Shown here: positions 1 to 39,289 of the stretch, piece by piece | Layout: each line of letters starts with the position of its first letter | How positions within the stretch are numbered: position 1 is the first letter of the stretch | IMG/VR virus record: IMGVR_UViG_3300042122_000061 | Coordinates: 1 to 39,289 of that record | DNA from: a virus | Reading direction: 5' to 3' (one strand) | DNA length: 39,289 nt | Translations under genes and position numbers: made by a program | Notes under the pieces: model-generated | Seen by the model: the letters and a program-made list of their open reading frames with translations, nothing else | Told to the model about the DNA's origin: nothing | The model's database searches: none

Positions 1-339
1 CATGTGGACGCCAACGACTACGCCGGGTTTACGGACCCTAACCGCCGGGCGGAATGGGACGTCCCGGACTTGGTCACGGTCCAAGAGGCCGTGGACGAAT
101 GGTTGAAAGCCGGACGCCGTGAACCGGATGAGCTGCCCCCGGCTTGGGCCGGGGGCGCACGGTTCCGGCTGGTCATAGAGGCCACCGTGGACGCCCACGA
201 ATACCGGGAATTTCTGGCCTCCCATGTCGCCGCCGGGCGGGCCGTTCACGAATCATTCGATGCCCGCATGGATGAGGTGTTCGGCCCGGACGGCGAGCTT
301 ACGACGGTGGAAGTCAAAGCCGTAAGGGTGGTGGACTGA
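1..339 (+). CDS. Hypothetical protein, 5'-truncated by window edge; member of a local paralog family
   Basis: The reading frame is already open at base 1 (codons cat gtg gac), so the true start lies outside the window. The 112 visible codons align without gaps at both ends with the protein encoded at 38689-39165: the first 92 bases and the last 30 or so codons are nearly identical, while the middle has diverged and is four codons shorter. A further relative is encoded at 37370-37864. The protein is acidic, with no recognisable domain, signal peptide or membrane segment. It is followed 2 bp later by the 342-623 gene, the same order as at the right end. This may be a second gene copy or an alternative allele of the right-end gene. 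Function unknown. Confidence 0.75.
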   Translation, partial: HVDANDYAGFTDPNRRAEWDVPDLVTVQEAVDEWLKAGRREPDELPPAWAGGARFRLVIEATVDAHEYREFLASHVAAGRAVHESFDARMDEVFGPDGELTTVEVKAVRVVD

Positions 340-341
340 CC

Positions 342-623
342 ATGGAGACTAACACCAGTTGGATTCATGTTGAGCGGGTAGAGGGGCCTTGGTGGTCCTT
401 TGCCGCCGTCTCCACCTACTTGACCCGGGAGCGGGACCATTGCGCCCGCGCCGCCGCCCGCGCCGTCCTCAAAGGCGATTTGAAACGGGCCAAAGAGGAG
501 GCCCGGGAGTACGCCAAATGGGACGAAAAGGCGGACCGGGCGGACGAACGGTTCGACGCCATGCGGGCGGATTCGGACCGGTGGATAGGTTGGCACCCGG
601 AACGGGAGGGACCGGCCAGGTAG
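342..623 (+). CDS. Small charged hypothetical protein
   Basis: A 93-residue protein starting with ATG 2 bp after the preceding stop, so it is probably translationally coupled. The N-terminal third is rich in Trp and aromatic residues (SWIHVER, PWWSFAA). The rest is strongly charged and probably helical, rich in Ala, Arg, Glu and Lys (residues about 30-75). There are no Cys pairs, signal peptide or membrane segment. The first 122 bases are repeated exactly at the right end of the window (39168-39289), where the gene is cut off. I do not recognise the family. Confidence 0.75.
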   Translation: METNTSWIHVERVEGPWWSFAAVSTYLTRERDHCARAAARAVLKGDLKRAKEEAREYAKWDEKADRADERFDAMRADSDRWIGWHPEREGPAR

Positions 624-674
624 CCCAGGCCCGTGACGCGCCGCCGTCTTAAGTGGTGATGAACCTAACTGAAA

Positions 675-705
675 CCGTCTAATTGTGATGTAGCTTTATA
701 GACGG
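675..705. promoter_or_regulatory. Inverted pair of TAGACGG operator-like sites upstream of the 735 gene
   Basis: CCGTCTA at 675-681 and TAGACGG at 699-705 form an inverted repeat with 7-bp arms and a 17-bp spacer, inside the 96-bp non-coding gap 624-719. The same heptamer recurs in most non-coding gaps of this genome. The AT-rich core contains TATAGA (697-702), a plausible -10 element for the rightward gene, so a protein bound here could repress or direct that promoter. Site recognition is by pattern; the binding protein is not known. Confidence 0.55.
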
Positions 706-734
706 AAGCCGCCAAACAGATGAGAGGACACCCG

Positions 735-1076
735 GTGACCCTTGCATTAGTTGAACCGAACGATAACCACGCCCCCCGTTCCGAGAGGCTAAAACTCGTG
801 ACAGATGAGCCAAACAGGATTGAGTCAGAACAGGCCCAACATGAAACGGAACACCGTTATTTCGATTCGGTGGGACGGCCCCGAAAGTTAGCCGCCGGGG
901 CTATGACGGCAATCATGAGGGAATACCGAAAGGGCAAGTTCACCACTAAACAGCTAGCCGAACGATACGGCGTTAGCGTGAGTCTCATTCTTACTATCGT
1001 GTACCACACGCCCCGGGGGGACGGTAAGCGCCCGGCCCCCGAACGTCAGCGCCCGGTGGTGGTACCGAATGATTAA
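735..1076 (+). CDS. Helix-turn-helix DNA-binding protein
   Basis: I chose the GTG at 735 because GAGAGGA lies 6 bp upstream; an in-frame ATG at 720 would place that Shine-Dalgarno inside the gene. The 113-residue product has a polar N-terminal half and a clear helix-turn-helix in the C-terminal half (sequence KFTTKQLAERYGVSVSLI), of the resolvase/invertase-type HTH often seen in small phage regulators, then a basic tail. The stop overlaps the next gene by 8 bp, so the two are probably co-translated. It lies just downstream of an inverted operator pair and may be controlled by it. The target is unknown. Confidence 0.7.
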   Translation: MTLALVEPNDNHAPRSERLKLVTDEPNRIESEQAQHETEHRYFDSVGRPRKLAAGAMTAIMREYRKGKFTTKQLAERYGVSVSLILTIVYHTPRGDGKRPAPERQRPVVVPND

Positions 1077-1608
1077 GCTGCATGACCTCATAGCCGCTAA
1101 TAACCTCCTAGTCTCAATGGGAGGTGAGGACCAAATGGGGGCCATTGCGGCTAAGTCGATAGAGCAAAGTCTGGAGCTAAAGAACCGGATAGAGCGCGCC
1201 CTGGCCTATGCCGAATCGGCCCCTAACGCTTCCGTCCACGCCCGGAACATGGCCAGAATCTTGGACGGTTCCATAACGTTGGATGATGAGAATAACGAGT
1301 TAGACGAACGGGACTTGCCCCCGAACCCTAAGCGCCTAGCTGTGACCCATTCGGCTCCCGAACCGCCCCGGCCTAAAGGCAAGATGAAACCCGGGAACGG
1401 GCTAGCCGGGAGGTCAACTAAACAGCGTCTTGAGATTCGGGAATGGATAGCCCAACAGGGTTTCGACGTTGCCCCTTCCGGGCGTATCCCGCAGAAATAC
1501 CTAGACGCCTATGATGAGGCCCAGGCCCTCCTCCGGAAGCATAGAGCCGATGCCCGAAAGGCCGGACGTCCGCCGGAATTGCCGATGCCCGAACAACTGG
1601 CCATGTAG
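1069..1608 (+). CDS. Phage protein with Lsr2-type C-terminal DNA-binding domain
   Basis: A 179-residue protein. The region from about residue 113 to 152 matches the C-terminal DNA-binding domain of Lsr2, the actinobacterial xenogeneic silencer that binds the minor groove of AT-rich DNA: IREW (123-126), GFDV, SGRIP (137-141) and the helix YLDAYDEA. In Lsr2 the central motif is RGR; here the first arginine is serine, which may weaken or change AT-hook-like contacts. The usual Lsr2 N-terminal dimerisation domain is not evident. The N-terminal 110 residues are helical/acidic then Pro-rich. It overlaps the preceding HTH gene by 8 bp. It could counter or mimic host Lsr2, or regulate phage genes. 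Confidence 0.72.
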   Translation: MIKLHDLIAANNLLVSMGGEDQMGAIAAKSIEQSLELKNRIERALAYAESAPNASVHARNMARILDGSITLDDENNELDERDLPPNPKRLAVTHSAPEPPRPKGKMKPGNGLAGRSTKQRLEIREWIAQQGFDVAPSGRIPQKYLDAYDEAQALLRKHRADARKAGRPPELPMPEQLAM

Positions 1609-1621
1609 ATAGGACCAAGTC

Positions 1622-1837
1622 ATGAGCCGTTCAAACCCGGTCCGGTACCTTAGCCGTCCGGAGGTGGCCGAACGTATCGGCGTCAAAACCGACACCCTAA
1701 ACCGGTACAAGCTGCCCAAGCCGGACGCCCAAATTGGGGTCCGCCAAGTTGGTTGGTTGCCTAAGACCATTGACGATTGGAACGCTTCCAGGCCGGGCCG
1801 GGTGGGACGGCCACCGCTCCCGAAAGGGGCACGGTAA
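1622..1837 (+). CDS. Small MerR/excisionase-like HTH protein
   Basis: A 71-residue protein with an N-terminal winged-helix motif of the HTH_17/AlpA type: LSRPEVAERIGVKTDTLNRY, then KLPKPD in the wing region. Basic, Gly/Pro-rich C-terminus. The ATG at 1622 follows AGGA at a suitable distance. Proteins of this class act as recombination directionality factors or small transcription regulators; no integrase is seen here, so regulation is the more likely role. The stop overlaps the next start (taATG). Confidence 0.65.
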   Translation: MSRSNPVRYLSRPEVAERIGVKTDTLNRYKLPKPDAQIGVRQVGWLPKTIDDWNASRPGRVGRPPLPKGAR

Positions 1838-2067
1838 TGGCGGACCTTGACCGGGACTTTACGGTTTGGACGATTTACGAACAGCCCAAGGATTTCCCGG
1901 GCGGTTTCGTGGTCCGCCCATGGACCATTACCGGGCACGGTCCGGAGCCGGGCGCGGCGTTCGTTGCGGCCACCCTCGAGGAGGCCCGGGGCATAGTCCC
2001 GCCCGGCCTCACTTGGATGGACCGCGCCCCGGATGATGACGGGGCCATTGTGGAGACGTGGATATGA
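1837..2067 (+). CDS. Hypothetical protein, 76 aa
   Basis: The start at ATG 1837 overlaps the preceding stop by one base (taATG), with AAAGGGG as a Shine-Dalgarno; longer in-frame starts would run deep into the upstream gene. The product is acidic with many aromatic residues (DFTVWTIYEQ, GLTWMDRAP) and ends in a short beta-like stretch (AIVETWI). No Cys, signal peptide or membrane helix. I do not recognise the family. Part of the rightward operon that ends at the terminator near 2231-2285. Confidence 0.65.
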   Translation: MADLDRDFTVWTIYEQPKDFPGGFVVRPWTITGHGPEPGAAFVAATLEEARGIVPPGLTWMDRAPDDDGAIVETWI

Positions 2068-2144
2068 GCCGCCTTGCCCGTTGGCTGGCCTGGTGGACGC
2101 GTCTTTGGCAACGCCCGAATGGACGCCACCGCGCTACCCCATAG
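2064..2144 (+). CDS. Possible 26-residue Trp- and Arg-rich peptide
   Basis: An ORF beginning with an ATGA overlap with the preceding stop and ending in TAG. The product is basic and has five tryptophans within 15 residues (RWLAWWTRLW), which suggests an amphipathic, membrane-associating helix. The ATGA coupling is like that of other gene pairs here, but the ORF is too short for codon use to prove it. It would be the last gene of the rightward operon. Confidence 0.35.
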   Translation: MSRLARWLAWWTRLWQRPNGRHRATP

Positions 2145-2230
2145 ACTGGAAGTCGTCCCCCGGGCCGGTCAGTTGCCGAACTGAGACCGCGGCAACCTCC
2201 CCCCAGTTCGGTCCGGGGCGGCTTCCAAAT

Positions 2231-2285
2231 AAAAAAAGGACCCCGGTTCCGCCCCCCTTTATGGGCGGAACCGGGGTCCTTTTCT
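2231..2285. terminator. Bidirectional intrinsic terminator between converging operons
   Basis: A near-perfect inverted repeat of about 20 bp (AAAGGACCCCGGTTCCGCCC and its complement) around a short CCCTTTAT loop. It is flanked by A7 on the left and TCCTTTTCTTT on the right, so it can terminate transcription in both directions. It lies between the rightward small-gene operon and the leftward structural/lysis operon, as expected for convergent transcription. Confidence 0.92.
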
Positions 2286-2326
2286 TTGCGACAGAACATC
2301 CTGTTTTCTGTACTTGCCCGGCCAGT

Positions 2327-2686
2327 CTAACCGACGTGACGGCCCCGCCCGTCAGCGGATAGCCGGATGACTTTTAGCGCCTCATTCACCCGGGGGATTG
2401 CCGCTATCCGGGCAAGGGTCCCGGCCATGGCCGTGATGAACGTTGCCGCCCCGGCCAGGGCCAGCCGGATGCCCGGCGTTAGGTGGTCCCCCATCCCGCT
2501 AATGATGAGCTGCAGGACTTCCGGGAGGATGCCTAACAGGACGATGAATGCCGGGATGCCCACTTGGACGACGGTTCGCCAGGTGGCCCTCCATGGGCGG
2601 GCCACTTGGGTGGGGACCACGGGCGGCAATGCGTCGGGCATGTTCCGGACGAAAAAGTCCGAATGCTCCGCATGGTGTTCGGTCAT
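2327..2686 (-). CDS. Holin-like membrane protein
   Basis: A 119-residue protein with two hydrophobic segments, at about residues 45-66 (VGIPAFIVLLGILPEVLQLI) and 75-97 (IRLALAGAATFITAMAGTLA), and charged ends. I chose the ATG at 2686 because GGGGGGA lies just upstream; an in-frame upstream start would overlap the amidase stop. Its size, topology and position immediately after the endolysin fit a class II holin that makes the membrane permeable for lysin release, but two other membrane proteins lie nearby and could share or take this role. Confidence 0.62.
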   Translation of the reverse strand: MTEHHAEHSDFFVRNMPDALPPVVPTQVARPWRATWRTVVQVGIPAFIVLLGILPEVLQLIISGMGDHLTPGIRLALAGAATFITAMAGTLARIAAIPRVNEALKVIRLSADGRGRHVG

Positions 2687-2696
2687 GACGTCCCCC

Positions 2697-3518
2697 CTAG
2701 TCAATGATCCGGAGGACTTGCCCCGGGTAGATGGTTGCGTTTACCGGGATGCCATTATTGGCGGCTACCGTTTCGGCGGTCATCCCGTAATAGCCGGCTA
2801 TCTTGGTCAGGGTGTCGCCGGGGTCCACTATCCAGGCCAGCGGCCCGGGAATGTAGATGACCTGTCCAACGGCAATCCGGTTGGGGTCCGAAATGCCGTT
2901 GTGAGCTGCAATCTGTTGGACGGACGGCCCGCCGTAATAGTTGGCGATTTCCCCCAGGGTGTCGCCCGGTTCCACCACCCAATGGATACGCGACATATCG
3001 GCCCCCGGCGCGGGGGCCGGCGGCGGCGTGGGAGCCGGGGGCGGCGGGGGCGTGGTCCCGGTGCCCCGGGCCAGGGCGTCCAGCCGGGCAAGGTCCCAAA
3101 CGCCAGGGCATTGGGTGGCCGTGAACGCCCGGTGAGGCATGAGGGGCAAGGGGCCGTAAACCGCCCGCAGCTCCGCGATAAGTTCCGCCGCCGTCTGATA
3201 GTCCGAATCCCAGGCCCGGGGGTTTAGTTCGATGGATATTGCATAGTTGTTCCCCACGCCCCCGGCCCCGTCGCCCTGGCCCCAACTTAATTGGGTGTCG
3301 GGGTCCAGGAGGCAAGCGACCTTGCCCGCTTCCGCCACGTAGTGGACGGACGCCGAATTCCGCGCCCCGCCATAGACCAGGTAATTCACGGTCCCGTCAA
3401 AGGTGGGCCGTTGCGCCGGGTCCCCCCACCAGTGAATGGCAATATACCGGTACTGGTGGCCCGCCGGCCGGGCATGATAGAACGTCGCGTTATGTTCAGT
3501 GATGGATTCATAGGACAT
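2697..3518 (-). CDS. Endolysin: N-acetylmuramoyl-L-alanine amidase with two LysM domains
   Basis: A 273-residue cell-wall hydrolase. Residues about 8-150 form an Amidase_2 domain with likely zinc ligands H29 (AIHWW), H129 (PHRAF) and C137 (QCPG). A Pro-rich linker (154-172) follows, then two LysM repeats (about 179-224 and 228-272), each with a VxPGDTLxxIAxYYG start, which bind peptidoglycan glycan. The start at 3518 has a strong Shine-Dalgarno (GGAGGGGG). It should cleave the amide bond between MurNAc and L-Ala at the end of infection. It lacks a signal peptide, so it depends on a holin. A terminator just upstream separates it from the tail genes, so it may have its own control. Confidence 0.93.
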   Translation of the reverse strand: MSYESITEHNATFYHARPAGHQYRYIAIHWWGDPAQRPTFDGTVNYLVYGGARNSASVHYVAEAGKVACLLDPDTQLSWGQGDGAGGVGNNYAISIELNPRAWDSDYQTAAELIAELRAVYGPLPLMPHRAFTATQCPGVWDLARLDALARGTGTTPPPPPAPTPPPAPAPGADMSRIHWVVEPGDTLGEIANYYGGPSVQQIAAHNGISDPNRIAVGQVIYIPGPLAWIVDPGDTLTKIAGYYGMTAETVAANNGIPVNATIYPGQVLRIID

Positions 3519-3541
3519 TGCTGGACCCCCTCCAGGGCATG

Positions 3542-3572
3542 AAAAAACCCCCGCCCGAATGGGTGGGGGTTA
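3542..3572 (-). terminator. Intrinsic terminator upstream of the endolysin (leftward)
   Basis: Read leftward, the RNA forms a stem of AACCCCC(A)CCC with GGG(C)GGGGGTT around an ATTC loop, followed by TTTTTT. This is a good rho-independent terminator for the transcript coming from the tail genes. It would limit or require antitermination for expression of the amidase and holin genes from the main structural transcript. Confidence 0.85.
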
Positions 3573-3577
3573 GTGGG

Positions 3578-3886
3578 TTATTGCGGGTCCGTCGCCCGCC
3601 GGGTATGTTCCCGGACGGGCCACGGTGGAAGCGACGCGGCGGGCACCCCGGCATTGACCAGGAGGAGGCGCAGCTGGCCCGCGTATTCCTCGAGCTTCCG
3701 CCTAAATTCCGCTTCCGATTCGGCCCGCCGGTCAGCGGCGGACAGCTTGGACAGGACCGTTTGGTTCCGGGCCTTTTCGGTTTTGGCGCGCCCGGATAGC
3801 CAGGCCGACACGCCGTCAACGATTTTCGGGACAATGGCGGCAAGCCCACCGACGCCAAGAATGGCCGTCAACAGTTCCGGAGTCAT
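3578..3886 (-). CDS. Small membrane-anchored protein with coiled coil
   Basis: A 102-residue protein with an N-terminal hydrophobic segment (about residues 4-30, LLTAILGVGGLAAIVPKIVDGV) and then a charged helical region (residues 34-75) likely to form a coiled coil. Start supported by AAGGGGGG immediately upstream. This N-anchor plus coiled-coil layout in a lysis cassette resembles phage spanin- or holin-associated proteins, but homology cannot be shown here. It could equally be a virion-assembly membrane protein. Confidence 0.7.
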   Translation of the reverse strand: MTPELLTAILGVGGLAAIVPKIVDGVSAWLSGRAKTEKARNQTVLSKLSAADRRAESEAEFRRKLEEYAGQLRLLLVNAGVPAASLPPWPVREHTRRATDPQ

Positions 3887-3895
3887 TACCCCCCC

Positions 3896-4339
3896 TTACC
3901 TAGTTGGGTCCAGGTAAGCCCAATCAATGCGTCTATAACGCTTGAATATGTCCGCAATGGCCACCACCAGGAGGGCCACAATTAGCCAAATCGTGCCCGT
4001 GGATGACGGCCTAAAAGCGAACGTCACGGCGGCGGGCATTAGGGAAACCCACCCAACGGCGACAATGAGCAACGAAATGCGCTCGAGCCACCACGCCCCG
4101 GTCAGGACGGCCACCGCCCCAATGCTTCCGCCCACCAGGAGGATGGACCCCACCAGGACGGCCAGGACCGGACCAATTTGGGCGGTCACCACGTTGGGCA
4201 TGCCGCCCAAAATGGCCAACAGCCCGGACCCCGCCGCGGCGGCGTTGGCCAGGCATTGCGCCGCGTTGATAGCCGCCGGCTCATGGAGGATATGGGCGAG
4301 CTTCCACCCCGGGTCATCCGGGTGGTTTTGGTCAGACAT
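3896..4339 (-). CDS. Multi-pass membrane protein in the lysis region
   Basis: A 147-residue protein with a soluble, acidic N-terminus (about 35 residues) and four hydrophobic segments, at roughly 38-55, 57-80, 86-110 and 116-135, ending in a basic tail (KRYRRIDWAYLDPTR). Start ATG at 4339 has AAGGGGG upstream. Proteins of this kind lie between minor tail genes and endolysin genes in actinobacterial phages and are often annotated as holin-like or simply membrane proteins. Its exact role in lysis is unknown. Confidence 0.7.
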   Translation of the reverse strand: MSDQNHPDDPGWKLAHILHEPAAINAAQCLANAAAAGSGLLAILGGMPNVVTAQIGPVLAVLVGSILLVGGSIGAVAVLTGAWWLERISLLIVAVGWVSLMPAAVTFAFRPSSTGTIWLIVALLVVAIADIFKRYRRIDWAYLDPTR

Positions 4340-4349
4340 TGATTCCCCC

Positions 4350-6407
4350 TTATGGAAGCGCGGGCATTGACGGATTCCAGACCTTGAGGTTCCGGAACTT
4401 GACGGACGCCGTATTGGTTTTTAGCCCTATATAGGTACCGTCCCCATTGACCGGGGCAATGGCGTTTGAGGCCGTGCCCAACAGGACCCCGTCCAGGTAG
4501 ACGGACGCAATGTTGCCGAACTGGACGCAACGCAATTTCTTCCAGACGTTCAGCCCGCCCCAGTTCATGGAGATTTGGAGGGACGCCCGGACGGCGTCCT
4601 GTTCCACCTCCACTTTGTCCGGCGTGGCGTTGGTCATGTGGAGCCGGTACAGGGTGCCGCCCGTGCCCGTCCCGGTGTTGGCCACCACTACGCCCGCTTG
4701 GGTGTCCGCGCCGGCTTGGGCCAGGATCATGATTTCTATATCCACGATGACCGCGCCCGTCAGCATTTTCTTTTTGAGGTAGGCGCGGGACGTGCCGGAC
4801 GTGCTTGTTTGGGTGATTTCGGTCCCGTTGGATGCCCAGGTGCCCGTCCCCACCGTCCAGTCCGTGGTGGTGTTGAACGTTGTTCCGGGCAGGTCCAGGA
4901 CCGTTTCCCACATGGTGGAGCTGCCACCGCCGCCGCCGGCGCTGCCCGGCTTCCAAAGCCCGGCCCCGCCGTCGTAGACCAGGGCGTCCCCGTCCGCCGG
5001 GGCGTCGGCCCCCGCAGACGACACGTCGGCCAACAGGTCCAGGTTCCCCACGACGTCCACCCACCGGGCACCGTTCCATTGGAGCAATGACCCGGTGCCC
5101 GGGGCCGTCAGGTCCACGTCCGCCAGTTCCTCAAGCCTGACTACTGACATAGCCTTGGTTACCGTGATGGGTGAGGCCGCAGCGCCGCCGGACCCGGACC
5201 GTTCGGACGCCCCCAGTTTGTCCAGGAGCCTTTGCATTTTGACGGCCCGGACCTCAAAGCGGCTTTGTAGCGTGGCCTCATACTGGACCACGCCGTCCGC
5301 GTCGATATCGACGGCCAGGCCCATGACTTGGCGCGCCCCCGATTCCGTGTCATCGTCCGGCACTTCCACGCCCACCCAATCATGGACGTTAAAGTCCACG
5401 AACGGGTGACGGCCCTCACGGTCCGGGAGCAGCTTAAGCGTCCGGGACAGGCGTTGATCCTTGGCAAGGCCCAACGTTACGTTGGCCACCGCGGACCGCG
5501 CCGACGCGTCCGACGCGTCCCCGGCGGACACCCACGCGGCGCGCTTGCGCCACTTGGTTGCCGAATCCGTGTCCGCCGCAACAGCCAGGCCGTTGTCCCC
5601 GGAATCGGCATAGACCACGTTAGCCAGTTCCCGGCGGGTGATCTTCCGTTTGTGTTCGCCCTGGCTCCGGTATTGGGTGAAAACCACCGTGTCCTCTAGG
5701 TGGCTTCCGGGGGTCTGCCGGACCTCGAGGGTAAAGCCCGGGAGCATGCGCCAGGACAGTTCATTGGCGTCCGCCCACCGCTTGAGGAGGTCCAGGAGGG
5801 TATCCCCGGCGTTGACGGTCAGGGCTTGAGGCCCGCCCCACGGCTCCGCGGCGGAATCCGCCGCGGCGTCAAAAGACAGGTTCACCCATTCCAGGAACCC
5901 CTCCGCTTGGGCCTCCTCAAACAGTTGGACCCACACGGCCATGGGATGGGCGTTGAACGTCCGGGCCATGGACGTTGGCGTGGGCATTCCCTCCGGTAGG
6001 ACGGGAGCCCATTCGAGGACGGACGCGGTCCCGCGCCCGGCTATGACGGTCTGACGGGGTCCGCCGCCGGACGGGATTATGTCTTCGTCCACGTCTTCCG
6101 CCAGGAATTCGAACCGGACTTGCCCGTCCTCGAGGACTTGCCATAAAGCCTCTTGATCCTGCAGCCGGGTGGATTCCCCAACCGGCAAGGCCCCTTTGAA
6201 AATGCCGTCGTCCGAGTCAAGGGAGACAGTACCGCCGCCCTCCGCGTTGGCGTCCACCGTGAACCCCAGCCCGGAAAAGCGTTCCACCAGGGCCACCGGG
6301 GAAACGTAGTCCCGTTCGGAAAGGACCCTGACCGTCCAGCCCACGCCCTCCAGTGAGGGCGGGGGTAGGACGGTCAGGAAAACGGTATTGCTGTAGTTGA
6401 CCGTCAC
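4350..6407 (-). CDS. Minor tail protein with Gp37-like N-terminus and jelly-roll C-terminal domain
   Basis: A 685-residue tail-tip protein. The N-terminal ~390 residues contain beta-rich segments and an internal region (TLLDLLKRWADANELSWRM) typical of siphovirus ReqiPepy6 Gp37-like tail proteins that sit at the tail tip. A central linker with repeated Ala/Asp-rich segments (LLADVSS..., DALVYDGGAGLWKPGSAGGGGG) leads to a C-terminal ~190-residue domain with a LamG/concanavalin-like pattern (TWASNGTEITQ, VSVYLDGVLLG). That domain is likely to bind host surface glycans. The start overlaps the upstream stop (ATGA type). It is probably the receptor-binding protein or its adaptor. Confidence 0.72.
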   Translation of the reverse strand: MTVNYSNTVFLTVLPPPSLEGVGWTVRVLSERDYVSPVALVERFSGLGFTVDANAEGGGTVSLDSDDGIFKGALPVGESTRLQDQEALWQVLEDGQVRFEFLAEDVDEDIIPSGGGPRQTVIAGRGTASVLEWAPVLPEGMPTPTSMARTFNAHPMAVWVQLFEEAQAEGFLEWVNLSFDAAADSAAEPWGGPQALTVNAGDTLLDLLKRWADANELSWRMLPGFTLEVRQTPGSHLEDTVVFTQYRSQGEHKRKITRRELANVVYADSGDNGLAVAADTDSATKWRKRAAWVSAGDASDASARSAVANVTLGLAKDQRLSRTLKLLPDREGRHPFVDFNVHDWVGVEVPDDDTESGARQVMGLAVDIDADGVVQYEATLQSRFEVRAVKMQRLLDKLGASERSGSGGAAASPITVTKAMSVVRLEELADVDLTAPGTGSLLQWNGARWVDVVGNLDLLADVSSAGADAPADGDALVYDGGAGLWKPGSAGGGGGSSTMWETVLDLPGTTFNTTTDWTVGTGTWASNGTEITQTSTSGTSRAYLKKKMLTGAVIVDIEIMILAQAGADTQAGVVVANTGTGTGGTLYRLHMTNATPDKVEVEQDAVRASLQISMNWGGLNVWKKLRCVQFGNIASVYLDGVLLGTASNAIAPVNGDGTYIGLKTNTASVKFRNLKVWNPSMPALP

Positions 6408-7783
6408 GGCGTCACCGTCCTAATTCTTAGCGGGTAGCCCGGTGGAATGGCCCCGTCAGGGATAGTTATTTGGACTACCGAATGTTGCATATCTATGTAG
6501 GCCGTTTCGGCGTCCAGGAGCCGGGCGGCTGTATAGGCGTCCGGCGTTGGGGGCATGGTGTTCCAGGCCACCACCGGGACGGCTACCCATCCGATAGTCC
6601 CGCCGAAATCAAGTTCCACGCTCCCGGTGTAGGTTTCCGCCAGGTCCCCCACGCCAAAGCAAAAGATATTGATACCGTCGCCGGACCGGCCGGCGGCGGG
6701 GCGTAGGAACCAAATATGCGGGAACGGGGCCAGGGTGTTGACGTCCCCATAATGGGCGTACTCCACCCCGTCCGGGTCCATGGTGACTTGGACCCCGTGG
6801 TTCATATCGACGTAAGCCGCCGCCGTGACGTCCTTATCCAAGAGCAGGTCAAGGCCCACGTTTTCGTCCACGTAAGCCGCCGCCGTGACGTCCCGGTCCA
6901 GGACCAAATCCACGCCCACATTTTCGTCAACATAGGCCAGCCCGCGCCCGGAATTGAGGTCCACCGCGAAAGACCACGGATCGGACGTGATGGTGTTAAC
7001 CGGGTCCTTTGCAAACGTGATTTCCGCCGGGTTGGAATAGTTGTCCCCGTTGTTCGCCGTAATGTAAATACGGGCATACAGGTAGGCCGTGGCATTGGCA
7101 AACTCAAAGGTTTTAATTTCGTCCGACGCCGCCCAGGTTACGGATACCCCGGTGTAAAGGGTGGTCCATGCGCTGCCGTCGTTGGACCCTTGGATGAGGA
7201 AATCCTTTTGCGTCCGGTTGGGGAAACCGGGCCGGTTTTGGATGGTCACCTTTCGGATGGTTTGGGCCGTGGCAAATTCGGCCCGCCACCAGGTGGGCAT
7301 TTCGCCGGCACTATGCCACCAGGTCCCGGCGTTCCCGTCCACGGCTTTGGACGGCGCGTCCAGGCTGGACAGGGCCGTGGCCGTCAGGACCGAAACGGCG
7401 GTATAGGACACGGTGGCCCGGCTGGTCCCGGACCATGGGCCCCAGTCAGTCGTCCCGGTGGGGGCCATGCGGGCGCGCCACCAGTATTTTGTCCCGTTGG
7501 CCAGCCCGGACGCTACCACTTGGAGGACGCCGTTAGGGACGTCTGTGGACGTCGTCCCCCACACGATGGAGGCAAACGCCGAATCCGTGGCCACGTCGAA
7601 ATGGACGTCCGAATTCCCGCCGGCAGTGTTGGACACGTCCACCCGCAACGGAACCGCCGCCGCGGGTATGCGGTCCCCATTGGCGGGGGCCAGGGGCACT
7701 ACCGCATATTGGGAGGTGACGGCCCCGGCAGTGAAGCGCAGCGCCGGGAATGTTCCGGTCCCGGCCCCGTCCCGGTTCGCCAC
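6404..7783 (-). CDS. Minor tail protein with fibronectin-like, discoidin-like and 20-residue repeat regions
   Basis: A 459-residue protein. Residues about 25-130 resemble a fibronectin type III domain (LANGTKYWWRARM, DWGPWSG). Residues about 135-255 resemble an F5/8 type C (discoidin/CBM32) domain (GNAGTWWHSA, DFLIQGSNDGSAWTTLY), which binds sugars. Residues about 280-340 hold three tandem copies of a 20-residue unit beginning AYVDENVGLDLLLD. The C-terminal ~120 residues have no recognised fold (SVELDFGGTIGWVAVPVVAW). The protein probably displays carbohydrate-binding modules at the tail tip for host adsorption. It shares a 4-bp overlap with the next gene. Confidence 0.72.
   Translation of the reverse strand: MANRDGAGTGTFPALRFTAGAVTSQYAVVPLAPANGDRIPAAAVPLRVDVSNTAGGNSDVHFDVATDSAFASIVWGTTSTDVPNGVLQVVASGLANGTKYWWRARMAPTGTTDWGPWSGTSRATVSYTAVSVLTATALSSLDAPSKAVDGNAGTWWHSAGEMPTWWRAEFATAQTIRKVTIQNRPGFPNRTQKDFLIQGSNDGSAWTTLYTGVSVTWAASDEIKTFEFANATAYLYARIYITANNGDNYSNPAEITFAKDPVNTITSDPWSFAVDLNSGRGLAYVDENVGVDLVLDRDVTAAAYVDENVGLDLLLDKDVTAAAYVDMNHGVQVTMDPDGVEYAHYGDVNTLAPFPHIWFLRPAAGRSGDGINIFCFGVGDLAETYTGSVELDFGGTIGWVAVPVVAWNTMPPTPDAYTAARLLDAETAYIDMQHSVVQITIPDGAIPPGYPLRIRTVTP
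6795..6950 (-). repeat. Three tandem 60-bp repeats inside a minor tail gene
   Basis: In-frame repeats of about 60 bp encode 20-residue units (AYVDENVG-LDL-LD-DVTAA). The shared core on the + strand, ACGTAAGCCGCCGCCGTGAC, occurs at about 6811 and 6871, with a diverged third unit at about 6930. The unit number could vary by slippage or recombination and so change the length of the tail tip spacer. Confidence 0.75.
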
Positions 7784-7787
7784 CGGA

Positions 7788-8222
7788 CTAACCTAGCTGA
7801 CTTATGGACAGGGACCCCGCCGGGATACGCGGGACGTCCCCGGCTCCAGTCACAATAATGGCGGTTGTCAGCGGCCCGCCGTAAAGCAGGTTCCCGCCCG
7901 TGGAGTTGTCGAACACGGCCCAATAATCCAATCCCAGGGTGATGGAATACAGCCCGGTGGCCACCGGCCAGGCAATCGTCCCCGATGCCCCGCCGTTGCC
8001 CACCGTGACGTCCGATGCCCCGATAGTTCCCCAAAGGGTTGCGTCATTCGTTTTCGCCACCCGCGCATAGCCGCCGGCGGACGTTGGTTCCGTGCCCGCC
8101 CCGAAAGGGTCCCCCCGGAACAGGGCAAAATACAGGGTTGCCTCCGAAAGGGTGGAATGGCGGTCCGCCCCGAAATGGGACCTAAGCGTCCGGTTGCGTG
8201 ACTTCACGCTCATGGTGGTCAT
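7788..8222 (-). CDS. Phage tail fibre-like minor tail protein
   Basis: A 144-residue beta-rich protein with the pattern of a common family of small phage tail proteins: LYFALFRGDPFGAGTEPTSAGGYAR, then TIAWPVATG...LDYWAVFDNSTGGNLLYGG, then VPRIPAGSLSI. These proteins accompany tail-tip genes in many siphoviruses and are thought to be virion components at the distal tail. It lies 3 bp from the preceding gene in the leftward tail cluster. Confidence 0.72.
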   Translation of the reverse strand: MTTMSVKSRNRTLRSHFGADRHSTLSEATLYFALFRGDPFGAGTEPTSAGGYARVAKTNDATLWGTIGASDVTVGNGGASGTIAWPVATGLYSITLGLDYWAVFDNSTGGNLLYGGPLTTAIIVTGAGDVPRIPAGSLSISQLG

Positions 8223-8225
8223 GGC

Positions 8226-9077
8226 TTAACTCCATGTCGTGGTGGATTCGGCAAACACCCGGAAAGACCAAAGTGAGAGGACCGCGTTAGACGGGGTAAT
8301 CCGGCGCAAGGTCAGCGGCGCGGAAATCGCCCCGGGGGCAAGGGCTCCGATATTGACTTGAGCCAGGAACGTGGTTCCGTCCGCGCTCAGCGTATGTTGC
8401 GCCGGCACTGACGGGGTAGTGTCAGACAGGGCCTCCATGGCCACCCGCACACTGTTGGCGGTCAGGGACGCCGAAAGGTTTTTGACCCGGAACGTCCTGT
8501 CCGCAGAGGATGACCGGGGCACGTTGCCCCAGTCGAAATAGGCAGGGGTCACCCGTTGGTCAAGGGTGGGATGCCAGAGGGCCAGCCGGTTGGGGTTTTC
8601 CCCTGGTACCGGTTCGCCGTAAAGGTGAACACTCCGGAAATCTGACGTACCAAAGTTCTGATACTGACCGCCAAACCGGATAGCCCGGATAGCCAGGACC
8701 GTGGAGGACGCTATGCCGGTTCGGTAATTCGGCTTAGTCGAAACCGTATTAACGGCGGTTTCCCCCGTGCTAGCGGATAGCGTCACCCATGTTCCGTCAA
8801 AGCCGTTCGTGGTGTCCACGGACGTTTCCACGGTCAGCTGTTTACCGGAGATATTGCGGAAATAGCCGTCAAGGTCCCGCAGCTCCGGGAAGATAAGGCA
8901 CAGCTTCCACGGGCTTCCGAACTGGCTTACCGTCGTGTCTGCCTCATCGTTCAGGGACACCAGTTCCGCGTTAGTCATCGTGGACATGTTGTTAGCGCCG
9001 TCAATCTTGACGCCTTGGGTCCCGTCGCGGTCAAAGGCCATCCTCCAGGACGGCGCGTCGGGGTAGTTTCCAGCCAC
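8226..9077 (-). CDS. Minor tail protein
   Basis: I chose the GTG at 9077 because AGGAGG lies 7 bp upstream and longer starts would overlap the distal tail gene. The 283-residue product has an N-terminal segment with a nucleotide-binding-like or beta-sandwich pattern (LCLIFPELRDLDGYF, IRAIRFGGQYQNFG) and a C-terminal region resembling a tail-associated Ig-like fold (FDWGNVPRSSSADRTFRVKNLSASLTA). Position between the distal tail protein and the tail fibre-like protein indicates a virion tail-tip component. I do not recognise a catalytic motif. Confidence 0.75.
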   Translation of the reverse strand: MAGNYPDAPSWRMAFDRDGTQGVKIDGANNMSTMTNAELVSLNDEADTTVSQFGSPWKLCLIFPELRDLDGYFRNISGKQLTVETSVDTTNGFDGTWVTLSASTGETAVNTVSTKPNYRTGIASSTVLAIRAIRFGGQYQNFGTSDFRSVHLYGEPVPGENPNRLALWHPTLDQRVTPAYFDWGNVPRSSSADRTFRVKNLSASLTANSVRVAMEALSDTTPSVPAQHTLSADGTTFLAQVNIGALAPGAISAPLTLRRITPSNAVLSLWSFRVFAESTTTWS

Positions 9078-9088
9078 TTGGGGGCCTC

Positions 9089-9895
9089 CTAGTAATAGAC
9101 GGGTTGAAAGGTCAGGGCGGCGGTTCCGGCCCCGCCGTCCGCGGACAGGGTGACCGTGTTTGTCCCCCGGCCCAGGGCGAACCAGGCGCGGGCTCCGGAG
9201 TGGGTCAAGCTGCCAATGAGGTTGGCCGAATCGGACGCCCGGACTATGGACGTCCTTTGCACGTCCAGGGACAGGGAATCCCCGTCTGCCAGGTCCGTGC
9301 CGGCCTTGACCCATACGTCCGGGGTAAGCGTCGAATTGGTCAGGGTGGGGTTAGACAATGGGCCGTCAAAGGTGACCACCGCCGCCGCCGTGGCCTCATC
9401 CCCAAGGTTTTCCACAGGCGTATCTACACCCACGGCCAGGGGCACCACCACGGGCGTCCCGTAAAAGAACGGGTCAGCCATGCCAATGTCCACGGTCACG
9501 CGCCCGGCATGCCGCCCGGCGCGGTTCCGTTCGATGCCCCCGGGGGCGATACCGTGGCCGGTGGCCGTGTGGGTCCCCAGGTCATCCGTCCAGGTCCGGG
9601 AGATTTCGAATTGCCCGCCGCCGTCCGGGCGCAACAGCCGTTTTAGGGTCCGTTCCGCGGCGGCGTAGTTGGCCATGTAGTCCGCAACGGTGGCCCCTGT
9701 CCCGTCCTGGCCAATGAGCCATAGGCCCAAGGTGATGGACCGGGAGTCCGTGACCCGGGGCCGGTATTCGGCCCCGGGCCGGAACGCGTATTGCCTATCT
9801 TCCCCCCGCAGCGGAGGGGCCAGGTTGGTATCTATGCGTTGGACGTCCGATGCCAGGGACAGCAAGGCCACGCCGTCAATTGCCCAGGTTTCCAT
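9089..9895 (-). CDS. Distal tail protein (Dit-like) / minor tail protein
   Basis: A 268-residue protein encoded immediately after the tape measure gene, with a one-base taATG overlap. The N-terminal part (WAIDGVALLSLASDVQRIDTN...RGEDRQYAFRPG) and the region SITLGLWLIGQDGTG match the usual pattern of siphovirus Dit-like proteins that form the hub ring joining tail tube and tail tip. The C-terminal ~110 residues form a beta-rich domain (VDTPVENLGDEATAAAVVTF, FALGRGTNTVTLS), similar to the galectin-like Dit C-domain. Its gene order strongly supports this call. Confidence 0.8.
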   Translation of the reverse strand: METWAIDGVALLSLASDVQRIDTNLAPPLRGEDRQYAFRPGAEYRPRVTDSRSITLGLWLIGQDGTGATVADYMANYAAAERTLKRLLRPDGGGQFEISRTWTDDLGTHTATGHGIAPGGIERNRAGRHAGRVTVDIGMADPFFYGTPVVVPLAVGVDTPVENLGDEATAAAVVTFDGPLSNPTLTNSTLTPDVWVKAGTDLADGDSLSLDVQRTSIVRASDSANLIGSLTHSGARAWFALGRGTNTVTLSADGGAGTAALTFQPVYY

Positions 9896-12225
9896 TACTC
9901 TCCCCCGTCGATTCCGAGATATGCCACCTTGGCAAGGGTGTTTGTGATGGACTGGCCCGCCGGTTCCGGGACCGGGTTATTGACCTCAATGTTCGTCACG
10001 CGCTGGCCTCCCCCGTCCGGCATGGCGTAGCCCCCGGCGGGAGCCGGGGACGCCACGGCGGGGACCTCGAGCCGGTCAGGGACGCCCACCTTTAGGGTGG
10101 TGGACACGTCGCCCATGAGCTTTTCCAGGTCCGGTATGTGGGCCTTGAGGGAGTCCACAAAGCCACCCATGATCCAGCCGCCGGCGGGTACCAACAGCGC
10201 CAGGTCATAGGCTTTCGGCCCCTTATGGTCCGCAATCCATTGGCCGATTCCGCCCACGAAATCGGCTATGCCTTGGAAACCGGCCTTAATGCCGTCAAGC
10301 AAGCCGGACATAATTTGGGAACCGGCGTTCCACAGCATGGACCCCAGCCCGGACAGGAACCCCAGGATTTGGCCCGGGATGCCAGCTATCCAGTTGAGCA
10401 TTTCCATGCCCTTGGCAATGGCAGCTTGGGCCATGGAGCCGAACCACGCGCCCACCATTCCGGCCAGGTTGGCCAGCCAGGACAGGTACCCCAGGATTGC
10501 CCCGGGAATCCCGCCGATGAACGACAAAAGCCCGTTCCAAACGCCTATTGCGAAATTCGAAATTCCGGTCCAAATTGAACCTATCCAGGAACCGAAAGCC
10601 GAAAGGGCACCCATAAAAAATCCGGAAATTCCGGCCCAAATTGAGGCTAGCCAATTTCCGAAACCGCCGAAAATTTCGCCTACCCACCGCCAAAGTCCGT
10701 CCCAAATTTCGACAACCCAATTTCCAAATCCGCCTAAAACGGACATAAACCACGATGAAAAACCGGTCCAAATTTCGGAAAGCCAGGTGCCCAGGCCGGC
10801 GAAAACCTCACCCACCCAATTAACGAATCCGCCCCAAACTTGGGTCACCCACGCCACCACGGAATCCCAATTCATGACCAGCCAAATGAGGGCGGCAATG
10901 AGGGCAAGAATTCCAATGACTATCCACGTCACGGGGTTTGCCAGGAGCGGGGCCACGACGGCCCACGCCGAAACCGCCCACGCCGTAAAGGCCAGGACCA
11001 AGGCCCCGCCGATGACGCCGGCCAGCGCCGCCAGGACCCACTGGTTTTCTTGGACAAATCCCATGACCGCCATAAGGACCGGCAACGCCGTTTCGGCCAG
11101 GGACATAAAGGTAGTTTCTACGGTCCGCTGCAGGGTGGTTAGAGCCGTGCCCGGACCGCTGTTTAGGGTGGTCCCGAACTTGGAAGCTGCCCCGGCGGTA
11201 TCGTCGAAAGCGTCCCCCATGGGGTCCACCATGCCCAGGAACGCCGGGATTTGATCCACGCCCAGGTCCTCAAGCGGGGTCCCGAACAGGGCCAGGGCAA
11301 GGGCGGACTGTTCCGCCGGGTCCTTTACGGACTGGAGCGCCCCCACGATTTCGCCCATGGCACCCTTGGCGGAATCCCCGCCGGCCAAAAGCCGGTTGGT
11401 CATATCTTGGGTATTCAGCCCCAGGGACTCATAAGCGGTCCCGGTGGACTTGGACATATCGGTAGCCCGGATTTGGAATTCCTTTAAGGCGTCACCCATC
11501 TTGTCCATGCCAATGGCACCGTCACCACCCGCCGCAACAATCATGCCCATTGCGGTTTCGCCGTCAATTCCAAGCCCGGCAAAGTGCTTGGAATATTCGT
11601 CCATTACCGGGAAGACCTCTTCACGGACGGACGCCGGTAGCTTTTGCATAGCTGCCGTGATGAGGTCCATTGCTTCCGTGCCGTCTTTGGCAAGGCCGTG
11701 CTTCATGAGGACGCCCGCGGTTGCCGCCGACGTCGCCACGTCCACGTCAAAGGCCGCGGCCAGGTCCAGGGCGTTGGCCGTAATGGCCTCGAGGTCCGCA
11801 GATGACGCGTCGGCCATGCCCTCCATGGAGGACATAACGGACCCCACGGCAGTGGACACGTCGGCCATGCTTTCGCCGTAGGCCCCGGCGTACAGCTTGC
11901 CCGACACGTCCCCGGCCTTGGTTGCCTGTTCCGGGGTCAGGGACATTTGCGCGGCCATTTTGGTCTGGAGGTCCGCAGACTCAATGGCCCCTTGGAACCC
12001 GCCCACCACCATGGCCCCGACGCCGATTCCGGCAGCTATCCCGCCGATTTTGGCGGCGGGTCCCAGGCCGTCCCCAAAGCCCTTACCGGCCTTTTTGCCC
12101 GCCTCCCGGCCCGCGCCCTCCGCTTCCGGGACTAGTTCCTTGGTTATGGACTCCCGGCCCTCTTTGAAAGACGGGACGATGGAGACATACGCCGCCGCCA
12201 GTTCCACCGCGTTGCCACCGGCCAT
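9895..12225 (-). CDS. Tape measure protein
   Basis: A 776-residue protein, the longest gene in the window. The ATG at 12225 is chosen for its one-base overlap with the chaperone stop (taATG). N-terminal ~130 residues are helical with a Gly-rich hydrophobic helix (AAKIGGIAAGIGVGAMVVGG); residues ~100-370 resemble a PhageMin_Tail domain. Hydrophobic segments lie at about 395-470. Then a Trp-rich repeat region follows (units like GGFGNWVVEIWDGLWRWVGE, about residues 470-600), and a Gly/Ala-rich C-terminus with GPKAYDLALLVPAGGWIMGG, typical of tape measure C-ends. It sets tail length and is expelled into the host membrane at DNA entry. Codon use in the Trp region is more AT-rich than around it. 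Confidence 0.93.
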   Translation of the reverse strand: MAGGNAVELAAAYVSIVPSFKEGRESITKELVPEAEGAGREAGKKAGKGFGDGLGPAAKIGGIAAGIGVGAMVVGGFQGAIESADLQTKMAAQMSLTPEQATKAGDVSGKLYAGAYGESMADVSTAVGSVMSSMEGMADASSADLEAITANALDLAAAFDVDVATSAATAGVLMKHGLAKDGTEAMDLITAAMQKLPASVREEVFPVMDEYSKHFAGLGIDGETAMGMIVAAGGDGAIGMDKMGDALKEFQIRATDMSKSTGTAYESLGLNTQDMTNRLLAGGDSAKGAMGEIVGALQSVKDPAEQSALALALFGTPLEDLGVDQIPAFLGMVDPMGDAFDDTAGAASKFGTTLNSGPGTALTTLQRTVETTFMSLAETALPVLMAVMGFVQENQWVLAALAGVIGGALVLAFTAWAVSAWAVVAPLLANPVTWIVIGILALIAALIWLVMNWDSVVAWVTQVWGGFVNWVGEVFAGLGTWLSEIWTGFSSWFMSVLGGFGNWVVEIWDGLWRWVGEIFGGFGNWLASIWAGISGFFMGALSAFGSWIGSIWTGISNFAIGVWNGLLSFIGGIPGAILGYLSWLANLAGMVGAWFGSMAQAAIAKGMEMLNWIAGIPGQILGFLSGLGSMLWNAGSQIMSGLLDGIKAGFQGIADFVGGIGQWIADHKGPKAYDLALLVPAGGWIMGGFVDSLKAHIPDLEKLMGDVSTTLKVGVPDRLEVPAVASPAPAGGYAMPDGGGQRVTNIEVNNPVPEPAGQSITNTLAKVAYLGIDGGE

Positions 12226-12943
12226 TAGCTTGCCCCGTTCCACCAGTCGTCAAAGTCTTTTACCGGGATAGGTTTGGACCCGTATTTTTGGGCTTCCGAT
12301 TTGCGCCCCGGGCGCGGAATCGGCTTAGGTTTGGGCGCGGTTTTCTTGCCCGCCCGTTGCCAGTTGCCACCGGCCAACAGGTCCACCGCGTGGGCCATGA
12401 GGTCAGCCAGGACCAGCCCGCCCGCCCACGCCGCCATTTCCGGCTGTAGCTCCCGGAACAGGGCGGACCGTGGGCCGGACTGGTGGACCACCACGTAAAG
12501 GTCCCGCCAGGTCAGCCGGACCGTTCCCAGGTCATCCAGCCGCAGCCCCATGGACAGTAAGTCGTATTCGACGGCCTCGCCATGATCCTTGAGGATCAGG
12601 GCAAGGCCGGCGATTCCCCCACTGAAATTTTGCTTGCCTCTTGCCAGGCCTTGAGGAGCGCGCCCATTTGTTCGTCATCCATGACGTCAGCAAGGCCGGG
12701 TGAATACCGCTCGAGCATTTCCAGCTGCACCTCTCCCAGGGCGCGCAAATCCTCCTGGTCAGGGTCCTGTCCGGCGGCTTGGGCGTCCCGGATGGGCGCG
12801 GCCAGTTTGGCCAGCTTGTTCCGGTAGCCCAGGGGGGTATATTTCAGCAGCGGGAGGGACCGGGTTTTCTTTTCCCCGGGGACCTTGAATTCGAACACGT
12901 TTTGCTTTTGTGACGCCTTGGACGCCGGGACCTCAAAGACCAT
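12225..12943 (-). CDS. Tail assembly chaperone GT fusion made by -1 frameshift
   Basis: The short chaperone frame (12943 to 12596) and the downstream frame (to 12225) are joined if ribosomes slip back one base at 12620-12614. After slippage the frame reads GIAGLALILKDHGEAVEYD, then LLSMGLRLDDLGTVRLTWRD, with no stop between. The phrase EAVEYDLLSMGLRLDDLGT is a conserved feature of the C-terminal half of siphovirus tail chaperones, and it is intact only if the frame is entered upstream of the ATG at 12551. The fusion would bind the tape measure protein during tail assembly. Its stop overlaps the tape measure start. Confidence 0.85.
12596..12943 (-). CDS. Tail assembly chaperone G (short form)
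   Basis: A 115-residue protein located between major tail and tape measure genes. It begins with an Ala/Lys/Phe-rich segment (FEFKVPGEKKTRSLPLLKY) followed by a helical acidic part (LRALGEVQLEMLERYSPGLAD, LLKAWQEASKISVGESPALP), as expected for the abundant, non-frameshifted chaperone. A fraction of ribosomes should shift frame near the end to make the longer GT protein. It is not part of the mature virion in known systems. Confidence 0.85.
   Translation of the reverse strand: MVFEVPASKASQKQNVFEFKVPGEKKTRSLPLLKYTPLGYRNKLAKLAAPIRDAQAAGQDPDQEDLRALGEVQLEMLERYSPGLADVMDDEQMGALLKAWQEASKISVGESPALP
12614..12620 (-). other. Candidate -1 programmed frameshift site (GGGGGAA)
   Basis: On the minus strand the codons GTG GGG GAA provide the heptamer G GGG GAA in the right register for a one-base back-slip onto GGG and GGA. 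The P-site pairing is unchanged after the slip and the A-site loses its second base match. It is the best candidate between the two chaperone frames and lies about 7 codons before the stop of the short frame. Another upstream heptamer (AAAATTT) is in the wrong register. Confidence 0.65.
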
Positions 12944-12977
12944 TTGCTGGAGCCTTTCGAATTGGGGTTAGGAATGG

Positions 12978-13019
12978 AAAAAGGTGGAGCGGACGCAACC
13001 CCGGACGTCCGCCCCACCT
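12978..13019 (-). terminator. Intrinsic terminator after the major tail gene (leftward)
   Basis: Read leftward: AGGTGG(G)GCGGACG, a loop of about 10 bases, then CGTCCGC(T)CCACCT and TTTTT. The stem is 13-14 bp with one mismatch. It lies just after the major tail gene stop, so it may reduce read-through into the chaperone and tape measure genes, giving high tail tube protein relative to downstream products. Confidence 0.85.
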
Positions 13020-13031
13020 GGTGCCCGGCGC

Positions 13032-13865
13032 TTAGGCGCGGGTGTATGCCAGCGACGTGGACGGGCCAACGCCGTTGGTAACCACCACCGGGGCAGACCC
13101 GGCGTCACCAGCCGGGAGGCTGGCCACAATGGTGGTGGAATTAACCACGGTGAAGTCATCCACGGCCACGCCGTCAATGGTCACCCCGGTGGTGCCCGTG
13201 AACCGGGCACCGGTAATGGTGACCAGGTCACCCTCCCCAGCCGGGTCCGGGTTGCCCACGACGGCGGCAAGCGTCGGGACGCCCGCCGTCAAAACCTGTC
13301 CATCGTCCAAGTAGATGTAGACGTTTACGCCCTCACTATCGGGGTACGTGGCAAGGGTGACCGGCCAGGTAATCGCGCCGGACTTCACGAACGCCACTTC
13401 CCCGGTTTCGGACACCTGACCGTCCGGGACCACGATAAGGACCTTTGCGTCCCCGTCCTTGATTTTGAACACGTAGGGCTTCCGGGGCATTTCGGTGCCC
13501 TTGAGCATGGCGGTAATCCGTTTGCCGTTGGTTGCATCGGCGGCGGTAACCGAAACGTTGTCATCCCCCAGGTAGTTCTTAAGGGACGCCTCATTGGTTT
13601 CAAGGTGGCCCCATGCCAGCTTGGCGGAAAATTCGGTCAGCAGCTCCCGGACAACGGACCCGGACCAGTCCCGTACCTGTTCCGTGGAACGTTCCGGGGT
13701 CAGGGTCAGGCCGTCCTCCGAAATGTAACCGGAGTCCTCAAACGCCGGGTCCAGTTCATCGTCCACCGCAGTGGGCAGGGTGGTGCCCCGGGGGGCGGAA
13801 AGAATGGGGCCGGTGGTCAGTTGGTCCGGTGCCCCGGTCAGAACATTGGATGCAATAACGCTCAT
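13032..13865 (-). CDS. Major tail (tube) protein with C-terminal Ig-like (IPT/TIG) domain
   Basis: A 277-residue protein. The N-terminal ~195 residues (TALPTAVDDELD-like start, GYISEDGLTLTPERSTEQVRDW) match the common siphovirus major tail protein pattern. The C-terminal ~80 residues form an IPT/TIG-type Ig-like domain (GEGDLVTITGARFTGTTGVTI...VVVTNGVGPSTSLAYT), probably displayed on the tail surface. The start is supported by AAAGGGG upstream. The gene is followed by a strong terminator. The tube subunit is needed in many copies, consistent with the upstream-terminator arrangement. Confidence 0.9.
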   Translation of the reverse strand: MSVIASNVLTGAPDQLTTGPILSAPRGTTLPTAVDDELDPAFEDSGYISEDGLTLTPERSTEQVRDWSGSVVRELLTEFSAKLAWGHLETNEASLKNYLGDDNVSVTAADATNGKRITAMLKGTEMPRKPYVFKIKDGDAKVLIVVPDGQVSETGEVAFVKSGAITWPVTLATYPDSEGVNVYIYLDDGQVLTAGVPTLAAVVGNPDPAGEGDLVTITGARFTGTTGVTIDGVAVDDFTVVNSTTIVASLPAGDAGSAPVVVTNGVGPSTSLAYTRA

Positions 13866-13896
13866 TTTGGTTTGCCCCTTTCAGGCAGTGAAAAAG

Positions 13897-14340
13897 CTAT
13901 GCGTTGACGATTTGCCCGCGCATTGCAACCGTGAAAGTTGCGGAATATCGGGCGCGGGAGGTGACCGGGTCCGAATCTTTATAGGGCATGGAAAGGGCCG
14001 TGACGTCGTTTACTACCGTCTGCCCCATCCACCCTTTGCGGCCGGCGTAAAGGATCAGGCCAGCGGCCCGGCGGGCAATATCGGACGCCCGTATGTCGTC
14101 GTCCGGCCCGGCCCCCCAGGCCGTAATGGTGAGCTGCAGATTAGACACCAGGACGTCCCGGGGGACGCCTCCGGTGGCCCGTACCGTGACCGCTTCCGCG
14201 GGCGGTTCATAGTCCGGGGACGCGGCGTTCATGGCCCCCAGGACGGCCACGGAATCGAACCCCGGTTGCATGGCCAGCATTTCCGTTAGGTAGCCGATAA
14301 GGACGGTTTCCCCGTCCGCCGGTTCCACGAATTCAGCCAC
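13897..14340 (-). CDS. Tail terminator / tail completion protein
   Basis: A 147-residue protein encoded directly before the major tail gene, in the usual position of the tail terminator that caps the tail tube and joins it to the head. Pattern: an N-terminal helical segment (DGETVLIGYLTEMLA), an alpha/beta body (RDVLVSNLQLTITAWGA, DIARRAAGLILYAGRKGWM) and C-terminal beta strands (ARYSATFTVAMRG). It overlaps the upstream gene by 8 bp. The call rests mostly on gene order and fold pattern. Confidence 0.75.
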   Translation of the reverse strand: MAEFVEPADGETVLIGYLTEMLAMQPGFDSVAVLGAMNAASPDYEPPAEAVTVRATGGVPRDVLVSNLQLTITAWGAGPDDDIRASDIARRAAGLILYAGRKGWMGQTVVNDVTALSMPYKDSDPVTSRARYSATFTVAMRGQIVNA

Positions 14341-14593
14341 GGCCCGCCCCTATCGCCCTGGTCAGGACTTTGTCCGTGGCTTCCGCTTTGGCGGCTTCCC
14401 ATGATTCGGTGGCCACCGTGGCCCGGACGCGGTTAGCGCCCGTGCTGACTTCCACGCCGAACCCCTCACCCGCAGCCGCCGCCATGGCGTTGGCCCGCCG
14501 GGTGACGTCTGCCCGCGCCGCGCCGGACCGGAGGATTTGCCGGAACCCGGCGGTTTTGAAAACCAGCTTTGTGACTTTCCCGCCAACGTCCAT
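14333..14593 (-). CDS. Head-tail connector / HK97 gp10-like protein
   Basis: An 86-residue basic protein (GKVTKLVFKTAGFRQILRSGAARADVTRRANAMAAAAG) in the position where siphoviruses encode a short HK97 gp10-like or tail-associated connector protein. It is predicted to be alpha/beta, with VRATVATESWEAAKAEATDK near the C-terminus. Encoded between the head closure gene and the tail terminator gene with an 8-bp overlap to the latter. Confidence 0.7.
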   Translation of the reverse strand: MDVGGKVTKLVFKTAGFRQILRSGAARADVTRRANAMAAAAGEGFGVEVSTGANRVRATVATESWEAAKAEATDKVLTRAIGAGRG

Positions 14594-14596
14594 GGG

Positions 14597-14941
14597 TTAC
14601 CCCCTCCAGTCGATGAGTAGGACCAGGACGTGGTCCAGGTCCCCGGTTGGGGACCTATGCCGGGCAGGTTCGCCGTCCACGGCGTAGGTTTTGCCCTCCC
14701 ATTCCACGGCGTCCGTTGCTTGGACGTCGGTTCCGGGAGGGGCGAACCAGGACCACCGGACGGCGACCGCGCCCACCCGGTTTTCCAGGACCTCTTGGGA
14801 GGCCCCCGGTTGGAGCAGTGACCCGGGAACGGGGGTCCGGGTTGCGCCGGCCCCGTAGTCCGCCCGGCGGGTCCCGCGGGCGTCCGTGGTCCAGGTTGGC
14901 CGGACCACGGTGGGCGTATCGTCAGCGAAAGACGGAAGCAT
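14597..14941 (-). CDS. Head closure (stopper) protein
   Basis: A 114-residue beta-rich protein with the usual pattern of phage head-closure proteins: VVRPTWTTDARGTRRADYG, then TPVPGSLLQPGASQEV, then WEGKTYAVDGEPARHRSPTG and DHVLVLLIDWRG. The motif 'W...G..Y.VDG' with a following hydrophobic strand is typical. It would close the connector after DNA packaging. Gene order (connector, stopper, gp10-like, terminator) supports it. Confidence 0.8.
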   Translation of the reverse strand: MLPSFADDTPTVVRPTWTTDARGTRRADYGAGATRTPVPGSLLQPGASQEVLENRVGAVAVRWSWFAPPGTDVQATDAVEWEGKTYAVDGEPARHRSPTGDLDHVLVLLIDWRG

Positions 14942-14950
14942 TCCGGCCCC

Positions 14951-15535
14951 CTAAATCTTGTAGGGGGCCAGGACGGCTAGGTCCCGCTCGAGGAGTGACA
15001 GGCCACCGGAGACGCCCGGGGCGGTAGTGGCCCAAGCCACCGAAACCGTCCCGGCCTGTTCCCGGGTAGCGCCCATGGGTGACGCCAGGGCGTTGGCCGT
15101 GAGTTGCTTCACGATTTGCGCCAGGTCCGGGACGTCCGCCAGGTCATACCCGTGGCGGACCCGGACGGATACGGCCCCGAACCGGTTAGACCAGGCCCCG
15201 CCCGTGGACACCATGCCGTGACGGGAAAAGTCCAGCCCGGTGACGTCCACCGCTTCCCCGGCGTTCGTTGCGGTCAGCACCTCGAGGAGCCGCCCGGTTG
15301 GGAGGAGGAGCAGCGAACCGCCCGGCCCGTCCCCGGTTAGTGTCTCCTCGAGGACCGGCGCAATATGCCACCGTGCCCAGCGTCGAATCCCCGCCGATGC
15401 CCCATTGAGGAGGGGCAACACGCGGGGGTCCTCCGCGGAAATCTTGCCCTTGGTCCAGGCGGAAAATTCCGCCGCCGTAACCAGGGGCGGTAAGCGGAAC
15501 GCGTCTTCGTCCGGCTCAATAATTGACGTTGTCAC
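14951..15535 (-). CDS. Head-tail connector (adaptor) protein
   Basis: A 194-residue protein with the pattern of phage gp6-like adaptors: helical N-terminus (LPPLVTAAEFSAWTKGKISAEDPRV) with a conserved AEFSAW motif, then helical segments (GASAGIRRWARWHIAPVLEET), a beta insertion (LLLLPTGRLLEVLTAT) and a C-terminal helix (DLAQIVKQLTANALASPMG). It probably forms the ring attached to the portal. Position after the small 15554-15766 gene and before the stopper fits. Confidence 0.82.
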   Translation of the reverse strand: MTTSIIEPDEDAFRLPPLVTAAEFSAWTKGKISAEDPRVLPLLNGASAGIRRWARWHIAPVLEETLTGDGPGGSLLLLPTGRLLEVLTATNAGEAVDVTGLDFSRHGMVSTGGAWSNRFGAVSVRVRHGYDLADVPDLAQIVKQLTANALASPMGATREQAGTVSVAWATTAPGVSGGLSLLERDLAVLAPYKI

Positions 15536-15553
15536 GGTCCCGCCCCCTGTTGG

Positions 15554-15766
15554 CTATTCGGCCTTTTCGGCGGCGGTTCGGGATTTGTTCAGCGGGGGCG
15601 CGGGGACGTTTTTTGTTGCCGCCGGCCTTGCCTTGGGTGGTGTTGCCTTTTTGGCCCCCACCAGGTCAGCGGCGGTTAGGCCGCGCTTTTTGGCGTCAAC
15701 GTCCGAAAGCCGCAAGGTTGCGGCCATGCCATTGACGTTGACCGAATACGATTTGAGCCCAGCCAT
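15554..15766 (-). CDS. Small Lys/Ala/Pro-rich head-region protein
   Basis: A 70-residue protein. The ATG at 15766 is chosen because AAAGGGG lies just upstream; longer starts would cross the hairpin following the capsid gene. The N-terminal 40 residues have a small alpha/beta pattern (YSVNVNGMAATLRLSDVDAKKRG). The C-terminal half is disordered and basic (KKATPPKARPAATKNVPAPP). Genes of this type between capsid and connector are common in actinophages; function unknown. Confidence 0.65.
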   Translation of the reverse strand: MAGLKSYSVNVNGMAATLRLSDVDAKKRGLTAADLVGAKKATPPKARPAATKNVPAPPLNKSRTAAEKAE

Positions 15767-15790
15767 GGCCGTGCCCCTTTCCGGTTGGGT

Positions 15791-15828
15791 GGACGCGGGC
15801 CACGCCCCAGCAAGCGCGGCCCGCGTCC
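15791..15828. repeat. Inverted repeat after the major capsid gene
   Basis: Perfect 11-bp arms, GGACGCGGGCC at 15791-15801 and GGCCCGCGTCC at 15818-15828, with a 16-bp loop. It lies in the gap after the capsid stop when read leftward. There is no T-run, so it is not a standard intrinsic terminator, but it may stabilise the 3' end of the capsid message or slow transcription. Confidence 0.6.
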
Positions 15829-15842
15829 GGTCAATGGGTGGG

Positions 15843-17150
15843 TTATGCGCGGACGTCCGTGTCAACGAACGCCGTGGGACGGACCACGCCAAAGGCCACG
15901 CGTTCCTCAGCCAGGATTGCCACCAGGTTGCGGATAAAGAAATCCGCGTGGGAATCGGTGACGGTCACTGACGTTTCCTCACGGTCCCAAAGGACCGCCT
16001 TGGAGAAGTCGCCCACCAGGCCGCGGCCCGCCGTGATTGCTTCCGTCTCAATGATGGGAAGACCCCACAGGGTCCGCGGTCCCAGGGCGAACGGACCCGC
16101 GCCAAGGAACTGACCGGTCCCCGCGCCCTCCCGGGCCAGGTCAATGACTTCGACCTCTTCCGGGTGGAGGGCAATAGCGTTGGGCACCACGCGGCCCACC
16201 ACGCGGGCCTTAGTCAGGGCCTTACGAACAGTCGTGAAAATGTCCGTGGTCCATGCTTGGGTCTGAATACCCGTGGTTTCCAGGATGCCCTCGAGGTTTT
16301 CGCCGTCGCCGTCGCCCAGGAGGATCTGGTTTTCCTCCGCTTCCGCAATGTCGGCCCGCAGCTCATCATTGATAAGCCCCTCAAGTTGCGCGGCGTCGGC
16401 AAGGGCGCGCTTGGTAGCGGGCACCCATTCGGCAATGGTCTTAACCGTGGTGGTCTTACGCTCAAAAGCCCATGACCCTTCCGGCTTGTAACCGCCGCCC
16501 GCCGCCAGGACCAGGTCCCCGGCTTCCGCCCCGGACGTCGGGGCAGCGGAGCTAGTGGCCTCCGCAACCGGCGCGGCGTTATTCGTGTGGGCCGTCTGGA
16601 CCACGTATTCGATTGCGTCCGAACCGGTCCGGCGAACGCTAATGACGTCCCGCAGTGTCAGCGGGCGGCGTCCCAGGGCCTCCAGGATGCCCGAATCTTC
16701 CGCCGTGACGAACGCGCCGGCAGACGTGGAGGACTCACCAGTAAACAGGCCCTTGACGTGGATAGGGTCCGTCTGGAAACGGGCCTTTTCCGGGACGCGG
16801 TTACCGTAGGGGGCCATTGCCGCCTTGAATTCGGCGGACTGGACTACCTGCAAGCCCAGGGACTTGGCGCGCTGCATGGGCGTACCGGTGGCCTTGAGGG
16901 CGTCCACGTCGGCCACGGCTTCCGAACCGATTTCGGCGGCCAGGGCGCGGGCGTCGGCCAGGATTTCCTGGTCTGCCTTGGCGACCTTGACGGCCTCCAG
17001 ACGTTCCCGGGCTTCCCCCATGGCTTTGCGGTAGTCCGATTCCTCATCGGCGGTCATGGACCGGTTTTCGCCGTCTGCCTTTTCGGCAATCTCCCGGGCG
17101 CGCTTAGCGGCGGCGGCGGCGGATTCCTGCAATTTGCGGAGCTTATCCAT
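15843..17150 (-). CDS. Major capsid protein, HK97 family
   Basis: A 435-residue protein. The ATG at 17150 is chosen because GGGCAAGGAAA precedes it. The N-terminal ~100 residues are a charged coiled coil (the delta or scaffolding domain, LRKLQESAAAAAKRAREIAEKADG), removed by the prohead protease in HK97-type phages. The rest has the HK97 capsid fold pattern (GAFVTAEDSGILEALGRRPLTLRDVI, EFKAAM, WVPATKRALADAAQLEGLINDELRA, LHPEEVEVID, GLPIIETEAITAGRGLVGDF). The gene is preceded by a terminator and followed by a hairpin, so it may have tailored expression. Confidence 0.94.
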   Translation of the reverse strand: MDKLRKLQESAAAAAKRAREIAEKADGENRSMTADEESDYRKAMGEARERLEAVKVAKADQEILADARALAAEIGSEAVADVDALKATGTPMQRAKSLGLQVVQSAEFKAAMAPYGNRVPEKARFQTDPIHVKGLFTGESSTSAGAFVTAEDSGILEALGRRPLTLRDVISVRRTGSDAIEYVVQTAHTNNAAPVAEATSSAAPTSGAEAGDLVLAAGGGYKPEGSWAFERKTTTVKTIAEWVPATKRALADAAQLEGLINDELRADIAEAEENQILLGDGDGENLEGILETTGIQTQAWTTDIFTTVRKALTKARVVGRVVPNAIALHPEEVEVIDLAREGAGTGQFLGAGPFALGPRTLWGLPIIETEAITAGRGLVGDFSKAVLWDREETSVTVTDSHADFFIRNLVAILAEERVAFGVVRPTAFVDTDVRA

Positions 17151-17174
17151 TTTCCTTGCCCTTTCCATGGCATG

Positions 17175-17206
17175 AAAAAACCGCCAGGCGGACGCCAGGC
17201 GGTTAG
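17175..17206 (-). terminator. Intrinsic terminator between prohead protease and capsid gene (leftward)
   Basis: Leftward RNA: AACCGCCTGGCG, loop TC, CGCCTGGCGGTT, TTTT. The stem is perfect over about 11 bp and the T-run has six residues, so it should be a strong terminator. It lies directly before the major capsid gene. Either a promoter lies in the short gap before the capsid gene, or antitermination or partial read-through sets the capsid level. Confidence 0.9.
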
Positions 17207-17224
17207 TTGGGTGGTGCTATTTAC

Positions 17225-17977
17225 TTAGGCGTTCGCCGCCAATTCGGCGTCGAACGCTTCCCATGCCAAGACTCGAGCGGACGGGTTTGGGCTTGGTTCC
17301 TCGAGCTTGACGGATACGCCGTCCTCGCCCTTGACCTCGCCTGTACCGCTGGCCTTATCTTGATCCGTGACCGTCTCCGCGGCGGCTAGTACCGCGTCGA
17401 TGGAATCCCGCGCCGCCCGCAACGAATCAACGTGCTTGGACGACAAAACCCGGCCCTCTTTGACGCCGCCGGCCAACGACTCCATGGCCGCTTTCACGGC
17501 CAGGACTTCCGTTTCCTGGTTAGCGCCAATGGTGACTAGGGAAACCTCATAGATTTTCACCTCGTGCAGCTCGTAGACGTCCACGCCGTCAAGCTGGCCC
17601 CAGGTGCCTTTGATGACGTCATAGGCAAAGGACAGTTGGGAAATGCGCTTGCCCTTGAGGAGCTTATGGACTTGGGCACCCTTGGGGGATGAGAGGTCCA
17701 GCTGCCCCAGGACCCTTAGCCCGCGCTCATCTTCCGTCGCCTCAATGACGTGGCCGACGTTGTAGTCCGGGTCCATCATGTTGTGGCCGAACAGGACGGG
17801 CAAAAAGTTGCCCGATTCGGCCCATTCCTTGAGGGTTGCGTCAAAGGCACCCGGCTGGACCACGTCCCCGTAACTGTCAATGTTGCCAAAGATGGAGGCG
17901 TAAGCCTCAAACTGGCCGTCCTCCAGTCCGGCCTCCGGTCCGGCTTTCAGCATGACCCTTGCGTTTTTCAGTTTCAC
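17225..17977 (-). CDS. Prohead protease, HK97 (S78) family
   Basis: A 250-residue protein. The N-terminal ~160 residues form the serine protease domain: a GNIDSYGDVVQPGAF motif, catalytic His at about H65 (LFGHNMM), the catalytic Ser in QLSFAYD (about S116), and a YEVSLVTIGA strand. The C-terminal part is acidic and probably flexible (VKGEDGVSVKLEEPSPNPSAR). It matures the prohead by cleaving the capsid delta domain. It lies directly between portal and capsid genes, as usual, and is followed by a strong terminator. Confidence 0.92.
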   Translation of the reverse strand: MKLKNARVMLKAGPEAGLEDGQFEAYASIFGNIDSYGDVVQPGAFDATLKEWAESGNFLPVLFGHNMMDPDYNVGHVIEATEDERGLRVLGQLDLSSPKGAQVHKLLKGKRISQLSFAYDVIKGTWGQLDGVDVYELHEVKIYEVSLVTIGANQETEVLAVKAAMESLAGGVKEGRVLSSKHVDSLRAARDSIDAVLAAAETVTDQDKASGTGEVKGEDGVSVKLEEPSPNPSARVLAWEAFDAELAANA

Positions 17978-17992
17978 GGCTTTTCCTCCTCC

Positions 17993-19930
17993 TCAGTCAT
18001 CGGTATTCACGGGGTTTACTTCCACGGTGCATTCGCACCCGGCCACCTCGTCCGCGCCCTTTGCGGGGTCACCGGGCCAGTTCAGGCCGTTGGAAAATTT
18101 GTCGTCCAGGTCCACGGTTTCCCCGTTCATGCGGGCGTGAGACTTCCGGCTGTTGGACGAATTGGTCCGCCATGTTTTCGTGGCCTTGCCCCCCAGCAGC
18201 TTCCGGGCGGCTTCCACCGCCACGAAAGACCCCAGGGCCGACAGGGTGGCCTTGCCCGCCGCGGGTGCCCGTTGGGCTTCCGCGTTTTCGAACACCCGGG
18301 CCGGACCCGGGGCGTCCTCCGATTCGTCGGCCAGGGCGTCCTCCAGTTCGGTCCGGGTGGCCTCATTCACCCACCCGGCCCGCAGCTCAGAAAAGGACTG
18401 GAGGAATGCCAGGGTGTCGTCCACCGGGTAGTCCCCCGGGTCAAGCCCGAATGACGCCGCGACGTCGCCGCCCATGACTTCCGAGAGTTCGGCGGCGACG
18501 TTGAACAGGTCCGCCGCCAATTCCTCATCCCACCGGGCGGCGTCCCACCAGGACCCGCCGGCCCCGATAGCGGACAGGACGGTTTCCTTTTGGCGCTTGA
18601 AAAACGCCACGTAGACCGCTGTTACCGCGTCCGGTTCCTCCTCCGGTTCCTCCGCTTTCGCCAGGGCCTTGAGCGCCGCCGCCTTGACGGCCCGGGACGG
18701 CCCGGCAAGTTCGCCGGTATCCGGGGCCGAATCGTTCGGGCTTGCCTGTCCGCCCTCAATGACGTTCAGCGGGATTATCAATTCGTCCCCGCCCTCAATG
18801 GCCGGGAGGTTGGACAGGGCGCGGGCCTCATTCCGGGTCATCCATGGACCGCCCACGGACGTTTGGATTTGCGCGGCCTGTTCCTCAAAGCTGCCCCGCA
18901 TCTTTTCGGCCATGTTGAATTCCAGGTACGTGTCCAGCGCGTCCGGAAAATCCGGGATGAGCTGCAAGGCCAGTTCCTCCACAATCATGGAAAGCCACGG
19001 CCCCAAGGTGTCCTGGTAAAGGTGTTTGTGTTGCTCTTTGATATTGGAGAACGTGGCCGAATCCATGACCCCCACCATGGTGGGCGGGATGAAAAAGGCC
19101 GCGGCCACCTCTTCCCGGGTCAGTTTCCTGGCCTCCACATACTGGAGCTGTTCCGCCGTTTGGGAGGCGGCAACAAATTTCATGCCGTCCTCTAAGACGG
19201 GCGTACCGCCGGCTTGGGGTCCGGTCCCGTTGTACTGTGACCGCCAAGAATTCGTGAACCTGGTTGCCGCCTGTTCGGACCATTGCGGGGCACCCACCGG
19301 CCTTTCCAGGTAGCCCGATACCCGGGCACCATTACGCAACGTGTTTTCCCGCATGCGGCCGGCTTCGTACTCTTCCGCCAGGACCCGGCGCAACGCCTCA
19401 ATGGGAGGTTGCCCGCCAAGGTCACCGTCCGGTGAGTAGCCCCGGAAGTGGACAATTTCGTCCGCCTTGAAAACCCGCTTGCCCTTGGACCCCCGGAATT
19501 CGAACGCTTCCGGCCAAAGCCAGGAATCCCCCACCGGGGTAACCATGGCGGGCGGGAGGCGCAACAGGTAGGGCCGGTCCTTACCCGCCATTTTGGCCCA
19601 ATAGGCCCGGTCAAAAATCCCCAGGTCCCGGACCAGGGCGTCCAACAGGCGGTAACGGGTGGTCCCCGGATTCGGCTGGTTAAGCAGCTTGATAAGCCCG
19701 GAATCCGTGATCCGCTCCCGGTCCGTATCGGACACCCGGCGGAACTGGTGCAAGCCCAGGGACGCAATGTTCCGGCCCAGGAAATCCACCACCGTCCGGA
19801 CCGCGCCCTGGCTTTTCCAGATGGACCCGTAATCCGCCGTGTAATCGGTAGCGAGCTGCAGACGGCCCACGGGCAAAGCCGCCGGCTTGGACAGACCTTG
19901 CAAGGCCCCTTGGGATACGACAAACGCCAC
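17993..19930 (-). CDS. Portal protein fused to a MuF-like minor head domain
   Basis: A 645-residue protein, longer than a typical HK97-type portal. Residues about 25-410 have the portal pattern (VRTVVDFLGRNIASLGLHQF, LLRLPPAMVTP, IVHFRGYSPDG, ARKLTREEVAAAFFIPPTMVG, EEVARALSNLPAIEGGD-like end). A Pro/Glu-rich linker near 430-460 precedes a C-terminal part (about 460-645) ending in KTWRTNSSNSRKSHARMNGE...PGDP...CECTVEV. That end is the usual MuF/minor head signature. Start is GTG at 19930. One polypeptide probably provides the packaging portal and the MuF head component. Confidence 0.88.
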   Translation of the reverse strand: MAFVVSQGALQGLSKPAALPVGRLQLATDYTADYGSIWKSQGAVRTVVDFLGRNIASLGLHQFRRVSDTDRERITDSGLIKLLNQPNPGTTRYRLLDALVRDLGIFDRAYWAKMAGKDRPYLLRLPPAMVTPVGDSWLWPEAFEFRGSKGKRVFKADEIVHFRGYSPDGDLGGQPPIEALRRVLAEEYEAGRMRENTLRNGARVSGYLERPVGAPQWSEQAATRFTNSWRSQYNGTGPQAGGTPVLEDGMKFVAASQTAEQLQYVEARKLTREEVAAAFFIPPTMVGVMDSATFSNIKEQHKHLYQDTLGPWLSMIVEELALQLIPDFPDALDTYLEFNMAEKMRGSFEEQAAQIQTSVGGPWMTRNEARALSNLPAIEGGDELIIPLNVIEGGQASPNDSAPDTGELAGPSRAVKAAALKALAKAEEPEEEPDAVTAVYVAFFKRQKETVLSAIGAGGSWWDAARWDEELAADLFNVAAELSEVMGGDVAASFGLDPGDYPVDDTLAFLQSFSELRAGWVNEATRTELEDALADESEDAPGPARVFENAEAQRAPAAGKATLSALGSFVAVEAARKLLGGKATKTWRTNSSNSRKSHARMNGETVDLDDKFSNGLNWPGDPAKGADEVAGCECTVEVNPVNTDD

Positions 19931-19933
19931 CGC

Positions 19934-20236
19934 CTACACCCCGCCCCGTACTAGTGTTTGGATGAAATCGACGTCTTGACGCTGGACCACGGTTTCCCCG
20001 TCAATCGGGGCAGGGGCGGAACCAGGTTCCAAGGCGGTTGCATTCCGGAGGAACAACAGGTCCCCGGACTTCCGGACCAGGAGGCCGTCCAGGCCCCGGC
20101 CTGTCTTGAGGTTGATAACCACGCGGCGGGCCACCAGGGTCCGCCAGGAGTAGAGCCAGTCCACCACCATGCGGACAATGGCCAGCGCCGCGGCCAGGCC
20201 AACCAGGACCACTACCGCCACTTGCAAAATGACCAC
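19934..20236 (-). CDS. Small membrane-anchored head-region protein
   Basis: A 100-residue protein with one N-terminal membrane segment (ILQVAVVVLVGLAAALAIVRMVV, about residues 3-25) and a basic loop (WRTLVARRVVINLKTG), then a small beta-rich region (GLLVRKSGDLLFLRNATAL) and a C-terminal tail (VVQRQDVDFIQTLVRGG). The GTG start at 20236 follows AAAGGCGGG. Short proteins of this shape lie between terminase and portal genes in many actinophages. Function is unknown. Confidence 0.72.
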   Translation of the reverse strand: MVILQVAVVVLVGLAAALAIVRMVVDWLYSWRTLVARRVVINLKTGRGLDGLLVRKSGDLLFLRNATALEPGSAPAPIDGETVVQRQDVDFIQTLVRGGV

Positions 20237-20249
20237 GACGGCCCGCCTT

Positions 20250-21908
20250 TCAAACCACCATTAGAGTCCCGGTTTCGTAAGCGGAAACGGGCACGATTTC
20301 GACCGGCTGTAATACGTCCCACGCCGCGCCGGTTGCGGCCATGAGAGGGGCAGCGCCGTAAGGTGACGCCTTACGGTTCCAGACCCACGCGTCCCCCAGG
20401 GGCTTGGTTACCGCCGTGCCCGCCGCCAGGTCCAGGACCGGCTGGGGCAAGTGCCAAATGCGGACGGGGCGGTCCTCTTCCGTTTCGTTGTTCGCCGGGT
20501 CCGGGGTCCACTGGTGGGCCTTGACGCCGTCATAAAACTTTCCGCAACCCGCGCCCAGGTCCGAACCGCCCCACTCCACCACGGTGACGTGTTCCAATTC
20601 GTTTAGGTCAGCGATCAAACCGGAGGCCGGCGCGCCTCGAGCCTGTACCACCACCCGCAGCGGAGTGGCCGCGCTGGCCCGTTCCCGGCACCAGTCCAGG
20701 ACCCACCCGGACCCGTACCGGGCGGCGACTATTTCAACATGGACCCCGCCGTCCAGGCGTCGGCCAGCGGCGGAAATGAACGTCCGGGTCCGGTCATGTT
20801 CGGTATCAATGCAAAACGTCACCTTGGCGTCCGGCGGAATGGAGGAATCCGGGTCCAGCCCGGCCTCCCAGGACCCGGGAGGGAAAGGACCCTCATTGGT
20901 CCCGTCATTCCACTGGCAAAGAACCTCAGTCCGGAACACCCATTCGGGGTCCGTCTTCCGGGCGGCGGCTATCGCCCGTTCGGTAATCGCGTAGCCCAAC
21001 GACGGGTTAGCCGCGGCCCACCCGTCCCGGTCATCCAGCGAACAGCCCGGCGGGGCGGACCATTCGAAAATGCCCAGGCTATCGTCCTCCGATTCCGGGA
21101 GGTCTTCCGCGATTTCCGGGGGTAGCCCCTCCATGAGTTCCGGGGCCAGGCCGTCCGAGTTAATCCCGTCCGGGTCCCCCAGGGAGGCATGGGCCATTTT
21201 CCGGAGATACCGGAGGACGATGGATGAGGCGTCCCCGGCGTTCGAAAGCGCCAGGATAATGGCCAGGGCGCGGGCCATGGTGGTTTTGGTTATCGCGCCC
21301 CAGGCGTCCCAACTTTGATGCTCCCGCAGCTCATCCAACAGGATGAGGTCCCCGGACAGGCCACGGCCACCACGGCGGGACGCGGTTTGCACTTTGTACC
21401 GTTCCCCGGTGGTCAGGTCCAACGACTTTTTGCCGTTGGTATGGTTTACCTTTTTGATTTCGTCGGCCAGTTCCGGGCAATCCTCCGCGATTTCCACCGC
21501 GCCGGCCCATACCTCTTCCGCAATATCAAGGTTTTGGGCGGTCCCGATGACCAGCCGCGCCGCCCGGACGTACATAAAGAACAGGGCCAGGACTTGGGCA
21601 AGGGTACTCTTGCCATTCTGACGGGCCACCAGGAGGACCACGGTTCGAAACCGGAACGTCTTATCCGGGAGCAGCTCGAGGGCGTGAATCAGAAACCACT
21701 TTTGCCAGGGGAACAGCACCAGCCCCAGGACGTCCTCCGCAAATTCGATGCAAGCGAACCCCGCGGACGTCCGTGGGGTCAGCCGGCGCAACGGCGGGGT
21801 AAAGATTCGGGGGACCTCATGGCCCACCAGGGGCTTAGGCGCGCTTCCGGCCCGTGGATTTCGCGGGGCCACCGCCTTGGACGCTCCGGAGATGGGCAAG
21901 TTTGCCAC
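20250..21908 (-). CDS. Terminase large subunit
   Basis: A DNA-packaging ATPase/nuclease. I chose the GTG at 21908 (552 residues), preceded by GGAATCGGGG; an upstream start at 22040 would overlap the small terminase gene almost entirely, and a later GTG near 21813 is possible. N-terminal ATPase: Walker A near residues 94-102 (VARQNGKST), Walker B near 188-193 (LILLDE). Nuclease domain: VTFCIDTEHDRT supplies the first acidic residues. Conserved phrases IEFAEDVLGLVLFPWQKW and WAAANPSLG support the family. It cuts and packages concatemers with the small subunit and HNH protein. Confidence 0.92.
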   Translation of the reverse strand: MANLPISGASKAVAPRNPRAGSAPKPLVGHEVPRIFTPPLRRLTPRTSAGFACIEFAEDVLGLVLFPWQKWFLIHALELLPDKTFRFRTVVLLVARQNGKSTLAQVLALFFMYVRAARLVIGTAQNLDIAEEVWAGAVEIAEDCPELADEIKKVNHTNGKKSLDLTTGERYKVQTASRRGGRGLSGDLILLDELREHQSWDAWGAITKTTMARALAIILALSNAGDASSIVLRYLRKMAHASLGDPDGINSDGLAPELMEGLPPEIAEDLPESEDDSLGIFEWSAPPGCSLDDRDGWAAANPSLGYAITERAIAAARKTDPEWVFRTEVLCQWNDGTNEGPFPPGSWEAGLDPDSSIPPDAKVTFCIDTEHDRTRTFISAAGRRLDGGVHVEIVAARYGSGWVLDWCRERASAATPLRVVVQARGAPASGLIADLNELEHVTVVEWGGSDLGAGCGKFYDGVKAHQWTPDPANNETEEDRPVRIWHLPQPVLDLAAGTAVTKPLGDAWVWNRKASPYGAAPLMAATGAAWDVLQPVEIVPVSAYETGTLMVV

Positions 21909-22155
21909 CCCCCGATTCCTTTTTGTCCTCCAGACGGGTCCGTCCGGCGGGGGTAAGCCCCAGGGATTCGCAATACTTGAGGTAAAGACCTTGGGTGACG
22001 TTGTCGAATTTGCCGTCAAAGACGGGGAATTCCACGTCATCCAACCTTTGGGCCATTTGCAACAGGACTACCACCGCGCCCTCATCCAACGCCGTGATGA
22101 GGCCAGCCCGCTTTGCGGCTTGGACGGAATCATTCGTGGTCTTCCAAATGTCCAA
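21835..22155 (-). CDS. Terminase small subunit
   Basis: A 106-residue protein immediately upstream of, and overlapping by 74 bp, the large terminase gene. The helical body (AAKRAGLITALDEGAVVVLLQMAQRLDD) and the phrase LKYCESLGLTPAGRTRLEDKKE, ending in SKL/KLAHLRS-type residues and a basic tail (STGRKRA), are typical of P27/actinophage small terminases. The TTG start at 22155 has a strong GGAGGTGG just upstream. It should recognise the packaging site next to it and hand DNA to the large subunit. Confidence 0.85.
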   Translation of the reverse strand: MDIWKTTNDSVQAAKRAGLITALDEGAVVVLLQMAQRLDDVEFPVFDGKFDNVTQGLYLKYCESLGLTPAGRTRLEDKKESGGGKLAHLRSVQGGGPAKSTGRKRA

Positions 22156-22345
22156 CGGGCACCACCTCCAATTGACCGTCCATAAGGACTAGACGATAAT
22201 CACGCGCGCGCGTGACCCCGGGTAAAAGCCCGGGGGGAGAGGGTTCACTGCCGGCAAATGGGCCCCGGGGCACGGGGTACAGCGATTTTGACCCCCTTAC
22301 CCCCGGGGTCTGACATTGTGGAGCTGCAGGGGGCACCAGGGGCAC
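22156..22345. promoter_or_regulatory. Non-coding gap between HNH and terminase genes with hairpin and TAGACGA site
   Basis: 190 bp without a supported gene. It contains a TAGACGATAATC site (22190) related to the dispersed TAGACGG motif, an alternating CGCGCGCGCG run near 22203-22213, and a stem CCCCGGG(T)-AAAA-(G)CCCGGGG near 22217-22236. Several GGGGCC/CCCCGG runs follow. Small terminases usually bind close to their own genes, so packaging-site elements may be here, but no cleavage site can be recognised by eye. Confidence 0.4.
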
Positions 22346-22630
22346 TTACCAGGCCCTTGAGAGCAAACCAAGGCCCAACGGTGGAGGATTTGCGCCGCGT
22401 TGCTTGTTGCATCGGCTATGCGCGGGTGCAAGGTTGCCAGGGTCTTCCCGTAGTTCGGGATGGGTTGACCATGGCTTGATATGGTCCACGCTAAAGGCCA
22501 TGAGGTCATCGGGCGGCAAGGTGTAGTCAATGTCCAGTCCGCATAGCCAACAGGGTAGGCCGCGGGCTTTGAGTTCGGCGGCTTGGCGCTTTTGCCTTTT
22601 GGTTCGGCGGTTGGTCACGGCCCCGTCCAT
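22346..22630 (-). CDS. HNH endonuclease
   Basis: A 94-residue protein with a full HNH pattern: C27xxC30 (CWLC), the catalytic D49-H50-I51 (SVDHIKPW), N66 in GNLAPAHSRCNKQRG, H71 and C74. A basic N-terminus (NRRTKRQKRQAAELKARG) precedes it. The start has GGGGAGGGGG upstream. HNH proteins encoded next to terminase genes cooperate with them to cut phage ends in several cos-type phages, so this is likely to act in genome packaging rather than as a homing nuclease. Confidence 0.88.
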   Translation of the reverse strand: MDGAVTNRRTKRQKRQAAELKARGLPCWLCGLDIDYTLPPDDLMAFSVDHIKPWSTHPELREDPGNLAPAHSRCNKQRGANPPPLGLGLLSRAW

Positions 22631-23030
22631 GGGGTACCCCCTCCCCTATGGTCAGTACCCCCCGCCCCCCGGGCGGGTACCCCCCCTGGTCAGGAGTCAG
22701 GAGGGGCACCCTCCCCACCCCTCGCCCAGGGTGGGCAGGTTCGGCAAGGGGCGCGGTTCGCAATGTCCGCAATTTATCCCGGGCGCTACTCCCACCACAT
22801 AGCAATGGCCCCGCTCTAGGGAAGCGGGGCCATGAGGCTTTGGGGGGCGGCTCCCAGTAAGCCAATTCGGGGGAACCGAAAGGGTGAACCGGGAGCCTAG
22901 CGGCAAGGGGCGAAACGGGAGCCGCAGCCACCTATGCCACCTGCCCCCCAGTGTTCACTACCCCGCGACGTCTAGTCAAGCTGGACGCCAGGGGCTCTAG
23001 TGGTGGACGTCACATTGCTTACTATTTGGG
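22631..23030. other. Non-coding stretch upstream of HNH gene; candidate cos/packaging or promoter region
   Basis: About 400 bp with no well supported gene. It holds G/C-runs and a nearly palindromic stretch around 22655-22690 (GGTACC near each side of CCCGCCCCCCGGGCGGG). A stem ATGGCCCCGCT / AGCGGGGCCAT lies at 22804-22833 without a T-run. A CGTCTAG element lies at 22969-22975, related to the dispersed TAGAC motif. A leftward ORF at 22697-22906 with Cys residues is possible but weak. Its place upstream of HNH and terminase genes fits a genome end (cos) and the structural promoter; this is inference. Confidence 0.4.
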
Positions 23031-23384
23031 TCAGCATGGCGGTTCGGGCGGGCGTGGTGCCATGGCTTGGGCCAGGTCCTCCAGTACCATATCCACCCCC
23101 GCGTCCCGGGTCCGGGTCCGCTTCCATCCGTCGCCCAGGGTAACGCTTATGACGGTCCCCTCAATGGGTCCGGTGAAGTGGTGGGGGCCGTCATGGTTGG
23201 CACCCATGAGGCACGGCCCCAGGTAGGCCAGGCCGGGGGCCTCATGGGGTAGGCCACACTTGGGCGTGTCCGGGTGGCATGTGCATGGGCAAGTGTCCAC
23301 GGCGTCAAACTCGAGGTCCCACCCGTACCCGGGGCATTTGCCGTGGTTATCGTCCCGGCAATCCGGGGACAGGCTTATGGCCAT
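23031..23384 (-). CDS. Cys-rich hypothetical protein, putative zinc-binding
   Basis: A 117-residue protein. The ATG at 23384 overlaps the upstream stop (taATG). The N-terminal half has six to eight cysteines and several His residues (SPDCRDDNHGKCPG, DTCPCTCHPDTPKCGLPHEAPG, LGPCLMGANHDGPHHF), arranged like treble-clef or other structural zinc sites. The C-terminal half is a beta strand and an acidic helix (AGVDMVLEDLAQAMA). I do not recognise the family; the Cys/His spacing makes metal binding likely. Last gene of the early leftward block before the packaging region. Confidence 0.65.
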   Translation of the reverse strand: MAISLSPDCRDDNHGKCPGYGWDLEFDAVDTCPCTCHPDTPKCGLPHEAPGLAYLGPCLMGANHDGPHHFTGPIEGTVISVTLGDGWKRTRTRDAGVDMVLEDLAQAMAPRPPEPPC

Positions 23385-23617
23385 TAGAGGAGGACCCAAT
23401 CAGTCCGAACCCAATTGACGTGGTCCGGCTGGAGCATGAGCAACCCGGCATAGCCTTGGGCTTTGCCGTTGAATTCGGCCAGGAGGTGGGACGGTTCCGG
23501 GTGGTCCGCCCACTCTTCCCCGGTAATGGCCCACCGCTTGGTGTAAGCGTCATCGGCCCGGCCCGGGATGAGGCCGGCGGTTACTTCCAATATGAATTTG
23601 GCGCGCTGTTCGGTCAT
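23384..23617 (-). CDS. Hypothetical protein, 77 aa
   Basis: A 77-residue protein with an alpha/beta pattern (MTEQRAKFILEVTAGLIPG, then EWADHPEPSHLLAEFNGKA). Start overlaps the preceding small ORF stop (ATGA) and its stop overlaps the next start (taATG), so it is in a tightly coupled chain. Many Trp and acidic residues at the C-terminus (VNWVRTDWVLL). Family not recognised. Confidence 0.65.
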   Translation of the reverse strand: MTEQRAKFILEVTAGLIPGRADDAYTKRWAITGEEWADHPEPSHLLAEFNGKAQGYAGLLMLQPDHVNWVRTDWVLL

Positions 23618-23718
23618 TGGGGGTTCCCCTCTATTTCGTCGGCCTCATTGAAAAGGACAATTGACGGGTCATCGTCATCAAAGATGACGATTGGGTCCGG
23701 TTGGTCATCGTCGGTCAT
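23614..23718 (-). CDS. Very acidic 34-residue peptide
   Basis: A short ORF starting with ATG at 23718 after GAGGGG, and ending with an ATGA overlap with the next gene. The product is highly acidic: MTDDDQPDPIVIFDDDDP near the start, 14 Asp/Glu of 34 residues. Coupling at its end and a good ribosome binding site support it. It lies just downstream of the paired operator sites at 23744-23770, so it may be the first gene of this leftward transcript. An acidic DNA-mimic role is only speculation. Confidence 0.5.
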   Translation of the reverse strand: MTDDDQPDPIVIFDDDDPSIVLFNEADEIEGNPQ

Positions 23719-23743
23719 GGTGGTTCCCCTCTTGAGCGGTTAT

Positions 23744-23770
23744 TAGACGGTCAGCACCTACACTAGACGG
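23744..23770. promoter_or_regulatory. Two direct TAGACGG sites between divergent genes
   Basis: TAGACGGTCAG at 23744-23754 and TAGACGG at 23764-23770, spaced 20 bp start to start, in the gap between the leftward acidic peptide gene and the rightward 23772 gene. The first has the 11-base form CTGACCGTCTA in the leftward direction, 26 bp before the start codon, as at two other leftward genes. The second abuts the GTG of the rightward gene. Both probably control divergent promoters here. Confidence 0.6.
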
Positions 23771-23771
23771 C

Positions 23772-24080
23772 GTGACTGACTCTTTCCTTGCATGTACCAA
23801 AGCCCCGCCCGCCGATTTCCCGGCCAACATGACCAAGGGCCTTGGCTCATGCGTTGCCCCCAGGAACCATGATGGGCCTTGCCAGTACGCCACGGATGAC
23901 GGGGGCCGGGCAATGCTGTTTGAGGGCCGGGCTAATCCGGTCACCATGGTGGCCGAAATCGAACGCCTGTACTACAAGACGCGCCGGGCGTACAAAGTGG
24001 CGTTTTATTGCTCCATGGTGTCCGCCGCGTCCGCTGCATGGCTGTTGACGGACGTTATTTCGTCCGTCGTGGGCCGATGA
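23772..24080 (+). CDS. Putative membrane-anchored protein in a rightward gene pair
   Basis: A 102-residue protein. The GTG at 23772 follows directly after a TAGACGGC site, so the message may be leaderless. The N-terminal part has two Cys (ACTKAPPADF, GSCVAPRNHDGPCQYATDDGG), then a charged segment (VAEIERLYYKTRRAYKVAFYC) and one membrane helix at the C-terminus (SMVSAASAAWLLTDVISSVV). It is one of only two rightward genes within the long leftward early block and has its own operator, a layout typical of a lysogenically expressed accessory gene (moron). Function unknown. Confidence 0.6.
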   Translation: MTDSFLACTKAPPADFPANMTKGLGSCVAPRNHDGPCQYATDDGGRAMLFEGRANPVTMVAEIERLYYKTRRAYKVAFYCSMVSAASAAWLLTDVISSVVGR

Positions 24081-24313
24081 CCGGCGGCGCTCATCGGCTC
24101 GAGGACCCTTGCCCGCATGACCACCGGGAGCGGGCGGGCATAGTGACCAACCAACCGGGGCGGTACGACAAAACCCGGCCCCATGCGTCCGTGGCCGTTT
24201 GCGGACGGCCCGAATGCCGGGGGCGGGGCATGGCATGGGTGGAACAGGTAACCAAGGAACCCGCCGTCTACGTCAGTGACGCTAGCCGGGTTAAGGGTCC
24301 TCTTCCGGAGTGA
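24077..24313 (+). CDS. Hypothetical protein with Cys/His-rich pattern
   Basis: A 78-residue protein beginning with an ATGA overlap. It has DPCPHDHRERAG near the start and CGRPECRGRGMAW later, which together could hold a metal ion. The remainder is basic. The 3' end overlaps convergently by 23 bp with the leftward gene at 24291. It is coupled to the membrane-anchored protein gene upstream, so the two may work together. Family not recognised. Confidence 0.55.
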   Translation: MTGGAHRLEDPCPHDHRERAGIVTNQPGRYDKTRPHASVAVCGRPECRGRGMAWVEQVTKEPAVYVSDASRVKGPLPE

Positions 24314-24524
24314 ATACCCCCAGGGCCTCGAGGGCCACGGCGCAAGCGTGGCAATACGCCGCCGGGGCCGGGTCCACGTCCAGCCAGGGCGCGCCGAACG
24401 TCCCCAGGACCATGGCCGGGACCGGGGGCCGGTGGACGTTGGATGAGCAGACCACCAGGCGGACCGGGACGCCCAGGACCATGGCGGGCACTTCCGGATA
24501 GCCGGCCCCGATTTGGAGCCTCAT
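24291..24524 (-). CDS. Hypothetical protein with CxxC motif
   Basis: A 77-residue protein with a hydrophobic N-terminal half (EVPAMVLGVPVRLVVCSSNVH, PAMVLGTFGAPWL; the PAMVLG phrase is repeated) and CHAC near the C-terminus (AAYCHACAVALEALGV). The start overlaps the upstream HTH gene stop (ATGA). The C-terminal codons overlap a rightward gene. I do not recognise it; the CxxC and other Cys may bind a metal or form a redox pair. Confidence 0.6.
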   Translation of the reverse strand: MRLQIGAGYPEVPAMVLGVPVRLVVCSSNVHRPPVPAMVLGTFGAPWLDVDPAPAAYCHACAVALEALGVFTPEEDP

Positions 24525-24730
24525 TTTTTCGCTTTTTTCGTGGCCATGCGCGTGGCTACCTGGTAGACCTCCGCTAGGTCATACATGGACCGCCCTTTGG
24601 CGTCCTCAGCGCGTTTTGTTATCAGTCCGGCCTTAGCCCATCCCCGGATAGTCGATTTGGGCCGGTCCACGGCCACCGCCGCCGAAACCGAGTCCACCAG
24701 GACGGTTTGGGGGTTATTTGAGGCGTCCAC
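24521..24730 (-). CDS. MerR-type HTH protein
   Basis: A 69-residue protein with a winged-HTH pattern (VSAAVAVDRPKSTIRGWAKAGLI, then KGRSMYDLAEVYQVATRM) and a Lys-rich end. The GTG start lies 17 bp inside the upstream HTH gene and its stop overlaps the next start. This is one of three HTH genes in 2.5 kb, and probably a small transcription factor or excisionase-like protein. Confidence 0.65.
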   Translation of the reverse strand: MDASNNPQTVLVDSVSAAVAVDRPKSTIRGWAKAGLITKRAEDAKGRSMYDLAEVYQVATRMATKKAKK

Positions 24731-25154
24731 GTCGTTTCACCCCCCACGGGATTTTCCCGGGCTGCAGTATGGCCGTTGCGTCCCCGGATACGGGCCAGGG
24801 CCAGCCTTGCAAGGCCCGCTGTTCGGCTTTGGCCACGGTTTCGGTGGCAAGGGCCGGGTTATCGGCCCTACCGGCGGCGCGGTCCTCCGCTTCCGGTGTT
24901 GTGTGTAGGTCCATCCGGACTTTTTCGTGGTCCGGCTGTTCCCCGAGTAGGTCCGCGACGTCCACCCGTAGGACGCGGGCCAGGTCCACGGCTTCCAGGA
25001 GCTTAAGCGATCGGTCCCCGCGTTCCAGGCCCCAAACGGTCATTTGTGACCATTTCCAGCCCCGCGCCCGCATGGCGTCCGCTATTTTCTGTTGGGACCG
25101 TCTGCCCCGCAATTCCCGGACGCGCTGGCCTAGCCGGGTGTCCGGGGCGGTCAT
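24714..25154 (-). CDS. XRE-family HTH regulator
   Basis: A 146-residue protein with an N-terminal HTH of the Cro/C1 (XRE) type: RLGQRVRELRGRRSQQKIADAMRARGWKWSQMTVWGLERGD, followed by SLKLLEAVDLARVLRVDVADLLGE, typical of helices 4-5 in that fold. The C-terminal half is Arg/Lys-rich and probably disordered. It could regulate phage genes, but its position inside the early operon, not at the divergent switch, makes it a secondary regulator. Confidence 0.7.
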   Translation of the reverse strand: MTAPDTRLGQRVRELRGRRSQQKIADAMRARGWKWSQMTVWGLERGDRSLKLLEAVDLARVLRVDVADLLGEQPDHEKVRMDLHTTPEAEDRAAGRADNPALATETVAKAEQRALQGWPWPVSGDATAILQPGKIPWGVKRRGRLK

Positions 25155-25420
25155 GCGTCCACCACCGGGTGACGGACGGCGTCCCGGACGGCCAGCCGGG
25201 CCACCAGGAACGGCCCGGCATGCTTATGGAGCTTGGGGGCCGTGACCCAGGTAAAGACCGGACTTGAGAGGGCGATTAGGCCCAAGCCGGGCAGCTCATG
25301 GCGTAGGTCCGCCAGGGCTTCCGCCATTAGTTCCCCCACGGGTTTTTCAGTGTCCAGGACGGGCCACCGCATTTCGAAAAATTGCGGTTGGGCCACCGTC
25401 TCGCCCCCCGGGCTTACCAC
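25151..25420 (-). CDS. Hypothetical protein, 89 aa
   Basis: GTG at 25420, which overlaps the stop of the upstream gene, is chosen because a longer frame would read an overlapping, Pro/Arg-rich shadow. The 89-residue product has an alpha/beta pattern (ELMAEALADLRHELPGLGLIAL, SPVFTWVTAPKLHKHAGP, FLVARLAVRDAVRHP). No recognised motif. Encoded in a chain of ATGA-coupled genes. Confidence 0.6.
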   Translation of the reverse strand: MVSPGGETVAQPQFFEMRWPVLDTEKPVGELMAEALADLRHELPGLGLIALSSPVFTWVTAPKLHKHAGPFLVARLAVRDAVRHPVVDA

Positions 25421-25620
25421 CTTACCCACTCCCAACAGCGTGGCCGGCGGACCTTGGTTACTTCCACTTTGATTCCGGGAAAGCGGGTCCGGCCCCAGGC
25501 CCGGACGCCCGCCCGGTTCAGCTTGCATAGGATTTCGAACGTCCCGGCGTCCACGTCGTCCCGGCCCCGGCGGGCCAGGAGGATGCCCCGGCGGATATGG
25601 CGGGCGTTCCGGGTGTTCAT
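25414..25620 (-). CDS. Small basic hypothetical protein
   Basis: A 68-residue basic protein (ARHIRRGILLARRGRDDVDAG, TFEILCKLNRAGVRAWGR). The repeated helix-loop pattern with basic residues suggests nucleic acid binding. Start overlaps the upstream stop (ATGA); its stop overlaps the next GTG. Family not recognised. Confidence 0.6.
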   Translation of the reverse strand: MNTRNARHIRRGILLARRGRDDVDAGTFEILCKLNRAGVRAWGRTRFPGIKVEVTKVRRPRCWEWVRW

Positions 25621-25865
25621 GATCCGGCCTTGGGCGGTCCGGCCAGGGCATAGGACGTTCGGGGCGGGTCATCCAGTAGGCCCGCCTGACGGAACACGTC
25701 CACGACGGCGCGGCCCGTCTTGGTCAGGGTGGCCGTGAAGTCCCGCCAGGCCAGCCAGGACCGGCCCGCAGGCGATTCCGAGAGGCCCCGCCTCATGTAA
25801 AGTTCGGCTAATTTCGGCTGGCCTGTCCGCAATGCATGTTCGGCTTTGGTTATCCATGGGTCCAT
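25617..25865 (-). CDS. Small helical hypothetical protein
   Basis: An 82-residue protein. The ATG at 25865 follows GAAAGGA. The product is helical and has tetratricopeptide-like phrases (ITKAEHALRTGQPKLAELYMRRGL), then WLAWRDFTATLTKTGRAVVDVFRQ. A CTGACCGTCTA site is located 28-38 bp upstream, so this may begin a new transcript after the SSB gene. Family not recognised. Confidence 0.65.
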   Translation of the reverse strand: MDPWITKAEHALRTGQPKLAELYMRRGLSESPAGRSWLAWRDFTATLTKTGRAVVDVFRQAGLLDDPPRTSYALAGPPKAGS

Positions 25866-25892
25866 GATTTTGGTCCTTTCGTACACGAAAAC

Positions 25893-25903
25893 TAGACGGT
25901 CAG
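25893..25903 (-). promoter_or_regulatory. CTGACCGTCTA operator/promoter-like site downstream of SSB gene
   Basis: In the 41-bp gap between the SSB stop and the next leftward start. Leftward it reads CTGACCGTCTAGTTTTCG; the same 11-mer is found upstream of the 23718 and 27962 starts. It may be a promoter element with a -10-like TCTAGT or a repressor/stoperator site that stops elongation in the prophage. Confidence 0.55.
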
Positions 25904-25906
25904 GGC

Positions 25907-26431
25907 TTAAAAAGGTGGTTCCGAGTCGGGGCCGTTGCCCCAGCCGTCCGCGCTGGCCTGGTTGCCGGGCGTGGCCCATGGGTCATCCGGCGGGAGCTGC
26001 CCCGCGCTCGAGTTCGCCGGACCGCTCCCGCCTTGGTTGAACCCGCCGCCGGGCGGGTTTTGGTTCCGGGTTATCCGCTTGACTTGGGCTTGGGCGTACC
26101 GGAGGGACGGCCCGATTTCGTCCGCTTCCAGTTCCACCACGGTGCGCTTTTCGCCCTCTTTGGTTTCGTATGTCCGGGACTTGAGCCGCCCCGATACGAT
26201 AACCCGCATGCCCTTGGTTAGGGATTCGGCCACGTTTTCCGCAGCTTCCCGCCAAATGCTGGACCGGAGGAAAAGGGTTTCCCCGTCCTCCCATTCGTTG
26301 GTCTGCCGGTTGAACGTCCGGGGGGTACTGGCAATGGTGAAATTGGCCACGGCATGCCCGCCGGGCGTGAACCTTAGTTCGGGGTCACTGGTCAGGTTGC
26401 CAATGACGGTAATTGTGGTTTCCCCGGCCAT
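25907..26431 (-). CDS. ssb: Single-stranded DNA-binding protein
   Basis: A 174-residue SSB. The N-terminal ~115 residues form an OB fold with the usual motifs ([60 protein letters not shown]). The C-terminal tail is Gly/Gln/Pro-rich and ends DSEPPF, the acidic tip that contacts recombination and replication partners. It accompanies the RecT, exonuclease and RusA genes and probably coats ssDNA during recombination-based replication. Confidence 0.95.
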
Positions 26432-26709
26432 TAGTTGAGGCCCGCCGTCCGGGCGCGTTCCATGGCGGACTCTTCCGCCTCTTCCGCGTCCGCGTCCTTA
26501 TCCCACTCCGCGGCCAGGTCTTTGAGGATGGACGCCGCCGCCCGCTTGGATAGCCCGCTGGACCAGGATTCGGCCACCAGGGAGTCCTCCCGGTCCGGGT
26601 GTTGCCGGATGATGACCCCGGCCAGGGCGTGGGTAGCGTCGATTAGGGCGTGTCGGCAGACGTGGCCCGGTTCGCCGTGCTTTGGCTGTTCGGTTGGCTG
26701 TTCGGTCAT
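26431..26709 (-). CDS. Helical acidic hypothetical protein
   Basis: A 92-residue protein. The ATG at 26709 overlaps the upstream stop (ATGA). It contains a His/Cys-containing N-terminal region ([22 protein letters not shown]) and a highly acidic helical C-terminus ([20 protein letters not shown]). Its position immediately before ssb, with a one-base overlap to it, suggests a DNA metabolism role, but no family is recognised. Confidence 0.6.
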
Positions 26710-27122
26710 CGTTTCGTCCTGTTCCATTCGTTGTCCGCTTCCCGCCAAAGGCGGTCCAGGCGGCGGCGTTCGGTCATCGTCAGTAAGACGGCCCGGTCAT
26801 AAACCGAGATGACCCGGGCCGCGGGCGCGGTCCAGGTTTCCACCGTGTCCTCAAAGGACAGGGTCATTTGGCCCACCGGTTCCACCCGGTAGAGGTCCCC
26901 GCGCCCGTACATGGAGGCGTGGAATTTGGCGTACAGCCTTACGGGCGTGAAATAGACGGCCTCCACTTGGGAGGGGCCGTCTATGCCCAGGTGCGCCCCG
27001 CCGGCCTCCCGGGCTTCGCACCAGGGGCAACCCTCATGCTTTTTCCGGGCGTGGCCGGGCGTGAGGAGGTCCCCCACCCGTAAGTCCGGGACCCCGCCGT
27101 GGTAAAAGCCACGGGCGTTCAT
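26706..27122 (-). CDS. Arr-like ADP-ribosyltransferase
   Basis: A 138-residue protein resembling rifampin ADP-ribosyltransferase (Arr). FYHGGVPDLRVGDLLTPG at the N-terminus corresponds to the NAD-binding YYHGT...L.VGDLL.PG region with the expected catalytic His at H8. EAVYFTP holds a likely Tyr (Y57), and GDLYRVEPVG near residues 75-84 matches the RIYVVEPTGP strand. A CPWC pair (32-35) sits in an insertion. The family transfers ADP-ribose from NAD; Arr acts on rifampin, but a phage relative might modify host proteins, nucleic acid or NAD levels. It is unlikely to be an antibiotic resistance gene by design. ATGA-coupled on both sides. Confidence 0.72.
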   Translation of the reverse strand: MNARGFYHGGVPDLRVGDLLTPGHARKKHEGCPWCEAREAGGAHLGIDGPSQVEAVYFTPVRLYAKFHASMYGRGDLYRVEPVGQMTLSFEDTVETWTAPAARVISVYDRAVLLTMTERRRLDRLWREADNEWNRTKR

Positions 27123-27355
27123 TTGTTGTCCGCCATGACCTTGAGGAGGTCCGTGGGGTTAATCCACCATTGCATTTGGCCTTTGTGGGGGCCTTTCCAG
27201 GCCTTGACCTTGACGGCGTCCACCTTGCCCGCGTCGGCAAGCATGTTTAGGGTGTCCTGGCTGATATGGAGCGTTCGGGCCAGGTCCGTAATTTTCGTGT
27301 ATTGCGGCGGAACCACGGTCCGGAGGTGTTCCGGGACGGGATAGCGGCGGCTCAT
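27119..27355 (-). CDS. Small MerR-like HTH protein
   Basis: A 78-residue protein with an N-terminal region and a winged-HTH pattern (KITDLARTLHISQDTLNMLADAGKVDAVKV, then WWINPTDLLKVMADN). It lies in an ATGA-coupled chain with the Arr-like and the deoxyribosyltransferase-like genes. Likely a small DNA-binding protein; target unknown. Confidence 0.65.
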   Translation of the reverse strand: MSRRYPVPEHLRTVVPPQYTKITDLARTLHISQDTLNMLADAGKVDAVKVKAWKGPHKGQMQWWINPTDLLKVMADNK

Positions 27356-27678
27356 GGACTTTCCCCTGTCAGTCGTTGCATGTAGGCATATTGGCCCGCG
27401 TGGGTTTGCCAGCCCCGTATGGTCCGGATGGGCATTGCCAGTTCATGGGCGGTCCGGCAGATGAGGCCGACGCCCCGGGAATTGCCGGAACCGGGTAGTA
27501 ACGCTATCCCGTCAGCGGCCAGCATTTGGGTAAGTGAGTTCCGGACCCATCCGGCCCATGCCGGGGCGGTCCGTGGTTCGGGGACGTCGTCATGGTTGGC
27601 GACGTCGAATCCGGCGTCCCGCAGCTTCCGGGCGGCGTCCGGCATATCCGCCAGGGGTCCGGCAAGGTAGAGCTTCAC
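27352..27678 (-). CDS. DUF4406 / nucleoside deoxyribosyltransferase-like protein
   Basis: GTG at 27678 overlaps the upstream stop (GTGA). The 108-residue product begins VKLYLAGPLADMPDAARKLRDAGFDV, then DGIALLPGSGNSRGVGLICRTAHELAMPI. This is the pattern of DUF4406 and the nucleoside 2-deoxyribosyltransferase-like fold (xYxxGP, then DxIxLLPGxxxSxGxxLExxxA). The usual catalytic Glu after SRG appears to be replaced by Cys/Arg. These proteins occur in many phages and may act on nucleotides or sense them. A catalytic role is uncertain. Confidence 0.7.
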   Translation of the reverse strand: MKLYLAGPLADMPDAARKLRDAGFDVANHDDVPEPRTAPAWAGWVRNSLTQMLAADGIALLPGSGNSRGVGLICRTAHELAMPIRTIRGWQTHAGQYAYMQRLTGESP

Positions 27679-27962
27679 GGTTCCCGCCCAAACCGGGTGG
27701 TCAACAGTTCGCCCGGCGGAACGCCCACCAGCTTGGCAAAGGCCACTAATTCGTCCACGTCCACGCGGCGGTCCCCCTTTTCGATCCGCCGCAAGCCCAG
27801 GGGCGGAATGTAGACCCCGCAATCCGTGAGGAGGGCGCGGGAAAGGCGGGTGTAAGTCCCGTACCCGCGGATAAACCGGACGTTGGCCCGCATGGTTTCC
27901 CCGGCCTCCCCCATCGGCGTGGAACGCCCGGTCATCGTGACCACCCGGCGTCCAATTTCCAT
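27675..27962 (-). CDS. XRE-like HTH protein
   Basis: ATG at 27962 is used; a TTG six bases earlier is possible. The 95-residue product contains an XRE-type HTH (NVRFIRGYGTYTRLSRALL, PLGLRRIEKGDRRVDVDELVAFAKLVGVPPGELL). There is no clear Shine-Dalgarno, but a CTGACCGTCTA site lies 21 bp upstream of the start, so the message could be leaderless or weakly translated. It may be a local regulator. Confidence 0.6.
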   Translation of the reverse strand: MEIGRRVVTMTGRSTPMGEAGETMRANVRFIRGYGTYTRLSRALLTDCGVYIPPLGLRRIEKGDRRVDVDELVAFAKLVGVPPGELLTTRFGREP

Positions 27963-27982
27963 GGACAAAATCGTTTCGTTTT

Positions 27983-27993
27983 TAGACGGTCAG
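27983..27993 (-). promoter_or_regulatory. CTGACCGTCTA operator/promoter-like site
   Basis: Leftward reading CTGACCGTCTAAAAACG, 21 bp upstream of the 27962 ATG, in the 49-bp gap 27963-28011. Same 11-mer as at 25893-25903 and 23744-23754. Probable control point for the 27962 to 27119 gene chain. Confidence 0.55.
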
Positions 27994-28011
27994 GACACGC
28001 CGCAGCGCCCG

Positions 28012-28248
28012 CTAGCATGCGGAAATTTCCGAAATGTTCGGGGCGGGCAACGCCGCCAATTGGATCATGCCCACGGCCACGCGCTCGAGGAGCGCGGCGG
28101 GCAATGGCTCATCCCCGGCGTCAACATTGACACAAACCCCGTCCTCATCCGTCCACGATGACGTCAGGACCACCCGCCGGCTACCCGCGTTGAATTCCTT
28201 TTCCGGACCCAGGGCGAACCCGTCCGCAACTGCCCGCCATACAGTCAT
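28012..28248 (-). CDS. Hypothetical protein, 78 aa
   Basis: A 78-residue protein with an alpha/beta pattern (TVWRAVADGFALGPEKEFNAG, RRVVLTSSWTDEDGVCVNVDAG, PAALLERVAVGMIQLAALP). Start ATG at 28248 has GGGAAAGGG upstream. It begins a transcript just downstream of a non-coding gap holding several TAGAC sites. Family not recognised. Confidence 0.6.
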   Translation of the reverse strand: MTVWRAVADGFALGPEKEFNAGSRRVVLTSSWTDEDGVCVNVDAGDEPLPAALLERVAVGMIQLAALPAPNISEISAC

Positions 28249-28274
28249 GCTTAGACCCTTTCCCAGCTTAGGAC

Positions 28275-28341
28275 CCGTCTACGTTTTATAGACCTTCCGT
28301 TAATCTAGTCGCATACCCGCGGGTAAGGACACCCCCGTCTA
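28275..28341. promoter_or_regulatory. Operator/promoter region upstream of the 28248 gene
   Basis: The gap 28249-28390 holds CCGTCTA at 28275-28281, TAGACC at 28289-28294, and CCGTCTA at 28335-28341. A TCTATAAAA run reading leftward near 28284-28292 could be a -10 element for the leftward gene. The region has no supported gene. Three motif copies in 70 bp suggest regulated promoters here. Confidence 0.55.
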
Positions 28342-28390
28342 TGACTTTTTGCAAACGATTTGACCGGGTATGATTCCGGCCAGTCAACTT

Positions 28391-29023
28391 TTATGCGGAG
28401 CCTGTCACATGGACCGGCAAGACGGCATGGACCGGGCGGGAGGCCCTACAGGCCGGATTCCCGCACACTATGGCCATGCGTTCCGGGACCACCCAAAGGG
28501 CCGGGACCCCGCATTCCGGGCAAGCGTCCGCCAGGGCGAAAGGCCGGGACCTGTCCCCGAAAATCCACCCGGCGCGGCGCTCGAGCTGCCACGCGCCCCG
28601 GGACACGTCGTCCCCCAGGTAAGGGTCCTCCTGGTAGACCCGGGCCAGTCCGGAGGCCAGGAACAACAGCCCGGCCCGGACCCGCGCCGTCCGGGCGTCC
28701 CCGCCGTCTTTGGGTCCCATGGACCATTGCCCGGACCCCACGCCCAACCGCAGCGCGCCCCGGACCAGGGGCAAGGCCCCGGCCAGGTAGCCGTCTATTT
28801 CGGTCAGGGTGTCCAGGACCTCCACCCGGATGGGCACCCGGGGGCCGGCGGGTCCATGGCCGGGCATGCCGTCCGCCACCTTGCCCCCGGACCCGGCGGC
28901 AAGCATGGTCCTTAGTTCGGCGTACCGTTCGGCCAGGACCTCGAGCCGCCCGGCGGTCCGGGCTATGTGAGCTGCCAACAGGCGGGCGTCCTCCGCTTCC
29001 CACTGTTCCGAGTAGTCAGGCAA
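28391..29023 (-). CDS. Hypothetical protein with C-terminal zinc ribbon
   Basis: A 210-residue protein using the TTG at 29023, which overlaps the RusA gene stop; longer frames would cross RusA. The N-terminal part is helical (EDARLLAAHIARTAGRLEVLAERYAELRTML), and the C-terminal part carries two CxxC pairs (CPECGVPALWVV, then CGNPACRASR) in a classic zinc-ribbon arrangement. Such proteins are frequent in actinophage recombination operons; the domain suggests nucleic acid or protein binding. Family not identified. Confidence 0.65.
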   Translation of the reverse strand: MPDYSEQWEAEDARLLAAHIARTAGRLEVLAERYAELRTMLAAGSGGKVADGMPGHGPAGPRVPIRVEVLDTLTEIDGYLAGALPLVRGALRLGVGSGQWSMGPKDGGDARTARVRAGLLFLASGLARVYQEDPYLGDDVSRGAWQLERRAGWIFGDRSRPFALADACPECGVPALWVVPERMAIVCGNPACRASRPVHAVLPVHVTGSA

Positions 29024-29570
29024 TCGGGGTCCCCCATTCCAGTTGGATGAGGACGCCCGGCGGGCGGGGGTCCGCGTAGTATTTCCAGCCCGCCAGGCCA
29101 TAGGCCCGGCAATCGTCCGTCCAAACCCCGGCGGTTGTCAGGGAGTCGAACACGGCGCGGGCCAACTTATCCACGTCCGGCTTGACGATGACCACGGCCG
29201 GCGCGTTGGGTTTGAGGGTTTCGGCGTTCCGGCCCGTCCCGTAATGGTGTTTCGGGCGGGGCAGGTAGAACGTCAGGTCCAGGGTTATGGGTCCGTCCAG
29301 GGGCGGGCGTCCGGCCCACTCCCGGCGGGCCACGGCGTCCACCACGGCCCGCCAATAGGCAAGGCGGGGGTTATCGTCCGTCATGACCACCCGGCCCGTG
29401 TGACGGTGTTTGAACGCCTTTTTTGACCCTTGGGGCACTGGAGTGCCCGGGATGAACATTTCGAACTGTAGGGGGTCCACCAGGGGCGCGGGAGGGGGCG
29501 GGACCGGCGCGCCCACCAGGACGTCCTCCAGACGGATTTGGCCGGGCAGCTCCGCAATGTCGCCGGTCAT
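29016..29570 (-). CDS. RusA-like Holliday junction resolvase
   Basis: A 184-residue protein. The C-terminal ~150 residues match RusA: FIPGTPVPQGSKKAF near the start, IVKPDVDKLARAVFDSLTTAGVWTDD with catalytic Asp at about D132, D134 and D153, then a C-terminal Gly/Pro strand (PPGVLIQLEWG). A ~35-residue Pro-rich N-terminal extension precedes the fold. RusA dimers cleave four-way junctions made by RecT/exonuclease recombination or replication. The start and stop are ATGA-coupled to the neighbours. Confidence 0.9.
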   Translation of the reverse strand: MTGDIAELPGQIRLEDVLVGAPVPPPPAPLVDPLQFEMFIPGTPVPQGSKKAFKHRHTGRVVMTDDNPRLAYWRAVVDAVARREWAGRPPLDGPITLDLTFYLPRPKHHYGTGRNAETLKPNAPAVVIVKPDVDKLARAVFDSLTTAGVWTDDCRAYGLAGWKYYADPRPPGVLIQLEWGTPIA

Positions 29571-29695
29571 CCCTGGTCCCCTTTGCCGTACTTTTTGGCC
29601 CTGTCGATCCGGTCCTTTTTCTTTTGGGTTTCGGTTGCCGAATGGTTGCGGCGCTTTTTACTGTTCTTTGGCTTTTTGCTGAATCGCTGGCTCAT
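29567..29695 (-). CDS. Very basic 42-residue peptide
   Basis: ATG at 29695 overlaps the upstream stop (ATGA) and its stop overlaps the RusA start. The product is extremely rich in Lys and Arg (RFSKKPKNSKKRRNHSATET, KKKDRIDRAKKYGKG), as for a nucleic-acid-binding peptide. Coupling at both ends supports it. Function unknown. Confidence 0.55.
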   Translation of the reverse strand: MSQRFSKKPKNSKKRRNHSATETQKKKDRIDRAKKYGKGDQG

Positions 29696-30063
29696 GCCCC
29701 ACCGTCCACGTTTTCCGTCTCCCGGTTTTGGACGGGCACGACACGCCAAAGCAGCGCGGGCCGTCCGAACCGGGACCGCCCGGCGTCATCCGGGACGCGC
29801 TCCACTTCCCCGTCCCGGACCAGTTCGTTTACCCGGGTCCGTATGGAGCTATCGGACGCCGGGGGCCAGCCCAGGCGTAAGGCATATTGTCGGTACAGCG
29901 TGATAAGGCCGTCATGGGTGACGCCCTCGAGGGCGTCCGGGGCGGCGGACAGGATGCCCAGGACCCGGGACCGGACCGTGGAAACCGTGGGCGCGACGTC
30001 CGCGGCGGCGGCGTGGGAGGTCCATGGGTCCGTGTTCCGGACCGGGGCCTTTTCGGCGGTCAT
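29692..30063 (-). CDS. Winged-helix hypothetical protein
   Basis: A 123-residue protein. The ATG at 30063 overlaps the upstream stop (ATGA). N-terminal phrase NTDPWTSHAAAADVAPTVST is common in phage replication-operon proteins. The C-terminal part is a winged helix: SDSSIRTRVNELVRDGEVERV, then GRPALLWRVVP as the wing strand. It may bind DNA as a regulator or in replication. Coupled to the RusA cluster. Confidence 0.7.
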   Translation of the reverse strand: MTAEKAPVRNTDPWTSHAAAADVAPTVSTVRSRVLGILSAAPDALEGVTHDGLITLYRQYALRLGWPPASDSSIRTRVNELVRDGEVERVPDDAGRSRFGRPALLWRVVPVQNRETENVDGGA

Positions 30064-30212
30064 GCCCTCCACCTCCAGGTCCGGAGGATAGCGGCCAGCC
30101 CGGCCAGGAACATGACGCCCAGGAGCATGGCCAGGACGGTGGCCAGGAGGACGGCGGACAGGACCGCCCAACAGGCTTGGATATAGGCCACGTACAGCAC
30201 GGATGCAGTCAT
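30060..30212 (-). CDS. Small membrane protein
   Basis: A 50-residue ORF, ATG at 30212, coupled to both neighbours by ATGA. About residues 5-45 are hydrophobic (VLYVAYIQACWAVLSAVLLA, AMLLGVMFLAGLAAILRTW), enough for one or two membrane helices. No known domain. Small membrane proteins like this in early phage operons often act in host takeover or exclusion, but that is inference. Confidence 0.6.
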   Translation of the reverse strand: MTASVLYVAYIQACWAVLSAVLLATVLAMLLGVMFLAGLAAILRTWRWRA

Positions 30213-31414
30213 GCCGCGTCCTCCTCTTCGAATCGGGCCAGCATTGCGGCCAGGGCTGCCTCCGCCTGTTGGGTGACCACGCCGTTCCCGCATGCTTTCA
30301 ACTGTTCATTGCGGGTCAGGCCGATTTCCGGGGCCGTGATCCATCCCGCCGGCTGGCCCATCATCCATTCCGTGAACAGTGGGGAGAGGCGCGGCTGGCC
30401 TTTGGCTCCCGGCTGGACCGGGGACGGGGCCGGTCCCATGACCCTTTCCCAGCGTCTTATGGCCGGTTCATAGTCGCCCCAGGCCACGGGGAGCCGGGGG
30501 GCCAGGGACGGCATGGTCAAATCCCCCTTGGACCCGCGTTGGTTGGGTCCGCCCTTTTCGCCGTCCGATGCCCGGGGCGTGGGGAGCATGGCGGTTGCCT
30601 CCCCCAGGGTGGCCGTCCCGTCCTCCACCCGGCGGGCGGCGGTTGGGTTAGCCCCGCCGGCCTTATGGTCCGATGCCCGGGGCGTGGGGAGCATGAGGAC
30701 GGCGGTATTGAGGGGCGGGGTATTGCGTTTGAATTGGGACGGCCCGCCGTTGTTCGCCGCGTCTTGGGTGGTGGGCGTGGGCAACAGCGGGAGCGGGTCC
30801 TGGTGGGTCAGCATGGCCACCGCCGTGACCAGGTCCGGACCGCCGGACCCCTCCCGATTGAACCGGGCATAGTCCGGGCCGGACGTGGCCAGTTTGGCCT
30901 CCGGTGTTGGGAGCAGACGGCCCCCGGTTTCCAAGAGGCCGTTTTCCACCACCACGGCAAGGTCCGTGACCACCTCCCGGCCCGGCTTACGGGCCAGGTG
31001 GGCCTCCGGTGAGCTGCCGGACGGTTCGGCCACGGGGGAGGGCAACAGGACGTCCCGCGCCGCCCGTTGTTCCGGAGTGGCCAGGGTGCCCGGTGCCACC
31101 AGGTCCACTATCTGACCGGTCAGGCGCAACGTTTGGCCGTAGGCTTTGGCCGTCGCCGGGGAAAGCGGCCCGCCCTCCGCTTCCGCGGCGCATGGGGTCC
31201 TAAGCAGCGGCCCGGCGTCGGGCAAGGGCAAAGACCCGGAACCTTGCATGCGGCGCGCCCACGTCGGCAGCTCGTATTCCTTCCCGTTCCGTGTTGTACC
31301 CGAGTTCGGAAAGGTCCCCGAGTACACGGCCAAGTGCCCGCAAAGGAGGGATTCCGTCCCCGGGACCTCCCATGCATCCCGGGCAGTATTCCAAATCGCT
31401 ATCGGCTCTGGCAC
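30209..31414 (-). CDS. C-terminal half of a split cytosine methyltransferase (target recognition and motif X region)
   Basis: A 401-residue protein. The N-terminal phrase PIAIWNTARDAWEVPGTE and LLCGHLAVYSGTFPNSGTTR are characteristic of actinophage proteins encoded beside cytosine methyltransferases. The middle contains four copies of an LPTP...D...GGP...R pattern, e.g. MLPTPRASDHKAGGANPTAARR and MLPTPRASDGEKGGPNQRGSKG. The end LKACGNGVVTQQAEAAL matches the motif X-like GNGVVPQQA of m5C methyltransferases. The upstream gene (31200-31775) contains the catalytic motifs; the two overlap by 215 bp in different frames. Their products probably interact to form one methyltransferase. Confidence 0.75.
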   Translation of the reverse strand: MPEPIAIWNTARDAWEVPGTESLLCGHLAVYSGTFPNSGTTRNGKEYELPTWARRMQGSGSLPLPDAGPLLRTPCAAEAEGGPLSPATAKAYGQTLRLTGQIVDLVAPGTLATPEQRAARDVLLPSPVAEPSGSSPEAHLARKPGREVVTDLAVVVENGLLETGGRLLPTPEAKLATSGPDYARFNREGSGGPDLVTAVAMLTHQDPLPLLPTPTTQDAANNGGPSQFKRNTPPLNTAVLMLPTPRASDHKAGGANPTAARRVEDGTATLGEATAMLPTPRASDGEKGGPNQRGSKGDLTMPSLAPRLPVAWGDYEPAIRRWERVMGPAPSPVQPGAKGQPRLSPLFTEWMMGQPAGWITAPEIGLTRNEQLKACGNGVVTQQAEAALAAMLARFEEEDAA

Positions 31415-31775
31415 TGTAAGCCCCTCTCACGTTTTCCCAAACCACCCAGGTGGGTTGAATGATTGCGATTGCTTCCCGCATTTGAGCCCATAGGTTGGAC
31501 CGGGTCCCGTCCGTCATGCCCTTACGCCGTCCGGCGTGGCTCAAGTCCTGGCAGGGGGTCCCGCCGGACAGAATGTCCACCTTGGGGACCGCCGCCCAAT
31601 CAATTTGGGTCATGTCCCCCAGGTTGGGGACGTCCGGCCAGTGGTAGGCCATGACCTTGGACGGGGCGGCGTCGAATTCGGAATACCACTTGAGTTCCGC
31701 GCCGAACACGTTTTCCACCGCCCGGCCCAGTCCCCCGTACCCGGCGCATAGCTCCCCAAGGGTTAGCCGGCTCAT
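31200..31775 (-). CDS. DNA (cytosine-5) methyltransferase, catalytic N-terminal part
   Basis: A 191-residue protein starting at the ATG at 31775 (ATGA with RecT). It has SAM-binding motif I (LGELCAGYGGLGRAV, residues 6-20), the catalytic motif IV with Cys at C75 in GGTPCQDLSHAG, motif VI WENVRGAY (114-116 ENV), and motif VIII-like GAPHARFRVFALA (173-185). The target recognition domain and motifs IX-X are missing and appear in the overlapping downstream gene. It would methylate cytosine in phage DNA, giving protection from host restriction. Activity alone is uncertain because the rest of the enzyme is separate. Confidence 0.88.
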   Translation of the reverse strand: MSRLTLGELCAGYGGLGRAVENVFGAELKWYSEFDAAPSKVMAYHWPDVPNLGDMTQIDWAAVPKVDILSGGTPCQDLSHAGRRKGMTDGTRSNLWAQMREAIAIIQPTWVVWENVRGAYSARADSDLEYCPGCMGGPGDGIPPLRALGRVLGDLSELGYNTEREGIRAADVGAPHARFRVFALARRRAAA

Positions 31776-32545
31776 GCGGTCAGTTCCCCCGTCCCCGGGT
31801 CCAGGGTTTCGCCCGGGACAAAGGTTTGGACCTGTTCGTCCACCTGACGGGCCAGGGCAAGGCCGGACGATTGGGGAAGCTCCCGGGTCAGCGCCCGCAG
31901 CGCGGTTTTCCGAATCATGGCGTCCCGGTCCGTCTTCCATGGTCCGGAGTCGCCCGCCGCGCCCCGGGCCTTACGGTCCATGACCTCATCCAAAGTCATG
32001 TGGTTATGCTGGACGTCCCCGCCGGCCAGCCGGGCCACGGCCAGGACGCCGGTAATGGCCCGGCCCTTGGGGCTACCCGGGAGCGGTTCGAAATCGAAAT
32101 ACGGGCCACGTTCGGAATTGGCCCCCTCCCGGAATACGTCCCCCTCATAGACCAGGAACGCCTTAATAGCGCCGACGCGCCCGGACCGGCGGGCCAGCTC
32201 GAGGAGGCCCCGATACCCCACGATGGGCACCACGGACGGAACGCCCTTGACCCGGCGGGGGGTCAAATAGAATTCCCCCAGGGGTCCGCCCACCTCAAGC
32301 CCCAGCCGGGCGGCGGTCAGGAACGCCCCCAGGAGCGATTCCGCCGAACACTGTTGCAAGTCCGGGGATTGCCGCAGCTCAGTAATGGCGGTCCGCATGA
32401 ACTGTTCCACCGGGACGTGTTTGGGCAGGGCCTTGGCAAATTCGGTTTCCATGGACTTGACCAGGTCAAAGGCGGTTGCCCGCCCGGTTTGGACCTGTTG
32501 GCCCGCGATATGGGCGGCTAAGTCTTGCCCGGCCTGTTCGGTCAT
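31772..32545 (-). CDS. recT: RecT family single-strand annealing protein
   Basis: A 257-residue recombinase with the RecT pattern: FMRTAITELRQSPDLQQCSAESLLGAFLTAARLGLEVG, then GEFYLTPRRVKG, VPSVVPIVGYRGLLELARRSG, and PWKTDRDAMIRKTALRALTRELPQS. It anneals complementary ssDNA generated by the exonuclease encoded just upstream. Start and stop are ATGA-coupled to the exonuclease and the methyltransferase. Together with SSB and RusA it forms a complete recombination module. Confidence 0.93.
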   Translation of the reverse strand: MTEQAGQDLAAHIAGQQVQTGRATAFDLVKSMETEFAKALPKHVPVEQFMRTAITELRQSPDLQQCSAESLLGAFLTAARLGLEVGGPLGEFYLTPRRVKGVPSVVPIVGYRGLLELARRSGRVGAIKAFLVYEGDVFREGANSERGPYFDFEPLPGSPKGRAITGVLAVARLAGGDVQHNHMTLDEVMDRKARGAAGDSGPWKTDRDAMIRKTALRALTRELPQSSGLALARQVDEQVQTFVPGETLDPGTGELTA

Positions 32546-33579
32546 TGGGTTTCCTCTTTCACTTTGAACACCCGGAACGGTTGCCCGGGGCGCGTGTATT
32601 GCTGGACCACCTCGAGGACGTCCGGGCGTTCGGCGGCTAGCGCCTTTTTGTCCAAGGTCTTCCGGCGCTGTTCCTTGGACGTCGCGGCCACCTGACCGTC
32701 CGGCCAGGCCAGGGCGGTCCGTTCGCCCATGGCCTTTTGGAGCCGGAACCGCAATTCGTCCGCCCGCAGCGCGGCGGCGTCGGCTTTCCGCTTGGCGTCC
32801 AGGTAGTGGGCCAGGACGTCCTCCAGTGGCCCGTCCATGACCAGGGCGTCCAGCGATTCGTCCGCCGGGTACAGCGCGGCCATTTTGTCCGCGTCCTCAA
32901 ACGTCGGTTCCGGGCGGACGCCGGCCACCACAAAGTCCCGCCACCACATGCCGCCGTAATGGATCAGTTGTTCGATGACCTGTTCTGACCGGGCCACCCG
33001 GACCGGTTCCGGGAGGCTCATGGGGCCATTGAGTCCGCCCACTCCCACCGTGACCCAACATTCGTCCATCCCGGTGACGGCCATTTGTTGCTGGCATTGA
33101 ACTTGGATGGACCGGGGCGGGACGCCCTCAAGCCATTTGTCTTTGTAGTTGTAGGCGGACGTGGTTTTGACCTCGAGGATTCCCCGGACCGGGTTAGTCC
33201 GGGACCCCCGGTCCGCCAGGCCCCGGTCCAGGGTGGCAAGCATCCATGGGTGTTCCGGGTGGGCCAACAGGCCCGGCGTGGGCACCAGCTTGCCCAGGTG
33301 GGGCCACCGTTCGGCGGTCCACCGGGCCACCACGTCCTCTAGTTTGTGCCCGGCCTCCATGGCTTCCGTCTGGAGGTCCACCGGTTCGCCCGTGGCCGTC
33401 TTATCCAGCCAAACGTCCAGCGCGGTCCGGCGGGGATTGCATCCGAGAATAGCGGCGGTATCCGATGCCCCCAGCCCGGACCGGCGGGCCTTGAGCCACC
33501 GGCCCCGGTCCTTTCGGTAATCGGCGGCGGACAGGACCATGACGGCGTGGCCGTACCCATGCAGCTCCGGGGCGATCAT
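32542..33579 (-). CDS. YqaJ/lambda-type exonuclease
   Basis: A 345-residue nuclease. Conserved features: RRSGLGASDTAAILGCNPRR near residue 33, AMEAGHKLEDVVA with the Glu ligand near residue 81, ATLDRGLAD, then GILEVKTTSAY with the catalytic E-x-K, and a QVQCQQQMAVTG stretch. This is the YqaJ viral recombinase family. The C-terminal ~110 residues (DAKRKADAAALRADELRFRL, EQRRKTLDKKALAAERPDVL) form a charged coiled-coil extension also common in phage homologues. It resects dsDNA 5' ends and works with RecT. ATGA-coupled to the HTH gene upstream. Confidence 0.92.
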   Translation of the reverse strand: MIAPELHGYGHAVMVLSAADYRKDRGRWLKARRSGLGASDTAAILGCNPRRTALDVWLDKTATGEPVDLQTEAMEAGHKLEDVVARWTAERWPHLGKLVPTPGLLAHPEHPWMLATLDRGLADRGSRTNPVRGILEVKTTSAYNYKDKWLEGVPPRSIQVQCQQQMAVTGMDECWVTVGVGGLNGPMSLPEPVRVARSEQVIEQLIHYGGMWWRDFVVAGVRPEPTFEDADKMAALYPADESLDALVMDGPLEDVLAHYLDAKRKADAAALRADELRFRLQKAMGERTALAWPDGQVAATSKEQRRKTLDKKALAAERPDVLEVVQQYTRPGQPFRVFKVKEETQ

Positions 33580-33830
33580 GCCGGGGGGACCCCGTCCTTA
33601 TGGGCGAACAGCCGGACCGTGGGGACGCCCAGGGCCTCCGCGATAGCGTCCGCTTTCCGGCGCTCCACCCCGCCCTTACCGTTGGCCAGGTTGCCAATGG
33701 TGGGCTTGGACACGCCGGACGCTTCCGCCGCTTTGGCCAGGCTTAGCCCGGCCTCATCCAGGGCGGCGCGTAGGGCGGTCTTACCCGATTCCACCCGCAG
33801 CGGGACGATGAAAACCCTTGCCTCTTCCAC
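33576..33830 (-). CDS. Cro-like XRE HTH regulator at the divergent control region
   Basis: An 84-residue protein with XRE HTH pattern (SGKTALRAALDEAGLSLAKA, then EASGVSKPTIGNLANGKGGVERR, followed by KADAIAEALGVPTVRLF). The GTG at 33830 lies immediately after a TAGAC element, so the message may have almost no leader. It is the first gene of the leftward early operon and faces the other HTH gene across a region with many operator-like sites; by position it is a Cro-type or early regulator. Confidence 0.78.
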   Translation of the reverse strand: MEEARVFIVPLRVESGKTALRAALDEAGLSLAKAAEASGVSKPTIGNLANGKGGVERRKADAIAEALGVPTVRLFAHKDGVPPA

Positions 33831-34066
33831 GTCTAAACCTTTCGGAACCGTCGTCTAAATCCTTTAGACGTTCCGAACATAGCAGCGCGTCCCCCAAGGG
33901 GGCAAACACCTTGGGGGGCCAGCCGGCGCGGCGTGGGACACCCGGGCGTCTAATTTGTCCGGGCCTCATGGTATGTCGTTGCTAGACGGGCACCGTCTAG
34001 AACTTATAGACTCTCAAATGTTATGCAGGGGGAACCGACGTCAAGTCTTGAAACCAGGGAGCAAAC
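33831..34066. promoter_or_regulatory. Divergent regulatory region with inverted TAGAC operators
   Basis: 236 bp between divergent HTH genes. It holds a CGTCTAAA-TCC-TTTAGACG inverted repeat (33852-33870), GTCTA at 33831-33835 next to the leftward start, CGTCTAAT at 33947, and a perfect TAGACGG-GCA-CCGTCTA inverted repeat at 33983-33999. TTATAGACT at 34005-34013 can be a -10 for the rightward gene, with a -35-like TTGCTA at 33979; the 17-bp palindrome would lie between them. A rightward ATG is preceded by GCAGGGGGA. The arrangement is like a lysis/lysogeny switch. Confidence 0.75.
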
Positions 34067-34447
34067 ATGACGAACACCGATAAGCCATTGAATCTACGGG
34101 ACCTTATTTTGGCCCACCAGGACAGGACCGGGGATTCATATTCCATGCTGGCCAGCCGGTGCGACCTGTCCAAGGCAAAGATTGGCCAGTTGGCCACGGC
34201 CAAACAAAACCACATGCCCCGGGCGCACACTCTGGAGCAACTGGCCAAGGGCATGAACCTGCCCCTAAAGACCGTCCAGCAAGCCGCCATGGTGTCCGCC
34301 GGAATCACTCCGGAGGGTTACCCCGGGGGCAACCGAATTGACCTAGTCATTGAGTCGTTGCGGGGGCTATCCCCGGATGACTTGGAAACCGTGTCAATCG
34401 TCATCCAGTCGCTAAAGGACCGCCGGACGTTGCGGCCCGCATCTTAG
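34067..34447 (+). CDS. Putative immunity repressor (HTH)
   Basis: A 126-residue protein transcribed opposite to the lytic genes. The N-terminal part has an XRE-like HTH (RDLILAHQDRTGDSYSMLAS, RCDLSKAKIGQLATAKQNHM), followed by HTLEQLAKGMNLPLKTVQQA, a pattern shared by HTH proteins in many temperate actinophages. The C-terminal part is a small acidic helix region (LVIESLRGLSPDDLETVSIVIQ). Its promoter overlaps a perfect TAGACGG inverted repeat, consistent with autoregulation, and a strong terminator follows. It is the best candidate for the protein that reads the dispersed TAGAC sites, which is not shown. Confidence 0.7.
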   Translation: MTNTDKPLNLRDLILAHQDRTGDSYSMLASRCDLSKAKIGQLATAKQNHMPRAHTLEQLAKGMNLPLKTVQQAAMVSAGITPEGYPGGNRIDLVIESLRGLSPDDLETVSIVIQSLKDRRTLRPAS

Positions 34448-34452
34448 GCCAC

Positions 34453-34491
34453 AAAGGCCCCGCTTCCGTGGAGGAGGCGGGGCCTTTTTTA
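34453..34491 (+). terminator. Intrinsic terminator after the putative repressor
   Basis: AAAGGCCCCGC, loop of about 15 bases, GCGGGGCCTTTTTT: an 11-bp perfect stem and six or more T residues. It ends the rightward repressor transcript and isolates it from the structured leader that follows. Confidence 0.92.
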
Positions 34492-34690
34492 TTAAGACCT
34501 CCCGGGCGTGTCGCGTGGCGACGTCCCCGGAATCCTTAAGATATGGTCATTGGAAAGACCCCTTGGACCGGGAAGTCCGCGGGGCCTATTAGCTAGAACG
34601 TTCGTAACGGCGAATGTCCTGCTTTCCATAACCCATGGTATATGGCGACACGACAATAAGCCGGATTGAGCGTTCCCGCTCCCGGCTTTT
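34492..34690 (+). ncRNA. Structured leader or small RNA ending in a second terminator
   Basis: A ~200-bp non-coding stretch between two rightward terminators. It contains a hairpin CCCC-TT-GGAC-CGGGAA-GTCC-GC-GGGG (34559-34584), an AACGTTCGTAACG palindromic patch, and a terminator at 34658-34690. It lies upstream of the 34724 gene, whose ribosome site is only about 23 bp past the terminator. It could be an attenuator leader or a free small RNA, perhaps regulating copy number or immunity. No start/stop ORF with credible codon use is seen. Confidence 0.4.
34658..34690 (+). terminator. Terminator/attenuator before the 34724 gene
   Basis: AAGCCGG-ATT-GAGCG-TTCC-CGCTC-CCGGCTTTTTT: an inner GAGCG/CGCTC stem stacked on an outer AAGCCGG/CCGGCTT stem, followed by six T residues. 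No annotated gene lies immediately upstream on this strand, so it either ends a small RNA or works as an attenuator for the TTG-start gene. Confidence 0.85.
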
Positions 34691-34723
34691 TTCATTGTCC
34701 AAACGCATATCCAGGAGGCCCCG

Positions 34724-35119
34724 TTGGTAGACCGCCCCACGCCGGACCCCACATTGGCCCAGGCATTGGAGGACGTCGGTTACCGCGTCCCGATTCGGCA
34801 ATTTTTCGTAGGCAAGCACTTTGTGGCTTATGAGCTGCCCCGGGAATTTGACGGCCTCTTGCATGAGGCCCGCGCCACCGCCCTCCATGGCGGGGGGCGG
34901 CGGTTCGGCCACAGCTTGAATTGTTGGGGCCGGACCTCCAAGTTCACCGAATGCACCGATACCGGGGGGACCTTGCTTTGGGTCTATATCCCGCCGGATG
35001 AGGCCACCGCGCCGCCCGCCGATGACGTCATGGTCATGGAGCTAAGGCCCCGGCCCGATTACACCGTGTACCCGTACAAAGTCCACCGGGTCCGCCGCCC
35101 CAAGGAGGCCACCACGTAG
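34724..35119 (+). CDS. Hypothetical protein, 131 aa
   Basis: TTG at 34724 with AGGAGG 5 bp upstream, a strong pair. The product has an alpha/beta pattern (TLAQALEDVGYRVPIRQFFVG, HFVAYELPREFDGLLHEARA) and C-terminal strands (TLLWVYIPPDEA, DYTVYPYKVHRVRRP). It is expressed rightward between the repressor and the partition locus. Not recognised; its isolation and regulated leader suggest a lysogenic function, which is speculative. Confidence 0.65.
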   Translation: MVDRPTPDPTLAQALEDVGYRVPIRQFFVGKHFVAYELPREFDGLLHEARATALHGGGRRFGHSLNCWGRTSKFTECTDTGGTLLWVYIPPDEATAPPADDVMVMELRPRPDYTVYPYKVHRVRRPKEATT

Positions 35120-35443
35120 ACCAGTAAGACGCCTCTTTCGTAAAGGGTTATGGCGTAAAAGAACCCGGCTGTTTAGACCTCTCACCCACCTGGCCAGGCA
35201 TGGCCCGGGGTCTTAAATCCATTGGGTGACGCCGCGTAACATGTCCCTCCGGTACCCGCGGCGACCGGGCACGGCCTCAGCGCGAAAGGCCGTGAAATCC
35301 ATGAGACTTACCCTCAAAACAGGGTGGGTCTAGTTGTCGTGGGTATTCCGCATAACCGGGACGGGTTGCGGGGCGATAAGGCCTTTGGGGAGTGGGTTAC
35401 TCAGCAAGAACTAACTTAAGTTCCCCCCGGTAAACCTGACCAG
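35120..35443. other. Structured non-coding region with four consecutive hairpins
   Basis: A 324-bp gap with no supported gene between convergent genes. Four short hairpins follow each other: GGCCA-GGCA-TGGCC (35192-35205), GCCGCG...CGCGGC (35231-35262), ACGGCC...GGCCGT (35271-35293) and ACCCT-CAAAAC-AGGGT (35310-35325). A palindrome AACTTAAGTT lies near 35412-35421. TAGAC-like elements occur at about 35174 and 35331. It could be a replication origin or a folded RNA. A 30-codon ORF (35241-35333) crosses it but lacks a ribosome site. Confidence 0.45.
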
Positions 35444-35833
35444 CTACCCCCGGGGCTTTCGCCCGTTGTGGATGAGCTGCCGGCGGGGCGTTGCCTTGAG
35501 TATCCGGAGCCAATGGGCGTGGCCCCGGCGGGCGGACGCCAGGGTGGGGTATCGGTCACAGGCCCCGTCCAGGGGTCCGCCAAAGACCATGGTTTCGAAC
35601 AGGACGGGCGGGGCACCCGGCCAACCTACCCCCATGTCCATGCCCATAAAGACGGTGGACACCCGGCCCCGGTTGCCCAGGTCATCCAGGCCCACCTGAC
35701 GGTCCCCCATCCAAATTTCCACGTACCGGTCCCGGTCCACGGGTTTGCCGTCCCAGTCGAAATAGAGGCCCCGGCCCATAAAGTCCAGCAAGGCGTCCGG
35801 GTGCCATTTGGCCATGTATTCGTCTTGGTTCAC
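35444..35833 (-). CDS. Hypothetical protein, 129 aa
   Basis: The GTG at 35833 is contiguous with a CACCGTCTAAT site, so the start codon is inside the operator-like motif and the message may be leaderless. The product begins MNQDEYMAKWHPDALLDFMG, then VEIWMGDRQVGLDDLGNRGRVSTV, then FETMVFGGPLDGACDRYPTLA. It resembles widespread actinophage proteins of unknown function. It points away from parA, sharing a divergent control region with it. Confidence 0.65.
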   Translation of the reverse strand: MNQDEYMAKWHPDALLDFMGRGLYFDWDGKPVDRDRYVEIWMGDRQVGLDDLGNRGRVSTVFMGMDMGVGWPGAPPVLFETMVFGGPLDGACDRYPTLASARRGHAHWLRILKATPRRQLIHNGRKPRG

Positions 35834-35839
35834 CGTCTA
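35833..35839. promoter_or_regulatory. CCGTCTA site overlapping the 35833 start
   Basis: CACCGTCTAATAATAAAG on the + strand. The motif CCGTCTA ends at the first bases of the leftward GTG. A protein bound here would block both transcription and leaderless translation of the leftward gene and could influence parA on the other side. Confidence 0.5.
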
Positions 35840-35855
35840 ATAATAAAGGACTGTT

Positions 35856-35887
35856 TACGGGGGTACGGGAGTACGGGGACCCGTATA
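35856..35887. repeat. Left centromere-like octamer array (parS-L candidate)
   Basis: Four consecutive octamers: TACGGGGG, TACGGGAG, TACGGGGA and the inverted CCCGTATA, at 35856, 35864, 35872 and 35880. They share the CCCGTA/TACGGG core with the much larger array after parB. The last unit overlaps TATAAAGT, a likely -10 for parA, so a ParB protein bound here could repress its own operon as well as mark the plasmid for partition. Confidence 0.75.
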
Positions 35888-35898
35888 AAGTACAGGCC

Positions 35899-36540
35899 AT
35901 GACACCCCTAACTATTGCCGTTGCCAATCTGAAAGGCGGGACGGGGAAAACCACGTCCGCGGCCTACCTTGCCCAGGCGTTCCGGGAACTGGACCGGTCC
36001 GTCCTCATAGTGGATGCAGACCCCCAGGAGTCCATAACCGAGTGGTCCGAACTTTCGGAATGGACGGTGCCCACCGTGGCCCACCCGTCCAAGCTCTTGC
36101 ACCGTCAAGTGACCGGGATTGCCCGGGGCAAGTTTGACGTGGTCCTCATTGACACCCCGCCCTTTTACCCCCGTTCCAAAGAGGAGGCCGAAAAGCCCCC
36201 GGTGGGTATCGTCCATTCGGCCCTCAAGTCCGCGGACGTCGTGGTGGTGCCCATGGCCCCTACCCTTATTGAGCTACGCCGGGTTGCCCCCACACTGAAA
36301 GCCATTGAGACGGCGGGCCGTCCGGGCCAGGACGTTTGGTTCCTGTTGAACCGGACGGTCAACCGGGCCGGGTCCACGGACGGCGTCCGGAACGTGTTGG
36401 TCAATCAGATGGGGGTCCGGGTGTTCGCCGTGGGTATCCCCCGGCTTGAGGTGCTGGCCCAATCATTTGCCGCGCCCATCACGGGCAACCTACACGGCTA
36501 CCTTTCCGCAGCTATCGAACTTTTGGAGGAACGAAAATGA
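35899..36540 (+). CDS. parA: ParA-family partition ATPase
   Basis: A 213-residue deviant Walker ATPase: KGGTGKTTS at residues 12-20 (with the signature Lys), VLIVDADPQES (35-45) and FDVVLIDTPP (79-88). There is no N-terminal HTH extension, so it is the short ParA type that pairs with a small ribbon-helix-helix ParB. It would use ATP-dependent DNA binding to segregate the phage-plasmid. The start is 12 bp past the left octamer array. It overlaps the next gene by ATGA. With no integrase visible, this is the main evidence for extrachromosomal maintenance. Confidence 0.93.
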   Translation: MTPLTIAVANLKGGTGKTTSAAYLAQAFRELDRSVLIVDADPQESITEWSELSEWTVPTVAHPSKLLHRQVTGIARGKFDVVLIDTPPFYPRSKEEAEKPPVGIVHSALKSADVVVVPMAPTLIELRRVAPTLKAIETAGRPGQDVWFLLNRTVNRAGSTDGVRNVLVNQMGVRVFAVGIPRLEVLAQSFAAPITGNLHGYLSAAIELLEERK

Positions 36541-36827
36541 GCAAGAATTTTGACGCCCGCCTGTCCGTCGTGACGGCCCCCACGGACCCGCCGGCTACCC
36601 CGGCGGTCCAGCCCCGGACGGCCCCGGTCAAAATGACGGTGGAGGTTGACCGGGCGGCGTATGAATTCGTCCGCAGCTTCCCGGACGCCATGGGTCTGCC
36701 GGACGCCTTGGGCCTAAACCGGGTCCCCACGGTGGAGGTGTACCGGGCTTTGCTCCAGTTGCTTGAGGAGGACCCGGACCTGGCTGGCAGGGTGGCCCAC
36801 CGGATGAGGCAGAACCTCACCCCGTAG
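36537..36827 (+). CDS. parB: Small ParB-type centromere-binding protein
   Basis: A 96-residue protein in an ATGA overlap with parA. The N-terminal ~35 residues are Pro/Thr-rich and probably disordered; the rest contains VKMTVEVDRAAYEFVRSFPDAM and VPTVEVYRALLQLLEEDPDLA, a strand-helix-helix pattern as in ribbon-helix-helix partition proteins. It is too short for a canonical ParB/Spo0J. Its stop lies inside the first octamer of the right array, so gene and site are physically joined. It likely binds CCCGTA octamers. Confidence 0.8.
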   Translation: MSKNFDARLSVVTAPTDPPATPAVQPRTAPVKMTVEVDRAAYEFVRSFPDAMGLPDALGLNRVPTVEVYRALLQLLEEDPDLAGRVAHRMRQNLTP

Positions 36828-37036
36828 GCCCGTACTCCCGTATTGCCTTATATACGGGGACCCGTGGAACCGTAGGCCCGTACTCCCGTATATACGGGGT
36901 TACGGGCCTTTCCCATGGTCAAAGGGCGTCCGCCAGGCCGGGCATTGGTACGGGTCCCCGTACTCCCGTAGGCCCGTAAAGCCGGGTCCCCGTGCCCCCG
37001 TATATAAGGGGTTACGGGAATACGGGAATCCGTACT
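36821..37036. repeat. Right centromere-like array of phased octamers (parS-R candidate)
   Basis: The array is organised in one 8-bp register over 27 units. Exact CCCGTA or TACGGG cores occur at 36821, 36829, 36837, 36853, 36877, 36885, 36893, 36901, 36949, 36957, 36965, 36973, 36997, 37013 and 37021 (15 units). One-mismatch units occur at 36861, 36869, 36989, 37005 and 37029. The 40-bp break at 36909-36948 keeps the register (five units). Both orientations are used. This is the pattern of contiguous ribbon-helix-helix binding sites in plasmid and phage centromeres. Confidence 0.88.
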
Positions 37037-37043
37037 AGACATA

Positions 37044-37057
37044 CACGGCTAGCCGTG
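37044..37057. promoter_or_regulatory. Perfect 14-bp palindrome CACGGCTAGCCGTG
   Basis: Located 8 bp after the octamer array and 46 bp before the 37104 start, in the probable promoter region of the rightward small-gene operon. The motif shares CTAG but not the TAGACGG core. A TTGACC follows at 37065-37070. Its symmetry suggests a dimeric regulator. Confidence 0.5.
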
Positions 37058-37103
37058 CCATTATTGACCTATCAGCAAGACAGACCACCGGGAGGAAACC
37101 CAA

Positions 37104-37295
37104 ATGTTCGACCACCTAGAACCCACCGTCACCCGCCCCGCCGCTATCCAGGCCGTGGCCAAGGCGTCCGGCCTCAGCCTCCCGGAAGCGTCGGCCCGGT
37201 TCACGGCGCTGGCCACGGACCTTGGTTACCGCGCCCCGTTCACCCCCCGTCAGGTAGAGGCCATGGCGGACCTCATCACGGACGAATCCAACTAA
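37104..37295 (+). CDS. Small helical hypothetical protein
   Basis: A 63-residue protein, ATG at 37104 with GGGAGGAAA upstream. Helical, with the pattern RPAAIQAVAKASGLSLPEASARFTAL, then YRAPFTPRQVEAMADLI, which resembles a small HTH or a UBA-like bundle. First gene of the rightward operon after the partition locus. Function unknown. Confidence 0.65.
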   Translation: MFDHLEPTVTRPAAIQAVAKASGLSLPEASARFTALATDLGYRAPFTPRQVEAMADLITDESN

Positions 37296-37369
37296 CCACC
37301 CCACCCCGGCGGGGGGGCCACGGCCCCCATTGGCCCCCCGCCACCCACTCACCAGCAAAGGACCCCACA

Positions 37370-37864
37370 ATGACCACCACCGCCGAAACCACCGCCGCCG
37401 TTGTCGCCGCCATGAAAGCCGAAATAACGGCGTTCATTGAGGGCGGGGACATTCCCGCCGACGTCCCGGACTTTCAGACCCTCCATGACTACGTGGACGC
37501 CAACATGCTGGCCTTTGAGGTCTACGCAACCGAGATTCCGGAGGACGAAACGGACGAACAGGGAGAGGCCCGCATGGACCGGGAAACCCCGATTTTCAAC
37601 GCCGCCTCAAGTGAGGTTGACCGGTGGCTTAGGGCGGGACGTCCGGAGGTCATGCCGGACCCGGTCCACACGCCTTGCACGGCTCCCGGCCTTGCTTGCG
37701 AAAACCCCGCCCATGACCATTTCACGAATGACCCGGACGATAACCGGACGGCGGACGGCGGGCGGCTTTGCAACGATTGCGGGGCACCCTGCCATTGGGA
37801 CGATGACGTGGAGGACTACTATCACGATGACCCCGCCACGCCGTCCTGTTTCCTCATCCACTGA
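37370..37864 (+). CDS. Paralog-family hypothetical protein with Cys/His-rich C-terminus
   Basis: A 164-residue protein. The ATG at 37370 follows CACCAGCAAAGGACCCC, a leader repeated before 37968. Residues 16-50 (KAEITAFIEGGDIPADVPDF, then LHDYVDANMLAFE) are clearly related to the 38689-39165 protein (DIEAGTIPADVPDFVALHDHVDAN). The C-terminal ~65 residues differ: CTAPGLACENPAHDHF, then CNDCGAPCHWDDDVEDYYHDD, with at least six Cys and several His, a probable zinc-binding segment. Acidic overall. Function unknown. Confidence 0.72.
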   Translation: MTTTAETTAAVVAAMKAEITAFIEGGDIPADVPDFQTLHDYVDANMLAFEVYATEIPEDETDEQGEARMDRETPIFNAASSEVDRWLRAGRPEVMPDPVHTPCTAPGLACENPAHDHFTNDPDDNRTADGGRLCNDCGAPCHWDDDVEDYYHDDPATPSCFLIH

Positions 37865-37866
37865 CC

Positions 37867-37971
37867 ATGATTGCCGCCGTCCTAGCCGCCGCCGTGATGC
37901 TTGCCTGTTACGTCCCGGCGGCTAGGAACCATGACCGCCAACTAGCCCACCAGCAAAGGACCCCCAAATGA
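37867..37971 (+). CDS. 34-residue hydrophobic peptide
   Basis: ATG at 37867, 2 bp after the preceding stop, and the stop overlaps the next start (ATGA). The first 19 residues are hydrophobic (IAAVLAAAVMLACYVPAA), like a signal or single membrane helix, followed by a short polar tail. A Cys at residue 14 sits in a poor lipobox context. Coupling supports translation, but the ribosome site of the next gene lies inside it, so it could also be only leader DNA. Confidence 0.45.
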   Translation: MIAAVLAAAVMLACYVPAARNHDRQLAHQQRTPK

Positions 37972-38225
37972 CCACCGAACCCACCGACGCCGAAAAGGCC
38001 GACGCCGCCAAGGCGTACCTCCTCAAACAGTCCGTCCGCCATGCGGAAATCGGGGCCGATGAATTGGACGCGCTGGCCCGTTGGGCCACTGAATTGGCCA
38101 AGTCCGTCCGGTTCAGCCCAACGTCCGGCTACACCACCCACGCCGGGAGTAACTACCTGACCAGAGCAACCGAACGGCTGGCCAAAGCGGACGCCCTGTT
38201 CACCCTCACGGAAAGGGGCATGTAA
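37968..38225 (+). CDS. Small helical hypothetical protein
   Basis: An 85-residue protein, MTTEPTDAEKADAAKAYLLK at the start, then GADELDALARWATELAKSVR and SNYLTRATERLAKADALFTL. Acidic, Ala-rich and helical. The start has AAAGGACCCCC; the stop overlaps the next ATG (taATG). No recognised domain. Confidence 0.65.
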   Translation: MTTEPTDAEKADAAKAYLLKQSVRHAEIGADELDALARWATELAKSVRFSPTSGYTTHAGSNYLTRATERLAKADALFTLTERGM

Positions 38226-38680
38226 TGTCCACCCACGCCGCAACCCTCAAAGAGGCCGTAGAGTCCGCCAGGCCCATCCGTGGCACCCGGTACGCTATCG
38301 GCTCATTCCTCCCCACGGTAGGCCTGTCAGCCCGTCCCCGGCCTATCTACGTCCTGACTCTGGACGGCGTGGAGGTGGACCGGGGGTCTAAGGCGGACCT
38401 AATGCAATGCGCCAAGTCCCCGGCGGGGTCCCCGCTTGGGGAGTGCCACGCCCGGTATGACCGGACCCGCGCCGCCGCCGCCAAGGTCCCGCTTAAGGAA
38501 TGGGTCCCGGCCCTTGCCAAGGAAATCCACGGGAAAAAGTGGTCCCCCAATCTTGATTTCGTGACCCACCTACAGGCCCAACAGTTGGCCCCGTCGTTGG
38601 GTATCCAATGGGCCAACGAAATGCCCGCCGCCGACGTCGCCAAGTTGGTTGACGCCGTGACCGAACTAAACCGAAAGTAG
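38225..38680 (+). CDS. Hypothetical protein, 151 aa
   Basis: A 151-residue protein with an alpha/beta pattern: RGTRYAIGSFLPTVGLSARP, IYVLTLDGVEVDRGSKADLM, EWVPALAKEIHGKKWSPN, and a C-terminal helix (PAADVAKLVDAVTELNRK). One-base overlap with the preceding gene and AAAGGGG upstream of the start. Not recognised. Confidence 0.65.
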   Translation: MSTHAATLKEAVESARPIRGTRYAIGSFLPTVGLSARPRPIYVLTLDGVEVDRGSKADLMQCAKSPAGSPLGECHARYDRTRAAAAKVPLKEWVPALAKEIHGKKWSPNLDFVTHLQAQQLAPSLGIQWANEMPAADVAKLVDAVTELNRK

Positions 38681-38688
38681 ACCCCGCC

Positions 38689-39165
38689 ATGAGTTCCGAA
38701 CGTTCGCCCTTTGAAATCGCCGCCGCCATTGCCGATATGAAAACCGAGATTTTGCGGGACATTGAGGCCGGGACTATCCCGGCTGACGTCCCGGACTTTG
38801 TGGCCCTCCATGACCATGTGGACGCCAACGACTACGCCGGGTTTACGGACCCTAACCGCCGGGCGGAATGGGACGTCCCGGACTTGGTCACGGTCCAAGA
38901 GGCCGTAGACGCTTGGCTCAAGATGGGCCGTCAGGAATTGGGAGAGGACGGCCTACCCCCGGCATGGGTGGGCGGGCGTATCCGGTTGGTCATTGAGGCA
39001 ACCGTGGACCTTGAGGACTACCGGGAATTTCTGGAGGCTCATAAGGCTGGCCCATGGCCCCGGGACATTCACGAATCATTCGATGCCCGCATGGATGAGG
39101 TGTTCGGCCCGGACGGTTCCGAACTTACGACGGTGGAAGTCAAAGCCGTTCGGGTGGTGCTTTGA
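38689..39165 (+). CDS. Paralog-family hypothetical protein (full-length)
   Basis: A 158-residue acidic protein, ATG at 38689. The N-terminal half (IAAAIADMKTEILRDIEAGT, then IPADVPDFVALHDHVDANDY) is related to the 37370-37864 protein. Residues from about 43 on are the homologue of the truncated left-end gene (1-339), with near-identical ends and a diverged middle. No catalytic motif, membrane segment or signal peptide seen. The family is unknown; three related sequences in one window suggest recent duplication or allelic variation. Confidence 0.72.
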   Translation: MSSERSPFEIAAAIADMKTEILRDIEAGTIPADVPDFVALHDHVDANDYAGFTDPNRRAEWDVPDLVTVQEAVDAWLKMGRQELGEDGLPPAWVGGRIRLVIEATVDLEDYREFLEAHKAGPWPRDIHESFDARMDEVFGPDGSELTTVEVKAVRVVL

Positions 39166-39289
39166 CCATGGAGACTAACACCAGTTGGATTCATGTTGAG
39201 CGGGTAGAGGGGCCTTGGTGGTCCTTTGCCGCCGTCTCCACCTACTTGACCCGGGAGCGGGACCATTGCGCCCGCGCCGCCGCCCGCGC
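39163..39289 (+). repeat. Exact 127-base copy of 337-463 at the window end
   Basis: Bases 39163-39289 match 337-463 without a difference, by my count. The base just before differs (T at 39162, C at 336). Upstream, 38815-39162 is a diverged relative of 1-336. If the overlap closes a circle, the circle is 464-39289, 38,826 bp, and 1-336 is an alternative sequence for 38815-39162. Confidence 0.85.
39168..39289 (+). CDS. Second copy (3'-truncated) of the 342-623 gene
   Basis: The last 122 bases are identical to the first 122 bases of the 342-623 gene and are cut by the window end. ATG lies 2 bp after the preceding stop, as at the left end. It is either a true duplicate or, more likely, the same gene met again through the circular or graph overlap. 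Confidence 0.7.
   Translation, partial: METNTSWIHVERVEGPWWSFAAVSTYLTRERDHCARAAAR

Follow-up and report, generated by a model that had tools for sequence, protein, structure and literature searches.

A dispersed 17-bp dyad as the predicted operator of the immunity repressor in a temperate phage related to cluster-AS Arthrobacter phages

The non-coding gaps of the 39,289-base virus record analysed here (the whole stretch, henceforth called the window) carry dispersed copies of a 17-bp dyad, one half of which is the heptamer TAGACGG. As judged from sequence comparison, this motif is very probably the operator of the phage immunity repressor encoded at 34067-34447, dispersed over five gaps, where the bound repressor would block promoter initiation. 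The structural genes of the window share about 75% DNA identity with those of the cluster-AS phages Andrew, Cupello, and Kuleana, and the dyad recurs in these phages and in more distant relatives.

Distribution of the heptamer TAGACGG

On both strands of the window, TAGACGG was found 18 times, with about 4.5 copies expected from base composition. Eleven of these positions had been listed in an earlier note on this DNA (675, 699, 23744, 23764, 25893, 27983, 28275, 28335, 33983, 33993, and 35833) and are exact, as are its related TAGAC forms (22190, 33852-33870, and 34007) and its three copies of the 11-mer CTGACCGTCTA (23744, 25893, and 27983); the seven copies that it omitted are mostly coding (4498, 8288, 9096, 24264, 26953, 26977, and 28791). 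The gaps make up 9-11% of the window, depending on the gene map used. With a map based on codon usage, 12 of the 18 copies were located in the non-coding ~11% (binomial p 2e-8), and after two extra genes had been taken out of the gaps, 11 copies remained there, whereas a first-order Markov null predicted 0.31 and never exceeded 3 in 1000 runs. Both calculations bear out the claimed concentration in gaps, i.e., the densities in coding and non-coding DNA are unequal. TAG words are generally scarcer in coding DNA, and the enrichment could be ascribed to chance, arising from A+T-rich gaps and from the avoidance of stop codons in genes. However, shuffled TAG words of the same composition as TAGACGG showed no enrichment, so stop-codon avoidance fails as an explanation, and both causes were rejected based on the permuted words and the Markov null. 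As the exact spacing and the conservation across genera described below also speak against it, next to no weight is given to chance.

The 17-bp dyad

The true unit is a mirror-symmetric element of 17 bp, GTCTA-N7-TAGAC, with TAGACGG representing one half. Convergent GTCTA/TAGAC pairs at exactly 7 bp were counted 51 times in the window and the relatives compared at that stage, and all other convergent spacings in the same set occurred 0-3 times each, except for 28-29 bp, an excess caused by neighbouring sites. A position weight matrix (PWM) was trained on 35 distinct sites from cluster-AS Arthrobacter phages, with the window left out of training, and returned six window sites of at least 12 bits and 0 matches at this threshold in 30 simulated sequences. 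All six sites are non-coding and spread over five gaps, and three of them carry one or two mismatches. They are given below in order of decreasing score, followed by a weak match (all unstranded).

33995-34011, dyad GTCTAGAACTTATAGAC at the predicted repressor promoter, 23.3 bits
28277-28293, dyad GTCTACGTTTTATAGAC upstream of the leftward gene 28012-28248, including TATAAA on the minus strand, 21.9 bits
33853-33869, dyad GTCTAAATCCTTTAGAC before the leftward (lytic) operon led by the Cro-like gene, 16.6 bits
25881-25897, dyad GTACACGAAAACTAGAC in the gap downstream of the SSB gene, two mismatches, 14.8 bits
35835-35851, dyad GTCTAATAATAAAGGAC between gene 35444-35833 and parA, two mismatches, 12.8 bits
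22178-22194, dyad GTCCATAAGGACTAGAC, cos-proximal and ahead of the structural operon, one mismatch, 12.3 bits
22970-22986, weak dyad GTCTAGTCAAGCTGGAC, 6.0 bits, with an identical 17-mer in the relative G001 at 747

The halves of the dyad are 12 bp apart, i.e., about one helical turn, and we infer that a repressor dimer probably binds the 17 bp, with each helix-turn-helix (HTH) reading one TAGAC half.

Conservation in relatives

According to the earlier note, absence of the motif from the corresponding gaps of relatives would refute the proposal; sites were, however, found in the matching gaps of the relatives. In the eight annotated AS genomes, most dyads are located in the same gaps as in the window, namely on either side of the immunity region, upstream of the 28012 homologue, after SSB, and in some genomes upstream of gene 1. 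The ParA-type relatives G001 (38,751 b) and G002 (40,535 b) likewise carry dyads at matching places. Considering the places individually, the dyad at the repressor promoter (33995 in the window) occupies the same place in all 19 loci aligned, and the place of 33853 holds a perfect dyad in L004, L005, L016, L018, L019, L020, and the AS phages. The dyad upstream of gene 28012 is kept in the AS phages, L019, L020, L024, L031, and L033, and that of the SSB gap was also found in the AS phages, G001, G002, and L024. In G001, the counterpart of the cos-proximal dyad occupies the matching place and scores 16.2 bits; LittleTokyo, Kuleana, and Kepler carry the dyad at position 65-66, and G002 is without it. 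For the dyad on the parA side (35835), no counterpart was found in the AS phages, and near its place L004, L018, and L020 have half-sites alone.

Of 15 other loci, 14 have a perfect or one-mismatch dyad before the repressor, even where the latter is no more than 38% identical; none was found before the repressor of L032 (41% identical). One same-type prophage, carrying repressor, integrase, Cro-like gene, and three dyads, comes from another actinobacterial genus (L017, Nocardioides pini contig NZ_JAPPUX010000003.1), and in the 4.5 Mb genome of this organism the perfect dyad occurs three times, always within one and the same 7.2-kb stretch of the repressor-bearing prophage. In a reverse scan, 13 of the 15 viral contigs with GTCTATAAAWYGTAGACG were relatives of the window phage, and the remaining two, both A+T-rich, are probably chance matches. 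The same was concluded for many matches to the 15-base pattern CCGTCTANNNNNTATAGACT, which were set aside as A+T-rich viral contigs with a single dyad; homologues of window genes were absent from these contigs, except for a weak one in L039.

Two dyad-like matches were additionally observed in AS phages. GTCTAGG..GTGGAC is located directly beside a tRNA-like sequence (e.g., L011 20695, L008 20331, L006 20309) and may be either a repressor site or an integrase arm site; the attP of Galaxy has been published at 20,716-20,755 (PMC5513430). Another match, with 7-15 bits, lies inside the HTH gene just before RusA (e.g., L008 27571, L012 28961, L011 27381), recurs in all eight annotated AS genomes, and may reflect coding constraint or an internal operator.

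The repressor as likely binder

Two divergent HTH genes flank the gap that holds the dyads at 33853 and 33995.

34067-34447, plus strand, immunity repressor of 126 aa with XRE-type HTH, identified by homology to Arthrobacter phage repressors
33576-33830, minus strand, Cro-like HTH protein (Pfam HTH_3, 7e-11), first gene of the leftward operon

The 34067 protein is 50-57% identical over about 90% of its length to 37 Arthrobacter phage records, most of which are annotated as "immunity repressor." The early operon headed by the Cro-like gene encodes an exonuclease, RecT, a methyltransferase, RusA, and SSB. For the repressor, the predicted structure (mean pLDDT 83.7) consists of an N-terminal helical XRE domain and C-terminal helices, with DdrO, SinR, 434, and P22 c2 among the nearest solved folds, and neither the domain search nor the structure model revealed a second DNA-binding domain. 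A protein of 126 aa could also hardly accommodate a LexA-like cleavable domain.

Both proteins had been named as candidate binders in the earlier note. Across 15 loci with repressors 36-80% identical to that of the window, the recognition helix of the repressor (SKAKIGQ) is nearly invariant, reading LSKAK-I/V-GQL with one K-to-R change. The recognition helix of the Cro-like protein varies among relatives (SKPTIGN, SHGTINN, SHQTVQN, SKALIGQ, and SRSAINN). Since the repressor helix and the operator are both near-constant and the Cro-like helix is variable, the 34067 immunity repressor is the likely binder of the dyad. The Cro-like gene always adjoins the repressor in the same divergent region, and one could envisage that the dyad is bound mainly by the 33576 protein, or by both proteins as in lambda CI/Cro, but the Cro-like helix varies widely while the dyad remains unchanged, and we regard this as unlikely. 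The 33576 protein is hence disfavoured as main binder and the 34067 protein retained, and weaker binding of the dyad by the Cro-like protein alongside the repressor could still occur.

Promoter elements at the dyads

At the repressor promoter, the right half of the dyad reads TAGACT in 19 of 19 loci and is proposed to be the -10 of the repressor gene; TAGACG or TGGACG is found 17-18 bp upstream of it in 18 of the 19. In the window, this upstream element is a third half-site.

33983-33989, plus strand, half-site TAGACGG, 18 bp upstream of the proposed -10

This half-site is probably a -35-like element of the repressor promoter, and its reading as a second, overlapping operator was disfavoured because a -35 is the better match for an element lying 17-18 bp from the -10. 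With -10- and -35-like elements within or near the dyad, the repressor should therefore shut its own promoter too, and since several dyads overlap apparent -10 elements (TAGACT, TATAAA), a block of initiation is the likely mode of action. Binding of the dyads would stop initiation at early and late lytic promoters, and binding at 33995 would autoregulate the repressor. A scan of the immunity region for consensus sigma-70 promoters with E. coli-type rules returned no promoter, and a scan of the same region for terminator-like structures was negative, so that a terminator or RNA hairpin reading of the motif was rejected.

The half-sites could alternatively be mainly promoter hexamers, with TAGACG as -35 and TAGACT as -10 and no need for a dedicated repressor, which would agree with the arrangement of TRGACG and TAGACT at 17/18 bp in 18 of 19 loci at the repressor promoter. 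Promoter hexamers, however, give no reason to expect a palindromic partner exactly 7 bp away, and dyads also occur where a -35/-10 pair was not seen, as downstream of SSB; this alternative is considered very improbable. With the dyads read as operators, the repressor would very probably keep the virus dormant through them by ordinary means.

Comparison with cluster A stoperators

The heptamers had been proposed to form an operator/stoperator network analogous to that of cluster A mycobacteriophages. The comparison strongly favours a dispersed operator network, in the form of a symmetric dyad, whereas the stoperator analogy did not hold up. Cluster A stoperators are asymmetric 13-mers whose orientation follows transcription, and the protein that binds them is a monomer with two DNA-binding domains (PMC9283540). 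As in cluster A phages (L5, TipsytheTRex), the predicted repressor sites of the window are located in gaps over the whole genome. If a monomeric repressor halted elongating RNA polymerase at asymmetric TAGACGG-type sites, as in cluster A, dispersal in short gaps would be in line with it, as would the shared orientation of the three CTGACCGTCTA copies in the leftward operon. The well-conserved sites, in contrast, are symmetric dyads with exact 7-bp spacing and without orientation, several of them at promoter-like elements, and solitary half-sites flip orientation in G001 and G002. In addition, the cluster A repressor combines an HTH with a Stoperator domain in ~183 aa, an architecture not found in the window repressor with its one HTH in 126 aa and its SinR/DdrO-like fold. 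Because of the symmetry, the promoter overlap, the unconserved orientation, and the missing second DNA-binding domain, the stoperator reading is unsupported; it was rejected for the main sites on the grounds of symmetry, orientation, and the single-domain repressor, and as a whole it is quite improbable.

Solitary and wide half-sites

Half-sites at four places are unaccounted for by the standard dyad.

677-703, unstranded, wide pair GTCTA-N17-TAGAC, located upstream of gene 720-1076; its spacer exceeds that of the standard dyad by one helical turn
23744-23770, plus strand, two solitary TAGACGG 20 bp apart; in G001, half-sites occur in the same gap in opposite orientation
27983-27993, plus strand, solitary half-site TAGACGGTCAG; G001 keeps TAGACGGTCAGG in the corresponding gap, at 5736
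28335-28341, minus strand, solitary TAGACGG (exact match); TAGACC occurs at a similar place in L019

L004 and L019 keep the wide pair with the same N17 spacer, and L020 has it with N18; since this pair and the half-site at 27983 (kept in G001) are conserved, they are probably real elements. It is conceivable, if doubtful, that the wide pair together with the half-sites at 27983 and 23744/23764 constitutes a second class of repressor site acting by looping, cooperative spreading, or roadblocking. If true, a dimeric repressor with a single HTH would thereby gain stoperator-like, genome-wide silencing. An inverted TAGACGG pair was further noted at 26953-26983 (longer stem 26944-26987); as it lies within the open reading frame 26706-27122 and the matching gene of G001 is without a copy, it is probably a coding coincidence.

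Partition region and phage setting

In cluster AS, an integrase gene adjoins the repressor. In the window and in five relatives (L004, L016, L018, L019, and L020), ParA and a small partner are found instead, and downstream of the window repressor the genes 34724, 35444, and parA follow, with no integrase in the repressor neighbourhood. The features of this region, a candidate parABS partition system at 35854-37033 where AS phages have the integrase, are as follows.

35854-35898, unstranded, CCCGTA-type repeats left of parA, forming a 45-nt inverted repeat (82%) with 36936-36980; candidate centromere or operator
35899-36540, plus strand, ParA-like partition ATPase (PHROG 164, 6e-33)
36537-36827, plus strand, small protein overlapping parA, conserved beside ParA in L004, L016, L018, and L019 and more weakly in L020; probable ParB-type partner
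36821-37033, unstranded, CCCGTAnn repeats (repeat family D1) at multiples of 8 bp, right of parAB; candidate centromere

The ParA of the window is 32-36% identical to ParA of cluster A and Gordonia phages, and the 36537 protein had no family match among the Pfam and PHROG profiles. Some cluster A lineages rely on parABS in place of the integrase. Identical stretches of ~90 and ~125 bases, on either side of a diverged stretch that is paralogous or strain-variant, are shared by the ends of the window (1-463 and 38815-39289), which suggests that the genome is circular or terminally redundant, with ~38.8 kb and a variant bubble. The phage is probably a partitioned plasmid prophage. Its rightward, probably lysogenic operon also encodes an Lsr2-type DNA-binding protein (1069-1608), which is kept in L004, L019, and L020.

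Relation to other immunity systems

The closest functional parallel is the repressor network of mycobacteriophage BPs (cluster G), in which gp33 has palindromic binding sites in five regulatory regions across the genome and controls four promoters (PMC4557955). Both systems have a small repressor divergent from an early lytic gene and dispersed palindromic sites, which in the window are candidate operators. A full BPs operator consists of two palindromes of 12 bp each, of which one is degenerate, and has a variable spacer, whereas the dyad of the window measures 17 bp and its 7-bp spacer is fixed; moreover, BPs immunity is integration-dependent, and the window is without an integrase beside the repressor. 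For the AS relative Galaxy, the arrangement of repressor and integrase has been likened to integration-dependent immunity systems, and the phage was reported to be without attP in the repressor gene and without degradation tags.

As in lambda CI, P22 c2, and 434, dyads in the window would be read by an XRE-type HTH, the repressor and Cro-like genes are divergent, and autoregulation is likely. The operators of lambda are confined to OL and OR (PMC4557955), whereas those predicted in the window extend over about five gaps. Cluster-AS phages (Andrew, Kuleana, Galaxy, Kepler, and LittleTokyo) share with the window the repressor family, the dyad, most operator positions, and the structural and early genes.

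Implications

In the literature searched, no published description of these operators and no binding data for them were found; annotated "immunity repressor" genes of AS-type phages are reported there, and a binding site for them was not found. As far as searched, dispersed networks of immunity operators are thus known as a kind, and this operator and its extent are new. The analysis provides a precise predicted operator that applies to immunity in a whole group of temperate Arthrobacter phages and also in related phages, whose repressors can be as little as 38% identical and which extend into Nocardioides. From this operator, regulated promoters and homoimmunity groups can be predicted, and the dyad motif allows prophages of the same type to be found from DNA. 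Taken with the gene content beside the repressor, it suggests that one immunity circuit is combined with two modes of inheritance, by integrase or by ParA partition, a duality that parallels cluster A mycobacteriophages while the operator logic differs.
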